Shown piece by piece: positions 1-64,000 of a stretch of DNA of 64,000 nucleotides. The stretch spans positions 224,967,293-225,031,292 of the forward strand of contig OY986435.1 in assembly GCA_963920525.1 (NCBI GenBank), written 5' to 3'. The notes under the pieces were generated by a model. It ran no database searches. It had not been told where the DNA came from and saw only the letters and a program-made list of their open reading frames with translations. The DNA is from Dichetophora obliterata (taxonomy: Eukaryota > Arthropoda > Insecta > Diptera > Sciomyzidae). Each line of letters begins with the position of its first letter. The stretch's first letter is position 1. Both the position numbers and the translations under genes were made by a program.

Positions 1-3000
1 TCTACAAGGTCAAATAAATTTTTTTATGGTGTTTTTTATGATAAAATAATTTGCCTTGTACGGAAAACTGCTAATTCAACAGCAACACAAACAGTGCTCG
101 ATGCTACACATCAACAATTTTTTGTCGCGAATTTAGGAAACGAACGTCCCTAAATTTTTCTTTGAACGATTAATTTTTATGAAAAATTCAAAACGAACAT
201 TCGTTGCTTGTTATATATTTGTGAAAAATTCGATCGAAAAAATTTTAAGCTGACAAATTTTTCAGAGATAAAAAATACGACGCCAGCTGAGAGTTCCCCA
301 TTCGTTCGTGATAATTTACGAGAGCAATTTTATATGAGGAGAACGATAATTGAGAACAATCGTATTTCAAACGTTCTCCGCACCCTGCTAAAAAGAGAAG
401 TCGTATACAAAATTCTGACAGTCGATGGAGATAATTACTACGAATAGTTTCTAGTTTTTATAGTGATTTTTGAAAGGCTGTTACTTCTTAAAAAGCATCA
501 TACAGAAATTTTAAGAAAAGCCTTTTAAAGTTTGAAGTTTAACGGCCGAAAAAATTTCGAAATTTCTGATTCTTTGATGCAAAATGTAAAGATATATAAA
601 ATATAAATTTTTTTTCTTCAATCATCAATAATTGGTGTTTAAGAGGCAATACGCGTGCTCCTAATTCAAAGTTTGATGATTCAGACCAGAGATCTGCATT
701 GAATGCTTCGTCTTTGCTTTAGATTCGAAAATTCACTGTTCCTGCTATGCTTTCGTTCGTCAGCAAGAACTGTGTGTCATGTTGTGCAGTGTGCGCTCTT
801 GCTAGCTGCATTGATATGCATTGTTATTGTAAAGGCAATATTGCCATTTTAATGACATAATTGTTTCGGGTTTATTTCGTTGAGTTCATTGAAAATTTGA
901 GCACACGCTGTTTGCGCTGCTTTTCCTTTATCACTGAGGGTCAGTTCCTCATCAATTCAGTAAGTATGCAGATTTCAAATTAGAAACGCACTGACACGCA
1001 CTATGAATAACTGTGAAATTTTAGAAAAACTTAACAGCGGAATATTCCGTTTATATATATTTGGGACATTTGTTTTGTATATAAAGCTTTGTTTCGGAGT
1101 AGAGCAAATTTTAAAAAAAGCAGCTACTATAATTTTGTGTGTTATATTAATGTTCTTGTATTTTTTACTTTTATTTTACTTTATTTTTTTTTTTAATTGT
1201 AATATTTTTAATGTTTTTTAGAAAAACTATGCAACAAAAATACGTGAAGAAAAGACTTATCATAACAGTCGAGTAAACGAAATTGATGAATGCCATTAAA
1301 CTAATAAAAAATGGAAAAATGTAATTTAATTAAGTTTTCAAAATAATACATTCACTAAACATAAAAAGTTAAAATAAACATAAAAAATTAAAGTGTCTGG
1401 TCCTTAAACCTACATTTTTTTTGGTGTTACATATCTCCCCACCGAATTGAAAAAGTTAAAAAAGTGATGTTTGACATTATTGTTCTACTTCATCCATTTC
1501 TTAAAGTATTCAACAGCCGTAAAAACACCAACTTCAAATCGGCAAGGAATAGTAATTTAAACCAATCCAAACTAAATGTTTAACACTTTTATTGGAGAAA
1601 ATAAAAACGTGTTACACGTCACCCTACTTTGCCCTATAAATAAATAAATATATCTGAAATACAATCATTAATTTAAAATTTAAATTAAAAATCTATGTGT
1701 CTTAACATTCTTCGTTCGTTTCTTTTATTGCATTGCAGTAATAAAGAAAAAAATCTCGGCCTACAAAAAATAAGAAAAACACGATCCTTTTTTATAGCTG
1801 CGCAGGCAGTCTCTGTAGTTAGATTTTTTTCATGGTTTGTTTGCTTTGCTTCCTTTAATATATTTTAAAGGATTGTGTTCGAAAAATATAATTTGCGTCA
1901 CACTTTTAGCCTGAAGAGTGGTTTGGGATTTCCCGTTTGTTGATCCTATATGTTTATTGTTTACTTATCTGCCGCAAATATCAATCACTGAATGATTGAC
2001 AACGCTGCTGACAAGCAGTTCAAAATTAAGATTTTATGACTCAACTCAAGCCCACGCCAATTGCCTAAAAAACGAAAACGAAATATTTATAGCTTAAAAT
2101 ATAACTTAAAATAACTCCTTTATCGAACAGTGAAAACCACATAAAAATCCATCTATTATTATTTTATATGGAATTTTTTGCAGTTAACATATACAAATAA
2201 AAATTATATTCAGACAATTCTACTCCAGAATACCTTTCCATCGATATAATTTTTATGTAAATGTGTTGCCGGTAAAGCAATTAAAAGTGTACGACAACTT
2301 AGCTTGCTCACGTATTTACGTTGTGGTTATAATTTTTATCATTGCATCAACTTCACTACCAATGTTTCGTTGCTTTTTTGATGACACTTACTGTTATTTT
2401 CACACGACAAGCATCAACATCAACTGAGCGAAATGTGCATTCTTTCGTTTCGTCTGTTTGGTGCGTACTGTTATCTCATCACACGTTTTTATGTGAATGA
2501 CAAATAACTGCAAATGAATGCGTTCATGCAGTTCTCTGAATCAGACCGAAAAAACTGCTAGAAAAAGCCCAGACTAGGGCTTTTAGAGTATGGAAAGAGC
2601 TAAAAAAACATTGAAACATTAGAACAGTAATTGCATATCAAGCGTTGGTTTTTTAAGACACCCGAAAAAGTTATTGTTTTGCACTTTTTTCCAGCTAAAA
2701 TAAAAGTTTCAAAAATGAATAGCTTTTGTAGGAAATTTATTTTGAACTGAAGAAGCGCACTTATTTTTTCTGTGCGATCGTTAGTTGCTCAGATATCGTT
2801 TATCAAAGGCACAGTTATAATTTTCCATTCAAAGTCGGATATCTCAACAAAAAATTGACTTAGAAAAATAAAAAATAAACCTAATTTGAGCTAAATGAAG
2901 AGGCTAACTAACTTTGTTCTGTGCTTATTCTTATGATTGTGTCATAATCGTAGCTGACGAAATTTTTGGACTAAAGGCTGTCAAACAAGAAACTTCAAGC

Positions 3001-3360
3001 TTTAACATACTTTTTTTAAGTCCCGTTGCGATAACTTTTTAAGAATTAGCAGCTTTTCAAATATAACTAAAATAATGAAAAATTTTTCTGCTACCTTAAT
3101 TTTTTTGCTGAGTTTATTTAAACTAGTTAAGGTTATTTTATTTTTTTGAAGTTATCTGAATGTGGCTCTCATTGGTCTTACTCGTGCCCATCCCTGGTCT
3201 ATACTGCGGTGGATGAGATCGCATGAAAGCATGACTGAGAAAACTTTACCTCCTATTTTAAGGGGATGAAAGTTAATTAGGGCACAACGAGTTTCATAGG
3301 ATGGACTAATGGGCAGATTACAATCGATCTTTTTCAACACATACCTTGTAAAATGTCCTC
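1..3360. other. AT-rich DNA, no recognisable feature
   Basis: I see no gene, RNA or clear mobile element here. Open frames are short and AT-driven, for example a 72-residue hydrophobic one at 1003-1221 that is mostly Leu, Phe and Ile. A frame at 3152-3340 on the minus strand has a somewhat higher GC content but matches nothing I know. Confidence 0.5.
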
Positions 3361-3529
3361 TTATATGTATGCATGTATGTATATCCTCAAAACGTGCAAG
3401 CTATTTTTCGACAACTTGTTGGTATGCGATTAAGCTGAAATTTAGCATACATATGTAAGTAAGTAATGTAAGTAATACATATGTCCGGTAAGTAATTATA
3501 TTGCATTGTCAATATAATGATACAAAATT

Positions 3530-3985
3530 GTGCCACACCACCTTTTACCGCCCACAAACCAATAAAAATGCTATATGTTTAAAACTACAAGACCGATTCA
3601 GCTGAAATTTTGGCAGTAAATTTCCTTCGAGTAGAGGATAATTAAGGAACATTTTTTGCCACTCCCCCTTTTACCGCCCACAAATCCATAAAACTGCTGT
3701 ATCTGTAAAACTACGGGGCTGATTCAGCTGAAATTTAAACAGTAAAGTTTCATCAAATAAAGCATAGGGTTTATGATCAATATTTGGCCACACCCCCTTT
3801 TACCGTCCACAAATCAATAAAAATGCTATATCTCCAAAACTACGGGGCTGATTCAGCTAAAATTTTGGCAGTTAATTTACATCAAGTAGAGGATGGTTCA
3901 GGAAAAAATGGTGCCACTCTCCCTTTTACCGCCCACAAATCAATAAAAGTCCTATATCTTCAAAACTAAGGGGCTAATTGTAAGC
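3530..3985. repeat. Minisatellite, about 126-bp unit, 3.5 copies
   Basis: The motif TTTTACCGCCCACAAA recurs at 3543, 3669, 3798 (as TTTTACCGTCCACAAA) and 3924, a period of 126-129 bp. Each unit continues with an AATAAAAATGCTAT-like stretch and a 'GATTCAGCTGAAATTT' core. Single diverged units lie at 4205, 4725 and 4940. The flanks at 3365-3450 and 4010-4160 share a second motif (GTATGTATG runs followed by 'ACTTGTTGGTAT' and 'TTAAGCTGAAATTTA'). The array is therefore probably part of a larger dispersed element with internal repeats. A related segment starts at about 63900. Because the unit length is near a multiple of three it yields a false open frame at 3784-3969. Confidence 0.85.
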
Positions 3986-4225
3986 TGATTATAACTTGCT
4001 TTATTCGTATGTGTGTATGTATGCATGTATGTAAGTATGTATGTATGTGTGTATGTATATATGTATGTATTTATGATGTCCGTCAAAATTTGCAAACCAT
4101 TTTTCGCAATTTTGCAAACTTGTTGGTATCCTATTAAGCTGAAATTTAACATACATACGTTAGTCTGGTGACAATGCAATATAATGATAAAGTTTTTTGC
4201 CAGGCCCACTTTTACCGCCCAAAAA

Positions 4226-7200
4226 TCAATAATAAATAAAAAGTAAAAAAAAATGTTTAAATACGCTTTTATTTAAATAATGTTAATACTGTAATAAGGT
4301 TAATGGTCTAAAAAATTAACATGCTGTAGTATTTGCTAAGTTTTGAAAATAAAAGATGTTAATAATAAACCTTTATGACTAAAAAGTAAAAAATAAATAA
4401 AAAGTAAAAAAAAGTTTTTAAAAAATAAGCTTTTATTTAAAAAAGACGTGAACTAAAAATAAAAACTAAATTTAAGTGACATTCGTCATATTTGTATATA
4501 GTAGGTATATTCTAGGTGCAGAAGAACCCCTCTCTTGGTTACTCATCATCTTATGATGAAGCTTTATTATATAAGCGTACGTAAATTGGTAAGTTTTAAG
4601 GACATATATTAATTTAGAATTTTTCAAATACATTTATATTAAAAATCTTCTTCATACATCCATGCATCCATATCTAGAAGCTTTGGAATTTATATTAAAA
4701 ATGGGTGACAACGCCCTCTTTTGCAGCCCCCAAATCAATAAAAATACTTTATTTAAGACAATTTTTGTGGTATAAGACTTAAATTTTTAAAAATTAATTT
4801 GTATGGTTACATTCGGGAACAGTAAAAAAATGGGCGTGGTTGCTCTATAGCAACGCCCACTTTTTCATAATTCATTAAAACTGACTACTTGGCTGAGTCG
4901 ATTTGTTTCGCCTACGAGATAGTTTGGGAAAATTTAGCCAAACACCCTTTTACCGCCTACAAATCAATAAAAATGCTATACTTTTGACGGTTTTGGTCGT
5001 ATTAAAGTAAAATTTGGTAAAATAGTGCATATAGCTACCTTCAGAAACCGAACTTAAAATGGGCGTAGTCGCACTACAATTATGCCAGTTCAGATATACA
5101 AAAAATTGAAACTTTTTTCCGATGGGCATGAAAATTCTTATGTGGCAGTAAACCGTTATATGACAGGACAACGTTTTACTGCCAACCCTTTTCCAGCTGT
5201 TACTCATCTACATAAACCGGCGAGATCAAACAAACATGCAGCACTGCCCAAAACTATTCTACAAAGTACTCAATTGCAATTTAGGGTGCTCGCAATAACC
5301 AAAAGTACTCAATCTAACCATACCCAACTACCCAAGTCAATGTGAATACCCCTATTATTCTTATTAAGACATAGACTTTATCTGAGTCATGTGTGCAAGA
5401 GTAAAACACGATTACTTTTAGTTAAATGGAATATATCAAGATCTAGATTGTCAAAGTACTTTTGTATATTTGCATCTTGTAGATTTTACCCGAGTCCTTT
5501 TAATGCAGTGCTGGCAACAAATCTTAGAAATGTCTGGAAAATATCCTTAACCCAGATATGCCGACGGGCTTACTAGCGTAACATTCTAAATCTTTTAATT
5601 TTTTCTAAATCTCTTTAATCTGACATAGTATATTGCAAAACTGATGAATAATTAAAAAAATATATTTGTTCGCCAGCAAATACATCAACGAAAAACACTT
5701 TTCCACAAGTACTTGTGCTTCGTATTAGTTTTTCACAATTTTCTTTAAAAAAAAACAAACATAATAAAGCTTATAAAACTTTATCTCACCGATCACGTGG
5801 CATCACAAATTTTACAAAACTGAAATCTTTGAATAAAAAAAAAACGCATAAAGAACAACATTAGACAATCAACGATGAACGCTTTGGTTACCGCTATGTT
5901 AACAGATTTAAGCCACTGTTAACGCAGTACCTCGAAAAGAACAAGTGTACTACACGTAGTATGGTACTCATGACTGGGTTAAAGAGATGTTTTCTGAAGG
6001 CCTCTTATTCTAAAAATACAATGTTTGTAATTCAACAATGCTCGGGAATCAACTATAGTGACCAAGGAAATTTACAAACATTTGCAGCCTACTGCAATAG
6101 ATTTTCTTAAACAAACGTTCAACGCTTGTTTAGTTATGCAGTGTTTAAGGCTTTACGCATCCTCTACGCAATCTTGCTGAAATTTTTATTCATAAACATT
6201 TTTTTATTCATTGCTTAATTTTGTAAGGTTTGTGTCTAAACAATCGAAACTCTTTTACAAAAACGAAGAATTCTTGTACATTTGCAAATCTGTACTGAAA
6301 AAAGTATGCAAAGGTCGAAAATGGAGCTTGTCTATGATATAAATATCACATACATCAACCTTAATCGAAAAGACGATTAAAATTTTAGGTTAAGTTTACA
6401 CAGCCTTTAAACGCAAATTTCGGCGTTTAAGTTACGCAGATCTTAAACTAGCCCGAAAAACATTTATGAATAACGATGTGTAGTTTAAACGGTTGTTGGT
6501 CAAATCGAAGCGTGTATGGCTTTGCCAATTGATCAGTTTGGCAGTTGTCGAGTTGGTTGATAAAAATCAAAACATTTTTTCAAAAGAATAACTAATGCAA
6601 AAACTATAAAAGATTTAAATTTGTTACCAGTTTAACGTTGTGGTCTGAGCTCAGAAAAAATTAAGGATATTTGGTCCCTAACTCCTTTTGTGCAACCGGA
6701 AAATGCATATTGGCTTAAAAAGATTTTAACGTTTGAAAAAATAAAAACAAACGATGAAAGCGAGTCAATCGATGTATGCTTATCTGACGAATAAGAATCA
6801 AAAAATCCGCAGAGTTGCAACAAATTTCTTCACAAAAGGTGTACTGGACTAAGCTTCTGTAAATTTTTTTTCAAACTATGAAACTTTATTGTATTTATAA
6901 CATTTTTGTCATCAAAAAAATGTATTTAATAAATAATTTGTTCCATCAATTATATGCAAAGCAAATAAATAAATCAATAGAAATGAAAATATTATTAATC
7001 ACTTGAATAATAAAGTGTTTGGACTATTTCATTTATTCTGTATCTATTACTTATGGCTAATTTAGAGCTCAATGAGAGCTGCTGAACATTTTTAAACGGC
7101 ACCCATATCGATAATAACTAGAATACCACAATTGACTTGGACAAAAGTTAATGCTTTAACAAAGATCTGAATGCATACCAAATTTTATCAAAATCGCAGC

Positions 7201-7347
7201 GATAAAAGGTGAATCATGCAAAAGGGCGGCTTTTTAATATAACTAAATTTAATAAAAATCTTAAGAAATGTGATAATAAAAATTTGACCACTCACTTAAA
7301 CAATATTCAGAACTTATTTTAAAAAATTAATCAACGAAATTGAACCA
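4226..7347. other. AT-rich DNA with repeat remnants
   Basis: No gene is supported. Single units of the 3.5-kb minisatellite family appear at about 4725 and 4940. The segment 5125-5190 is a diverged relative of the repeats at 18806-18962 and 46949-47105: all share 'GCATGAAAATTCTTAT' followed by 'AGGACAACG'. The rest looks like unique AT-rich sequence. Confidence 0.45.
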
Positions 7348-7350
7348 TTA

Positions 7351-7527
7351 CACAGTACAACATTTTTCAGTTCATTGATTGCCAACTCAATTCTGAGAAC
7401 TGTATGTGAAATTAGACCCAAAAAGAAGAATTTCTGCATCATTCGTTTTGTCTTCTTACCTGCCAAAATATTTTTAATATCGATTTGAAGTTAGTAACTA
7501 TCGTATAGGGGAATTTTTCACGTTTTA
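7351..7527 (+). repeat. Left terminal inverted repeat of the 3.1-kb transposon
   Basis: It pairs with 10304-10468 on the opposite strand. The repeats are close to identical from the 'GCCAACTCAATTCTGAG' block inward to 'TATAGGGGAATTT'. A few bases differ next to the tip (about 7362-7379), where the left copy carries extra sequence. Confidence 0.9.
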
Positions 7528-7881
7528 TGCACAAAAATATTTGGAGAAAACATTAACACCTTTTTTATGATTCTGTGAATTAAAAAAAAAAAAGGAATAA
7601 ACAAAATAATAAATAAACCCACATTTAAGGGTGCTGATTATTTGGAAAGTTTTGCACAATTTAAAACGTACAAGTGCTAAATCAGGTATATAGCCAGCCA
7701 CCTTTAAAATATGCGCCCATTTATAAGTACCTGGCAGTAAAATATTGAAAAATACGTAGTATTTATAGGTGTGCATTGATCGATTTTGTCATTCAGGCAG
7801 TGCCGACGAACGCGAACAGTGAAAGTGATTTTTCTCCAGTTTTTTAAAAGTGAATAACAACAAAACATAAAATATATCAAT

Positions 7882-9820
7882 ATGGAAAACAACAAGTGCC
7901 CAAATTTGGATGAATTTTGTTACGTTTGTGGTCATATCGTCCGAAAAATACAGAAAAAAGATCGAAAAAATTTGTTTACTGAGCAATTCAAAACCGCGTA
8001 TTGTAATTATTTCGATGAAGCAGATTTAAGTGGTGCAAATTTTATGCCGAACACAGTGTGCAACAGTTGTTATACTACCCTTCTAAGATGGATGCACGGA
8101 AAAAGTAGAAAGTTGTCTTTTATAAAGCCAGTAATTTGGGTGGAAGACCTAACTGGACATGAATCCAGGTGCTACGCATGCATAAATTTTCGTCCTGGAT
8201 TAAACAGAAATCAATTGAAAGCAAAAGTATACACTGCTGCATTTACTGCCACACTTCCAGTGCAACGCCCTGCTGATACCGATGCACCTAAACCTCCGAG
8301 TGCGGATACTGTGTCCCTGCTAGCCGAAACCGTTTTCACCAATCCGACCAATTTGGATGATGCTGATTGGACACCCGATATTGAAAATAATGGATCAGAA
8401 CCGGTTACACAAATCGAAATGGATTACATTGTGGCTAAGATGGGACTATCACAACAAAACTCGGAATGGTTGACATCATTTTTGAAGCGCAGAAAACTCA
8501 CACAGCAAAATGTCAGCGCAACATCATACCGACAACGCCAAGCTGATTTTCAGAAATTTTATTCTGTTGACGAAGCAAATACGTTCACGTACTGCCATGA
8601 TATACTAGGCTTAGTGGAAAAATTGGGAATGGTTTATATCGCTGGCGACTGGCGTTTATTCATCGATGGTTCAGTTACCAGTTTGAAGGCTGTGCTGCTG
8701 CACAAAAAAAAATAAAAAACCATCCATTCCATTGGGATTCAGCACAACTATGAAGGAAACGTATGAAGCATTGGGCGAAATTTTGAAGAAAATCAAATAC
8801 GATGAACGCAAATGGAACATTTGTTGCGATCTGAAGGTGATCAACATACTACAAGGGATTATAGAAAAGGGCGGATATCCAAAATACTTCTGCTTCCTTT
8901 GTAATCGGGATTCACGATACAAAGGAAATCAATATCAATGTAAAGATTGGAAAGGAAGAACTCCCGAGCTCAACAAACAATTAAAATTACGCAATGAACC
9001 TATGATAAAGGACCTGGATGATATTTTGTTGCCACCGCTCCACATGAAACTGGGAATAGCTGGGAAATTTGTTGAAGTGGTGGTCAAAAAAGTTAACGGC
9101 GCCTGTGACTGTTTGAAATCCATCTTTCCGAAACTCAGTGATGAGAAAATTAAAAACGGTACGTATCGTACTCTGTATTTAAATATTGTCATATTTAAAT
9201 TTGTTAATTTCTATACATTCGCATTACCAATAATTTGTTCGTTTTTCTTATGTATTTAAAACAGGTATTCTCAATGGACCTGATATTCGGAAATTGATCA
9301 AAAGTGATTCTTTCACAAATTTGCTTTCAGAGCATCACGAACACCAACATGCATGGAACGCATTGAAAAAAGTAATAGAAGGTGTTCTAGGAAAGAACCG
9401 TGTCCAGCGAGAAGAGATACAGCAACGAGTGGACAGGTTGCTGTATTATTTCGAAAAAATCGGTGCATCCATGACGCTGAAATTGCATTTCTTGCACCAC
9501 CACCTCGATACCTTTTTGGCACAATCATCTCAGGAATCAGACGAACAAGGAGAGAGGTTCCACCAGGTGACCATGCCAATTGAAAAGCGGTTCAAAAGCA
9601 AAAAATTGGATGCATTGCTTGCGGAGGTTTGTTGGTGGAGTTCCACAATTATGCAGTTGAAATTGGTGGACACAGTGAAAGAAACACGCCCTTGAATAGT
9701 ATGTGTATCTCGGATGACGATACAGACTCAGACCATGAATATGAACAACCTACGAAGAAAACAAGATCATCAGAACCACAAGCGTCAACTTCTACAAGGA
9801 TGGATATTGCCAATAATTGA
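7882..9820 (+). pseudogene. Broken transposase-like gene with one intron
   Basis: Three open pieces form one protein: 7882-8712, about 8718-9158, then after a GT-AG intron (9159-9264) 9265-9695, with an acidic tail in another frame to 9820. The N-terminus has paired cysteines typical of a zinc-binding domain (C13/C16, C60/C63, C97/C100 of the first piece). A beta-strand-like 'WRLFIDGS', then 'CDLKVI', then 'SDEQGERFHQ' offer a D, D and E compatible with an RNase H-fold transposase; this triad is my inference. From memory, the same order of motifs occurs in many uncharacterised insect and cnidarian proteins of transposon origin. The copy is disrupted by a frameshift at an A-run (8703-8711) and probably a second shift near 9610-9690. 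Splicing restores the family motif across the intron (Asn-Gly-Ile), supporting it. Confidence 0.8.
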
Positions 9821-10303
9821 AAAAATGTTCTAAATTTTGTTTTTATGCATATTATAATTGCGTATTAATTGCATATTATTTTATTTTCAATAAGTTTTTA
9901 TAAATAAATTTTTTTTTTGCATTATAATTTTTTAACTTTTTTTTTAATTTTATTTTAAGGGTGGGGGCTATAACTGATTTTTGAAATTCATACCTTTACT
10001 CAATTGCGAATAAAAGCGAAACGCGTGCATCGATTTTCATGATCTTTGTCTCATTTTGCTCATAGGTTATGTGACTTTGCGAAAAAGTAACTAGACTTGA
10101 AACTTATAAAATACTACGTATTTTTTATAAATTTAAAAAAAAATCTTTTTTTTCTTCATGCGCTTATTTTTAACTTGGAAACTGTTGCTTTTATAGGAAA
10201 ACAATATATGAACAGATTAAGGGAATTCTAATTTTTAATTTTTTAAAATTTAATTCAACTAAATCGGGCTAGTAGTTGTCGAGCTATGTCAAACAACAGG
10301 GCT

Positions 10304-10468
10304 TTAAACGTGATAAATTCCCCTATACGATAGTACTAACTTCAAATCGATATTAAAAATATTTTGGCAGGTAAGAAGACAAAACGAATGATGCAGAAAT
10401 TCTTCTTTTGGGTCTAATTTCACATACAGTTCTCAGAATTGAGTTGGCAAATCATGTGTTGTACTGTG
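10304..10468 (-). repeat. Right terminal inverted repeat of the 3.1-kb transposon
   Basis: Complement of 7351-7527, ending in TGTTGTACTGTG and followed by TTA. It begins at the inner edge with TTAAACGTGATAAATTCCCC. Confidence 0.9.
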
Positions 10469-10471
10469 TTA

Positions 10472-12929
10472 GTTTACGTGTTACAAGCTCTTAAAAACTA
10501 GACTCGATTTTCTCGAAACACATTTTTTTTCTCACGCATTTTTTGCATCCAATGCATAAATTTCATATTTAAGTGGGTGATATCGATATTTTTTTAAAAA
10601 TATATAACACAAAAGAGACATTTTGTTTTATTGAATACAAATAAGTAAAACTTACCTAATGTGGCTTACACCAGAATCAGTTCAAAGTCGTATTAATACT
10701 GCTCTTTCGTTAAGAATTTATTCTTATATTTTCACTCTTATCAAATATAATAAATATGTTTATTATTATTATAGATAATTTTATATTTTTTATTATTATT
10801 TATAAATTTTTTATTATTTTTTATTTTATTGTTTATTATTATATGTTATTATTATAGATAAAAATTATTAATTTACTCTTTGCACTAACATCACGGCATT
10901 TGCATTTACATTTGTGCATACTCGTAAGTTATCAATATTATATAAATTAACTCGTTGTAGCTCAAGAGCTGACATATTCTGCTTATAAGTTATTTACTTG
11001 TATTATATGCTGATTTTTCGTTAAGTCACAATATCAGCTTTTGTATTTCCAACTTTATTCTGCTGCAGCATCGCTGTAATGACTAAAAAAAGAAAAATTT
11101 ATTAAAATCGAATATTCAAGGAAAATATTTTCATTATGTTTATTAAAAGATTCTTCAAATTATCAATACATCCAATGAAAATATCAATGAGTAGGGTTCA
11201 TATTGTGCGTAGAACAATTTGAATAATAAAAATACAGTTTTCCGCTTTTTTTAATTTAACTTCCGCTTTCAAGCATGTAAAAAAACAGCTACATAGTTAC
11301 CTTTATTTCAGTGCAATATCCAATATTTAACTTTGCAAATGCATATTTTGCATTTTTTCTCGCATTTTTAGTGTACAGTGTCCATTTATACATTTCTTGT
11401 GCTTTTTAAAAAAAAAAAAAACAAAGTCTGTTAAGAATTGATTTATTCAGGTTTTCATTTCCACTCTCAGTTTTGCCTTTTTGAGCACTATTAAGTGCTT
11501 GCATAAAAAAAGTATTTCCTTTTTTCACAAAATTAAACTCAAGTGATATTTTTTTACATTTTTAGCGTGATTTTCTTTTTATTTTATTTTCCACTAGCAA
11601 TTCAAGCTGAAGCTGTATAAGTTTAAGCCTTTTTTTCGCTTGATTTGCGTTTTCCGGTTATTGTGTACTGCTCTTTTAATTGTCCTGAGGGCTTGCTTTA
11701 TAGCCATTTTGACTTTATTTCTTATCACACCCTACAGGCGAATGAGTGGCAGTATTGGTTTTATTGTTAAAAAACGTGCAGTCACGGAACACTGCTATTT
11801 ATTCAAGGCATTAAATTCATAGAACATAGACTTAACGGGAGATATGAAAAGAATCGTAAAAAGATAGCCTCGAGAATATGCATATTCACTTTTATTAGTT
11901 CTGCATAGATATAAAATCTTTAAATATAAGTGTGTTGTTTATTAAAACGACGCACACAAACTTAAAATTTAAAAACGCGAAAGTGATCAAAAAATAAAAA
12001 CAAGTTCTGATATCTCTTTAAGTATAATTAAGCTAATGTTAAGTGAAAAAACATAAAAATTTTCCGCTATTGCTCTTCTATTTACAAAAGAATTGAAAAA
12101 AGCAAAAATGTAGTATTTTTCAGTTTTATGTTTTTATAACAAAAGTTTTATCAAAACCAAAAACTTTGCCAGAAATATTTTTGTAATAATTCTTAAAAAA
12201 TTAGTGTTAAAAAGTTTTGTTAGCCTAGGTAAAGCGGAAGACTTAAATACATGATTCAAACAAAACTATATTCTTTTTAAATGCAAATTATAATTACCGA
12301 TTTCTCAAATGTATCAATGAGCTACCTGAAAAAATGGTAAGTACAGTATTCTGTTTTGCTTATACTAATATATGGCGTTGACATTTTTTAACAGTTGGCA
12401 CCAAACAAAAAAATAATTCAGTTGAAAAAAGGAACTTAGAGTAGGACACTAACCTGAGAAACAATTTGTGTCCGTACTAAACTACTCAGACACAAAAGTC
12501 CAGAATATCGGACTCAATTTTATTTTTTAAAGTTACGAGTAGTAAAGAAACACTGCGAAGTTTATGAAAAGAAATTAATCGCACATTGATATTAAGCCGA
12601 ATGCAAACGAACTTCAGCGAATAGGCCCCATGAAAAATATGACATACTGTGTCAATAAAGTAGCTGATATGTATCGAAACTGGTCTGGGTCTTAACTATA
12701 ATGTATCCGAAACATACCCAATAAGTATGAAAGGCACCTGAAATAGTACCGTAGTAAGTCTGTATTATGTCAATAAAGTGTTTAAAAACGAGCGAATATA
12801 TTTGGACACAATAAACTGACGAGTGCCCGATTCGGTATTCGTTCGTACATTGTGCCTGCCCAAGGTGTTCCAGAACTAGCACTTCTTTCGGTGCAGAGGT
12901 CGGACATTTACCGACACGGGAACCGGACA
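10472..12929. other. AT-rich DNA, no recognisable feature
   Basis: A TTATTATTA-type simple-sequence patch sits at about 10745-10870. No protein, RNA or mobile element could be recognised in the rest. Confidence 0.45.
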
Positions 12930-12931
12930 TA

Positions 12932-13180
12932 TCTGTGGTCACAAGGAATAATGAGTAAACTCAAAACATCGTAAAAAAGCGATATGGAATTTACTTTATT
13001 GCCAATTTTTGGAAGTATGCAGATATCCATTTTTTCTCAGAATTGATCATCACGTATGTCTGCACATATTTTGTTTGTAACGGTTTATATATTTCAAAAA
13101 AAAAGGTCGTAGTTCGTGCATTTAAAATATCGTTTTTTTACGATACTTTGAGTTTAGTCGTTATGCCTTGTGACCACAGA
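12932..13180. mobile_element. Small MITE with about 60-bp inverted ends, TA flanks
   Basis: The ends TCTGTGGTCACAAGG and CCTTGTGACCACAGA begin inverted arms of about 57-60 bp that include a shared 'AAACTCAAA' and a 'CGTAAAAAA' block. TA lies immediately outside both ends (12930-12931 and 13181-13182), as expected for a Tc1/mariner-type or similar TA-targeting element. No coding potential. Confidence 0.7.
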
Positions 13181-13182
13181 TA

Positions 13183-14932
13183 TATCAGATACTTTATTGA
13201 GACAAAAAATATGAAATTGTTTTTTAGGTAACTCATTTGTTTACGTTAAACATAAGCCCATTGTATATTTAACACATCCGCTCGACCTACAATTGGCACG
13301 ACCGCTGACGTTTTAGTTCGGCAACATCAAAATATTCACCCACCCACCCAAAACGTCAGGAAAACTTCAATTTATACACGTTTACTTAAAACTTATCTTA
13401 CACAAATTAGACATCACAAGATTCCAGCTGTTACAATAAGCAATAAGGACAGAAAATTACAAAAACTACCAACCCATCCACGAGGAAGACGAAGACTACA
13501 ATCAGCACACAGGAAACAGGATCACAACGTATCGACGATTATACAACATTTTCAAGTACTAACAAAACATTGTAAAACACAATTGCTGTACCAAAATGTA
13601 TACACAGTTAAAAATCTTGGACTAAATATTAAACTTTCATTTAGTTTAGGTCCAAAAAAGTTTTAATTTAAAACTTCCCGAAAGTTTAAGTGAAATTTAA
13701 AACTTTTTTAGTTTAAATCGTAGTCTTGAAAAGTTTCACTTAAACGAATCACTTGACTTTTTGTATAGAAAGGGTTGCCAAGTTGCATTTAAAATTTTTT
13801 GTATATAATGAAATTTTTTATAAATGCCAGTTGTATTATTAACTGAAATCTAGAGAAGAAACTATCTTCGGTCAGGTCAAAGCTTAAATACCACGCATCA
13901 TCAATTTAAAAAATGTCACAAATTTTTCTCAAATAACGTTATATTGGCTGCAACTACATCCAATTTTTAAATTTTCAGATATTACATGAGCGTCGTAGAA
14001 AAATCTTACAGCCTAAATTTTATTTCATTATATGTAGATTTTTGTGATTTGAGTCTGATTTTGGCCATTCTCGAACTTGAGCAGTGTGTTGAAGCTTAAA
14101 GTAAATGAACATATGGAAAGAGGCCGAAAATAATTCTTTGCACTTTTTTTAATGTGTTTCTCACTATAAGCTCAGAATTTGAAAGTATCTCTCTCCGATT
14201 TACCTAAAGCTCCAAAAAATTTTTATAGAACGCTGTGAGTTATTGGATATCATTTATTTGTGTGGGAATGACTTGCGGCTAATTACTGAGAGAAAAATAT
14301 TAAGGTTAAAAAAATACTTAAAGCTTTAGTGTTGGTATTTGATGTTTATTTATTTTATGCAAAGTAAAATTATTATTTTTACCAACCCCCTAAAGACATG
14401 TCAAACGAAATAAAAAATCTCTTATTTTCTTGTGTTTTGTTTTGTTTTGCTGTAGCACAAACATGGTATTTTAAAATTTTGGGCTTTTTGCATAAAAATC
14501 AGCCCAGTACTCTTGGAGTTTATTGAGTTTATTGTGATTAAAGTAATCACAATTCTGGTAGTTTTTGTCCAATTTTCATATTTGGTAACTCATATTGAAT
14601 AAAAATAAATTGAAAACCGAGGTACGAAAAAAATTTGTAATTGTAATTTTTTTGGAAAAATAACACTTTTAACCCATATAACCAGAGTGTCAACTTTAAA
14701 GTCGCTTGCGGTTTGTTAAAATATTAAAATTTGTTTCTGAAAATTTTAAGGCTTACTTTTGTTTTGTGCGATACCGAAACTCCGGTGCGTTATTAAAGGT
14801 CAGAAAAAAATATTATAAATTATATATATAAATTAAGATTTAAAATCAACATTCACAAGAAATTTCCGCTAACTGATCACTTTCTACTACTAAAAACATA
14901 CATAAATTCTTAGAAGAAAGGGAAAGAGACGT
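13183..14932. other. No gene seen; one less AT-rich patch
   Basis: 13255-13560 is richer in GC than its surroundings and contains CCCACCCACCCA, but I cannot assign it; it may be an old retroelement fragment. The remainder is AT-rich with no recognisable element. Confidence 0.4.
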
Positions 14933-15689
14933 ATTTTTGAAGTGAAAACTTCTTTAGGCTCGTTGAACGATTTTGGTAGAGGGTAAATCTTTGGTTTGCG
15001 TCATCATATATTTCCGAGGAACTCTCGTCATCAATACAGACAGCAAAGATAACAAGATAGGAAAATTAGAAAACATAACCTAAAAAAATGTTTGCATGTA
15101 TTTGTGCATAAAAATATCAACAATTATCGTCACTCTTGTTCTTAATCGGCCTCAAGCTCACAAAGAAATCACTTGGCAACTCCTGAAATTAATGCATATA
15201 ATCTGTTTGTTAGCATATAAATACTTCAGTTAGGTTGCAATAAGATGTTTGCAAACAAAACTTATTATTAATTCGCTTTATATTGGTCTATATATGCTTT
15301 TAAAGTTTTGCAATTTCTTCAGTTATTGTATTTGTCAACATTTTTGAAAAATTTGCTTTTACTTAAACAGCTGCTATGCATGGTGAGATTTAAAAATGGA
15401 ACGATCTTCTTCTTTTTCTGCTTTTTTCTGCTGGAACTTCGATTGCAAACAAGAAAAAATAATGTATGGATTGAGTGTTTTAACATTTTAATCTTTAAGT
15501 TGTGATAAAGGAATATGTTGAACATTCAAATAATTACATGCATGCTCTTATTTTATTATATATCGTCCAACAAAGTTTGACAATTTTCACACTTGTTGTA
15601 TTTGTCAGTGGCTTTTTATTTTCACCACTGCGGCATTTTATTTTCAGAGTTGTCAACTATCATTGTTTTATTAATAAAGTTTTTCATAG

Positions 15690-16083
15690 CACGGGGGTTA
15701 CACGAGACAGTACTGTTAAGTCAGTGAAAAATAAGTTTTAATTGCCAAACTTTGTGTCTGTGAAAAAGAGTACAGACAGTTGGTAAGACAGTTGGCAAGA
15801 CAGTAGACAAAATATTAAAAAATTTCTATTTAATGAAGAAAATTTTTGTTAAAACTACGAGTACGCCAAAGTATTGCAAATTTTCCATTAATTCTATTAA
15901 ATTTTCACGTATTCTGTCACTTGATATGCTAAATATCATTCTACTTTCCTAGCTACTGTCCCGCCATCTACAAAAAACTTAAGACAGTAGAGCAGACAGT
16001 AGCAAAAGTTAGTGTGTGTGTGGGTAAAAATTTGTGAATGTGTTGTGATTGTCTTAACAGTACTGTCTCGTGTAACCTCCGTG
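15690..16083. mobile_element. 394-bp MITE with about 30-bp inverted ends
   Basis: The ends share 'GTTACACGAGACAGTACTG' and its complement, preceded by CACGG. Subterminal regions are rich in ACAGT-containing direct repeats (for example around 15765-15800 and 15980-16000). The second copy of the surrounding repeat (near 48430) lacks this segment, supporting insertion. I cannot see a clean target duplication, so the exact ends and superfamily stay open. Confidence 0.75.
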
Positions 16084-16616
16084 AAAAGGGTAAGTGTCAG
16101 AAGGAAACTTTTCAGTCGTGGTAGGATAGAAAATATCAGGTTGAATAAAATTTGTGTGTGTTGAAATAAATTTGTCTTTTTTGCTGTGTCAATTGGACGA
16201 TGAAATTTTGACAATTGCAAATTTTGACGTTTCACATTTCGATCGTGTCTTATACTACGTTCATACTACGGCATAAATTACTTAATTTGTCATAAATTAC
16301 TTCACTTAAATCAACTGCGTTCAAACTAGCTGTTCGTTATTTGTTTTGACAGTTCGTTGACAACTCATATATTTGCTTATTTTGTGGCAAATGTAAGTAA
16401 AGCAAAGAAAGTAAATAAGCCATCGCGAGGCATAAACGTGAATTTAAACAGTTTTTGTTTTATTTAGCATGTCCGACCATCAAAAATTGATAAGTTTCCA
16501 CTATTTTTAATTTTAAATCTTTATACTGTCCCACTATGTACTTAAATTTTAAAAAACAAATAAAACGTTCCATAGTTGCTTTTTAATTTTAAAAATTCTA
16601 TACTGTAACATGTCGG

Positions 16617-17270
16617 TTATTTTATTGTCTTTCCAACGAGATAAATATGATTAATGTTGGACGAAATGGGAGCACTTTCTAGCAGTGTTCTTAGCAGTTC
16701 AAGTTTTCTAATACTGAATCCAGGCATATCCTGCACGTACTCTTTTAATTTTTCCGGTTGTGACAAGTCAATAGCCGTTGATGCAGAACGACACTCTTTG
16801 GTTAGTCCCAGCTGGCCAGCATCAAAGACACCCCCTAGCTGAGGCCACAACGTCGAAAATTCTTCAACATTCAAACTGCTTGGTTCGGCTAACGATTTGA
16901 GCTAGTCAGAGCAATGGATGCTCATCGCAGAGCTGGTGAATGAATTGGAATTTGGGAATACGAATACCAATTTTTCTAGTACTTGGATTGAGGAAACTAA
17001 TGCTTAAGTTCTGTGAACGTTCGATAACTATCGTTCTGGATCCCGGCAGCAAACGTTTCAACAACGCATCGTTTATATGCTCAGCTTTACCATAGCAACG
17101 AAGAGTAGCCTAGTCTTTCACACAAATTGCCATTGGTTTATGACAGTCTTGTCCTTTGATTTCATACAACTTTTGTATGGCCTTCTCATTGTTGGCATTG
17201 CAGGCTAGACCATAAACAGTGTCGGTTGGTAGAGCTATAACTTCGTCCGATTGTAAGCATCTTCGTGCTT
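16617..17270 (-). pseudogene. YRDC (threonylcarbamoyl-AMP synthase) fragment
   Basis: YRDC/Sua5 proteins make threonylcarbamoyl-AMP for the t6A modification of tRNA. Running down the minus strand, family motifs appear in order: 'ALPTDTVYGLAC', 'IKGQDCHKPMAICV', 'LLPGSRTIVIERS', 'GIRIPKFQFI', 'LTSSN', 'VEEFSTLWPQL' and 'STAIDLSQP'. These cover most of the catalytic domain. The frame is broken by a stop after 'AICVKD' (17110) and at least two further shifts or stops near 16860-16920, so no product is expected. The N-terminus is missing and the gene is joined to the POLR3K fragment upstream. A neighbouring order POLR3K then YRDC matches, from memory, the dicistronic CG33785/CG33786 pair of Drosophila. 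Confidence 0.85.
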
Positions 17271-17624
17271 GATTACAGCATTTGTAAAATGTTGTCATAG
17301 GTTCATCAGCAGAGCGATTTTGCATCTGCATAAAATAAGCTTGTTTGAGAGCACAAGCCGGATAATAAGCATCAGTTGAATCTACGTTCTCCCAAGCAGC
17401 TGCACCGCCCATAACATGATTCACTTCCTAAAACATTGCAGAAATCTTAATAATAGTTCGTCTCAAATACTTAGAGCACTACTCACCTTTAGCCGTGGAA
17501 AGGTACGCGTTAAAATGTTTTAATTGATGTTTCAAATGTAAGGACATGTATTGCATAAAAAGCGATGACCTGTAGTGTCTTCCTCTACCATTAAAATATT
17601 ACCGCAAGTCGGACAAAACAACAT
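17110..17624 (-). pseudogene. POLR3K (RNA polymerase III small subunit) fragment, fused to start of YRDC
   Basis: POLR3K is a roughly 108-residue zinc-ribbon subunit of RNA polymerase III that acts in RNA cleavage and termination. Exon 1 (17624-17487) opens with MLFCPTCGN and continues to 'CNTCPYI', the first zinc ribbon, but has two stops after it. A 59-bp GT-AG intron follows (17486-17428), opening with GTGAGT. Exon 2 holds 'GGAAAWENVDST' and 'RSADEPMTTFYKCCN', hallmark POLR3K sequence; the cysteine pair expected after DST is partly lost and the last residues after KCCN are missing. Directly after KCCN the frame runs into YRDC sequence ('ALPTDTVYGLAC'), so a deletion joined the two genes. 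Because the intron is kept, this came from genomic DNA, not from spliced mRNA. Confidence 0.85.
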
Positions 17625-18010
17625 TGTGAACTTTGGATTTGGTTATTTACAAAAATGACAGCTTGTGATGCGATTTTTCGATTATTTATCGAAAAAACTA
17701 GTGCTGACACCGATTGCATCTTAATTTAAGTGGTAATTTATGATAAATTACTTAATTTCGAAGTAATTTCATTGACAGTTTTTCCACGGCGAAATTACTT
17801 AATTTGGTCATGATTTATGCATAAATTTAGATTGAGCCGTAAATTACGATAGTGAGAACATGGTATTAGCGCAAATATTTTGTTTAATTTGCATTTTATT
17901 CAATTTGCGACATATTTCATTCGTGTGCTTGTACTTGCAACTTATTTCGTAAACTTGTAATATTGTAAACTTAAAAAACTTAAAAAATAGCAAAATAATA
18001 AAAAAAAAAA

Positions 18011-18546
18011 TAACGAAAGTGCTTGAGTTTGTGTGTGTGTGTGTGTGGGCCAACGATCTCCCGGTGCATCAGCAAGTGCAGCAAAGTTAAATTAGCTTTC
18101 TTTACTGGCGAACGTCCTCCAAGTGCCACCACCAGCAAGTACAGTGCAAAATTTGTTGCTAGCCAACATTCTCCAAGTGCTATCACCAGCAGCACCAGCA
18201 AGTGCAGCACAATTCAATTGACTGGTCAACTCTCAAATATTTCAGAAGCACCATTTCAGCATGTCTCAGGCGCAGAGGCAAACTTCTGCCATTATACTCC
18301 AGCGTGAATTAAATAAATTGAAAGCGGAGAATTTGCGCTTCATTTGCTTGTGTTGTTGCTGGTGGCACTTGTTGGCACATGTTGGCTAGCAAGAAATTTG
18401 CGCTGCACTTGCTTGTGCTGTTGCTGGTGGTACTTGGAGGACGTTCACCAGCAAAGAAAGCCAATTTAACTTTGCTGCACTTGGTGATGCACCGGGATAT
18501 GGTTGGCCCATGCACACACAAACTCAAGCACTTTCGTTATTTTTTT
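18011..18546. repeat. Large inverted repeat (hairpin), arms about 165-210 bp
   Basis: The arm 18011-18169 is nearly the exact complement of 18379-18546; weaker pairing extends inward to about 18220 and 18325. The loop is about 100-200 bp. Arms contain CACCAGCAAGTGCAGCA-like repeats and, on the left, a (GT)n tract. If transcribed, the RNA would fold into a long hairpin. Open frames of 94 and 72 residues, one from each arm on opposite strands, begin with the same residues only because the arms are inverted copies; I do not treat them as genes. Confidence 0.9.
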
Positions 18547-18625
18547 GAAGTGAAAACTTCTTTAGGCTCGTTGAACGATTTTGGTAGAGGGTAAATCTTT
18601 GGTTTGCGTCATCCTCATCGTCATT
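18541..18625 (+). repeat. Partial copy of the 14934 repeat start
   Basis: Matches 14934-15005 almost base for base ('GAAGTGAAAACTTC', 'CTCGTTGAACGATTTTGG', 'TTTGGTTTGCGTCATC') in the same orientation, so copy A is bracketed by direct repeats about 3.6 kb apart. Confidence 0.85.
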
Positions 18626-18805
18626 TTGTGATTAACACTCGTCATCAACTACGACAGCGAGTAGGTTTTTAAATGACGCTCTTGGATCTTGACTACAAGG
18701 CGCTCAGCAAATGTAGCAAGCAACAAACAATAAGTTCCTCTGCTGACGCATCATTTGCGCTGTGACCTGTCAAATCCATCAGACACAGACCTGTCAAATC
18801 CATCC

Positions 18806-18962
18806 TACATGTAGGATAGTCCGAAACCCTATATTAGCATGAAAATTCTTATATAGCAGTAAGGCGTGGCAGGACAACGTCTTCCAGGGAATACTAATAT
18901 TTTATATATACATAGGTTTTCGCTTCGGTCGGCAGTCCCCTCACTGCTATACTTTTTTTTCT
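18806..18962. repeat. Dispersed repeat, inverted relative to 46949-47105
   Basis: Shares with the later copy 'CCGACCGAAGCGAAAACC' (here on the opposite strand), 'TATTCCCTGGAAGACG' (also opposite) and the palindrome CCTACATGTAGG. A diverged piece is also at 5125-5190. No coding potential; probably a MITE-like element. Confidence 0.75.
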
Positions 18963-20009
18963 TTTGACATCGAAACCATTGCAATATTTTGAAAACAATA
19001 GATTTTCTTAGTAAAACGAATTTTTGGTAAATTGAATGCAAGATTATGATAAGAAAAAGCGATTCAAAATGAGGCATTGGCTTCTTTAAGAAATTTCTTT
19101 TCATAGTACCTCAAGTTAATTCTTCCTGATTTTACCATTTAACCATTTCACATTAAATATTTTCAATAAAATCAAGAGGTAGATTGTCCGTGCAAATAAG
19201 CTCCTTGCAAATCTGTTTGCAATTATTTAACCTCTCAACGTGTTAAGTTGTTAGCAAATGCTTTTTTCTGATGTTTAAAAAGTTTTAAGTTGTTAATTAG
19301 AGCGTGTTGAAAATGTTCGCATTAACAACTTACTTATACTCAAGTAAATCCTTACAAATTCAAGCACAATTTTTAAAACCTAAAAAAAAAAACACAGGAA
19401 CATTAATCTCACAACTGGCTGCTCACGGCTAATTAATTACATGGTTAATGATGAAATTGGCTTGCTGAAAAATATTTGCTATTCACTACCCAAAAGTAAT
19501 TACGCAAGTAATTAACTTAATGCAAGTCCGGAATAAAGTAGCAACGGAATAAATCATTTTGCCGATTATATGCAATGCAAACAAAGGCATTCAAGACGGA
19601 GAAGAAAACAAACAAACAAAAAAAAACAAAAAAGACCAAAACAAAAAAAAAAACAGATAAACAAAAACAGCTCAGGGCTACATAAAAGATGAGTTGGGAC
19701 AACAAACAAAATGAAACGAAGCGAATAACACTGACATCAAGAATTTTGTTAACAAGAACAAGACAACCAACAACAACAGGGGGAAAAGCAAGAGCAAACA
19801 AAGCACATACAATTCGCAACATATTGATTGGCAGAAGCACCTGATAACTAGATTGGGTCGAGTGGTGTTTTGGGTGGTTAAAAAGTGTGAGTAAGTGTGT
19901 GCGTGCCTGTGAGTGAATGACATGCGCTTTAATGTTATGGGCCTCATTTATCTGGCATAAAGTGCATAAAAATCGACTAGAACAAAAGCAGATTCATCAG
20001 CAACACACC

Positions 20010-20076
<67 letters not shown>

Positions 20077-21385
20077 ACATTAACAAGACAAGCCAAAAAA
20101 TCCTCGGATTACATGACGGATTTCTTTTTGAGATACTCAAGGCTGCCTACGCCTCACGCTGACATGCCGGCTAAAATAATTGTAAGCAAAGGCACAAAGT
20201 GAGCTTCAGCAGCAGATAAAGAAGGATTCTGTTAAGCAAGCAGTTAATAATGTTTATACCGTTTGCTGTGTTTCGTAGAGAATAAATTAAGCCAAACCCC
20301 GTTTACTTCACTGTGTGCCGCTTCACTGACTTTCGAAGGATATTTGTAGGTATTACGAATTCTGGTAAAGCTTTTAATGACATGATTTATGACGTCACAA
20401 CACAGAAATTGTGGTGTGGCCATGCATTCTAAGGCAATCCAATCATGATTGAGAAGACTTTGGATGTTATTCTTACATCCACAAAACAAACAAATCATGT
20501 TTGAAAAAAAAAAAACAAATAAATTCGTTTTTAGATGAAAGTCTTTAGATGCAAACAACAAGATCATTTCATCAAATTAAAAAAAGTAGCCACACCATCT
20601 GGAAAAATTTACCAAAAACATTTATGAATCACCCATTTTAAGAGACAAAAAGTGCTTATTTCATTAGTGTTAGCCAGTGGTTTCGAAATCGAAAAACGTT
20701 GTATAGGGCCTAAAAACATGTTTTAAGGTTTTTGATTTTTTCTTTGTTTCATTATACACATAGAAGAATCAAGGAAAATAAATAAAAAAAGTGAACCAAT
20801 AATTTTCCCATATAAAATTTTGACCCGATGTCAAATATTTTTAAATGGAAGCTGTTAATTTTAAATTCTCATTCCTTATAAACTTGATTGATTATAGCTT
20901 AAAATCATACCATTTCAATAATGTCCACATTGAAATTTTTACAATAAACATGATTGATGCTATCATAAACACGCATAATTAAACCACTTATAGTTTAGAA
21001 TTTTAAAATGAACATGATCATAATTATTTTATAAAAGCCCAGATTGGAATTTCAGAACATGCAAGACGATACAAATTTAAAATGGAATTTTTTAATTCTG
21101 AGCATGTAGAATAGTCACGAAATATCAAATACTCAAAAAGAAATATTTGACTTCTTTACTGAAGAGGTCACATAAAAACTTTACAAACAAAAATATTGGT
21201 TATTTTTTTTAATGCAGTTATATAAACATTTTCCTACTTTACAAATCTGCATACATAAACAAAAGAAACTCTTTGAAACTTGGCATAAAAAGTGATATTT
21301 TCTGAAATTTGTTTTCAGTAAAATTTTTTGTTGTATGTATTTGCAATCCATAACCACTTCTTAGGCGGTTATTTGATATTAAGGG
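18963..21385. other. No gene seen; contains a (CA)n tract
   Basis: This stretch looks less repetitive than the rest. It includes short polypyrimidine/polypurine tracts near 19600-19660 and a (CA)n run at 20017-20072. No conserved protein is apparent; frames here owe their length to low complexity. Confidence 0.45.
20017..20072. repeat. (CA)n microsatellite
   Basis: About 28 uninterrupted CA dinucleotides. Confidence 0.97.
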
Positions 21386-22612
21386 CAGGGATGGCCATGA
21401 TTACAAATCACGATTACATATTATGATAACATTTATTCAGATTGCACAGATTCAGATCGCAGCTATTAATGTGATGCTATTGTTTGTTAGATTGGTTTTG
21501 TTAAAGAAGTGTAACAATAGTGCTCAGAAACCTTTTCTGTATTTTACTTGTCTCTGTTTTACAGTTAAACCACTTATATAAAAACAGATATAAAACAATA
21601 TATTAGTTAAAGGAATCTGCAATCAACGATTGGTTAAGCCTGATTACTGATAAATTTCTTAATCAGAATAATTTTTTATTAATGCCACTCGTCTTTGGAA
21701 TTCATTACCGAGCAATGTAAGAGCTTTAAAGGAAATAACAAGATTAAGACTTGTCGTATTTCAACATTTCGCTTCTTTCTAATCAACGATTAATAAATTC
21801 GCCAGTTTTCTTTAAAGCTATACTTTCTTCTTGTCACTTTTTTTTCTCTCTTAATTATTTCAATTTTATACTCTATCTTGATTTCTCTATTTCTACTTAA
21901 TATTAAAATTAACTATGTTGACTTTATATGATTTAAATACAAATTCTAAATGTTTGATAGTTTAAATCATACTTGATTTTAAATACAAATTCTAGTTCTT
22001 TTTAAGTTTTCCAAATAAACAACAAAAAAAAACTTTGTTGTTGTTGTTGTTTCTTTGGAAAGATTCGTTAGAACAATTAATTGTTCTAACTTTGACCTTA
22101 AGCTTAATAAACGATTTTAAACTATTAAACAACTAGAATTTGTATTTAAAATCAAGTATGATTTAAACTAACAAACATTTAGAATTTGTATTTAAATCAT
22201 ATAAAGTCAAAATAATAAATATAGAGGTCATTTAGGAAAAAACTTTATTAAAGTTAACTTTATAATAAGTATAATTGTTTAAATTACGTTAAAGAAAATC
22301 TTTAATTTGTATAATCTTAAAAAAATTATTCCAACTTGTACATTAAAAGAACTAAGTTCTTCTCGTACTATAAATAAATAAATAAACAAACATAGAAATA
22401 AATAAATTCATTCACTAGAATATGATTGATTACTTAAATTAATCACTGATTACTTTTGTATGGTTACTGATTTCTCAAAAAAATCACTAAATACTTTTAA
22501 GTTATTAATGATTTTTTTTAAATAATCAAGTAATAAATTTGTGTATGATTAATTGTAATCAGTAATTTTTTTATAATCATTACACGAGAGTAATCATTAC
22601 TGGCCAACCCTG
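21386..22612. mobile_element. Nonautonomous hAT element
   Basis: The ends CAGGGATGGCCA and TGGCCAACCCTG are hAT-type terminal repeats. The eight flanking bases are ATTAAGGG on the left and ATTGAGGG on the right, a 7-of-8 match expected for an aged hAT target duplication. The interior is AT-rich, with repeated GATTAC-type motifs near both ends and a nested foldback element at 21920-22208. No transposase is visible. Confidence 0.85.
21920..22208. mobile_element. Foldback MITE, copy 1 (nested in hAT)
   Basis: The arms of about 80 bp are inverted copies: 'ATGATTTAAATACAAATTCT' on the left and its complement on the right, each arm holding two such blocks. The centre has a (GTT)n tract and 'TTAGAACAATTAATTGTTCT'. 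A longer relative is at 51188-51775. I see no clear target duplication. Confidence 0.85.
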
Positions 22613-24576
22613 ATTGAGGGTGAAGTTTTTCGAGTCTCGTTACGAAAAATATTTTGAGTTTCGTCACGTTTTTTTGTGCACGAGCAATGATATTTTCTAT
22701 TTTTATATGTTTTTTGTATGGGGACCTCAGAAGGGTGACAGATGGAGTATAAGTGTGTTCACAAGAACTGTTGAGGGAAAGAAATTAATAGCACCAGCTT
22801 ATTCATTTGACTCCTTAGGGGTCATACTTAAAAGACTATTTTTTCTGTTGATATGCAATATAATGGATTACTTTTTCTATTTTCTTGTATTATTTGAATG
22901 TGGACGCCACGTTGGGGATACAGGCTTTTCCGAACGTCAACAAAATTTTTTTTATGAACTTCCAATGATATTAATGATTTATATAAATGGCTTGATATAA
23001 ATGATCACAAAAATAATATTATAATAAATGTACTTCAATGACACCCCCCCCCCTCCCTTAAGTGTTCTAACTTTAAGGCTTTTTAAGTACAAGTCCAATC
23101 TTAATAAATTTAGTTTGGTTTGGCAGGCCTGTAGAAGGGGAGGGGGACATTGCCCCCCTCGCCAAATCAGTCGATGAAAATCTGTAAATGAATAATTAAT
23201 ATGCATTTTGTGGATATATTTGTTTATTGCTTTAAAATAAGTTTAGTTTAAAATAATAAAAAATATACACATTCACCTTATTCATGTCTTGAATATGTAT
23301 ATAAAATTTGTTTAACGAAAAATTTCAGACAAATTGTTGCAATTTTTCAAATTTCTACTGTGTCTCCAACATTTGCTAACAAAAAATAAGTTTTGAATTT
23401 TAATAATTTTTTAACCCGCATCCATAGGAACTATCTAGAAATGAAAAGCACGTTGTGCACCAACTTGATGCAGATACAAAAAGAATATATAATTCATTGA
23501 AATGTTTTTAATTTTTAATTTTTTTTATGCATGATGAATGTTTATTAATTTTAAAACAAGAAAAAACTGCAAATATTAATTCTACCCAAAATTTAAAGAA
23601 GCAAAAGATTTAAATCAAAACATGCATGTTTGTTCTTAATATATAAATCTGAATAAAAAATTTGCATCAATTTGATTGACAAACAAATGTTTGTATGGGG
23701 AATCCCCCAATGGGTTCCAGGGGGTCTGCCACTGGCTTGGGTGGATCGGCCCTCCAAAGTTAGAAGGGGTCGGTCATGCATTAGGACTCGATTGGGGCAC
23801 TCTAAATGGGTCAAAGAGGTATTTTTCAAAAATTTACCCTACGAAAAAGTTGGGGCATTAGAATTCGTTTGGAGGTATAGTTCCTCGGGAAAATTTTCTT
23901 ATTTTGATCCCTAGAATACGATTTTCACTGAGCAATGGGCGATTTTTTTGCCTCCCCACAAATCGACCCGGCCTAATGTACATACATAATAAGTTAGCGA
24001 TATATCACTTAGTGAGGTGAAATTGTTTTGCACTGCTATCATTCTATTTTATTTACTTCTAAATGTTGCTTTTGTCATGCTGTTGTTGTGAGGGCCAAGT
24101 TTTTTTTTAATTTGTTTCTTGCAAAAAAAAAGCATATTTGAAATCTCGTCGTTCATGATTTTTTTCCCAAACATCTCTTATGAACTTGGAGGCATCATTT
24201 CTTGGAAAATACTTAAATTTTGGGAGATGCAGATGATGGTGAAGATGATCTACTGGTCATTGCATCTAGATATAAAATTTTTTTGATGTTGTTGCTTTTT
24301 GTTGTTGTTCAAATAATTTTCATGGGCATCGCTGTTTTAGATCTACTAATGAAAAAACAATGCTCTTACTTTAAGTTTATGGTTCAATAAAAAGGAGAAA
24401 ATTTCATGATTATATTTTGGACTCGTTTAAGAATGTGAAAAAGTAAGATTTTATTGTTAATTTTTGGACTTCACAGCACAAGATACAATAATTTTTCGAC
24501 GCAAGCTCACACAGATGCCATGCAAAATTTTTTCATGCTGTCGCAGCGCAATGCTCCGACGAAGTCAATTCTTGGA
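22613..24576. other. No gene seen; GC-richer patch at 23690-23960
   Basis: The patch 23690-23960 has runs of CCCC and GGGG unlike its surroundings and ends near 'ATCGACCCGGCC'. A run of C (about 23043-23052) lies nearby. I cannot assign either to a known family. The rest is AT-rich. Confidence 0.4.
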
Positions 24577-24584
24577 ATCGCAAC

Positions 24585-25579
24585 CAGTGTTGCCAGAAAA
24601 GGGAATTTTCGCCGTTTTGCGGGAATTTTCAACCCAAAAGGGAATACGGGAATAACACTCTTAAAAACGGGGGAAATGAGATTGAAAAGAGTAATTTTGT
24701 CACAAAATCAACAAATTATATTGTGTTAATTATCTTGTATTAAAATACATTTTAAAATTATCTGAGTTATTTCCAGTTTAAATTTTATTTTTAACTATTT
24801 GAATTAACCTGTGTTTTTAAATGAAATTCATTTGGATTGTCATCAGATGTAAACTCAAGCGTAGTTTTTTCTAATATAAAAAATACAAATTTTAGAATTA
24901 TAAAAATAAAAAGTCATATGATTTATTTGCTTGGCGACCTATGGAAAATAGCTAAGTAAAACTGAGAGCCTTAAAAATTTCAAGTTTCTCGGACGAAGGT
25001 GGACTTTGCATTTAGAATTTTCGAAATTGGGAATCCAATCGTTTGAAAAACAAAATTTATCCTTCATTAATTCTGTTGTGTTTCTATTTTCCGCATTTAT
25101 TTGAAAAATTTTAACTAATTAATAGGTCACTAAAAATATTGATTTATGAAATATACTAACATAAAATGGTCCAAAATTTTGGCATTATGTTTAAAAAAAA
25201 ATATGCAGACACAAGTAAAATGTTTCCAAAAATTAATATCGTTTATTTTTCTCTTCTGCATAGCATATAAACTGAGCGGATTTTTTCTACTCGATTACAC
25301 TTCTACGATTAGAAATCGAAAGGAAGTGTTTGCAGTTACACTTAAGTAATAAATGTGATATTCTTTTAGGCATATTTTTAATTACATTACTAAGGTTGGT
25401 ATTTTAATGGTTTCTATTTCAAATAAAACACTGAAGCAAGAGATAAAACGTCGGTAATTTTTCTTTAATATACTTAAAAACAGGGGGGAAAACGGGAAAA
25501 TATTAAAGGCAGAACGGGAAAAACTTATTGAAATGCATGAACAAAACGGGAAAATCTCTCTCAGAGTCTGGCAACACTG
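24585..25579. mobile_element. Nonautonomous hAT element, about 1 kb
   Basis: Left end CAGTGTTGCCAGA and right end TCTGGCAACACTG are exact complements and typical of hAT elements. Flanks are ATCGCAAC and ATCACAAT, a 6-of-8 match compatible with a decayed 8-bp duplication. Subterminal 'GGGAATTTTC' and 'AACGGGAAAA' motifs repeat near both ends. No transposase remains. Confidence 0.88.
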
Positions 25580-25821
25580 ATCACAATACACACAGAAATA
25601 TTGAAGTTGTTGTAATTGATATAAATTCGAGTTATGGAGATGAATATGCATGAAAGTCCTTCCAATACAAATAAGATTTCGGTTAGAGTTAAAAAAAATT
25701 CGAGTTAGTGAAATTTGACTTATAGTTATCAAAATATAAGGAAAATGTCTTGAGAAAGCAAAAAGCACAAATACTAATTCGAGTTATGCAGAATTTCGAG
25801 TTACGAAAGTTTTATTGCACA

Positions 25822-26298
25822 ACATTTATTTTTCTATAAAGTTTTAAAAATTTTTTTTATGATGTTATATCTTGGTCATCTCTTGAGCCTACGCTCAGAT
25901 ACCTATTATTTGAGAGTGGATACAATGTTGCACTGGTTCCACCGCACACTAAATTTATTTTTTACTTCTCCTCGGCTTTTCAGAAATCTTCATGTCTAAT
26001 CCATTTTTCTCAAAAGGGTAAAATTATGGCGGTTAGACCATGATTACAGTGATATTGACACATTATTGGCTATACGGTCTAACTCCACAATACTTTATTT
26101 CCTTTTTGCTCTCTAATAGGTCTCTAAAAGATCTCTTAAAAATGCCTTCATATTAATTTTTACGATTAATTTTCCTTATTTAAATATTATAATTTTATGC
26201 AGCATTTTTTAATTTTATTTTATTAATTATTATATATATTTTTTATCAACTATAGAAGCAGCTTAGCATTCATTGCAGTTAATTTTATAATATAACAC
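25822..26298 (+). mobile_element. LINE 3' fragment, plus strand
   Basis: This stretch is homologous to the complement of about 26480-27060, covering the end of the reverse-transcriptase reading frame and its 3' untranslated region. Shared blocks include 'CAGATACCTAT', 'CCATTTTTCTCAAAAGGGTA', 'CAGTGATATTGACACATTAT' and 'ACTATAGAAGCAGCTTA'. It is truncated at both ends and lies tail to tail with the longer copy. Confidence 0.85.
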
Positions 26299-26386
26299 AG
26301 TGCCACAAGGAAAATTCAAACCACTTTTTGACTGCTGTTCTTTAAATTGCTGGATGTTAATAGCAAAACAATATCTGGGTTTTTTC

Positions 26387-26387
<1 letters not shown>

Positions 26388-26424
<37 letters not shown>
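26388..26424. repeat. (TAG)n microsatellite at LINE 3' end
   Basis: About 12 TAG units. On the LINE sense strand (minus) this reads as a CTA-type tail right after 'TGAATAAAAATA', so it is probably the element's own 3' terminus. Confidence 0.9.
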
Positions 26425-26746
26425 TTTTTATTCAACAATTCATTACATTCTTAATAATAACAATATATGTATCTATAAGAAGAATTATGTTATACAAATA
26501 ACTGCAATGAATGTTAAGCTGCTTCTATAGTTCACTAGGAGCTAGAGGCGAATACAGCTTGTTAAAAATATATATAATAATTAATGAAATAATAATTAAT
26601 AAATGATGCATTAATAACAATAATCAAATAAAGAAAATAAATCGAAAATTTAATATTAAATATTAATATTAATATATATTTTTTTTTTTTGTATTTTTTT
26701 TTAGAGGCCTTATTGAGAGCAAAAACTTAATAAAAGTATTGTGGAG

Positions 26747-28683
26747 TCAGACTATAACAGCTAATAATGTGTCAATATCACTGTAATTGAGGTCTAAAAG
26801 CCAAAACTTTACCCTTTTGAGAAAAATGGATTGAACATAAATATTTCTTATTTCCGATGGAAGACTATTGAAAAGTCGAGGAGCAACAGAAGTAAAAAAG
26901 TTAAGAAATATTCTTAATGTGTGCGTTAGAACCAGTGCTACACTGTATTCATTAACTCTCAAATGATAGGTATCTGAACGTCGTCTCAGAAGATATCCAG
27001 ATTTAATAAAAAAAATTTTCAATACTCTATAGAAATATAAATGTTTCAAAGGAAGGACACTAAGTTTCCTAAAAAGTAACAGGCTACTACAAAATCTGTT
27101 CTTATGACAAACTAAACGAATAGCATGCTTTTGCGAAACGAGAAGAGGCTATCTTTTATTCTTATAAGTACCTCCCCAACAAGCTAAACCATACTCAAGT
27201 TTAGAGTGAAATATACCATAGTAAATACACTTGAGAAGAATAGGACTACAATATCATTTCAACACATACAAATGCCTGGTGGCAGCCAAAAGATACTTTT
27301 TAAGTTCACGTGTATGAATTGTCCAATCCATGTCACTATCTAGCCAAATACCTAGATATCTAAAAGAATTAACCTATTCAATAGCGAAGTAGTTTAAAGA
27401 ACAAGACTTATGATCACAGAACGTATGAATGCAATCCGACGAGGAACATACATATATCATAACCTAAACCAAATCTTTCACATTTACCACCATGAAAAAA
27501 AAAATGAATCGAAGTTTACATTTTTAGCATTCACATTAAAAAGCATTATTCTAGTTTTATCACTAAGTACCTGCTTATGAATCATAAACCAGTGCCTTAA
27601 AACAGCGAGATCATTGTTAATGTCAACAGACAATTGCAAGGTCGAGACACAAGAAAAGGCACATGCCATATCATCAGCAGAAGCATTGATGGAACTCCGG
27701 AACTTTATTGAAAAAAGCGAATTTATAAAGATTAAAAACAATATAGGACCCAGCACTGAGCCCTGAGGAACCCCTAATGTCAACAATTCTAATGAACTAT
27801 AACAATTAAATATTTTTACTTGCTGCTTTCTGTTTTTTAAATAGGACTGAAACCATTTAAAGATAAATCCCCTAAAGCCAGTCTTATAAATTTTATCAAG
27901 CAAAATTGTATGGTCCACTGTGTCAAACGCTGTAGTGATATCAACAAAAAGAGCTGCTGTTAACCGTTTATTATTAAGGCTGCAGTAAATGTTTGTAAAG
28001 AAATTCAATAATGCGTCTTCTGTTGATAGGCCAGATCTAAAACCAAACTGGAGTTTACTGAAACAATTATATTTCTCCATAAGGAGCACAATTCGAGCTT
28101 TCATTAATTTTTCAAATATTTTAGAAAATACCGGAAGAAGTGAAATGGGTCTGTAGTTTATAATTATGGAAGGTAAAACCTCTGCTACTTTTAAACCATC
28201 TGGAAATATACCACAGGTAACGCTTAAGTTGTAAATAAAGCTTAAAATGTCACTATTGAAGTAGACTTTCTTTTTTTAAAAATTATTAGATACATAACTA
28301 CAAGTAGTAGAATCTGAAGATTTTAATGATAAAATGGTTTTGAAAACTTCAAAAGAGCTGATAGGTTTAAAAACAAAAGTAGCTTGATTTGAAGCTTCAT
28401 TTGATATACAGTTACACTGTTGACCATTTACACAGCTTTCAGCAACTACTTCTTTACCTATTCTGGAAAAAAAACTATTATATCCATTAGCAATATCCTG
28501 AGCATTAGAAATAGTACTATTGTCAATTGAGATGCTAGATATCTGATCTTTATTACAATTCTTGCTCAAAATATTATTTACTAATTTCCACTCACCTTTA
28601 ATATCACCACTTACTTTATAAAACTCACATAGATAGTAATCATTTTTACAAGGCAGTACATCACTTGAAATCTCTATACACAA
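26747..28683 (-). pseudogene. LINE reverse transcriptase, broken
   Basis: Pieces in order on the minus strand: 28683-28276 (pre-RT linker, 'NGYNSFFSRIGKEV'), a bridging stretch with 'NYRPISLLPVFSKIFEKL' (about 28165-28105), 28104-27484 (RT core) and 27049-26747 (C-terminus, 'RLFNSLPSEIRN'). The core has 'FGFRSGLSTEDALL', motif A 'ALFVDITTAFDTVDH', motif B 'GVPQGSVLGPILF' and motif C 'ASADDMA'. The Asp-Asp pair is kept but the aromatic residue normally before ADD is Ser. The frame is lost by 28275 and again by 27484; roughly 430 bp to 27049 are scrambled. Not functional. Confidence 0.9.
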
Positions 28684-29257
28684 ATTTTTATAACTTTGCG
28701 CAAAAGATTCATTATTAGGGAATTTCTTTTTTTTTCTTGAAGAGTTGTTTTTTTCATTTTTATTTTATCAAGAAGAAAGTTAGACATCCTAGGCTTTAAT
28801 CTTTTAGGTTTTGCATTTTTGCTCACAGCTATTGATATGACTATTTAAAGTTTCTAAGAATTGTTCATATGCAATAGAAGGATTACTTTCCGTATAAACA
28901 TTATCCCAAAGTTCAAAACAGAGGGAATTTTTCAACTCAACAAAATCAGTTTTTAAGACAGAATCTACATTTGGCTACCGATTGCGTTTTATTGTATGAA
29001 GAATATCTTGGCTCAAACTGCATTGTTGAAAGAAAATTCACTTTTTCTGACGGTTTTATCTCGTAAGCCATTTGGAATTTTCTGGTCTGTTCTTCAGCAA
29101 AGTTTTAGCTATAGACTAGGAGAAAAAAGTGTAGAACAAATTGATCCGAAAATACAGCACTGAAGCCTCAAAGTGAAATCCTGAAAAGTGCTCACATTTT
29201 CTGCCATGTTTGGACCATATCTTTCAAACTGTTCCGAATTTTGGCAAATAGTTTAAA

Positions 29258-29870
29258 ACAAATTTTAGACAGTACACAATTAACGAACTCTTTAGAACCT
29301 GCCAACTGCATTTGACCAGTCCTTGGTACCGTTTTGGCCCTGCAAATGTGACATATTTAAAAAAAAAAAAAGAATAATAGCTTCAGTGCTTGAGATTTTT
29401 TCGACGACACATACATAATCACACTTTTTTTCGTTAAAAATTTATTTTCTATGAAAGAAATATTTTTTTTTTTACAAAATAAAAAAATATTTTTTGCGAA
29501 AGAAAATTTTAACGTGGTAAAAATGTTTGTTTCCTTGTTAATTAATCAAAAAAATAAAAAAATTAACTAGATAAAAAAGATGTTCTTTGAGTACCCAGGA
29601 TTCAGGACATGCATTCTGAAGAATAGTTTTTTAAAGAAGAAAGAATAGTTTTTTAAAGTCCTTCTTACTTTTGAGTCGGTGTTCGGCGAAATCTAAATTC
29701 CACTCCGGTTTATTGCGTATGTGTAGTCGTTAAAATCTTTAGCTGGATGTTATTTTTTTTTTGTGAATATATGTCACATTTGCAGGGTCAAAACGGTACC
29801 AAAGAGTGCTCAAATGCAGTTGGAAGGTTCTAAAGAGTTCTTTAGTTTTTTACTGTCTACTATTTGTTGT
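29258..29870. repeat. Inverted repeat with about 105-bp arms, possible MITE
   Basis: The arm 29258-29361 pairs with 29766-29870: 'GAACTCTTTAGAACCT', 'CCAACTGCATTTGA', 'GGTACCGTTTTG' and 'CCCTGCAAATGTGACATAT' occur in both, inverted. The loop is about 400 bp of AT-rich sequence. The ends have no visible target duplication, so it could be a MITE or an inverted duplication. Confidence 0.8.
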
Positions 29871-30299
29871 TTACCAAAAAACAGTTTAGTAATTATTTAA
29901 TTACCGGTGCACTTGTAAAGGAGGGCTTTACTAAAGAGAAGTTTGAAGTCGAATTAAAAAGAGGGGTTTAAAAACTTTAAAAGTTTATTCTTTAATAATA
30001 AATACATTAGTAAAAAAAATTATCAAAAACATATTTATTAATCATAATTTTAAATAAGATGTCCATTAAATATCAAGGTTTTTTTCTTTTGTAATTTATT
30101 TGAACTTTTCTAATTTATCAATACAAAAATATTATTTGATTTTTTTTAAAATTATTTTATTAAACTCATTTATGCTATTCTCATTTAATGGTTTAAAAAA
30201 ATTTTTGACTCAATATTACATATAAAAATAATTTATTAACAAATTTTTAATTTAAAATAATATAAAATAAAGCAACGAGCACTCTTTTTGGTAACAATA

Positions 30300-30540
30300 A
30301 CGGTAAGTAGTTACTGTTTGACTTATAAGTAATACTGGAGGTAATGAGTTACATTCATATGTATTGTAGGTAATACGGTAGGTTATTAGTTACACTCCGA
30401 CTTATAGGTAGTACTGAAGGTAAGTAGCTGGCCTCTGACTTATGGGTAATGTTGTTGGTAGCTAGTAATATTCTGACTTATTGGTAATACTGGATGTAAT
30501 TAATTCACCTCTAACTTATAAGTAATACTGGATGTAAGCA
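30300..30540. repeat. Minisatellite, about 39-bp unit
   Basis: A 'GACTTATAAGTAATACTGG' core recurs at 30320, 30399, 30437, 30476 and 30514, a period of 38-39 bp, with a longer divergent unit between the first two. Units are 70-85% alike by eye. Confidence 0.85.
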
Positions 30541-30544
30541 CCAC

Positions 30545-32577
30545 ACATTAACGCATATGACAAGCCCATGTAAAAATAATGCCTTATTTCTGTGCATTGT
30601 AATTCATCAGGAAACTAGCTCCCATTAACAAGTAATCATTAAATAACTTGTTCAGTAATGATTTCTTCCCCTGCTGTGTTGTAGCTTAATGAACTTTTTT
30701 GACAGTAAGCTCAAATATGATTCTAAAAATTGTATTTTTATAAAAATTCTTTTGGTTGCATTCTTTTTGGTTGCATAAAATTTCATTTACTAGTGCCATA
30801 AAAGTATGCGTAGAAATTTTATACATTTTGCTTGCATCAAATAAAAACAGTGTAAATTTATTAAACGGTGCAGTTTAATATTTGTCAAAGTGTTTTTAAA
30901 TGAAGTTAATTCCTGTCTTAGGTATAAAGATTTAAAGTAAAAAATATAAACCTTTAAACGTGCTTTTTGGAGTCTACACTAGCTTATAGTAAAATCTCTT
31001 GCAATGGAAGATTCACATGTATTTTTGTAAATTTTGTTCATCATTCAAAATCTAGAGCTTGTTTCTAAGATACTCGCCTCTGTCTTTTTGTAAAATCCTG
31101 CACAAACACTTAAGCTCATTTACGTTAGCATGAGCGTTTGTTTGTGGATTTAATGCTGTTGTGTGAAAGTATTGGTAGTGTGTGTGTTTGTTAATAATTT
31201 TTTTTGTTCTTGTTTATTTTTTTGTTTTTGTTTATTATTATCCTTTTGTGACATTGTTATTTCCGTTTCCGTTTTCAGTACAAAGCTTTTTGCTGTTGTT
31301 GTTTTTGTGGTTGGCTTTTTGTGTGTGTGCGTATATGTAGATGTCATGCCTTAGCACAAAATTTATCGCTACCATAACAAACACCTCTAGCTCTTGGCTG
31401 TTAGTTTTCCTTTTGTTTGCTTTCTTCCACCCGTTATTGTCGAGAGAGTGACACTTTTGTTTGTCTTATGAGTCGCCTTCTTTATATTTTTTTTTATTTT
31501 TTAATTTTTTATATATTTTATTGGTTTTATATTTTTCTTGCATGCATGCATGTTTAAAGTATGTGTTTCGTTTCGTGTGTTTTTGTTTAAGCTGAAGGCT
31601 ACTTTAAACAACCCACTCATAAGCACACTGTGACAAACAAACATGCATGTTGTTAAAACTTTGCCAACTTTATATGCAGTATTGTGAGCAAAATATTTGG
31701 ATTTAAGCAATGTTTTAATGATTCCGCGTGTCGTTCAGTGAATAAAATATTATTCATACGCCCCTTGAATTTCATGCAAACCATTCAAACACGTCCTTCT
31801 TGTCCCCAACTAAAATGTTATGTGCCCTTTTATACCTAAAACGTTAATTGGCAATGGCAAAACCTGCAGCTATAACTTGTTCGAAAGCAGTAAAGCAAAC
31901 ATTAGCCATATAATGATGGCCGATTAAATCCAAACCCAACGATGATGGTGAAAACAATTTTATGAACATACACAAAAGCCAGAAGATTAGAAGATTAAAA
32001 CTTTTGATTCTTTTTTTGTTTCTGCCCTTTTATATTACAAGGATGTACATTTTGTTTGTATTTGTATGTATTTCTTTAGAATAACATTTCACTAAGTTTA
32101 TTCAGATTCGAAACTCAATGCCTATTTTACTATCTGCTCATATCAAAGATTATAAGAATTAAGATTGAACCGAAACTAACATAAAGCTCTGGGAGTTATG
32201 GGACAACATTTAACTTAAAAACTAACACAGTGATTTTATTTCCAACTTAATTTTTTATTGAAATTTTATCATAGACCCTTTCTCTCGTGGACTTGTAGTA
32301 TTTAATAATAACGTAAAATATAAAATTTTATTATATAGCTTTTTTTACATTCTTTAAGATTTAAAAAAAAAAAAAGTCATAACAACTACTAAAAAAAAAA
32401 TTCCGAAAAATATAGTGTCAGTGCGCTTTAGAGATCTATTATATGATTTTTCATGAAATTTTAAATATCATGAATAAATAGTTCTATTAAATTTTCATCA
32501 ACACATAAAACGATATTTCGCTATCTACTTAGATTGGTGAAAAGAAAGAAAGACATGTGAAAGACTTTTATAAAATA
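30545..32577. other. No gene seen
   Basis: AT-rich, with T-rich low complexity at 31195-31330 and 31485-31550. No element or coding region is recognised. Confidence 0.4.
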
Positions 32578-33340
32578 CTAGCTGATATACCCGGTGTTAC
32601 TCGAGCAACTATTTATATATATATAATTTTTAATATACACTCTTCGTATCAATAATTTTAAAAATCCCGAATAATGAAAAAACATATTGCACGCGATTTA
32701 TCAAATTTCAGCGTTTAAGTTAGAAAGCCCTAAATTGCTTGACGGAATAAAAATATTATTTTTATATGGATTTATTGACCATCAAATAAATACAAGCTCA
32801 AAAAAACTGTTGCTTATTTTTTGTGTTTGTGGCGCAACTCAATATTGCTGTATGTAGAAACATTGAACAATAGTATACAGATTTCTTAAAGAATTTAGTC
32901 ATTTTATTGCTTATTTTATGTTAAAGAATTGCGTGTATATTTAATTAGTGTAGACTGTTTTATTATGGAATATCTAATACTTATAACTCAGTGAAAAAAT
33001 TATAGGGTCAAATGAAAGAACATAATTCCTTCTTATATTGCTATTGCTAAAGTATATTATTAAATTTTATATTTATTTTTTAACTTCTAAGAGCTTATAA
33101 AAATTATAGGGCTAAATGAAAGAACATATTGTAGTTCTTTTGTATATTGCGATTTCAAAGATATATTGTTTAATTTTATGTTTATTGTGTAACTTCTAAG
33201 AGTTATTTTAAACTTAAAAAGACTTAAAAAATAATACTGATAATTGAAAGGTATATAACTGAAATCATTTCTTTGTGGAACAAAATAATTATAGGGCCAA
33301 GTGGAAATTTAATTTCTTATAAACGGGATTGCATTTCTTA
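32578..33340 (-). mobile_element. Probable Helitron, 3' end at 32578
   Basis: Read on the minus strand, the sequence ends ACACCGGGTATATCAGCTAG followed by T, the CTAG|T signature of Helitron 3' ends and closely like the 43413-43777 element. Upstream (higher coordinates) are two or three internal repeats of about 105 bp, at 32998, 33104 and, partly, 33288, each with 'TTATAGGG' and 'CAAATGAAAGAACATA'-like blocks. The 5' end is not identified, so the right limit is approximate. Confidence 0.55.
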
Positions 33341-35445
33341 TAAAAATTAGAAAACAATACAATCAATAGTGTTTAGAAGAAACTCTTTTGAGAATGACTC
33401 AACTTTTGAACCATAGTCTGTGGTAGAAAATAAAAGCATACAAAAATGTCTTTATTTTGTAATTGAAGGGCTAATTGCAAGAACATGATAAGCCACCTAA
33501 GAAATATTTTTATATAATCTAAAGTTTTGACTCTAAAGTTTTGAAAAAATGTATTTTTGTATGAAGAAATGGAAAAGAACACGGAAACTTTTACAAATAG
33601 GTTTACAAATTAATGGGAACAATTAAAAATCCCTTCAGTGGTTGTTGGCAATGCGTTGAGGAATGTATTTATAAAAATTTTATATTTTATATTAGGTTGT
33701 GTAATGAACAAATTCGATAATTCGTGTGCATAAATTTTGTCTTGACGTGAAATGAGCAAATAGTTAAATTAGTTTATATTGCACCCTATGCGATAACAGC
33801 TTGGCACCATTTTTATGCTTGTACATGTGTTCAAGCCAAATTCTGAAAACCATTCTGGAAGTTAATTTGGTTAGTTTTACTAAGCTGTCAAAAACTAATA
33901 AACTTCCTTTTTCATCTGGTCATCATACAGAAAAGTTGTGTCTTCTTCTACTAGCAGATTTAAATTTGCATCAAATAAAATCAAGTAAGTCTCAAAGAAA
34001 AAGCTAATTGCACAATAAATAGTTTAACTAGTTTTCTGTAAAATTTCATTTAACGTTATGCGTTATTTAATTGCGTTATTTAATTTATTTTTAATATAGA
34101 GAGTTAATCACTCAATAAGTTTCCTAGTTAGTTGTTATCCGGAGAAATACCCAATAAGTCAATCGAGTTAAGAAATTCTGTGTAAGGCAAGCGTAATTAG
34201 ATATTAATTCAAAAGCGATATGGATGTAGAAAGGAATTCATTTCACACAATCTTAGACGAAAATCACATTTTTCTGTAACACTCGTGGAATTTTGAGGTT
34301 ACGAAAGCAGAGGCTACTATCCTAAAATATATTGGTAAATTCATTTAATTACATGTTTTATTCCTAGGGCTAAACGAATTGTGGCAATTTTCAGATTAAA
34401 ATTATTTAAATCTATCAACAGCAGCACCTTTACCCTACTGACCAGTTTTTGAAGTTCCAGTTTCATCACTGTCACCAAGCAGAAACTCATCGCACTCTCG
34501 TTAGGCGCAGCATGACAGTATATATGACTGCATGGTGTTTTGGGTAAAACTGTCAACAGTCAATAGTTAAAACGGTGTACGAAAGGTGGAGCAAAGCTTG
34601 TGTAGAAAAAAAAATAGTGAATAGTATGGTCTATAAAAGAAATAAAATAAAATAACGTAAAATCTATATAAGAAGTTATTAAAACATTAGCGGATAATAA
34701 GTGCTTTAGTTAAAGTTAAGTGCAAAGTTAAATAAGTAAAATTTCTTTGAAGTGCACATATGTAAATCGCAAAAAACGTAAAAATACAGAAAATGCGTAA
34801 AAACGTTAAAAACACGCTTAAAACTAAAACAAATGTAGCATGATAAATTTCAGACTACAGCAAAAGAATAAGAAAAAAATATATAAAAAAATACAAAAAA
34901 AAAATTAACTAGGTACATACAAAACTCTTTATAGTGTTGCTGCTAATATGACATTTATTTATAAAATGCTAAATTTTTTTATCAAGTGGAGCTTTCAATC
35001 TTAATAGAATTATGAGCATAAATTCATATTAAAAAAATCGAAAACAAAAAAATAGTTTATTAGTTCAAGTGATTAAGAAATTTTGAAGCACTAAATTTTG
35101 TTTAATAGTTCGGGAATTTGCCTATTTAATGAGCAAAGATGTATGTATCACTAAAAGTGCAAATGCTATCCCATTAAAGTTAGCAACAAAAATTATTTCA
35201 GCTCAATGCTCTACATCATCATTGAAGGCCTTCATCGATGGACTGCAGCATTCTGGAGCACAATGTGAGTAGTTTAATTATTTCTTTAAATTAAGACAAT
35301 CTAAGTAAAAACTAATATAATGAATTTAAAATTAATTTGTTAAGATAAGATATTAAAATGTTTAAAAACAAAAAAATAAAATAAGTGCGTAGAGTAAACA
35401 TACCAACAACAACCGAAAAGGTATGACATTGGAGACTTTCACCCG

Positions 35446-35476
<31 letters not shown>

Positions 35477-37307
35477 TTACAAGACGTACACCTGTTTAAA
35501 ATATTTGTTTCTTTTTATTGATACTGTTTGAGCAACAATAACGATTATTCTCTCAAAGATGACATTTGTAGTAAGTGTTGCCATTGTGGCAATAAGAATT
35601 AATTTTTTGTTTTTGTTGGCAAAATTAGTGTTTACTTTTAACCTTTATTTTCATGAATTGTTTACTATTTGAATTGAAGCTATTTATATTTGGTTATTTT
35701 TAAGTTTAATTTAAAAAAAAACAGAATCTTTTTTCTGAAGGTTAACGATTTTCTTATGAAAACGTAAGGTTGGTTGATACAATTTTCTGCTACTTTTTTA
35801 TTGCTCCACAAACTTAAAGCTTTTAAACACCACTTTGTGAAAGTAATTTTTTTAAATATACGTGTATAAATTAAAATCGAATCACCAAATCAATAAGAAC
35901 AATGTTTTTTGTAAATTTTTTGTTATAAGCATTTGTTATGAACAAGGCAATGCAATTTTGTAAAAACTTGTTTATTCTTATTATTATTTCAGCATTTAAT
36001 AATTTTAATTCTTTTGGCTGAATAAACTATTTTCATTATAATGTCGAAGTAAAAAGTTTTAGTTTTTCTTATTGTGATGTGGTAGGATATTGGTAAAAGG
36101 ATTATAGTGGGGTTTTATTAATATAAGCGCAGAATAAAACCAATGGTAGGGTGGGTTGTGAGCGCGCATCATCTTATTCATCCTGAAGATGCATAATCAA
36201 GACAAGTAGTAAAAATGATTAATAAGGTTGGTACTTGCAACATAGTAAAAGGTTTTTTTTTTTTTGCATGATCGTCGGGGTTCAGTTTGCATATGGTCAT
36301 GCAGGTCAATTTTTAGTTAGTTCAGGGAGTCAACAATAATATCTTGTGTGTATGGTTTTATGGTTTTTAGGATTGGTCAAGTGCCCCACCCCAAACTGAC
36401 TGAAGCTAGTGGCTTTAATGGCTCCCACCAAGACCTCTCCAACTACCACAACAGGTTAAATTGAGTTCAATCAGATTGCTCATATTTTTTTTTTGGGAAT
36501 TCGAAATAAACAAAAATATACATTACAGTTGCTTATCACGTTATTGCAATAAGCCTTTACGTTGTGCTTGAAGTTTTATGAAAAATTTTAAATGTGCGCA
36601 TTTTCGTAAAAAAAAAAGCTTCAGGGAACAGCTCATAAAATCCTTCTTTTCTACTTACGACTTCCCAAATTTTGAAAATATAATCCAAAAGAGCTCTTTT
36701 AAGACATATTAAAGAAAATAAAAACTGTCCTTTTTGTTTATCATATAAATTTGCGCATTTTCGTAAAAACATGCTATAGAAAAATGGTCACAGAATCCTT
36801 GTTGTGTTAAGAAAGGCCGAATTTTGGAAGTGTGTTAAGAAAGGCATATTATGCTTAAGTTAAAAGAAAAATATTTTTTTTCTACAAATGTTGGAATTCT
36901 AGAACCCTTTTTGTGGTGTATGACAATGTTTTATTTATATTTTTAAAGTTTTTTTTTAGCAAAAACTTGTGAAATATATTTTTGTTAAAGTTTCGAATAT
37001 GAAATATACTGAAATTTTTGTGATTTTGGAAAAAATTCTGTACAAAACTATAAAAACGGAAATTTGCCTTAACTTTCAAGGAGGCATCTAAAGATCATAA
37101 CTACCACAAACGAAAAATTATCGAATAATCCTTTTAGTTTCATATAATTAAGACTCTAACAATTTGCATAATTACTTTTACAAATTTAGTTAGTTAGTTG
37201 AGTTAGTCTGTTTTGTACAAGTTGACAAAGCTTTGTAGTATTTGCTAAGAAGCCGATATAACATTGGATAACCTATTTTTGTACAGCTGACTAAGCTTAG
37301 TAGAATG
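33341..37307. other. AT-rich DNA, no confirmed gene
   Basis: Contains a (CT)n tract at 35446-35473. A 63-bp segment at 35202-35264 lies between a TTATTTCAG acceptor-like and a GTGAGT donor-like signal and could be a small exon (see findings), but nothing else supports it. 36140-36440 is slightly richer in GC and unassigned. Confidence 0.4.
35446..35473. repeat. (CT)n microsatellite
   Basis: About 14 CT dinucleotides. Confidence 0.95.
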
Positions 37308-37683
37308 GCAGAATTATCCAGGTAGTGTTGACAACTGCTTATTTTCTCTTCAAAAGGAAAACATAGCCTGTCAAAAAAGCGAAAAAGAAAGCAAGCGTCG
37401 AAAACTAAAATCATAAAAATAAAAAATGAGAATAAACAAATAAAAATTTAAAATCATGAAAGTTGAAAAAATCGTGTGTGATTTCTGCGAAAAGCTTTTC
37501 AGTTCATTATGTTAAATTCTATTCAGTGCCTCAAAAGGAAGCTCGTCGCCAGAGGTGAATTGATGCCTGCGGCGTGATACTGATTATTTACAATGGCCTA
37601 TTGAAAGCGCTCTCTTTTTGAGTAAATTTTTTGACAGCTTGATTTTTCCATAAAAACTTTCAACACTACCTGGTTAATTCTGC
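37308..37683. mobile_element. 376-bp MITE with about 26-bp inverted ends
   Basis: Left GCAGAATTATCCAGGTAGTG and the complement of the right end GCAGAATTAACCAGGTAGTG differ by one base and continue with TTGA. The interior has no coding frame. No target duplication is evident, so superfamily is open. Confidence 0.8.
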
Positions 37684-38320
37684 TATGCTTATATGCTAAA
37701 GTCTTACATTATAAAATTCTTACATCTAAAACTTTCACAAGCACATGAATGCTTATGTTCCCATTGTAATAAAGAAATGTGCATAAGCTGCATATTCACT
37801 AATTGCTTGTCAACGGTCGCTTGTTCATGGTTTTGTTTACAAATGTTTAAAAATGAGTAGCCTTGCTGACAGTTGGTCTGTGGGTAATTTACAGTAGGTA
37901 CAGCAAGTACACTACACTAGTTTTAAGGACCATTTTCCGAACTATTGACCCCCGATAACTTCTCAGCCACTTGTGAGTGGGCTGAAATTTTTACCATTGG
38001 ATTTCGAATGGCTTAATAAAAATAAACCACGAAAAAAAAATTAAGTTTTCAAATTTCCAGTTTTCTTAAATCTTGTTGGTAGTTTCCTTACAAAAATAAA
38101 AGCTAAAACAATAGAAAAAAAAATTTTTCTTTTGTATTGCAGCGAGCAATTTTCGGTCCTTTAGACAAGAGGTTGCTAAATAGTGGGCCACACCCCCCGA
38201 GGAGCCACAGAGCAGCTCTTGTGAGGCAGCAGCCTCAAACCAATTAATGTGATTTTTACTGTTTTGTAAATTGGAAAATACATACATAAAAGCAACATTG
38301 GTACGGAAAATAAAAAAAAA
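37684..38320. other. No gene seen
   Basis: AT-rich spacer between a MITE and a LINE fragment; nothing recognised. Confidence 0.4.
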
Positions 38321-38329
38321 AAAAGACAG

Positions 38330-40090
38330 AGCAGCCCAAGGATAACACCAAATCTCATAACGGAATGTAAATTAAGACATATGCTCTACAGAAGGTGGAA
38401 GAATAATAGTAGAAATACAACATATGAAAAAGAGTATAAAAGTATAGGCAACAAAATAAATAAAAGCATAGCATCACAAAAGCTGAATTATTACACAAAT
38501 AAGATAATGCAATATTTAACTTATCCTCGGAAAACATAAAATTATAGGAAGAAAAAGATTAAACATCGACGAAACAATGGGAATAAATTTTAAGATAGAA
38601 ACGGCTTCACTTGCCAATAAACTTGCAGAGTATTTCTCGTCCCAGACGGAGAAAATAGTTCACAAATGCAATACTGCAACATGAAACAATGATAATGCAA
38701 CAGTGGAAAATTCAATCTTCGCTCACGCAACAGACGTTATTGAGATAATAAATATTGTAAAAGGTCTTGGAGAAGATAAGGCGCCTGGAGTTGATGGTAT
38801 CAGAGCAATCGATAGCAAAAGCCATTCCAATATCTTTGTTCCAATCATCTGCAAATTAATAAATTTGAGCATTACTCAATCAACTATTCCTTCAACCTTG
38901 AAAACAGCAGTAAATAAACCAATTTATAAAGGCGGAGTCAAAAATCAACTGAACAACTACAGGCCAATATCGATTCTTTCAGTAATATTAAAGTGCTTGG
39001 GTAGCGTAGTTAACAACAGATTACAAAGTATTATTGAAAAACACAAAAAATACTGATACATATGAACCAGTATGGTTTTCGGAAAAGAAAAAGAATATTG
39101 GAAAGTTACTTGGTGAATTTGCAAATTGTGTTAGTGAGAGCTTGGATAAAGGGCACCACGTGTTAGTATTGTACATAAATTTCAGTAAGGCCTTCGGTAC
39201 ATTCAACCACTCTAAACTTATAGAAGCACTACGAAGGATTGGGATACGAGGCACAACACGGTACCACAGGGATCAAAACTGGGACAAGTTTTTTTTTAAT
39301 ATTATATACCAACGAACTCCTGCAAGTTTTCAAACAAAATACACTATTTGCTTTTGCTGATGATACGGCTATTGTGATCCGAAATACTTCTCTGGATGCG
39401 GCAGTAAGGGCTATGCAGGAAGAATTAAATGAGGCTGTGAGATGGTGTCACGATAATGGTTTAGTTATAAACGCTTCCAAAACAAAAATTATGCACATAC
39501 AAAGTCCACGCTTTAAGCCAGCAGAACAACGCATTCACTTGGAAAATTATGCTTGCGCGACCACTGCGAAGGAATGCATTGAGTAAGTTGACAGCTATAA
39601 ATATCTTGATGTAGTAATAGACTGTCACTTTATCTGGTATAGAAGCACATTGAAAAATTACGAACCTCAAAAAAGCTTTATTTGCCATTTCTCATTTGAA
39701 ATATCACATTTCTGAAGGCGTATTAAAACAAGTATATTATGCATTGATGGAGTCGTGGATACGGTATGGAATACTTGCTTGTGGTAGTGAAGCAAAAACA
39801 CACATAAAAAAATTTAAAAGCTTCAAAATGCAGCTTTTGACCACACACAAAATAGCAGTCAACGAGGGATTGACGCAAGATTTAAAACTTTTCAAGTTTG
39901 GGACATATTTAAAATGAGCACCATAGTTTGCTGACAACCGCTTTATTAAACCAATACATCATCAAGTCAACACCAGAAAAAGAGCCCAAGAAATTCTGAA
40001 AACTTCTAGAAAGTACAAGAACTACGGTAGACACAAACTCAATTATATTGTTCCTAATAAACGAAATATTTACCTTTGGAAATAGTAAAT
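38330..40090 (+). pseudogene. LINE reverse transcriptase, decayed, plus strand
   Basis: The frame fragments follow a non-LTR retrotransposon ORF2 from the linker to the C-terminus. About 38340 starts 'WITPNLITECK'-like linker sequence; 38703-39056 has 'DKAPGVDGI' and 'NNYRPISILSVILK'; 39034-39360 has motif A as 'LYINFSKAFGTFNH', where the usual catalytic Asp is Asn; 'VPQGSKLG' at about 39260-39285 is motif B; 39239-39586 has motif C 'FAFADDTAIV' and 'NASKTKIMHI'; 39696-39917 continues with 'ALMESWIRYGILACG'. An A-rich stretch at about 40100 may be the 3' tail. At least four frame changes and the Asp loss make it inactive. It belongs to a different family from the 26.4-29.0 kb LINE. Confidence 0.85.
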
Positions 40091-40208
40091 AGTGTTATTT
40101 TAAAAAAAAAAATTAAAAACTTCCGTCTTAAATTCTAGTAATTAAATCTTGTAATCTTTCTCATAGAACTGAATTTCAACATTGAAATATGTAATCTAAC
40201 ACATAACT

Positions 40209-41540
40209 AGTGTCCGACCCTTTCAGCCTTTTTTGTAAGTTTCGGCCATATTGAGGCCGAATAGCCGAAACTAGCCGAAACATTTGGCAAAAATTTCGGA
40301 ACATTTCAAGAATAGCGAGAACTCTAATTTTTAATTTTTTAAAATTATAATTAATTTTTTAAATAATAAAATCTGACTCCGCTCGCAATTGGTTTAGAAG
40401 TTATATGCCCCCAAAGTTGGAAAAATGGCCTACAACTCTTGCTATTTTTTAAATTTTTCAACGAAACTACACTTTATGGGTATCATAAGGAAAGTAATTA
40501 AAATACCTAATCAACAATGAACAAGGTATCAAACATGAAAATCAATGAATAACTTTCAAAGCAATAAACATTTTAAGTGTAGTGCCTTCGTAAAAGGGAA
40601 ACCACTAGTTTTTCAGACAAATTCTATATATAAGAATAGGTATATCTTAAAAAGTTATAATATAATTTTCATGTTTGATACCTCACTGAATAGGTGAACT
40701 CGCATTGCCTTTCTTTTCATACCCATAATGCGGAACACTAAAAAATAAAAACAGCAAGATTTGTAGGCCATTTTTGCAACTTTGGAGGCTATAACTTCTA
40801 AACCAATTGCGAGCGGCCTGAAATTTTTCCAGATTTAGATTTAGGAGATTAAAATTAGTATAATTCAACAAAAAATATTAAAAAAGAGCTGTAGCTATTC
40901 TTGAATTATACCAAAATTTCTTCATCAGTCATTTAATTCAAATATATAAGTTTGGTTTAATAAAAATATTTACAACGCATTGCACAAAACAAAAATTATG
41001 AATTCGTCTATAGTTGGAATTACCTTGTTAACGCAAAACATTTTAGTAAATTTTATGCGTTCGATACTATCATTTTCGATTTTATCATCTTTATTGAAAT
41101 TTATATTAAAGTTTTATAGGTACTACTGCCAAAAATTGATAACAAAACTAATTCTGTGTGTGTGAAAAAAATGAAAAGAAAACGAAATATTTCTATTTTT
41201 ATAATACTAAACCTTTAAAAAAACAGAAATACTTTGTTTTGCAGTTCTAAAAAATTAACATTTTAGGTGCTTACTATTTTGAGTGTGTAAGGAAGTGTAC
41301 AATAAAAAACTAAATAAAAAATTATCTCATTTATTATTATAGTACACTTCAATATTCAAATAATACTTTTTTTTGTACTAGTAGTACTTTTTTCCTTTTA
41401 ATAAAAAAAAATCATTTGTAATAACTTAAATTTTCATTTTAATAACCAGTTTCGGTTTCGGTTTCCATTTCGACCGAATATTATAAAATGGCCGAATATT
41501 TGGTTTCGGCCAAAATTCCGGTTTCGGTCACATCACTTCC
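40209..41540. mobile_element. Possible nonautonomous DNA element with internal palindrome
   Basis: Both ends are rich in CCGAAA-type motifs in opposite orientation: 'GGCCGAATAGCCGAAACTAG' near the left and 'GGTTTCGGCCAAAATTCCGG' near the right. Outermost GTGTCCGACC and GGTCACATCAC are only partly complementary and I find no target duplication, so boundaries are tentative. The middle contains a separate inverted repeat (40379-40550 with 40668-40815). Confidence 0.45.
40379..40815. repeat. Inverted repeat, arms about 150-170 bp
   Basis: 'GCTCGCAATTGGTTTAGAAG', 'AAAATGGCCTACAA', 'ATGGGTAT' and 'GGTATCAAACATGAAAAT' in 40379-40550 recur inverted in 40668-40815. The spacer is about 120 bp. Transcripts would form a long imperfect hairpin. 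Confidence 0.85.
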
Positions 41541-41746
41541 GTTCTTTGTAGCGTAACGCCCGCACATAGTTTTTCTTATATCTTTAAATCCTTTGGGTCG
41601 ATTGTTGTCATTGTTTTTACTTAATATAATGTTATTTAATTACTACGCAAATATAAAAACCTTTTTAAAAATTAGACTTTTGCATTCTTTTTTTAATACT
41701 TCTTCGCACAAATCGTCCGTAACGCCAGTTTGGAAATGACCATATA

Positions 41747-43036
41747 AAGGGTCCGCCTTATAACTAGTGCTTATTTCGTGAATGGTAACACTTAGCTCAT
41801 GTCTGATTCGACAGATAATTAGTTTTATCTCTACGCTGAACGACTATGGTTTTGTATACGCTTGAACAACGCTGGGAAATATTGCGACATTACTTTGAAA
41901 ATCATGGTAATGTTGCAGAATGTGTGCGAAAATTGCGTATGGATTTTGGAAGAAGAGAAGCACCGTCAGCTCCGTATGTTCGTTATCTTGTGAAAAAAGT
42001 GAAAGAAACTGGCATCCTCATCGATAAACCAAAGCGTGAAAAGCCAAAAACAGTGCATACACCCGAGAATATTGCTGCTGTGGCAGAAAGTGTGCGTGAA
42101 GCGCCATCAACATCAATTCACCGTCGTTCTCGACAATTGAACATTTCGGAGACATTATTGAGACGAATTTTGCATAAAGACCTTGGTATGACGCCATACA
42201 AAGTCCAATTGGTTCAGGAGTTGAAGCCAACTGACCATCCAATGCGTTTTCGCTTCGCTAAGTGGGCCTGCGATTGACTTACAGAAGATGCCGATTTAGC
42301 CAAAAAAAATCATCTTTTCAGATGAAGCTCATTTTGATCTTGGCGGGTATGTAAACAAGCAAAATTGTCGCATTTGGGGCACAGAAAAGCCGCACGCATA
42401 CATTGAAAAGCCGCTGCACCCAAAACGAGTCAGTGTTTGGTGCGGATTTTGGTCCAGCGGCATAATTGGGCCATTTTTCTTCGAAAATGAGCAAGGAGTG
42501 ACCGTTACAGTCAATGGCGATCGTTATCGGGCCATATTGAACGAATTTTTGTTCACAAAAATTGAAGAGGAGGATATTGGCAACATTTGGTTTCAACAGG
42601 ACGGCACTACGTGCCACACAGCCGAAGCTACACTCGATGTTTTGCGCCCTGTTTTTGAAGATCGCATTATCAGCCGCAGAGCTGATGTCGTTTGGCCACC
42701 TCGGAGCTGCGATTTGACACCGTTGGACTATTATTTGTGGGGTGCCCTCAAAGATAAGTGTTACGCCGACAAGCCAGAGACAATTGACGCTTTAAAGGAC
42801 AATATTCGTGAAGCCATTGATGAAATACAGCTGCACACAATCGATAATGTGCTTAAAAATTGGACCGATCGTTTAGGCTACTGCATGGCCAGCCGAGGCA
42901 GCCATTTGAATGAAATTATTTTCCATTATTAACCGGAAGGATTTTACTTTCAAATAAAAAAATAAATTTGAGAAAATATTTAGTATTTTTTTTTTATAGA
43001 ATTTTCAAAAAGAAAAAAGTTATTTGGCGGACCCTT
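41747..43036 (+). mobile_element. Full-length mariner element (1,290 bp)
   Basis: The ends AAGGGTCCGCC and GGCGGACCCTT are exact 11-bp complements, with further similarity (ATAACT) just inside. TA flanks both ends (41745-41746 and 43037-43038), the mariner target duplication. The transposase gene occupies 41846-42932, and an AATAAA signal follows the stop. Length and structure are as expected for a complete mariner, but the gene is broken. Confidence 0.97.
41846..42932 (+). pseudogene. Mariner-type transposase, one stop and one frameshift
   Basis: A Tc1/mariner DDE/D transposase of about 360 residues. The N-terminal half (41846-42277) contains two helix-turn-helix regions ('LEQRWEILRHYFENHGNVAE' and the 'RRILHKDLGM' region). 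The catalytic half has 'IFSDEAHFDLGG' (first D), 'WFQQDGTTCH' (second D) and 'PPRSCDLTPLDYYLWG' (third D). I count 36 residues between the second and third Asp, unlike the 34 of classical mariner. It ends '...GSHLNEIIFHY'. Defects: a TGA at 42275-42277 where the family has Trp, and one extra A in the A-run at 42301-42309. Both are small changes, so the copy is fairly young. Confidence 0.95.
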
Positions 43037-43412
43037 TACAAAATGTTATAACTTCGCTCACCTTATTTGATATTGCATAGCAACATAAACATCTACAGAC
43101 AAGATATGGCTTCGCAGATACTTATCTTATGGAAAATGAATTATGAAAAATTAAGTTAGTAGAAAAAAAATACAGAAGATTTATATTGCAACAATATATA
43201 TTGCAAAACTTTTGCTTATACGCAAGGCTTTGGCACTTCTTATCGACCCTGTGCATTATTTACACTATTTTGACAACTATTGTATCTATTGTTTACGTAA
43301 CGCATGTGAAATCAATAGCTTCTGCTAATCGTCAAAATAAAGAAGCTGCAGCTTCGACCAGTAAAAATATTTGCAACACTGACAACAAAGATATCCGCAA
43401 ATTATGGGCAAA

Positions 43413-43777
43413 TCTATATATATAAAATAGGATGTGTGTATGTATGTAACGTATGGACTCCAAAACGGCTGGGCCGATTTTGATGAAATTTTTAGGTAAT
43501 GTTCATCTTGGTACGGTGGGTAACATAGGCTATATTTGGACCCGATAGGTGGCGCTGGGGTGGACTTATATCGAAAATTTGAATTTATGGACCAATTTAA
43601 CTGAAATTCAGAATGTATGTTTGTTTGATCATAAGAAAATAATTTGTGTATTAATGGACACGGTAGGTGGCGCTGGGGTGGACTTATTTCGAAAATTCGA
43701 TGGCGTGAAAAATATATAAATACTTTTAATTTTATTTTATAACGAGGGGAGTAGCGAAGCACACCGGGTTCAGCTAG
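43413..43777 (+). mobile_element. Nonautonomous Helitron, 365 bp
   Basis: Starts TCTATATATATAAAATAGG after A (43412) and ends CACCGGGTTCAGCTAG before T (43778): the TC...CTAG ends and A|T insertion site of Helitrons. A short GC-rich hairpin-like stretch ('GTAGCGAAGC') precedes the 3' end. Inside, 'GGTGGCGCTGGGGTGGACTT' occurs twice about 120 bp apart. No coding capacity. Confidence 0.88.
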
Positions 43778-45397
43778 TGGTTAATAAAAGAGAAACACAG
43801 AATGGGAACAACAGTTCTACACACGTATCAACACAACCAGCTGCCTCATCTATTTTAAGTTTTATAAATGAAGACATCTGTGGATGAAGATGATATGTCG
43901 CAAAATTCTTATTTCGAGAAAACTGAGTTCAAAATCTCGTATTTGTACTGAAATCTGTACTAAATCAAACTTTGTCAAGAAGTCATTAAGTCATTTAGTT
44001 AAAATGAATTTTCGTTATAAATGCACAATATCGCATTTAATTAAATTCATTGTTCTCGAAGTATAAAGATATTTTATCAAACAGGAAACGAGCTAGATAT
44101 AGAGATTTTTAGCGATAGCTTTTAATCGGAAAGAGATATTGTTAAAAATTTTTCATAAATAAATTATTCTTGAAGCTTGACTATGTTGTAAAATTTGTAA
44201 AAACATTTTGAGGAAAATGAACTCCGTCAAAAAAATGACAGATAGCGTTGTTTTTTTTTATGACAGAAAAAGTAAAAAATTGTCTTTAAACTGGTACAAT
44301 TTTTGCTAATAAATACCATGTCATTTAATAGCTTTTAAAAAATACAATTTTGAATTTTTATTATTTTAGCAACAAAACAAATTTTTGTGTCAGCTTTTGA
44401 TTAATTAATGTAACGATAAATTCACATTTTAAAGGTTGTCCTTATCAATTTTACCTCCCACTGTTTATGTTTCCTAGCTTAAACATTGAAAGTTTTTATG
44501 CTTTAAGAATTATTAACAATTTTTTTAAATAAAAATGTTACTAAGTTGCTTTTATGATTTTTGTGCACAAAATTTTATACAATATTGATCTCACGCAAAC
44601 AAATGTAAAATAAAATAATACATTTATTTGAAAATTTATGTAATATATGTACTATGAATTATATGTTTGTTGGGTATTTTAAAAATTATTTTAAAATAAT
44701 AATTATTTCATTGGTCATATTTGATAAACTTTTGTTTTCGATGTGAAATTTTTTTCTTCAATGTGAAATTTTTTGGATTATTAGTAAAAAAAAATTTTCG
44801 GCTATGGCAACCCTGGATATTAGTATCTAGAATTTTTGTGTTAGTGATAAACAAAGACCAGTCTTAATAAGCCAAGCTACCCGATTTTAGAAGCTCTTTT
44901 TTATTTTCACTGCAAAGATAACATGAAACCACAGTTGGTTAGATAATTACAATTTACAAGGCATTGGATTTTATGATGCATTTGATTAAAGTTTAAATCG
45001 AAAGTAATTTGAGTTAATCTTTACGACTCGTGCTAAAAATATTTAATACCAAACACAAAGCCACCACTCATTTTACATATAAAATCATTTACCAAAACAT
45101 GTCCTTAACGACTGAAAATAATCAGAATACAGATTAACAATTACACTGCACAATAAAAAGGCGTTCTTTTAGAAAATTCTTGATTTTTTTGTTTTAACAA
45201 AGACAGCGTAAGAATCTCTTTGAGACAAGCACTCGAACAAGCAAAATTTTATTATAATATTATGTAGGTCTCCTACAAAATGTTAGGATTTACGACAAGG
45301 ATTAAAACAAGAATAGATTTTTTCAAGTGTAAAATATATGAAGCAGAACAAAGTCATAAAATCCAAAGCCATTTATTGTTATTTGTAGACATTAACT

Positions 45398-45444
<47 letters not shown>

Positions 45445-45890
45445 ATAATCAAATACATAATCACTCTCACTTACTTACATGTGCTTGAAACTTTTATGCC
45501 TTGGTTTCTTTAGTCTAAACCATTGATTAGAGAACAAGCAAATTTGGTGGCTATTTTACATGTAAGAGTGTGTTGGTGCTCGTGTAGGGGAGAAACAATA
45601 TTGAAACGTATGAATGAATGATACATGCATTTATGTACATACTTTCATATAGGTATATTTATAAGTAGTATGTGTGATTTTGAGAGATCGTGCATCATAT
45701 GCTTGACTTTGATTTATTTGCATCATTAGCAAAGACTTCAAGTAACAACAGACTGGAAGAAAGAATTTGCAGTTGAACAATGTCAGAATAATCGTCTACC
45801 AGCTGTTTTTGTTCTTCTTTCTCTTTCTCTTTAGCTACCCAGTAGTCTATTTCAAGTTTTAAAGAAATGCTTAATATATAATGCACAATT
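43778..45890. other. AT-rich DNA with a (CA)n tract
   Basis: No gene seen. A (CA)n run is at 45399-45439. 'TATGGCAACCCTG' at 44804-44816 looks like a hAT right end, but no matching left end was found. Confidence 0.4.
45399..45439. repeat. (CA)n microsatellite
   Basis: About 20 CA dinucleotides with one AA interruption. Confidence 0.95.
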
Positions 45891-45894
45891 CTGA

Positions 45895-46090
45895 ATAGTG
45901 TTGAATATGTTCCAATGGTCGTACAGGGCTTAAATCAAATAACAGACTTGAATAGAAACTATTTAGGCCGCCTAGTTTGGTAAAATACCCCAATGTGCGC
46001 TGCTAAACGAAGTTTTTTTTTTGCAATGTTAAATAATGTTGAAAATGTCCCAATGGTCGTACAGGGTTAAAATGAAATAATAGACTTGTA
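45895..46090 (+). repeat. Tandem repeat, about 130-bp unit, split by the 46091-50884 insertion
   Basis: Two units begin at about 45898 and 46028, sharing 'CCAATGGTCGTACAGGG', 'AATAGACTTG'-like and, in the first, 'AGGCCGCCTAG' and 'CCAATGTGCGCTGCT'. The second unit breaks off at 46090 and resumes at 50885-50965 ('GGCTGCCTAG', 'CCAATGTGCGCTGCT'). The end, near 51020-51060, has 'GGTCGGGCCGTTTTCGAG'. I take this to be an older element with internal repeats. Confidence 0.8.
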
Positions 46091-46948
46091 CACACGCAGA
46101 GAAAAGACATGGTTGAGACATGATTACTGCAGTAATAATTTGTTTACTAAAATTTTTGTACTACTCCTGCAAACACTAAATTTTGACTTAATGAAGTCAA
46201 TATTTACTAATGGTGGTACCAAATATAACATTATGGTTGAAATCATACTATCGTGAACGTATTATGATTGCCTCAACTATTTGTTGCAGCGAAAATGTTG
46301 TAGTTCTGTCAATCATGGAAAATGTGAATATTATGATAGAGACAAACATACTAGAATTTTGAATATTTGTCTGAACTATTGTTTGATCGTGGGCAAACAA
46401 AGCAGCACACAACCAAAAATTTAAAGAACTAATTTTGTCTGAACAGTTTGCAGGAAAATCGTTCAATTCATTCAGAGACAATGGGCCTTAATAATAAACA
46501 TTTTGAATTCGACTTAAATTTAGTGTGAGCTTTTCGAACATTATTTCTATAGAATTTGTTGTCAAAAAGCTTACATTCCAACCTAAATTGGTGCGTCAGC
46601 GTCATTTATCTGCCAAAATTGGCTCATGCACACACATTTTGTACGAAGCCTACCGAAATATGCAACGCACTAACAGGCATGCTACACAAGCCAGAATACT
46701 GGCTCTGTAGTTCGAAAAACTCAATGCATTCATATTATTTTACAAATACTCTCACACTGGATTCACTTTCTCGCCACTTTCATCTACTGGCAGCAAAATT
46801 TCAAAGCCAGTGGATTTTGACAGCAGCGGCCAGTGTATGTCAAAAAGGGGGGTATCAGTGTTGTTTTTTATTACTTTTGCTGGGTTTATTTAGGGTTTTC
46901 GTCGATTTCGTACAGGAAGCAAAACTGATAGCTTGTTTACTATTAAAA

Positions 46949-47105
46949 TAAAAAAAAAGTATAGCAGTGAGAGGACTGCCGACCGAAGCGAAAACCTATA
47001 TATAAAATATTAGTATTCCCTGGAAGACGTTGTCCTGCCACGGACCGCCTTACTGCTATATAAGAATTTTCATGCTAATAGGGGGTTTCGGACTATGCTA
47101 CATGT
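46949..47105. repeat. Dispersed repeat, inverted copy of 18806-18962
   Basis: Contains 'CCGACCGAAGCGAAAACC', 'TATTCCCTGGAAGACG' and, at its edge, the palindrome CTACATGTAG, repeated again at 47130 and 47168. Confidence 0.75.
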
Positions 47106-47814
47106 AGGATGGATTTGACAGGTCGGACGGACATGTAGGATGTGCGAAAGCTCATACTGCAGCCCGTCCTACATGTAGGATGAAATCAAAAAGTTTTAAA
47201 ATTTCCGCTCTGATTTTGTTCTTCTCTATGCCACCTTGTTTGTAGATTTCCTTGGTAATTGTTGTTGGCACAGTTAGCCAGAAATTTTTTGTAGACGTTG
47301 TGAATTCTAATCGTATAGCTACAGTCGGCATATGAAATTAGAATAAGTTTTGTTAAGAGCTTATAACAATTTATTAAATTTTTTATATATTACTAAAACT
47401 ATTTCTTTTAAGCAAAAGTGTAACCAGATCAAAAATACATATAATTAAAGTATTTTATTTAAATTATTTCATTATTGAATAATATAAAAAATTAAAGCTT
47501 ATTTATATCAATTTATATCATAACACTAACACAATATACATGTTCAGCATATCTATACTGCGTTGTGTATTAAAAATAGAATATTCTAAAATTAAGAAAT
47601 ATCTATAGCTTATAAATTTTATATAATCCATATAAGAAATTAAGCTAAAGAGTTTTAAAAAATAGAATGCTTAGGATAAGCAGACCTTAGTTATTCAATT
47701 ACTACTGAAAATATTAATTATTTTGCAGGTTTAATACGTAATTGTTATTATATAAATATACATAAATATTCTTTAAATTTCCTCAATGAGCTAAATTGTT
47801 CATTTATATGAACT

Positions 47815-47816
<2 letters not shown>

Positions 47817-47852
<36 letters not shown>
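47817..47852. repeat. (TA)n microsatellite
   Basis: About 17 TA dinucleotides. Confidence 0.95.
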
Positions 47853-47854
<2 letters not shown>

Positions 47855-48179
47855 CCGATACGGTAACACTTTTACTAAAAACAAATAGATTTACCAATAT
47901 TATATATACTTTTTGATTCATATGTATAAACTGTTTTCTAAATTAGTTCGATGTCATATGCTGACTGTAGCTACGAATAAACATCCACAAAAAATTAAAG
48001 CTTACTGTACAACAATAACTACTTAGCAAATTAACAACAACAACGCAAAGAGAATTACAAGATCCCAGCGGTTGCACAGCGTTAGAGGGGATGAACCGAA
48101 TTGGCGGCGTAAAATATACAGCACTTTGCATGCTATATTTTCTGTTTGCCTGCTGTTTCGTTCATTTTTTTAATTTTTT

Positions 48180-49052
48180 AACAGTTTTTTAAGTTTACAA
48201 TATTACAAGTTTACGAAATATGTTGCAAGTACAAGCTCTCGAATTAATTGTGTCGCAAATTGATAATATGCAAATAAAATAAAATATTTGCGCTAAAACA
48301 CGACCGAAATGTCAAAATTTGTAATTGTCAAAATTTCATCGTCCATTTGACACAGCAAAAAAGACAAATTTATTTCAACACACACAAATTTTATTCAACT
48401 TGATATTTTCTATCCTACCACGACTGATTGACACACAGCCATAGTTGACAACTCTGAATATAAAATGCCGCAGTGGTGAAAATAAAAAGCCACTGACAAA
48501 TACAACAAGTGTGAAAATTGTCAAACTTTGCTTGACGATATGTAATAAAATAAGAGCATGCATGTAATTATTTGAATGTTCAACATATGCCTTTATCACA
48601 ACTTAAAGATTAAAATGTTAAAACACTCAATATATACATTATTTTTCTTGTTTGCAAACGAAGTTCCAGCAGAAAAAAGAAAAAAAAGAAGAAGATGGAT
48701 CCATTTTTAAATCTCACCATGAATAGCAGCTGTTTGAGTAAAAGCAAATTTTTCAAAAATGTTGACAAATACATCAACTGAAGAAATTGTCAAACTTTAA
48801 AGGCATATATATATAAATATAAACCGAATTAATAATAAGTTTTGGTTGTAAACATCTTATTGCAACCTAACTTAAGTATTTATATACTAACAAACAGATT
48901 ATATGCATTAATTTCAGGAGTTGCCAAGTGATTTCTTTGTGAGCTTGCGGCCGAATGACGAATTCCTTGGAAAAATACGATGATGCAAACGAATTATTTA
49001 CCCTCTACCAAAATCGTTCAACGCACCTAAAGAAGTTTTCACTTCAAAAAAC
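48180..49052 (-). repeat. Dispersed repeat, copy B (uninterrupted)
   Basis: Inverted relative to copy A (14934-18000). It runs without the two insertions seen there, so it serves as the empty-site reference for the POLR3K/YRDC element and for the 15690-16083 MITE. No coding capacity. Confidence 0.85.
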
Positions 49053-49502
49053 AACAAGTAAAGCACACGCAAATTGAAATAGCAGTGAGAACCTTCGCAT
49101 TCGATGGAATTTTTTCAATGAACTTTCAAGTGCATGTGTAGCACCTCTTGCTACTATCATGAAAGTTCGAAATTTTTCGAATCATTCGAACAGTACAAGT
49201 ATTCTTTCGCACTCTCACTGTCACAGGCCTGTGTAAGCGGCCTGTAAAGCAACTTGATTCGAATTTCCAATTTTGACGATGCGTTCGGTAGCGAAGTTGG
49301 CTGCAACAAAGAGAACGAAAAGAAAAATAAGAACAAAGGCAATGATTGTTTAAGTTCACGCAGCGTTCAGTTTCGGTAGCGCTCATTGAACATTTGCGTT
49401 ACGTTTCTACATATTTCGCAATTCTGATCATAGTTTGTTTTGCATACATATTGCAATTTTTGTCACAATGCACTCAATGTACCATGTTTATGAATGGCTT
49501 TA

Positions 49503-49911
49503 GAACCCGAACAGAACCAAAGCGAATGTAGCGCATTCGCCGTGCAACAAAATACATGAAAATATATGCAGCCGCCAAAAATGAAACCGCCGTATAAAAG
49601 CGCGACGGCTAATTATCTCTGACGGCTGGCGGATCTCTCTCTGAGTGACTTAAATGTTGCCATATTTTTGCTAAAATTGGGTACGTTCAGTGTTATTTTA
49701 TTAGTTTTTGCTATGATCTGACATTCTATTTTTGTGTCTGTGTTGCATTCACGTAAATTTAAAGCAAAACATAAAATAATTTGTATAATTCCCAAAATTA
49801 AATGCAACCGTGATCCAACAACTACCACCACTCCAATTCTGGACGGGTTCTTAGCGTATTTCGCCGAGAGAGGGCCACCAACCATCAACCGCTTTTGTTC
49901 TGTTCGGGCTC
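49503..49911. mobile_element. 409-bp MITE with TTA flanks
   Basis: The ends GAACCCGAACAGAACC and the complement of the right end, GAGCCCGAACAGAACA, start inverted repeats of about 22 bp (through AAAGCG). TTA lies outside both (49500-49502 and 49912-49914), a Harbinger-type duplication. Inside is GCCGTATAAAAGCGCGACGG, with a TATA-box-like core in a GC-rich setting. Confidence 0.8.
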
Positions 49912-50379
49912 TTAAGGTCCAATTATAATAGAAGTTACGTTGTGTGATCTAATGTTAGTTGAGGAGTGCGTTCTTTCACTTATTGTTTAAAATAATGCCT
50001 TCTTATACAAGTTGCTATAATAAACGTAACGTAACGGGACGTATTGATCCGTGGATTTTGGATTTCTACGTTACTTTACATTACGTATTTTAAAAAGCAA
50101 CTGAACATTGAGGTTAGATTCGATTAGTGTGCAATGTGTATAGTTGAAACTACGTTTTTTGTTAAGTTTACGTTATTAATGTGATAGTTCTATACATCCA
50201 CAGCTATAGATGACGAAGTTTAAATTGAACTTGTACAGGAACGTGCAATTATTTACAACAACTGCCTGGATACAATTGTTATAACGATTTCTTACATTGC
50301 GTCCAGTCATGATGACAGTTGACAGCATTACGTTACGTCTATTATAATTCGAGCTTTATTCGGGCGACCGGCAGTATCA

Positions 50380-50535
50380 GCTGTGGCGTGCTGGTAGTGT
50401 GCGTGGCTCGTAAGCAAAAGAGCCACTGTTCAAACCCCAGCTTGAACAGAAAGTTTTCTGGAAAAAGTTTCTTCCATTTAATTAATATTTCTGTTCGGCA
50501 GCAGACAATGGCAAACCTCTGGAGATATCTTAATT
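50380..50535 (+). repeat. tRNA-derived SINE
   Basis: An A-box-like TGGTAGTGTGCG and a B-box-like GTTCAAACCCC are about 40 bp apart, the RNA polymerase III internal promoter layout. The body has GACAATGGCAAACCTCTGG, which I associate with SINEs of true fruit flies, from memory. A complete cloverleaf is not formed. Confidence 0.65.
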
Positions 50536-51187
50536 AATAGCTGTGGAAATCGGGTGCTTTAAAATAAGAAAAAATATTATGTTCTATTATATTCTGAGAC
50601 TGCGAATATTCTGAGTTTCTGAATATACTGGTTCCTAAAAAGAAATCCATAATATAGTTGTTGCAATCATTTCATTTTCGTCCTTATAAGAGAATAATGA
50701 TTGTTTCAATAACATTTTGGTTCCTACGAAAAAATTCCTTTTCTAAATATAGTTGTTGCAATAATTTTTCCATGATCATAGAAACCATCATATGTTAAGA
50801 ACATGGTAGCAACAATCATGATCGGAAGCATACTATGATTCCTCTTAAAACATGGTTGTTCTAACTATGTTTTTTTTCTGCGTGTAGAGACAGTTTACCG
50901 AATAAAATAATTTTGGCTGCCTAGATCGGTCGAATACTCCAATGTGCGCTGCTGAACGAATTTTCTAAGAAATGAAACTTATATCGATTTTTCAACCTCG
51001 TTAGCCTCTATGCTGAAAGTTTCATTGAAATCGGTCGGGCCGTTTTCGAGAACTCATTTACAAACAAGCAAAAATTGTTTTTTAATGGTATAAGATTTTA
51101 TTTAATTATATTAACTTTTATATAATTTTATTTAATTGCAATTGAAAGTTTTCTATATAGTTCATATTTACTATAATGTTAATTTTC

Positions 51188-51775
51188 TATGATTTAAATA
51201 CAAATTCTAAATGTTTGATAGCTTAAATCATTCTTGAATATAAATACAAATTCTAGTTGTTTGATAGTTTAAAATCGTTTATTGAGCTTTAGATCAGGTT
51301 AGAACAATTAATTGCTCTAACGAATTTTTTGCAAAGAACACAACAACGTTTTCTATATGACCTTGTTATTTATTATGTTGCTTTTCTATGAATTGAATAC
51401 AAAATCTAAATACCAGGTCATTACATTACAATTGACACTGAAATCTCATCCCCTCTGTGGTGCAGTGCGCTAAAATGCGCTGGCACGGTGACCACGCCCG
51501 GGTTCGATTCCCCGTGGTGGCATCAAAAAGATTTCTGATGAAGCCTGTAGCAGGACCAAAATTGCAATAAAAATAGCTACTGATGTTTTCCTTTTCATAC
51601 TGAAAATTTTGTTGTTGTTATTTCCTTAGAAAAAATTCGTTAGAGCAATTAATTGTTCTAACCTGACCTAAGACTCAATAAACGATTTTAAACTATCAAA
51701 CGACTAGAATTTTTATTTAAAGTCAAGGATTATTTAAACAGTCAAACCTTTGGAATTTTTATTTAAATAATAGAA
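51188..51775. mobile_element. Foldback MITE, copy 2, with inserted SINE
   Basis: The left arm (from 'ATGATTTAAATACAAATTCT') and right arm (to about 51775) are imperfect inverted copies of over 120 bp including 'GAACAATTAATTG' and 'AATAAACGATTTTAAACTAT'. It is a longer relative of 21920-22208. A tRNA-derived segment at 51449-51525 sits in the centre. Confidence 0.8.
51445..51600 (+). repeat. tRNA-derived SINE inside the foldback element
   Basis: A-box-like TGGTGCAGTGCG and B-box GGTTCGATTCC lie 40 bp apart, followed by a non-tRNA body ('GAAGCCTGTAGCAGGACC'). The arms do not pair well enough for a working tRNA, so I call it a SINE head. Confidence 0.65.
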
Positions 51776-52045
51776 TTTTATTTAATTTTATGTAATGTTA
51801 TAAAATGTATTTAATTTAATATAATTTTGTTTAATTTTATTTAATTTTATTTTATTTAATTTTATTTAACTTTGTTAAATTTTTTTTAACTTCATTGAAT
51901 TTAATTTAATTTCTATTTACTTCTATTAAATTTTGTTTACTTTTATTTAATTTTATTTACTTTTATTTAATTTTAGTCAATTTTATTTAATTTTATATTA
52001 TTTTATTTAAATTTATTTAATGTTATTTAATTGTATTTTAATTAC
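51775..52045. repeat. Degenerate TTTAATTTTA tandem stretch
   Basis: About 270 bp consist almost only of TTTAATTTTA- and TTTATTTAA-like words with occasional substitutions. Confidence 0.85.
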
Positions 52046-52049
52046 GAGC

Positions 52050-52300
52050 TTTTGATCGTATCAGGTACGTTTTGAAGAAGGCAACAACAACAAGAAGGCA
52101 ACTACACAGATTCAATCACACAGCAGACTAGACAGACTGTTCCCGAAGGATCTACCCTTTCCATCTTCAGTAATATTGAGTGATTAAGCATCTCACTGTT
52201 AAAGTGTTATGTGATTTGGCTTAGATAGTTCGAATTTATTTCTTATCGACCATTTTTTCATATGACGTTAAATCAGTTAAGTTATTTTTAGATCAAAAAG
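52050..52300 (+). repeat. Repeat shared with the Harbinger target (57060-57172 / 59617-59690)
   Basis: 'GGCAACAACAACAA', 'CACAGCAG', 'TTTCCATCTTCAGT', 'CACTGTTAAAGTGTTATG' and 'ATGACGTTAAA' follow the same order as the flanks of the 57176-59616 Harbinger element, with no insertion at the corresponding TAA. It gives an approximate empty site. Confidence 0.6.
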
Positions 52301-54708
52301 TCAAAACCTCTTCCAGAGATTGTGTATGTTCTAGTTGTCTCTTCTTTTTCTCTTCTCTGCTTTGGAGTCTTACTAATATGCCGATATTCCCCATAGAATT
52401 ACAAAACAATTTCTTTTCTTCCGCTAAAAATCAAAGACTATTTTATTAATTAAACTTTAATTAAAATTTTCTTACATGGTCAGTAGGGCGTATCGAATTA
52501 CAAGTTTTTTCGAATATCACATTCTAAGAGTTCTCAAAAGTTGCATAAGGTGGAGAATACAATCTTAATTTTTCGATACGACCTTATGGTCAGGTTCTAC
52601 CATAGAAAGGTAATTTTCGTAATTAATTATGATCAATTCTTTGATTAAACATGTTTTTAAATACGAGCTTTTTATATCAATATTATTTTATATAATTTTA
52701 TTTTATACTACATATTTTACTCGTTCATGCTGGATCAGATTATATCAACTATAATATTTTATATCCCTACAGTGCATCTGCACAACTTCACTAATATTTC
52801 TACTAATCAAAATCGATGAGTTGAAATCACGACCACAAATAAGTTTACCACCAATGACTTATTTCATAAAAATTGACACGTGATAATTTCACAAAATTGT
52901 CGCAGTTGACTGGCGATTGTTTAAATTACGACACTTGACATTGTACAATAAATGCCAACTAATTACTATAGTATTAAGCTCATTGTTAAACTGGCATATT
53001 TGTTATGGTATATTTACATATTAAGTATTTTTATTAGTTTTATTTGTCTATTTTTGACAAGGAATTTTTTAACTTTTAATTGGCAAATATAATTTTTTGG
53101 TAATGATTTGTATTTTCTTAATTCAGAAAGTTTTTACAACGCAAAATTTTTCTTTAAATGGATAATTAAATAAAGCATTAAAATCGTTATTTTTTTCGAT
53201 GCTTCAAAATATTTCGAAATCGTATATTATAACATATAATTTATTCATAGTTGCTTTCGCTGGCATTTTTTTGCTGCTTTCTCTTTCTTATCTTTTCTTA
53301 TCTTTGAAGATATGCTTGACATTCCTATTTGCCTGTCAGCATATACAATACAACTTTAACACGCTCGTTAACTCGACAAATTTTTCGGTCTTATAAAAAA
53401 TTTGTTTAAAAATCCTGACAGTTGTAGAAGAAATCGTAAGTCATGACCATGGCAGAATTAACAGTATAAATACAACTCAGATGGCAAAAATTAAGCGAAA
53501 ATTTTTTCCATTTTTTAATGCTCATCTTTTTCTGCTGTGTTACTTTTCTCTGTTTAAATTCACGATATAACGGAATAAGCCCAATAAACAATTTAGCAAA
53601 TGTAAAGAGCTTCGACCTTCAAAACGAAAGTTCCCTGTTTTATAGAAAAATGTAATCTTTTGAAATATTTTAAGAGATAACTACAGCACCGATTATCAAA
53701 TTATTTGAATTCACAGATTTCAAATAAAAATCTTCCAAGCGGCCAAAATGAAAAGAATCCAGTGCTGCAGTGATTGCTTGAAATAAAAACAACAAGTCAT
53801 TAAACTTGAAGAAATACATATTTCCTACACAATGACTCAGACAACGCAGAATGGAGTGAAAAAAGAATTTAATATAAAAGAATGACGGAGTTTTAAAAAC
53901 AAAATTTTAAATTTCGCTTAAAAATCTGAGAAATTGTAGCATGTCAAAATTACAATTTTGTATAATCAAATTACAAGAGAACCTTGTATTACTGTATGTA
54001 TTGAGAATAAGGAAAAAAGAAAAAAAAACAAAATCAAATCGATTGGAAGATTTTCTATCGAGTTTATGCTGTAAAAAATTAAAAAAAAAAATAATTGTTT
54101 TAAGAAAACACAATTAAAGGTGAAACTTGTGATTTCATTGTTATAATCATAAAATATTACACCTTGAGCTAATCTGCTATTCCATGGCCAAAATCCAAAG
54201 TGTTTTACGTAGACACCAGCTATTTAGGCTTAATTCTATGCAGCTCCACAGCGTGGTATTCAAATATTTCGCCAGTCAACGCCCGTTTGAGGGATGAAAG
54301 ACACCAAATTAGCTTCATGTTATGCAGGCATGATTCACCCTTGAAGGTGGTGAAGACCTATCTTAACACCTCTTTCGTACGAAGAGCACGGCACCTGGTT
54401 TGACGACATAAGCCGCAGCCACAACGATCATCCCCAGTCAGCCCGGCACACGCCAAGGGGTTAAAAATTGCCTGTCGTGGTATCAAACAAAGTCTTTTTT
54501 AAACTTACCTCGTACCATCTTTAAAGCATACTACTACCAGCTTAATCCCATCACAGCTCCGGACTAGTGACCAATCAAAAAAATAAAAGGACAAGTCAAC
54601 AAAAAAACGAATTCCATACTCACACACTATTTAATTTGGACCATCATTCACACAAAGAAAAAACAACGAATACTGCAAACTAAGCTGCGTCTCTCTTAAA
54701 CACCTGAC
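52301..54708. other. No gene seen; GC-richer patch at 54200-54560
   Basis: 54200-54560 is clearly richer in GC ('AGCCGCAGCCACAACGATC') but I cannot assign it; a solo LTR or exon remnant is possible. The remainder is AT-rich. Confidence 0.4.
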
Positions 54709-54716
54709 ATACATAC

Positions 54717-56578
54717 TAGGGAGTCCAATCCCGGAAGCTTTTCTCGATCCCGGGATTATCGGGATTGAAAATCTCAATCGCGGGATCTCGGGATTAGTTC
54801 GGGATTGAAAATTTTAAGAAGTAAATAATTCAAAACGTTTTAAATACAATTTTTTGTTATTTCTTACTTGAAACTAAAAAATTTAAATTAATTCATGTAT
54901 AAAGTAACAAAAATAAAACAAAACACATTAAGGATATTCACAATTACGTTGTTTTCAGTGTTAAAAAACCCCGTGGTATTGTACCACACTTTACCGAGTG
55001 GTTTTTATATTTTTTCTTGTTTTACATGAAATCTCTAAAAACCAAAAGTGTGGTAATTTTAAGTAGCCCAATGATATGTTTAACGAACGTGATTTTTAAA
55101 GTTTCATAAACAACTGATCGGTTACCAGTTATTTTCTAATTGCCAAAATGAAAGAAGCTCAAAATGCAAGTTAAACATTTTTATTATACTTTATTTTTAT
55201 TATATTTTATATACATTAATAAAATATATCAAATTGGATAGTTAATTTAATTGCATAGTAACACAAAGCTATAGTGGGAGGTTCCCAACCACAAATTCTA
55301 TTTTAAAGGGTGCTCATAATTGTGATTTTCAACTATGGCAAAAAAAATAATAATATTAATGACTAGCACATTGTATTAATTTAACCCTTTCAGAGTGGAT
55401 TTGCCCAATATATTGGACACGAGAGAAAGTAATTTTTATATGTATTTATTATGAAAAGCTTTTTTTAAAACAAATTGTTTGGTTCTATGAAAAAAAGATG
55501 AACCAAATAAATAAAAATAAATTTAGAGAGATATTTGACAATAAAGTCAGTTGGAATTTCGATTTTGTGCCGAAGAAAAGCAAAAACTATTTTTGTTTTG
55601 TCTATTTCATAAGACAAAATCAACCGGGCAAAATTTAAATTAATGTTATTTATCTTTTTATGGCTTTAATGATAATAATATTAAAAGGGTTAAGAAAGAA
55701 AGATCTACAGGGTTGAGAAACAGTTAAGGGATTAAAAAAAGACTTTGTGCCGAACAGGAGCAAAACAATTTTTTCTTTGTACAAGCTTGTAAAACGTAAG
55801 TAGCGCAGGTTAAAATAAAAGTTATGGTTTTTTATCTTTAAAGGATCTAAATGATAGGAATATTACCTCAAAGAAAGTTATTTTGTTCTTAGTTTGGCCT
55901 AGCCATTGAAAGAGTTACAAAACAAAAAATAAAAAAAAAATACAGAACAGTTTAAGGTATTACTATATAAATGTTACACTTTGTTTTGTACACCGTCTTC
56001 ATGTTTTTTGTGTTGAAGGCAAATTAAGGTTGGAAAAGACTTTTCAAATAAAATTTTTGTTTAATGTTTTAGTTATTTTTAAAGTAATACATTAAGCAGA
56101 TCAACGCGTTTGTTTTTTTTTTATTGGAGAGTTTTGTTCGAATATTATTACAAATATAACCCATTCCAAAAATGGAGAAGTACCATTCAGATTCTATGCT
56201 AGTTGAAAAAATAGTTGTTTATTAGTCGTAAGCAATTTGTAAGTTTCGATCACGATTGCCTTCACCACAAAACAAAACTATTTCCTAAGTCAGAATATCT
56301 GACAATTTTGAAATACATAGCTGACTGCCCAAAGTTGCAAAATCTTCTAAAACTTTGCAAAGTCTTTGCTACAGTGATTCACACTCACCGTCTATACAAT
56401 CTTTTTCAGCATCAATAAAAGTGATTTCTAATTCTATATTAATGTCAACTTAAAATGAAATGTTTGCATTTACACGAATATTTGTGATAGAAATTTTTTA
56501 TTTAAAAATCCCGGGATCCAAAAAGACAATTCCGGGATTTAAAGGGGCTTAAATCGTCCAGGATCCCGGACTTGCCTA
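54717..56578. mobile_element. Nonautonomous hAT element with perfect 8-bp duplication
   Basis: The ends TAGGGAGTCC and GGACTTGCCTA are near-complements. The flanking octamers ATACATAC (54709-54716 and 56579-56586) are identical, the hAT target duplication. Subterminal regions are dense with 'ATCCCGGGAT'-type motifs in both orientations, probable transposase binding sites. Inside, 'TTTTGTGCCGAAGAAAAGCAAAA' recurs in diverged form about 180 bp downstream (55563 and 55745). No transposase frame. Confidence 0.93.
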
Positions 56579-56759
56579 ATACATACAGATTCAACCTTAA
56601 ATCTTGATCGCTGGAAACAAGCTCGTTTCCCTGGTCGAAAGCCGAATTCTCACATAACGCATCCTTGCTCGCTGATCACAAATGTCTACATAAAAAGTAC
56701 ACTCACGAAGAACATGCACTCACGAAGAATCATGCATTCTACCTACATACTCAAAAGTC

Positions 56760-56830
56760 TAGAGGTTGTGTGCTTGACTGTTACCCGGGGGTCTGGGGTT
56801 CGAACCCTTGCCGGGCTTCAAATACTATAC
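56760..56830 (+). repeat. tRNA-derived SINE head (fragment)
   Basis: A B-box GGTTCGAACCC and the sequence TTGCCGGGCTTC resemble the 3' half of a tRNA; upstream GTGTGCTTGACTGTTACCC could hold a decayed A-box. The minus strand encodes the accidental string ARQGFEPQTPG, common in translations of SINE-containing DNA. Confidence 0.6.
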
Positions 56831-57435
56831 ACTCTAACAAAAATTCAAGAGAATTAACTAAAATAGTTGCTGGCAACTGATTACCTACATTTATTGTCGT
56901 TAAATCCCATAGAGCAAAATTATAAATATTTATCGTTAAAAATGCGTGAATCCTCTCACCTACAATTGTTTCTTTCGCTCTCTTGTAAAAACTCTCTTCT
57001 AAAATTATTTCTTCCAATCTTGTCTGCGCTTATAAAAAAAGCTAGAAATGCGTGAAGTCTCTCAAGTAAGTTTTGAACATGGCAACAACAACAACTCTGT
57101 ATAGAGTCAATTACTCAGCAGGAGGCGCTACTCTTTCCTACTTCAGTCTACCTTTCCTACTTTCCTACTGTTTAAGGGCCGTTTTCTTCACAATCCGGCA
57201 AATCGAGCTTAACGTTCGGTAACTTTACCGAACTTCAAATGCCTAAGGTACGTTAACTTGCCGGATTTGAATTTCTTCTATAAATTTACCGAACCAGTCG
57301 AGTTTTTCTCCGGTTAGTTAAAATGTGTCAAAATTTTATTCACCTAGCTCAGTCCGGCAAAGTTTTATTTCAGTGTCGTAGAAAAAATATCAAAAGAAAA
57401 ATGTAAATATTAAAAAAATAAAACGTGCAATCAAG

Positions 57436-58533
57436 ATGGGACGCATAAGGTCAAAATCTGCAAATCGATCTCCATATTTCTTGGCCATAGAAGCTGAGGG
57501 TCTCACGAAAATTATTTTGCGTCATCGAAAGTTCCTCAAGAAGGAGATCGACCTTATGACAAAAGAGAAAAAAAAACCTAGATTTGGAGCTGATAAGGAA
57601 TGTGTTTAACGCGCAGTTTACGGTTAGTGCAAAAACTAAGCCTTTTTTTATTTGAGGCATTTGTTTCGAATATTAGAGGTAAAGTTTTTTTCTATCTCTG
57701 TTTCTTTTGCATTGCAACCCCGCACTGTAAGTCAATAACGTGACAAATTTGATGCAATTAAAAAGCGTATAAAAAAGCATACGAAGAAAAACGCAAATAC
57801 GCTATGGGAGCAGGTGGGGGACCTGCGAAAAAACAAGTCGAGCTATCGCCTAAGATACAAGACCTTGCTTCCCTCTGAAGCCTGTCCACCGAAGGACTGC
57901 AACCACGTCCTGGCAATGACGATTTCAGTAATGGTGGCAACGGGAACTCTAGTTTGGAGAAGTCCACTGGCTGAAACGACGATGAACCAATCGAAATAGA
58001 TTTGAACAACTCTCAAATCATTGTCATGGATATGGATGCTCACATTATTGCAGCAACAAATACTGGCGCAAACACGAATGGTTCAAATGAAATCGCGGGT
58101 ACTGTAACCGAAAACAGTATTAGGCTGCCCGCAGAGTAAGCGCCGAAGCAGACAGGCAGGCAGACAGGCGCTGGTAAACTATATGCACAAGCGAGAAAAA
58201 AGTTATTTCTATCGCGTTTCTTCGCAGGGCCTGCCGGCCTGCTTCGGCGTTTACTCTGTGGGCAGCCTTAAGGCAGCGTGGTCAGCATACACGCCGGCGC
58301 AACTACTAACAAAGATGACACCAGCGTTGAAGCCGCGCTTGGTAAAGCCACCGGAAGTTAAAGATTTATCCGTCAGGCGGGCTGAACTTTATAAAAAGGA
58401 TGCTGATATGGCGGAAGCTAACCACGTGGCAGCAATGAAGAATTTATCAGCTGATGAAAAACGCTCAATCACTCACCATACGATGCAGGGAAGTAATTGT
58501 TTAGTAACTCAGCTCGCACATAACGTTGGTTAG
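57436..58533 (+). pseudogene. Harbinger Myb/SANT-like DNA-binding protein, broken
   Basis: In autonomous Harbinger elements this partner binds the ends and brings in the transposase. The ATG at 57436 opens MGRIRSKSANRSPYF and a helix-rich 'LTKIILRHRKFLKKEID', a stop follows at 57607, and the domain resumes with 'KKAYEEKRKYAMGAGGGPAK' near 57765-57835. After another frame change, an acidic/polar region continues to 58120. The 145-bp MITE interrupts the frame here; on either side the reading frame matches exactly if one TTA and the MITE are ignored ('...TVTENSI' then 'KAAWSAYTPAQ'). The C-terminal part ('RRAELYKKDADMAEANHVAA') is coiled-coil-like. Region 57608-57760 may be an intron or degraded DNA. 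Confidence 0.75.
58123..58267. mobile_element. 145-bp MITE nested in Harbinger gene, TTA flanks
   Basis: Ends GGCTGCCCGCAGAGTAAGCG and the complement of the right end GGCTGCCCACAGAGTAAACG form inverted repeats of about 36 bp, with one or two mismatches per 20. TTA flanks both (58120-58122 and 58268-58270). It contains GGCAGGCAGACAGGC-type repeats, and its sequence is little diverged, so it is probably a recent insertion. Confidence 0.92.
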
Positions 58534-59350
58534 CATTTGCTTGTGGTCCGCTATTAGGCACCTCATTGCCGGCTATAATCGTATCAAAATTTTCTATTTC
58601 GGGTGGGGCCACCACATCATGTTCATCGATGCATACGTTGTGCGATGTAGCACAAGAAATAATTATGTCTTGCACAGTAGATATTTGCACTCACAGACCG
58701 AGCGCTAGAACAGGGAACTGTCGCTTAAGGACCCCGTAGCTCCGCTCAACCACGTTTCTCGTGCGTATCTGGCTCTCATTGTAAAGCTCTTCGATTCTCA
58801 TTGTTGGGGTCGGAAGTGGCGTTGCCAAATACATTGTATTTTGGTAACCAATGTCACCCATAATAAGGAATCGATCAAAGTCACCTTGCGCTAGTCTATG
58901 CTTCAAATGTGATATATTAAATATTCGTTGGTATTGGGTGGATCCAGGCCAGCGGGCAATTATATTTATTATTTTTAAATCTGCTGCAAAAACCGTTTAA
59001 ACATTTAAGGAGAAATACCCCTTCCGCTTTCTGAAAAGTTCAGAGTTGCTGCCACCTGGTTGTTGGATTTTCACGTGAGTGCAGTATATAGCTCAAATCG
59101 CGAGATGGAATGAAGCCAAACGGAAAAATTAAGTCGCTTTCTCTAACATTTCTTCATTGCTTTGTGGCATTTTGATGAAAGAAATTGATACTGAGGCAAG
59201 TGCGCTGGTAAGTCGCCTCTTAATTCTGCGTACTGACGCTACACAAACTCCAGCAAAGAGTGCTATTCTTATCGGCATCGAATTAAGTGCAAAAAATCGC
59301 AGTCCAATTAGAAGCTGAACATCTGGCATAATGAAGCGTGAGCAAAACAA
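58469..59350 (-). pseudogene. Harbinger transposase (HARBI1-like), decayed
   Basis: A DDE nuclease of PIF/Harbinger transposons. From the right: 'LLIGLRFFALNSM' and 'TSALASVSISFIKMPQ' (59350-59129), then 'YCTHVKIQQPGGSNSELFRK' and 'RKGYFSLNV' (about 59070-58995), then 58906-58691 with 'FLIMGDIGYQNTMYLATPLP' and 'NESQIRTRNVVERSYGVLKR', then 58690-58469 with 'SHNVCIDEHDV'. The GDxGY Asp and the VVER Glu are kept. The first catalytic Asp, normally in AIDCTH or AIDGTH, is Tyr here, and several stops and frame changes occur. Both alter the active site, so this copy is dead. Confidence 0.9.
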
Positions 59351-59699
59351 TGCAAAATGTGCGTTTACTCAATCGAAAACGAGACACAAAGTCCGTTTCA
59401 TTCCATTTCTCCAACGAAACCCTCTGCTGCATTTTGTATTACTGCACCCGAAAATGTTGTTCTATTTTTTGTTTGAAATTAAAAAACAGCGAAAATTGAA
59501 AAAGGTATTTGACGGCAACTTTGCCGCACCCAAAATTTACCGCACCTAAAAGTTCACTGCCTTGAGGTGAGTTAACTGGTTCGGCAACTTTTACCGAACC
59601 ATGAAGAAATTGGCCCTAAGTTGTATATAATTTGACACTTGTTCGAAAAAACTCTTTGAAATCTTATGACGTTAAAGCAAAGTTGTTTATTTAATGGCA

Positions 59700-59942
59700 A
59701 GCATAAAATATCGCTGCTGGAGCGTTTTTAGGACTATCTGATCGAGAACACGCTGAAATAGCGTGAAAAGTAGGAAAAATATACATATTTTATGACTCTC
59801 TGAGTGAAAATACGCAGAGATTCGCGAAAAGTAGAAAATATACATATTTAAGAATTCTCTGAGCGAAAGCACGCTGGAATAGCGTCATAAGTAGATAATA
59901 TATATTTTTTTAGTTCTCTCTGAGCGAAAACACGCTAAAATA
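59700..59942. repeat. Tandem array, about 60-bp unit, left part
   Basis: 'GCGTGAAAAGTAG...ATATACATATTTTA...CTCTCTGAGCGAAAACACGCT' recurs with periods of 60-62 bp (starts near 59700, 59761, 59822, 59882). The array resumes at 60844 after an insertion. Confidence 0.9.
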
Positions 59943-60843
59943 CCCAGTAGAATATTTGGCAAGGGGTGCATTCAGAAGCAGTTCTATAATCGCTTTCTTG
60001 CAACCATTTTACACCTCCTATAATCGCTTCTCTTGCATCACTTCGCACATACTTTTTGAATAAAAAAAAAGAATGCAAGCGGGAGTGTATCACACTTTCT
60101 TTGTAAACATTTTTTCGTCAATTGCAACGAAAGCTTGTGTACAAAAAAAATGCACGCGTTTGTTTGTGTAAAAAAGCACTTGACGAAAACTGGACACGTG
60201 TTCAAATTGCGCCACGTATCATTTATTGTCGCCGGTCAATGCGTGCGCGTGGTCGTGGAAAATTTTTAACAAAGTGAAACTATTAAAAACTATTAAATTT
60301 ATTAAAAATTGAAAGGTAATTACAATGAAGGGGAGAAGAAAAACAGTGTTTATTAAAAAAACTAAAAACAGCGTAAATAGCAGTAATATTGCTGGTATTT
60401 TATGATTTTTTATAGTAAATTTTTTGTTTCTAATTAGTTCCTATAATAAATTTAAACTAACATGATTGCTAATAAAAAGACTAAATTATTAATATGAAAC
60501 TGAAAGTAGTTGTTCTAGGATCTCTTCTGAATTACGTCTTCTGTAGGTTGTTTCCTAGCAAGAAGGACTTTTGCAAAGTTGTTCTAGAAGTGGTTGCATG
60601 TAATCACTTCTATGCGTTGTTCTTGCGACGGCTTCTGTCATTAAATTCTTAAAAGTAGTTTTTAAATATATTACATAAAACAACTTCTGTAAGCTCTTGC
60701 GGTAGAAGCGTAAGTGACATGCATTGCTTTTTGTCTCGTTTCATACAAAAAAGAAGAAAGAAAAGAATCCAGTCGGTAAGGACTTCTGGCTCCCGGAGAA
60801 GTGGTTCTAGTATCGCTTTTTACCCCTTCTTTTTTCCACTGGG
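59943..60843. mobile_element. 0.9-kb TA-flanked DNA element inside the tandem array
   Basis: Ends CCCAGTAGAA and TTCCACTGGG are inverted, with similar 'AAGGGGT' blocks just inside. TA lies outside both ends (59941-59942 and 60844-60845). Deleting the element and one TA leaves 'ACGCTAAAATAGCGTGAAAAG', the normal tandem-unit junction, which proves the insertion and its TA duplication. Interior has GAAG...CTTC-rich palindromic stretches (60500-60660) but no gene. Confidence 0.9.
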
Positions 60844-60845
60844 TA

Positions 60846-61000
60846 GCGTGAAAAGTAGAGAGATATACATATTTTAAGACTCTCTGAGCGAAAACATGCT
60901 CAAATATCGTGAATAGTAGAGTATATATACTTATTTTGGAAAAAGACGCTGATTTTAAGACAAAATTGATAAAACTCACTGCATAGCGTGGTTTTTTTAC
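60846..61000. repeat. Tandem array, about 60-bp unit, right part
   Basis: Two further units of the 59700 array ('AGCGTGAAAAGTAGAGAG', then 'TCGTGAATAGTAGAGTATAT'), same orientation and period. Confidence 0.85.
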
Positions 61001-62464
61001 AAAATCGTCAATAAATGCCGTGAAATTCCACAGCATTTATTGTAGAGATTTTTCAATCAGTTTTTAGAGTGTATTTTAATCTTTCTGTCATTACCTCAAA
61101 TCATAAGAACATTAAAGCAGATCAATTTACAACAAAAAGTTGTAGTTGATGGTGGTAGGAAAAGTTTGTAAAGAAAATTGATTGCTAAGTAGCTTGACAT
61201 ACTGCTTTTATTCTACAAAAAAAGTTTTAAGTGATAAATATCTATCCACCCACCAACTACCTATCACCCATCTTCTGAATCAACACAATACTTCAAATTA
61301 AAGAAGGAGTCCCCTGAGAGGTGACTCAATCTAAAAAGAAAATTAATCACATTGAAGTTTTTCTTATGCAAGAAAATATTGAAAGAAACTTGCCCAGTCA
61401 AAAGAAAACCCGGGCTTAATCTAAAACAAAAGTCTGGAGTCCTTTCACGAAACACAACATCTCGAATAAAGCTATACGCTAGCTTTTCATTCACTCATTC
61501 ATTACATTTAGATTACCATTTAAACCTCACACACTCCTTCTACAAAACCTTCCACTCACCCTCATTCATACACCATGCATCAGAGTGCGAAGCCCATTTA
61601 CACAATACGCAGGGTAAATCTTTCTTGATCACTTAAGTAACACAGAGCGGCATACAACAAGATCAAGATGAGGTACCCCCAACAACAGTTGTAATTCATC
61701 AGTTGATATCATACGACATACTAGCACATATCCTGATGTGAATCATAATGGCTCTCTGATAAGAGAGAATCTTCCGATATTCCACAGTAGACCTGACCAC
61801 ACGACACCAAACAGGCTCCATACGTGAGACGCACGCCCCGCCTACTGAGGCCCCATTTGCTCCTAAACAGTCGACGCATGCGCCCCACGACCGACAGTAA
61901 TCGGCCCTTGCTATTTCAAGGCCATGTAATACATATTTCTCTTATCCGAAATTTTCTTGCTTGGCTGGTAATGCTCTCCTGGGAGCTATACGGTCTTCTT
62001 TTGAGTTAGCCCGGTTACAATCATTAGCTACGCGTAGTTTCGTTAAGTCCCTTTCAGTCCCAGTCTCAAGCAGCAGATCTTATTTTTGCTTCCATTACGG
62101 GTAACATCTTCAAAACTGATAAAAACCATAATTGTAAATGGCAACAGCAAGGTTATTGGACATTTTTATGATTTTAAGAATAATGTAGAGATGTTTTGGA
62201 GTAAAATGCCAGAGCAAACTATTGTAACTTTCGTTATTATTTTAAGTATTGTGTTTTTCTTGCATCAATCGAGCAACTTACGTCTGGTCAAGTCCTCGTA
62301 TTATAGTATCAGTGCTCTTTAACATTAAGATCAATTGGTAAATAATCGTGCTTGAACATAGCCAGCGGTTAATAGACTAATGCCGTAACCAATTATCTTA
62401 AATACAATGAAGCTGCAAGGCATCCAAAGCTTGTTTAGAATGCTCAATTACATTTTTTCGGACA
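61001..62464. other. No gene seen; GC-richer patch at 61650-62080
   Basis: 61650-62080 is markedly richer in GC ('CGCACGCCCCGCCTACTGAG', 'CGACGCATGCGCCCCACG') than its neighbours. An LTR or other retroelement remnant is possible; I found no matching second copy in the window. Elsewhere nothing is recognised. Confidence 0.4.
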
Positions 62465-63073
62465 TGACATCTTCCTTACACAGTAAGCGACGATGGGAGT
62501 AGGAGGTATTCACAAGATAAAGAGAGAACAAAATCAATTAAATAAAATTCTCTCTACGCAAAAAACACAACGAAATGACCCTCTGGGAAATCCTTGCCCG
62601 AATTCTGAATGTATTTCATGTCATAACCAAATATTTTGTCATTCTTCATATTGTAATGCAGAACTGTAAGTGGAATCTGGCACAAGTCTACTTTTTTTTA
62701 TTCTAGAGCAGTTCGTATGTTTTTGATGTTTCTGCTATAGTTTGATTTTAGAAGTCTTAGCAGCACAACGTGTTTTATTGCAAATAGGTGCAGTGATATT
62801 GTGTTTAGGGCTTTTTTATATTTTTACATAAACAAAAGTGAATAGTATAGTAAAATTATAATATAACAATAAAAACAATGAAAATAGAGTATTATTCAAA
62901 AATAATTTATTGCATCATTTACTTTCGTAGTTTTGTTTTGATGTGCCATTTCATTTTCGTTATGTTTCTGAAATCGAGAGAAGTTTCGTTAAGTTTTTAA
63001 GTTTTTTTCTAGCTTGTGTGTCATAGGCAGCATATCTACTCCCATCGTCGCTTACTGTGCAAGGTAAATGTCA
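62465..63073. mobile_element. About 0.6-kb MITE with 37-bp inverted ends
   Basis: 'CACAGTAAGCGACGATGGGA' on the left (from 62479) is matched exactly, inverted, on the right (to 63059). Similarity extends outward through CCTT and TGACAT to 62465 and 63073. The AT-rich interior has no coding frame. No clear target duplication, so ends may be off by a few bases. Confidence 0.8.
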
Positions 63074-64000
63074 GGCGTTGGAAGGCTCGCAGCGACATTG
63101 TATTTAAGAAATAATTAGTTTCTTCAGATATTTGTTCACCACTGGATAAAAAACAAAACACCAAAAATTGCAAACAAAAGCCACAAATTATTTTCACACA
63201 ATATTTTTTACAATTGAATGAATGGATTTATTACCTTTTTCTAGCATTTCAAAATTAACATTTGACAACACTTATTCATTTTATATATTGAACTATGTTC
63301 GGGTTTATACATAGATATAAATAATTTTCACAAGTACACTTTCCTGCAACTGTAAGAAAGCACGAAAATTCTGCACAGATCAATAAAGTCAAACTGTTGT
63401 TTGAACAATGAAAAGAAACTATCGATCTTAACAACACAAACAAGATTGGTTCACATCTCGCTTTCATTTCTGGATTACAATGTCCTCACGGACAAATTTT
63501 TACAAGTGGGTAGTCAAGTCTACTCTCTCAGTCTCATTGCGGAAATAAGAGCGGAGATGCTCTCAGCGGCATCTAGAGAGTTTATATGGTACGGTCTATC
63601 ATCAGTTGAACTCAAATATAGTTAAAGTTAATATAGTGAATATATTCCAAATTGCTTTTAACATTTCATCCACGTTATATTGATGTTTCATGATCGCTAG
63701 GCCGTGATACTTTTGAGGTTTGTTATTTAATTTGTCAGTTAGTTCAGTGTTGTTTTACTTCTTCATACTACGCTCTTATTTTCTGACTTTAGTTTACGGC
63801 ATCGTCATCCTATTTTTCTCACATTTAAATAGCACTTTACTTTTTCTACGGGAACATAGTATGTTTTCAAATTCCTAACCTTACTGGCATTATCCACAAT
63901 GCCGACAAAAAGCTACATTTCAAAAAGCTGTATCTTTAAAACTATGTACACATACTTGAAATTTTTGTTTAGGGGTATACACGATGTGGTGTATTTGCCC
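63074..64000. other. No gene seen; end matches the 3.5-kb minisatellite family
   Basis: AT-rich. The last 100 bp (from about 63900) resemble units of the 3530-3985 family ('AAAAAGCTGTATCTTTAAAACTA'), cut by the window edge. Confidence 0.4.

Follow-up and report, generated by a model that had tools for sequence, protein, structure and literature searches.

Genes of the host within transposon ends

Between positions 16253 and 17865 of the DNA analysed here (a stretch of 64,000 nucleotides from the fly Dichetophora obliterata, called the window below), parts of two host genes, POLR3K and YRDC, lie between inverted ends. Did a transposon pick up host DNA, or did a host locus decay in place? The sequence-only reading of the window had opted for the first answer, a 'Pack-type' (gene-capturing) DNA transposon flanked by TTA and enclosing, in order on one strand, an intron-retaining POLR3K fragment and a YRDC fragment, possibly with pieces of promoter. 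It advised searching the same genome for further copies, for a source locus and for empty sites, and comparing the intron with the source gene. Two findings were to speak against it: an intact native gene pair at this position in relatives, or the absence of TTA and of similar ends in other copies.

Boundaries and parts of the element

In the sequence, the 1,613-bp element at 16253-17865 has a TTA directly outside both borders (Table 1), and the coordinates first given for it proved exact. Its ends, TACTACGTTCATACTACGG and, read inward from the right, TACCATGTTCTCACTATCG, are imperfect inverted repeats that match by eye at 13 of 19 positions. The minus strand carries, in this order, POLR3K exon 1, an intron, POLR3K exon 2 and, after a 196-bp deletion, YRDC. 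Compared with the family consensus, the window copy lacks 45 bp and 26 bp, the latter within YRDC, and is 2.5% divergent. The spacer between the left arm and YRDC had no match in the native locus (L060) or in the read parts of three gene-less relatives (L081, L082 and L083).

The host repeat that was hit by the element recurs in the window at 48954-48173, on the minus strand, and there the site is empty. It reads CGTGTTTTAGCGC, compared to CGTGTCTTA followed by the 1,613-bp element and TTAGCGC at the filled site.

Table 1. Features of the element and of its empty target site, in window coordinates
Feature	Position	Strand	Basis or remark
Left target site duplication, TTA	16250..16252	.	Flank comparison
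Left PIF/Harbinger terminal arm: inverted terminus TACTACGTTCATACTACGG, subterminal repeats, leader	16253..16496	.	
Probable remnant of a transposase ORF start; consensus MSDQEKVIS	16469..16495	+	By-eye comparison with L082; start codon inferred
Spacer from left arm to YRDC 3' end	16497..16687	.	45 bp shorter than consensus
YRDC (Sua5/YciO/YrdC), captured coding part, frameshifted, first codons gone	16688..17269	-	Native L060:4005-4615
Junction of 196-bp internal deletion, POLR3K exon 2 fused in frame to YRDC	17269..17270	-	Native L060:3809-4004 missing
POLR3K exon 2, TFIIS-type zinc ribbon	17270..17427	-	
Retained POLR3K intron, GT...AG, 59 nt	17428..17486	-	
POLR3K exon 1 with in-frame TAA	17487..17624	-	
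What is left of the POLR3K 5' leader; about 15 nt long where erosion is less	17625..17631	-	
Right PIF/Harbinger terminal arm; runs into Myb-like ORF in relatives	17632..17865	.	Consensus arm 94.8% identical to L082, 97.4% to L083
Right target site duplication, TTA	17866..17868	.	Flank comparison
Empty paralogous target site: same host repeat, one TTA, no element	48173..48440	-	

The captured gene pair and its native source

The open reading frame at 17110-17424 (-) matches the Pfam families PF01096 (TFIIS zinc ribbon, 2.6e-12) and PF01300 (Sua5/YciO/YrdC, 7.6e-17). POLR3K is a subunit of RNA polymerase III, and YRDC is a tRNA-modification enzyme. The best match in a genome-wide search with the YRDC profile was a complete native gene (C3:12910014-12910547, 153.5 bits, 265-aa open frame), which at locus L060 lies directly behind a complete POLR3K having the same intron. 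Compared with this locus, the family consensus was 94.6% identical in POLR3K (counting the intron) and 93.8% identical in YRDC; differences affected 8.1% of synonymous sites and 3.5% of nonsynonymous sites. Within the 8.5 kb read at L060, the consensus matched the captured span only. In the least eroded copies this span begins near L060:3435, 15 nt ahead of the POLR3K start, and ends near 4639, some 20 nt beyond the YRDC stop, less positions 3809-4004.

The captured DNA is a near-complete two-gene unit of about 1.0 kb rather than small fragments. The sequence-only reading was right about the presence of both genes, in order on one strand and with the intron; its 'fragments' turn out to be a nearly whole pair less 196 bp. 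Its suggestion that pieces of promoter were carried along has to be dropped: the match starts about 15 nt before the POLR3K start, and the pair stands behind the transposon's leader instead. Neither the native promoter sequence nor the native 3' signal was matched in the copies compared, and no poly-A tract was seen at the YRDC end of the aligned copies. The hallmarks of a processed pseudogene, intron loss and a poly-A tract, are not those of this element, which retains the intron.

The Drosophila melanogaster pair CG33786/CG33785 has been described as a dicistronic locus whose first frame measures 108 aa (PMC2276209); from this length and from the table label, we read the first frame as POLR3K. 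Among 120 listed of 404 protein matches, the nearest relatives were fly proteins, and the only chimeric POLR3K-YRDC protein of another species was P0101 from the beetle Aromia moschata, a 256-aa gene model joining the end of POLR3K to YRDC. Since this model joins both domains, the neighbourhood of the two genes may be old in insects, and P0101 may reflect such adjacency.

Copies and target site duplications

A DNA search of the same genome (1.31 Gb in 76 contigs) was carried out with the element, and the best 40 of 527 candidates were scored. They yielded 42 matches: the window copy, 39 further copies whose main matches were 90-94% identical, and two additional pieces that belong to two of these copies. 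Both ends were present in 32 of the 40 copies, and identical 3-bp flanks were found in 30 of these 32 (16 TTA, 14 TAA), the exceptions being L013 and L019. In no pair among the 32 were the two 400-bp flanks both shared for at least 100 bp, and the copies accordingly look like separate insertions. The majority consensus of the 40 copies is 1,682 bp long; individual copies differ from it by 1.1 to 2.7%, and from each other by 3.0% on average. Being the best matches, they represent the young end of the family. Among the further copies of L061-L079 (with L078, which holds two, left out), the TTA or TAA duplication was found in 11 out of 11 two-ended cases. Two of these, L062 and L063, of an older gene-bearing subfamily (C3:141.96 and 141.98 Mb), are near-identical and lie in opposite orientation about 18 kb apart, which looks like an inverted segmental duplication.

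The YRDC profile search, in which the best 150 of 298 candidates were scored, all above the family cut-off, gave one native gene and at least 149 other places, the window included, a good part of them with internal stops. The sequence itself was read for about 60 copies among these 149. The broken gene pair appears to be present at well over a hundred places in the genome. The right terminus together with TTA or TAA, with at most two mismatches, occurred 248 times genome-wide, compared to 0 for a reversed control pattern. Of 100 listed termini, 61 had a scored YRDC match at a distance of up to 4 kb, 5 had a Myb-like match next to them and 34 had neither; the last figure is no proof of other cargo, because L080, one of the 34, turned out on reading to carry POLR3K-YRDC. 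A contiguous element consisting of the two arms alone was not found among the best 40 of 594 candidates, and a search of a plasmid collection gave no match.

The locus does not stand alone: the genome contains further copies (39 in the first search, at least 149 YRDC places besides the native gene in the second), an intact source pair at C3:12.91 Mb and, within the window, a paralogous empty site, and the intron lies retained in the stretch of POLR3K that is 94.6% identical to the source. Both findings that were to speak against a transposon are contradicted, the first within one genome by the native pair elsewhere and the paralogous empty site, the second by the recurrence of TTA and of the ends in other copies. 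These are the characters of a Pack-TIR: host gene DNA lies between the termini, its parental copy (L060) is unlinked to that transposon, and the element moves as a unit with its own duplication at each site. Helitrons are defined by the absence of target duplications and of inverted ends; here 3-bp duplications and inverted ends are both present, and a Helitron was rejected.

Harbinger relatives share the arms

The transposon partner was found by way of termini without YRDC and by way of a Myb-like ORF. L080, L081 and L082 were chosen as termini without a scored YRDC match nearby, and 2 kb of each was read; three gene-less relatives, L081 to L083, were read altogether, L081 and L083 in part. 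With the DDE_Tnp_4 profile as another route, the nearest of the best 150 of 3,425 candidates was about 24 kb from any of the 100 listed termini.

L082 has both arms (right arm 94.8% identical; left arm, consensus positions 1-243, 91.9%) and no captured gene; it carries a Myb-like frame and, on the opposite strand, a piece of transposase that is 63% identical to the putative nuclease HARBI1 of Zeugodacus cucurbitae (5.1e-21). This piece has no Pfam match itself, and the superfamily call therefore rests on its protein relatives: 36 matching proteins, many of which carry PF26138 and some PF13359. In L081, a right arm of 91.7% identity is accompanied by the Myb-like frame. In L083, a right arm of 97.4% is followed by the Myb-like frame with a later stop, and about 4 kb from the arm the opposite strand contains transposase matches whose open frames span 173 and 371 aa, while a further piece of the match is interrupted by three stops. 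The Myb-like ORF matches Pfam Myb_DNA-bind_4 weakly (0.0017, below Pfam's cut-off). When 56 Myb-like and 56 transposase places were compared, 40 pairs were convergent within 15 kb and 2 were arranged otherwise; a convergent two-gene layout is usual for Harbinger elements.

The inverted termini are common to the element and to the relatives that encode a HARBI1-type transposase (L082 and L083), and the 3-bp TTA/TAA duplication of the family is a PIF/Harbinger feature. Since the arms match those of relatives with a Myb-like ORF and a HARBI1-type transposase, we take them for PIF/Harbinger ends. In our best explanation, taken in full, the element is very probably a non-autonomous, gene-capturing PIF/Harbinger transposon. 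Copies, ends, duplications and native source all support the Pack-type proposal made from the window alone, to which the superfamily is an addition.

Two observations concern Harbinger elements at large. The 3,425 first-look DDE_Tnp_4 candidates genome-wide (150 scored) include groups of identically scoring open frames, of 303 and 391 aa, which suggest several recently active families. The relative with the 97.4% arm was found twice, 50 kb apart (C2:130258780-130263891 and C2:130308677-130313788); given their equal match scores, this is probably a segmental duplication.

A single capture followed by decay

The 20 copies of L061-L079 were inspected at the deletion: 17 show the exact jump from L060:3808 to 4005, two (L068 and L071) come within 6 nt of it, and the remaining one, in L078, has no sequence before the joint. 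In an alignment of 59 copies, from which L064 and L074 were dropped as split by other insertions, 43 rows had the exact junction pattern and 16 had no exact match. The in-frame TAA of exon 1 was found in 52 of 55 covering copies (one of the other three has TGA), and a 1-nt deletion near the end of YRDC, which shifts the frame, in 56 of 56. Splice sites, the 5' site included, are mostly intact, the intron AG being kept in 54 of 56 covering rows. Because the deletion, the early stop and the frameshift are common to the copies, a single capture, with a cargo already broken before it spread, appears most likely.

The deletion leaves POLR3K exon 2 and YRDC in one frame of 173 aa, which is uninterrupted in 33 of 40 copies. 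Unique changes in this frame comprised 42 synonymous, 108 nonsynonymous and 6 nonsense changes, compared to 35.7, 111.4 and 8.9 expected. Selection on the fused frame was not found, whether as an excess of synonymous changes (P = 0.13) or as a paucity of nonsense changes (P = 0.21); the shortage of the latter (1.9%, compared to 5.3% expected) became smaller once shared changes were counted singly. Judged by these substitutions, the frame appears to drift neutrally, and the cargo most likely has no coding role.

A gene tree was built from 59 copies together with the native gene. Its longest tips among the copies measure 0.045 to 0.05 (L061, L078 and L079) and the native branch 0.037, while the window subfamily forms a shallow cluster; copies outside this subfamily are 91.5 to 94.4% identical to the native gene. 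Tips of nearly the length of the native branch, together with the shallow cluster, would fit a capture that was soon followed by the first spread, with further bursts later on.

The join, and how the element may have arisen

The right arm of L082 passes directly into the start codon of the Myb-like frame (CCAAAACTCAAAATGG); that of L066 runs into the POLR3K leader and start (AAACTCAAAGTTCACAAAAATAT, the start codon having since changed), and the native POLR3K start reads TTAAAAGTTTACAAAAATATG. The host pair lies in sense where the transposon's Myb-like ORF began, within about 13 bp, a margin that is set by a difference between L083 and L082 at that spot. The left arm keeps about nine codons of an apparent transposase start, followed by the spacer. 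The two breakpoints lie where the two ORFs of the element itself begin, a striking pattern noticed post hoc, and a few matching A bases span the joint on the POLR3K side. Within the consensus, short internal repeats of subterminal sequence were seen, but not a second complete terminus.

Interior replacement by template switching is the favoured origin, because the arms look as if a single element had been cut within its own genes or next to them, leaving its two ends, and because of the matching A bases. While a Harbinger copy was being repaired or replicated, the DNA strand would have switched to POLR3K-YRDC at short matching bases and then back, and the switched-in piece would have replaced the interior of the element. 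The 196-bp internal deletion would have come after capture, transposase may have been supplied in trans by related Harbinger copies, as the shared ends and duplications suggest, and the gene-bearing element would have spread in several bursts. Template switching followed by transposition has been proposed for multicopy cases in a survey of animal Pack-TIRs (PMC8277862).

A Pack-Harbinger could also have formed from two insertions close to each other, one on either side of the gene pair, which later transposed together as a single element, as proposed for the Pack-PIF, Pack-CACTA and Pack-hAT elements of plants (PMC8903248). We consider this possible but unlikely here: the arms stop near Harbinger's own two ORF starts, and the consensus shows no second complete terminus, although internal ends might have been lost. 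Arm ends and missing inner terminus fit interior replacement better.

Replacement of the interior need not have taken place in this species. The synonymous divergence between element and native gene implies that the donor need not be this species' gene, and with the 91.5 to 94.4% identity of copies outside the window subfamily it leaves some room for a capture in another fly species, with the finished element reaching this genome through horizontal transfer or introgression. We regard this as decidedly unlikely, the longest tips being near the native branch, as expected for a capture in this lineage with an early onset of spread.

That an unspliced dicistronic pre-mRNA was retrocopied and later caught between transposon ends is highly improbable and was rejected, even if the captured piece seems to start near where transcription could plausibly begin, 15 nt ahead of the ATG, and a dicistronic arrangement is on record for D. 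melanogaster (PMC2276209): the intron is kept, the piece breaks off about 20 nt past the YRDC stop, before a native AATAAA motif and with no poly-A tract seen there in aligned copies, and the duplications are 3-bp TTA or TAA. A decayed native or segmentally duplicated locus, lying by chance between transposon insertions, would account for the native gene order and the intron, yet it deserves hardly any credence and was rejected, being contradicted by the intact locus elsewhere (L060), by the empty site in the window and by one unit with the same ends and with target duplications at many sites, no two of its 32 two-ended copies having both 400-bp flanks in common for at least 100 bp.

A further reading concerns consequences rather than origin. 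POLR3K-YRDC was placed behind the transposon's leader at the site of the Myb-like ORF, and the two genes are fused in frame; from this, the founder might have expressed the host pair from the transposon's own promoter, and its many sense or read-through antisense transcripts may now feed small RNAs against the native genes. We hold this to be very doubtful; the intact founding state occurred in no copy read (exon-1 stop in 52 of 55).

Other features of the window

A broken transposase gene, which we take to be mariner-like, lies at 41846-42932 (+) in two frames, the first matching PF16087 (DUF4817) and the second without Pfam match. Two decayed reverse transcriptase genes (PF00078), probably LINE-type, are found at 27484-28104 (-) and 39239-39586 (+). 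At 7882-9695 (+), three consecutive frames of 277, 175 and 133 aa, without Pfam match, are enclosed by inverted repeats (7379-7525 and 10306-10450) of 98% identity, and are perhaps one decayed transposon gene.

Significance and comparison with known systems

Gene capture by cut-and-paste transposons is thought to be common in plants, and in animals was found to be mostly single-copy (PMC8277862). A family with a known source gene, a transposon partner, graded divergence and one junction makes capture and its aftermath testable in an animal. It opens the questions of how the join was formed, whether a host gene tolerates so many homologous copies, and whether small-RNA defence against a transposon can spill onto an essential gene. 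If the small-RNA reading were true, transposon spread would be linked to RNA polymerase III and to tRNA modification.

None of the titles or opening lines of abstracts in a literature search described this element, which has relatives in kind. Turmoil-1 of Caenorhabditis elegans is, likewise, an animal Harbinger that captured intron-bearing host DNA, for which its authors report no purifying selection; it carries 205-bp and 131-bp pieces of two unrelated genes within long inverted repeats, and is described as one complete copy and eight fragments (PMC2572040). The present element differs in that its interior holds about 1.0 kb from two adjacent genes, and in its far greater number of copies.

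The survey of animal Pack-TIRs reported 370 of them in 100 genomes, four multicopy, none in insect reference genomes, with separate duplications at each locus; it describes Ssk-FB4 of D. melanogaster, of which four copies carry Ssk captured almost completely, and its main text does not contain the word Harbinger (PMC8277862). The present family resembles these elements, Ssk-FB4 included, as a TIR transposon with a near-completely captured host gene and a distinct duplication at each locus. Unlike Ssk-FB4, it is present in far greater numbers and belongs to PIF/Harbinger.

Cluster 18 of the maize Pack-PIFs is of the same superfamily and, as here, has gene-less and gene-bearing groups (52 and 72 elements) with common ends; its captured piece measures 163 bp in elements of about 535 bp (PMC8903248), whereas ours is a near-complete two-gene unit in a 1.7-kb element. 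Derivatives of Muta1 in the mosquito Aedes aegypti, about 20% of which have internal regions alignable to host genes, are similarly dipteran TIR transposons with a host-gene interior. They are of the Mutator superfamily, with long termini, 8-10 bp duplications and, in one example, a gene piece of 276 bp (PMC5225508), in contrast to the 3-bp TTA/TAA duplications and the PIF/Harbinger arms found here.

Pack elements are known already. What is unusual here is that two genes are carried as a unit, that a fly element of this kind belongs to this superfamily, and that the copies are so many. The element is a member in kind of the Pack-type elements, and a variant in degree and arrangement: a transposon-borne, near-complete host gene pair at this copy number is rarely seen in animals.
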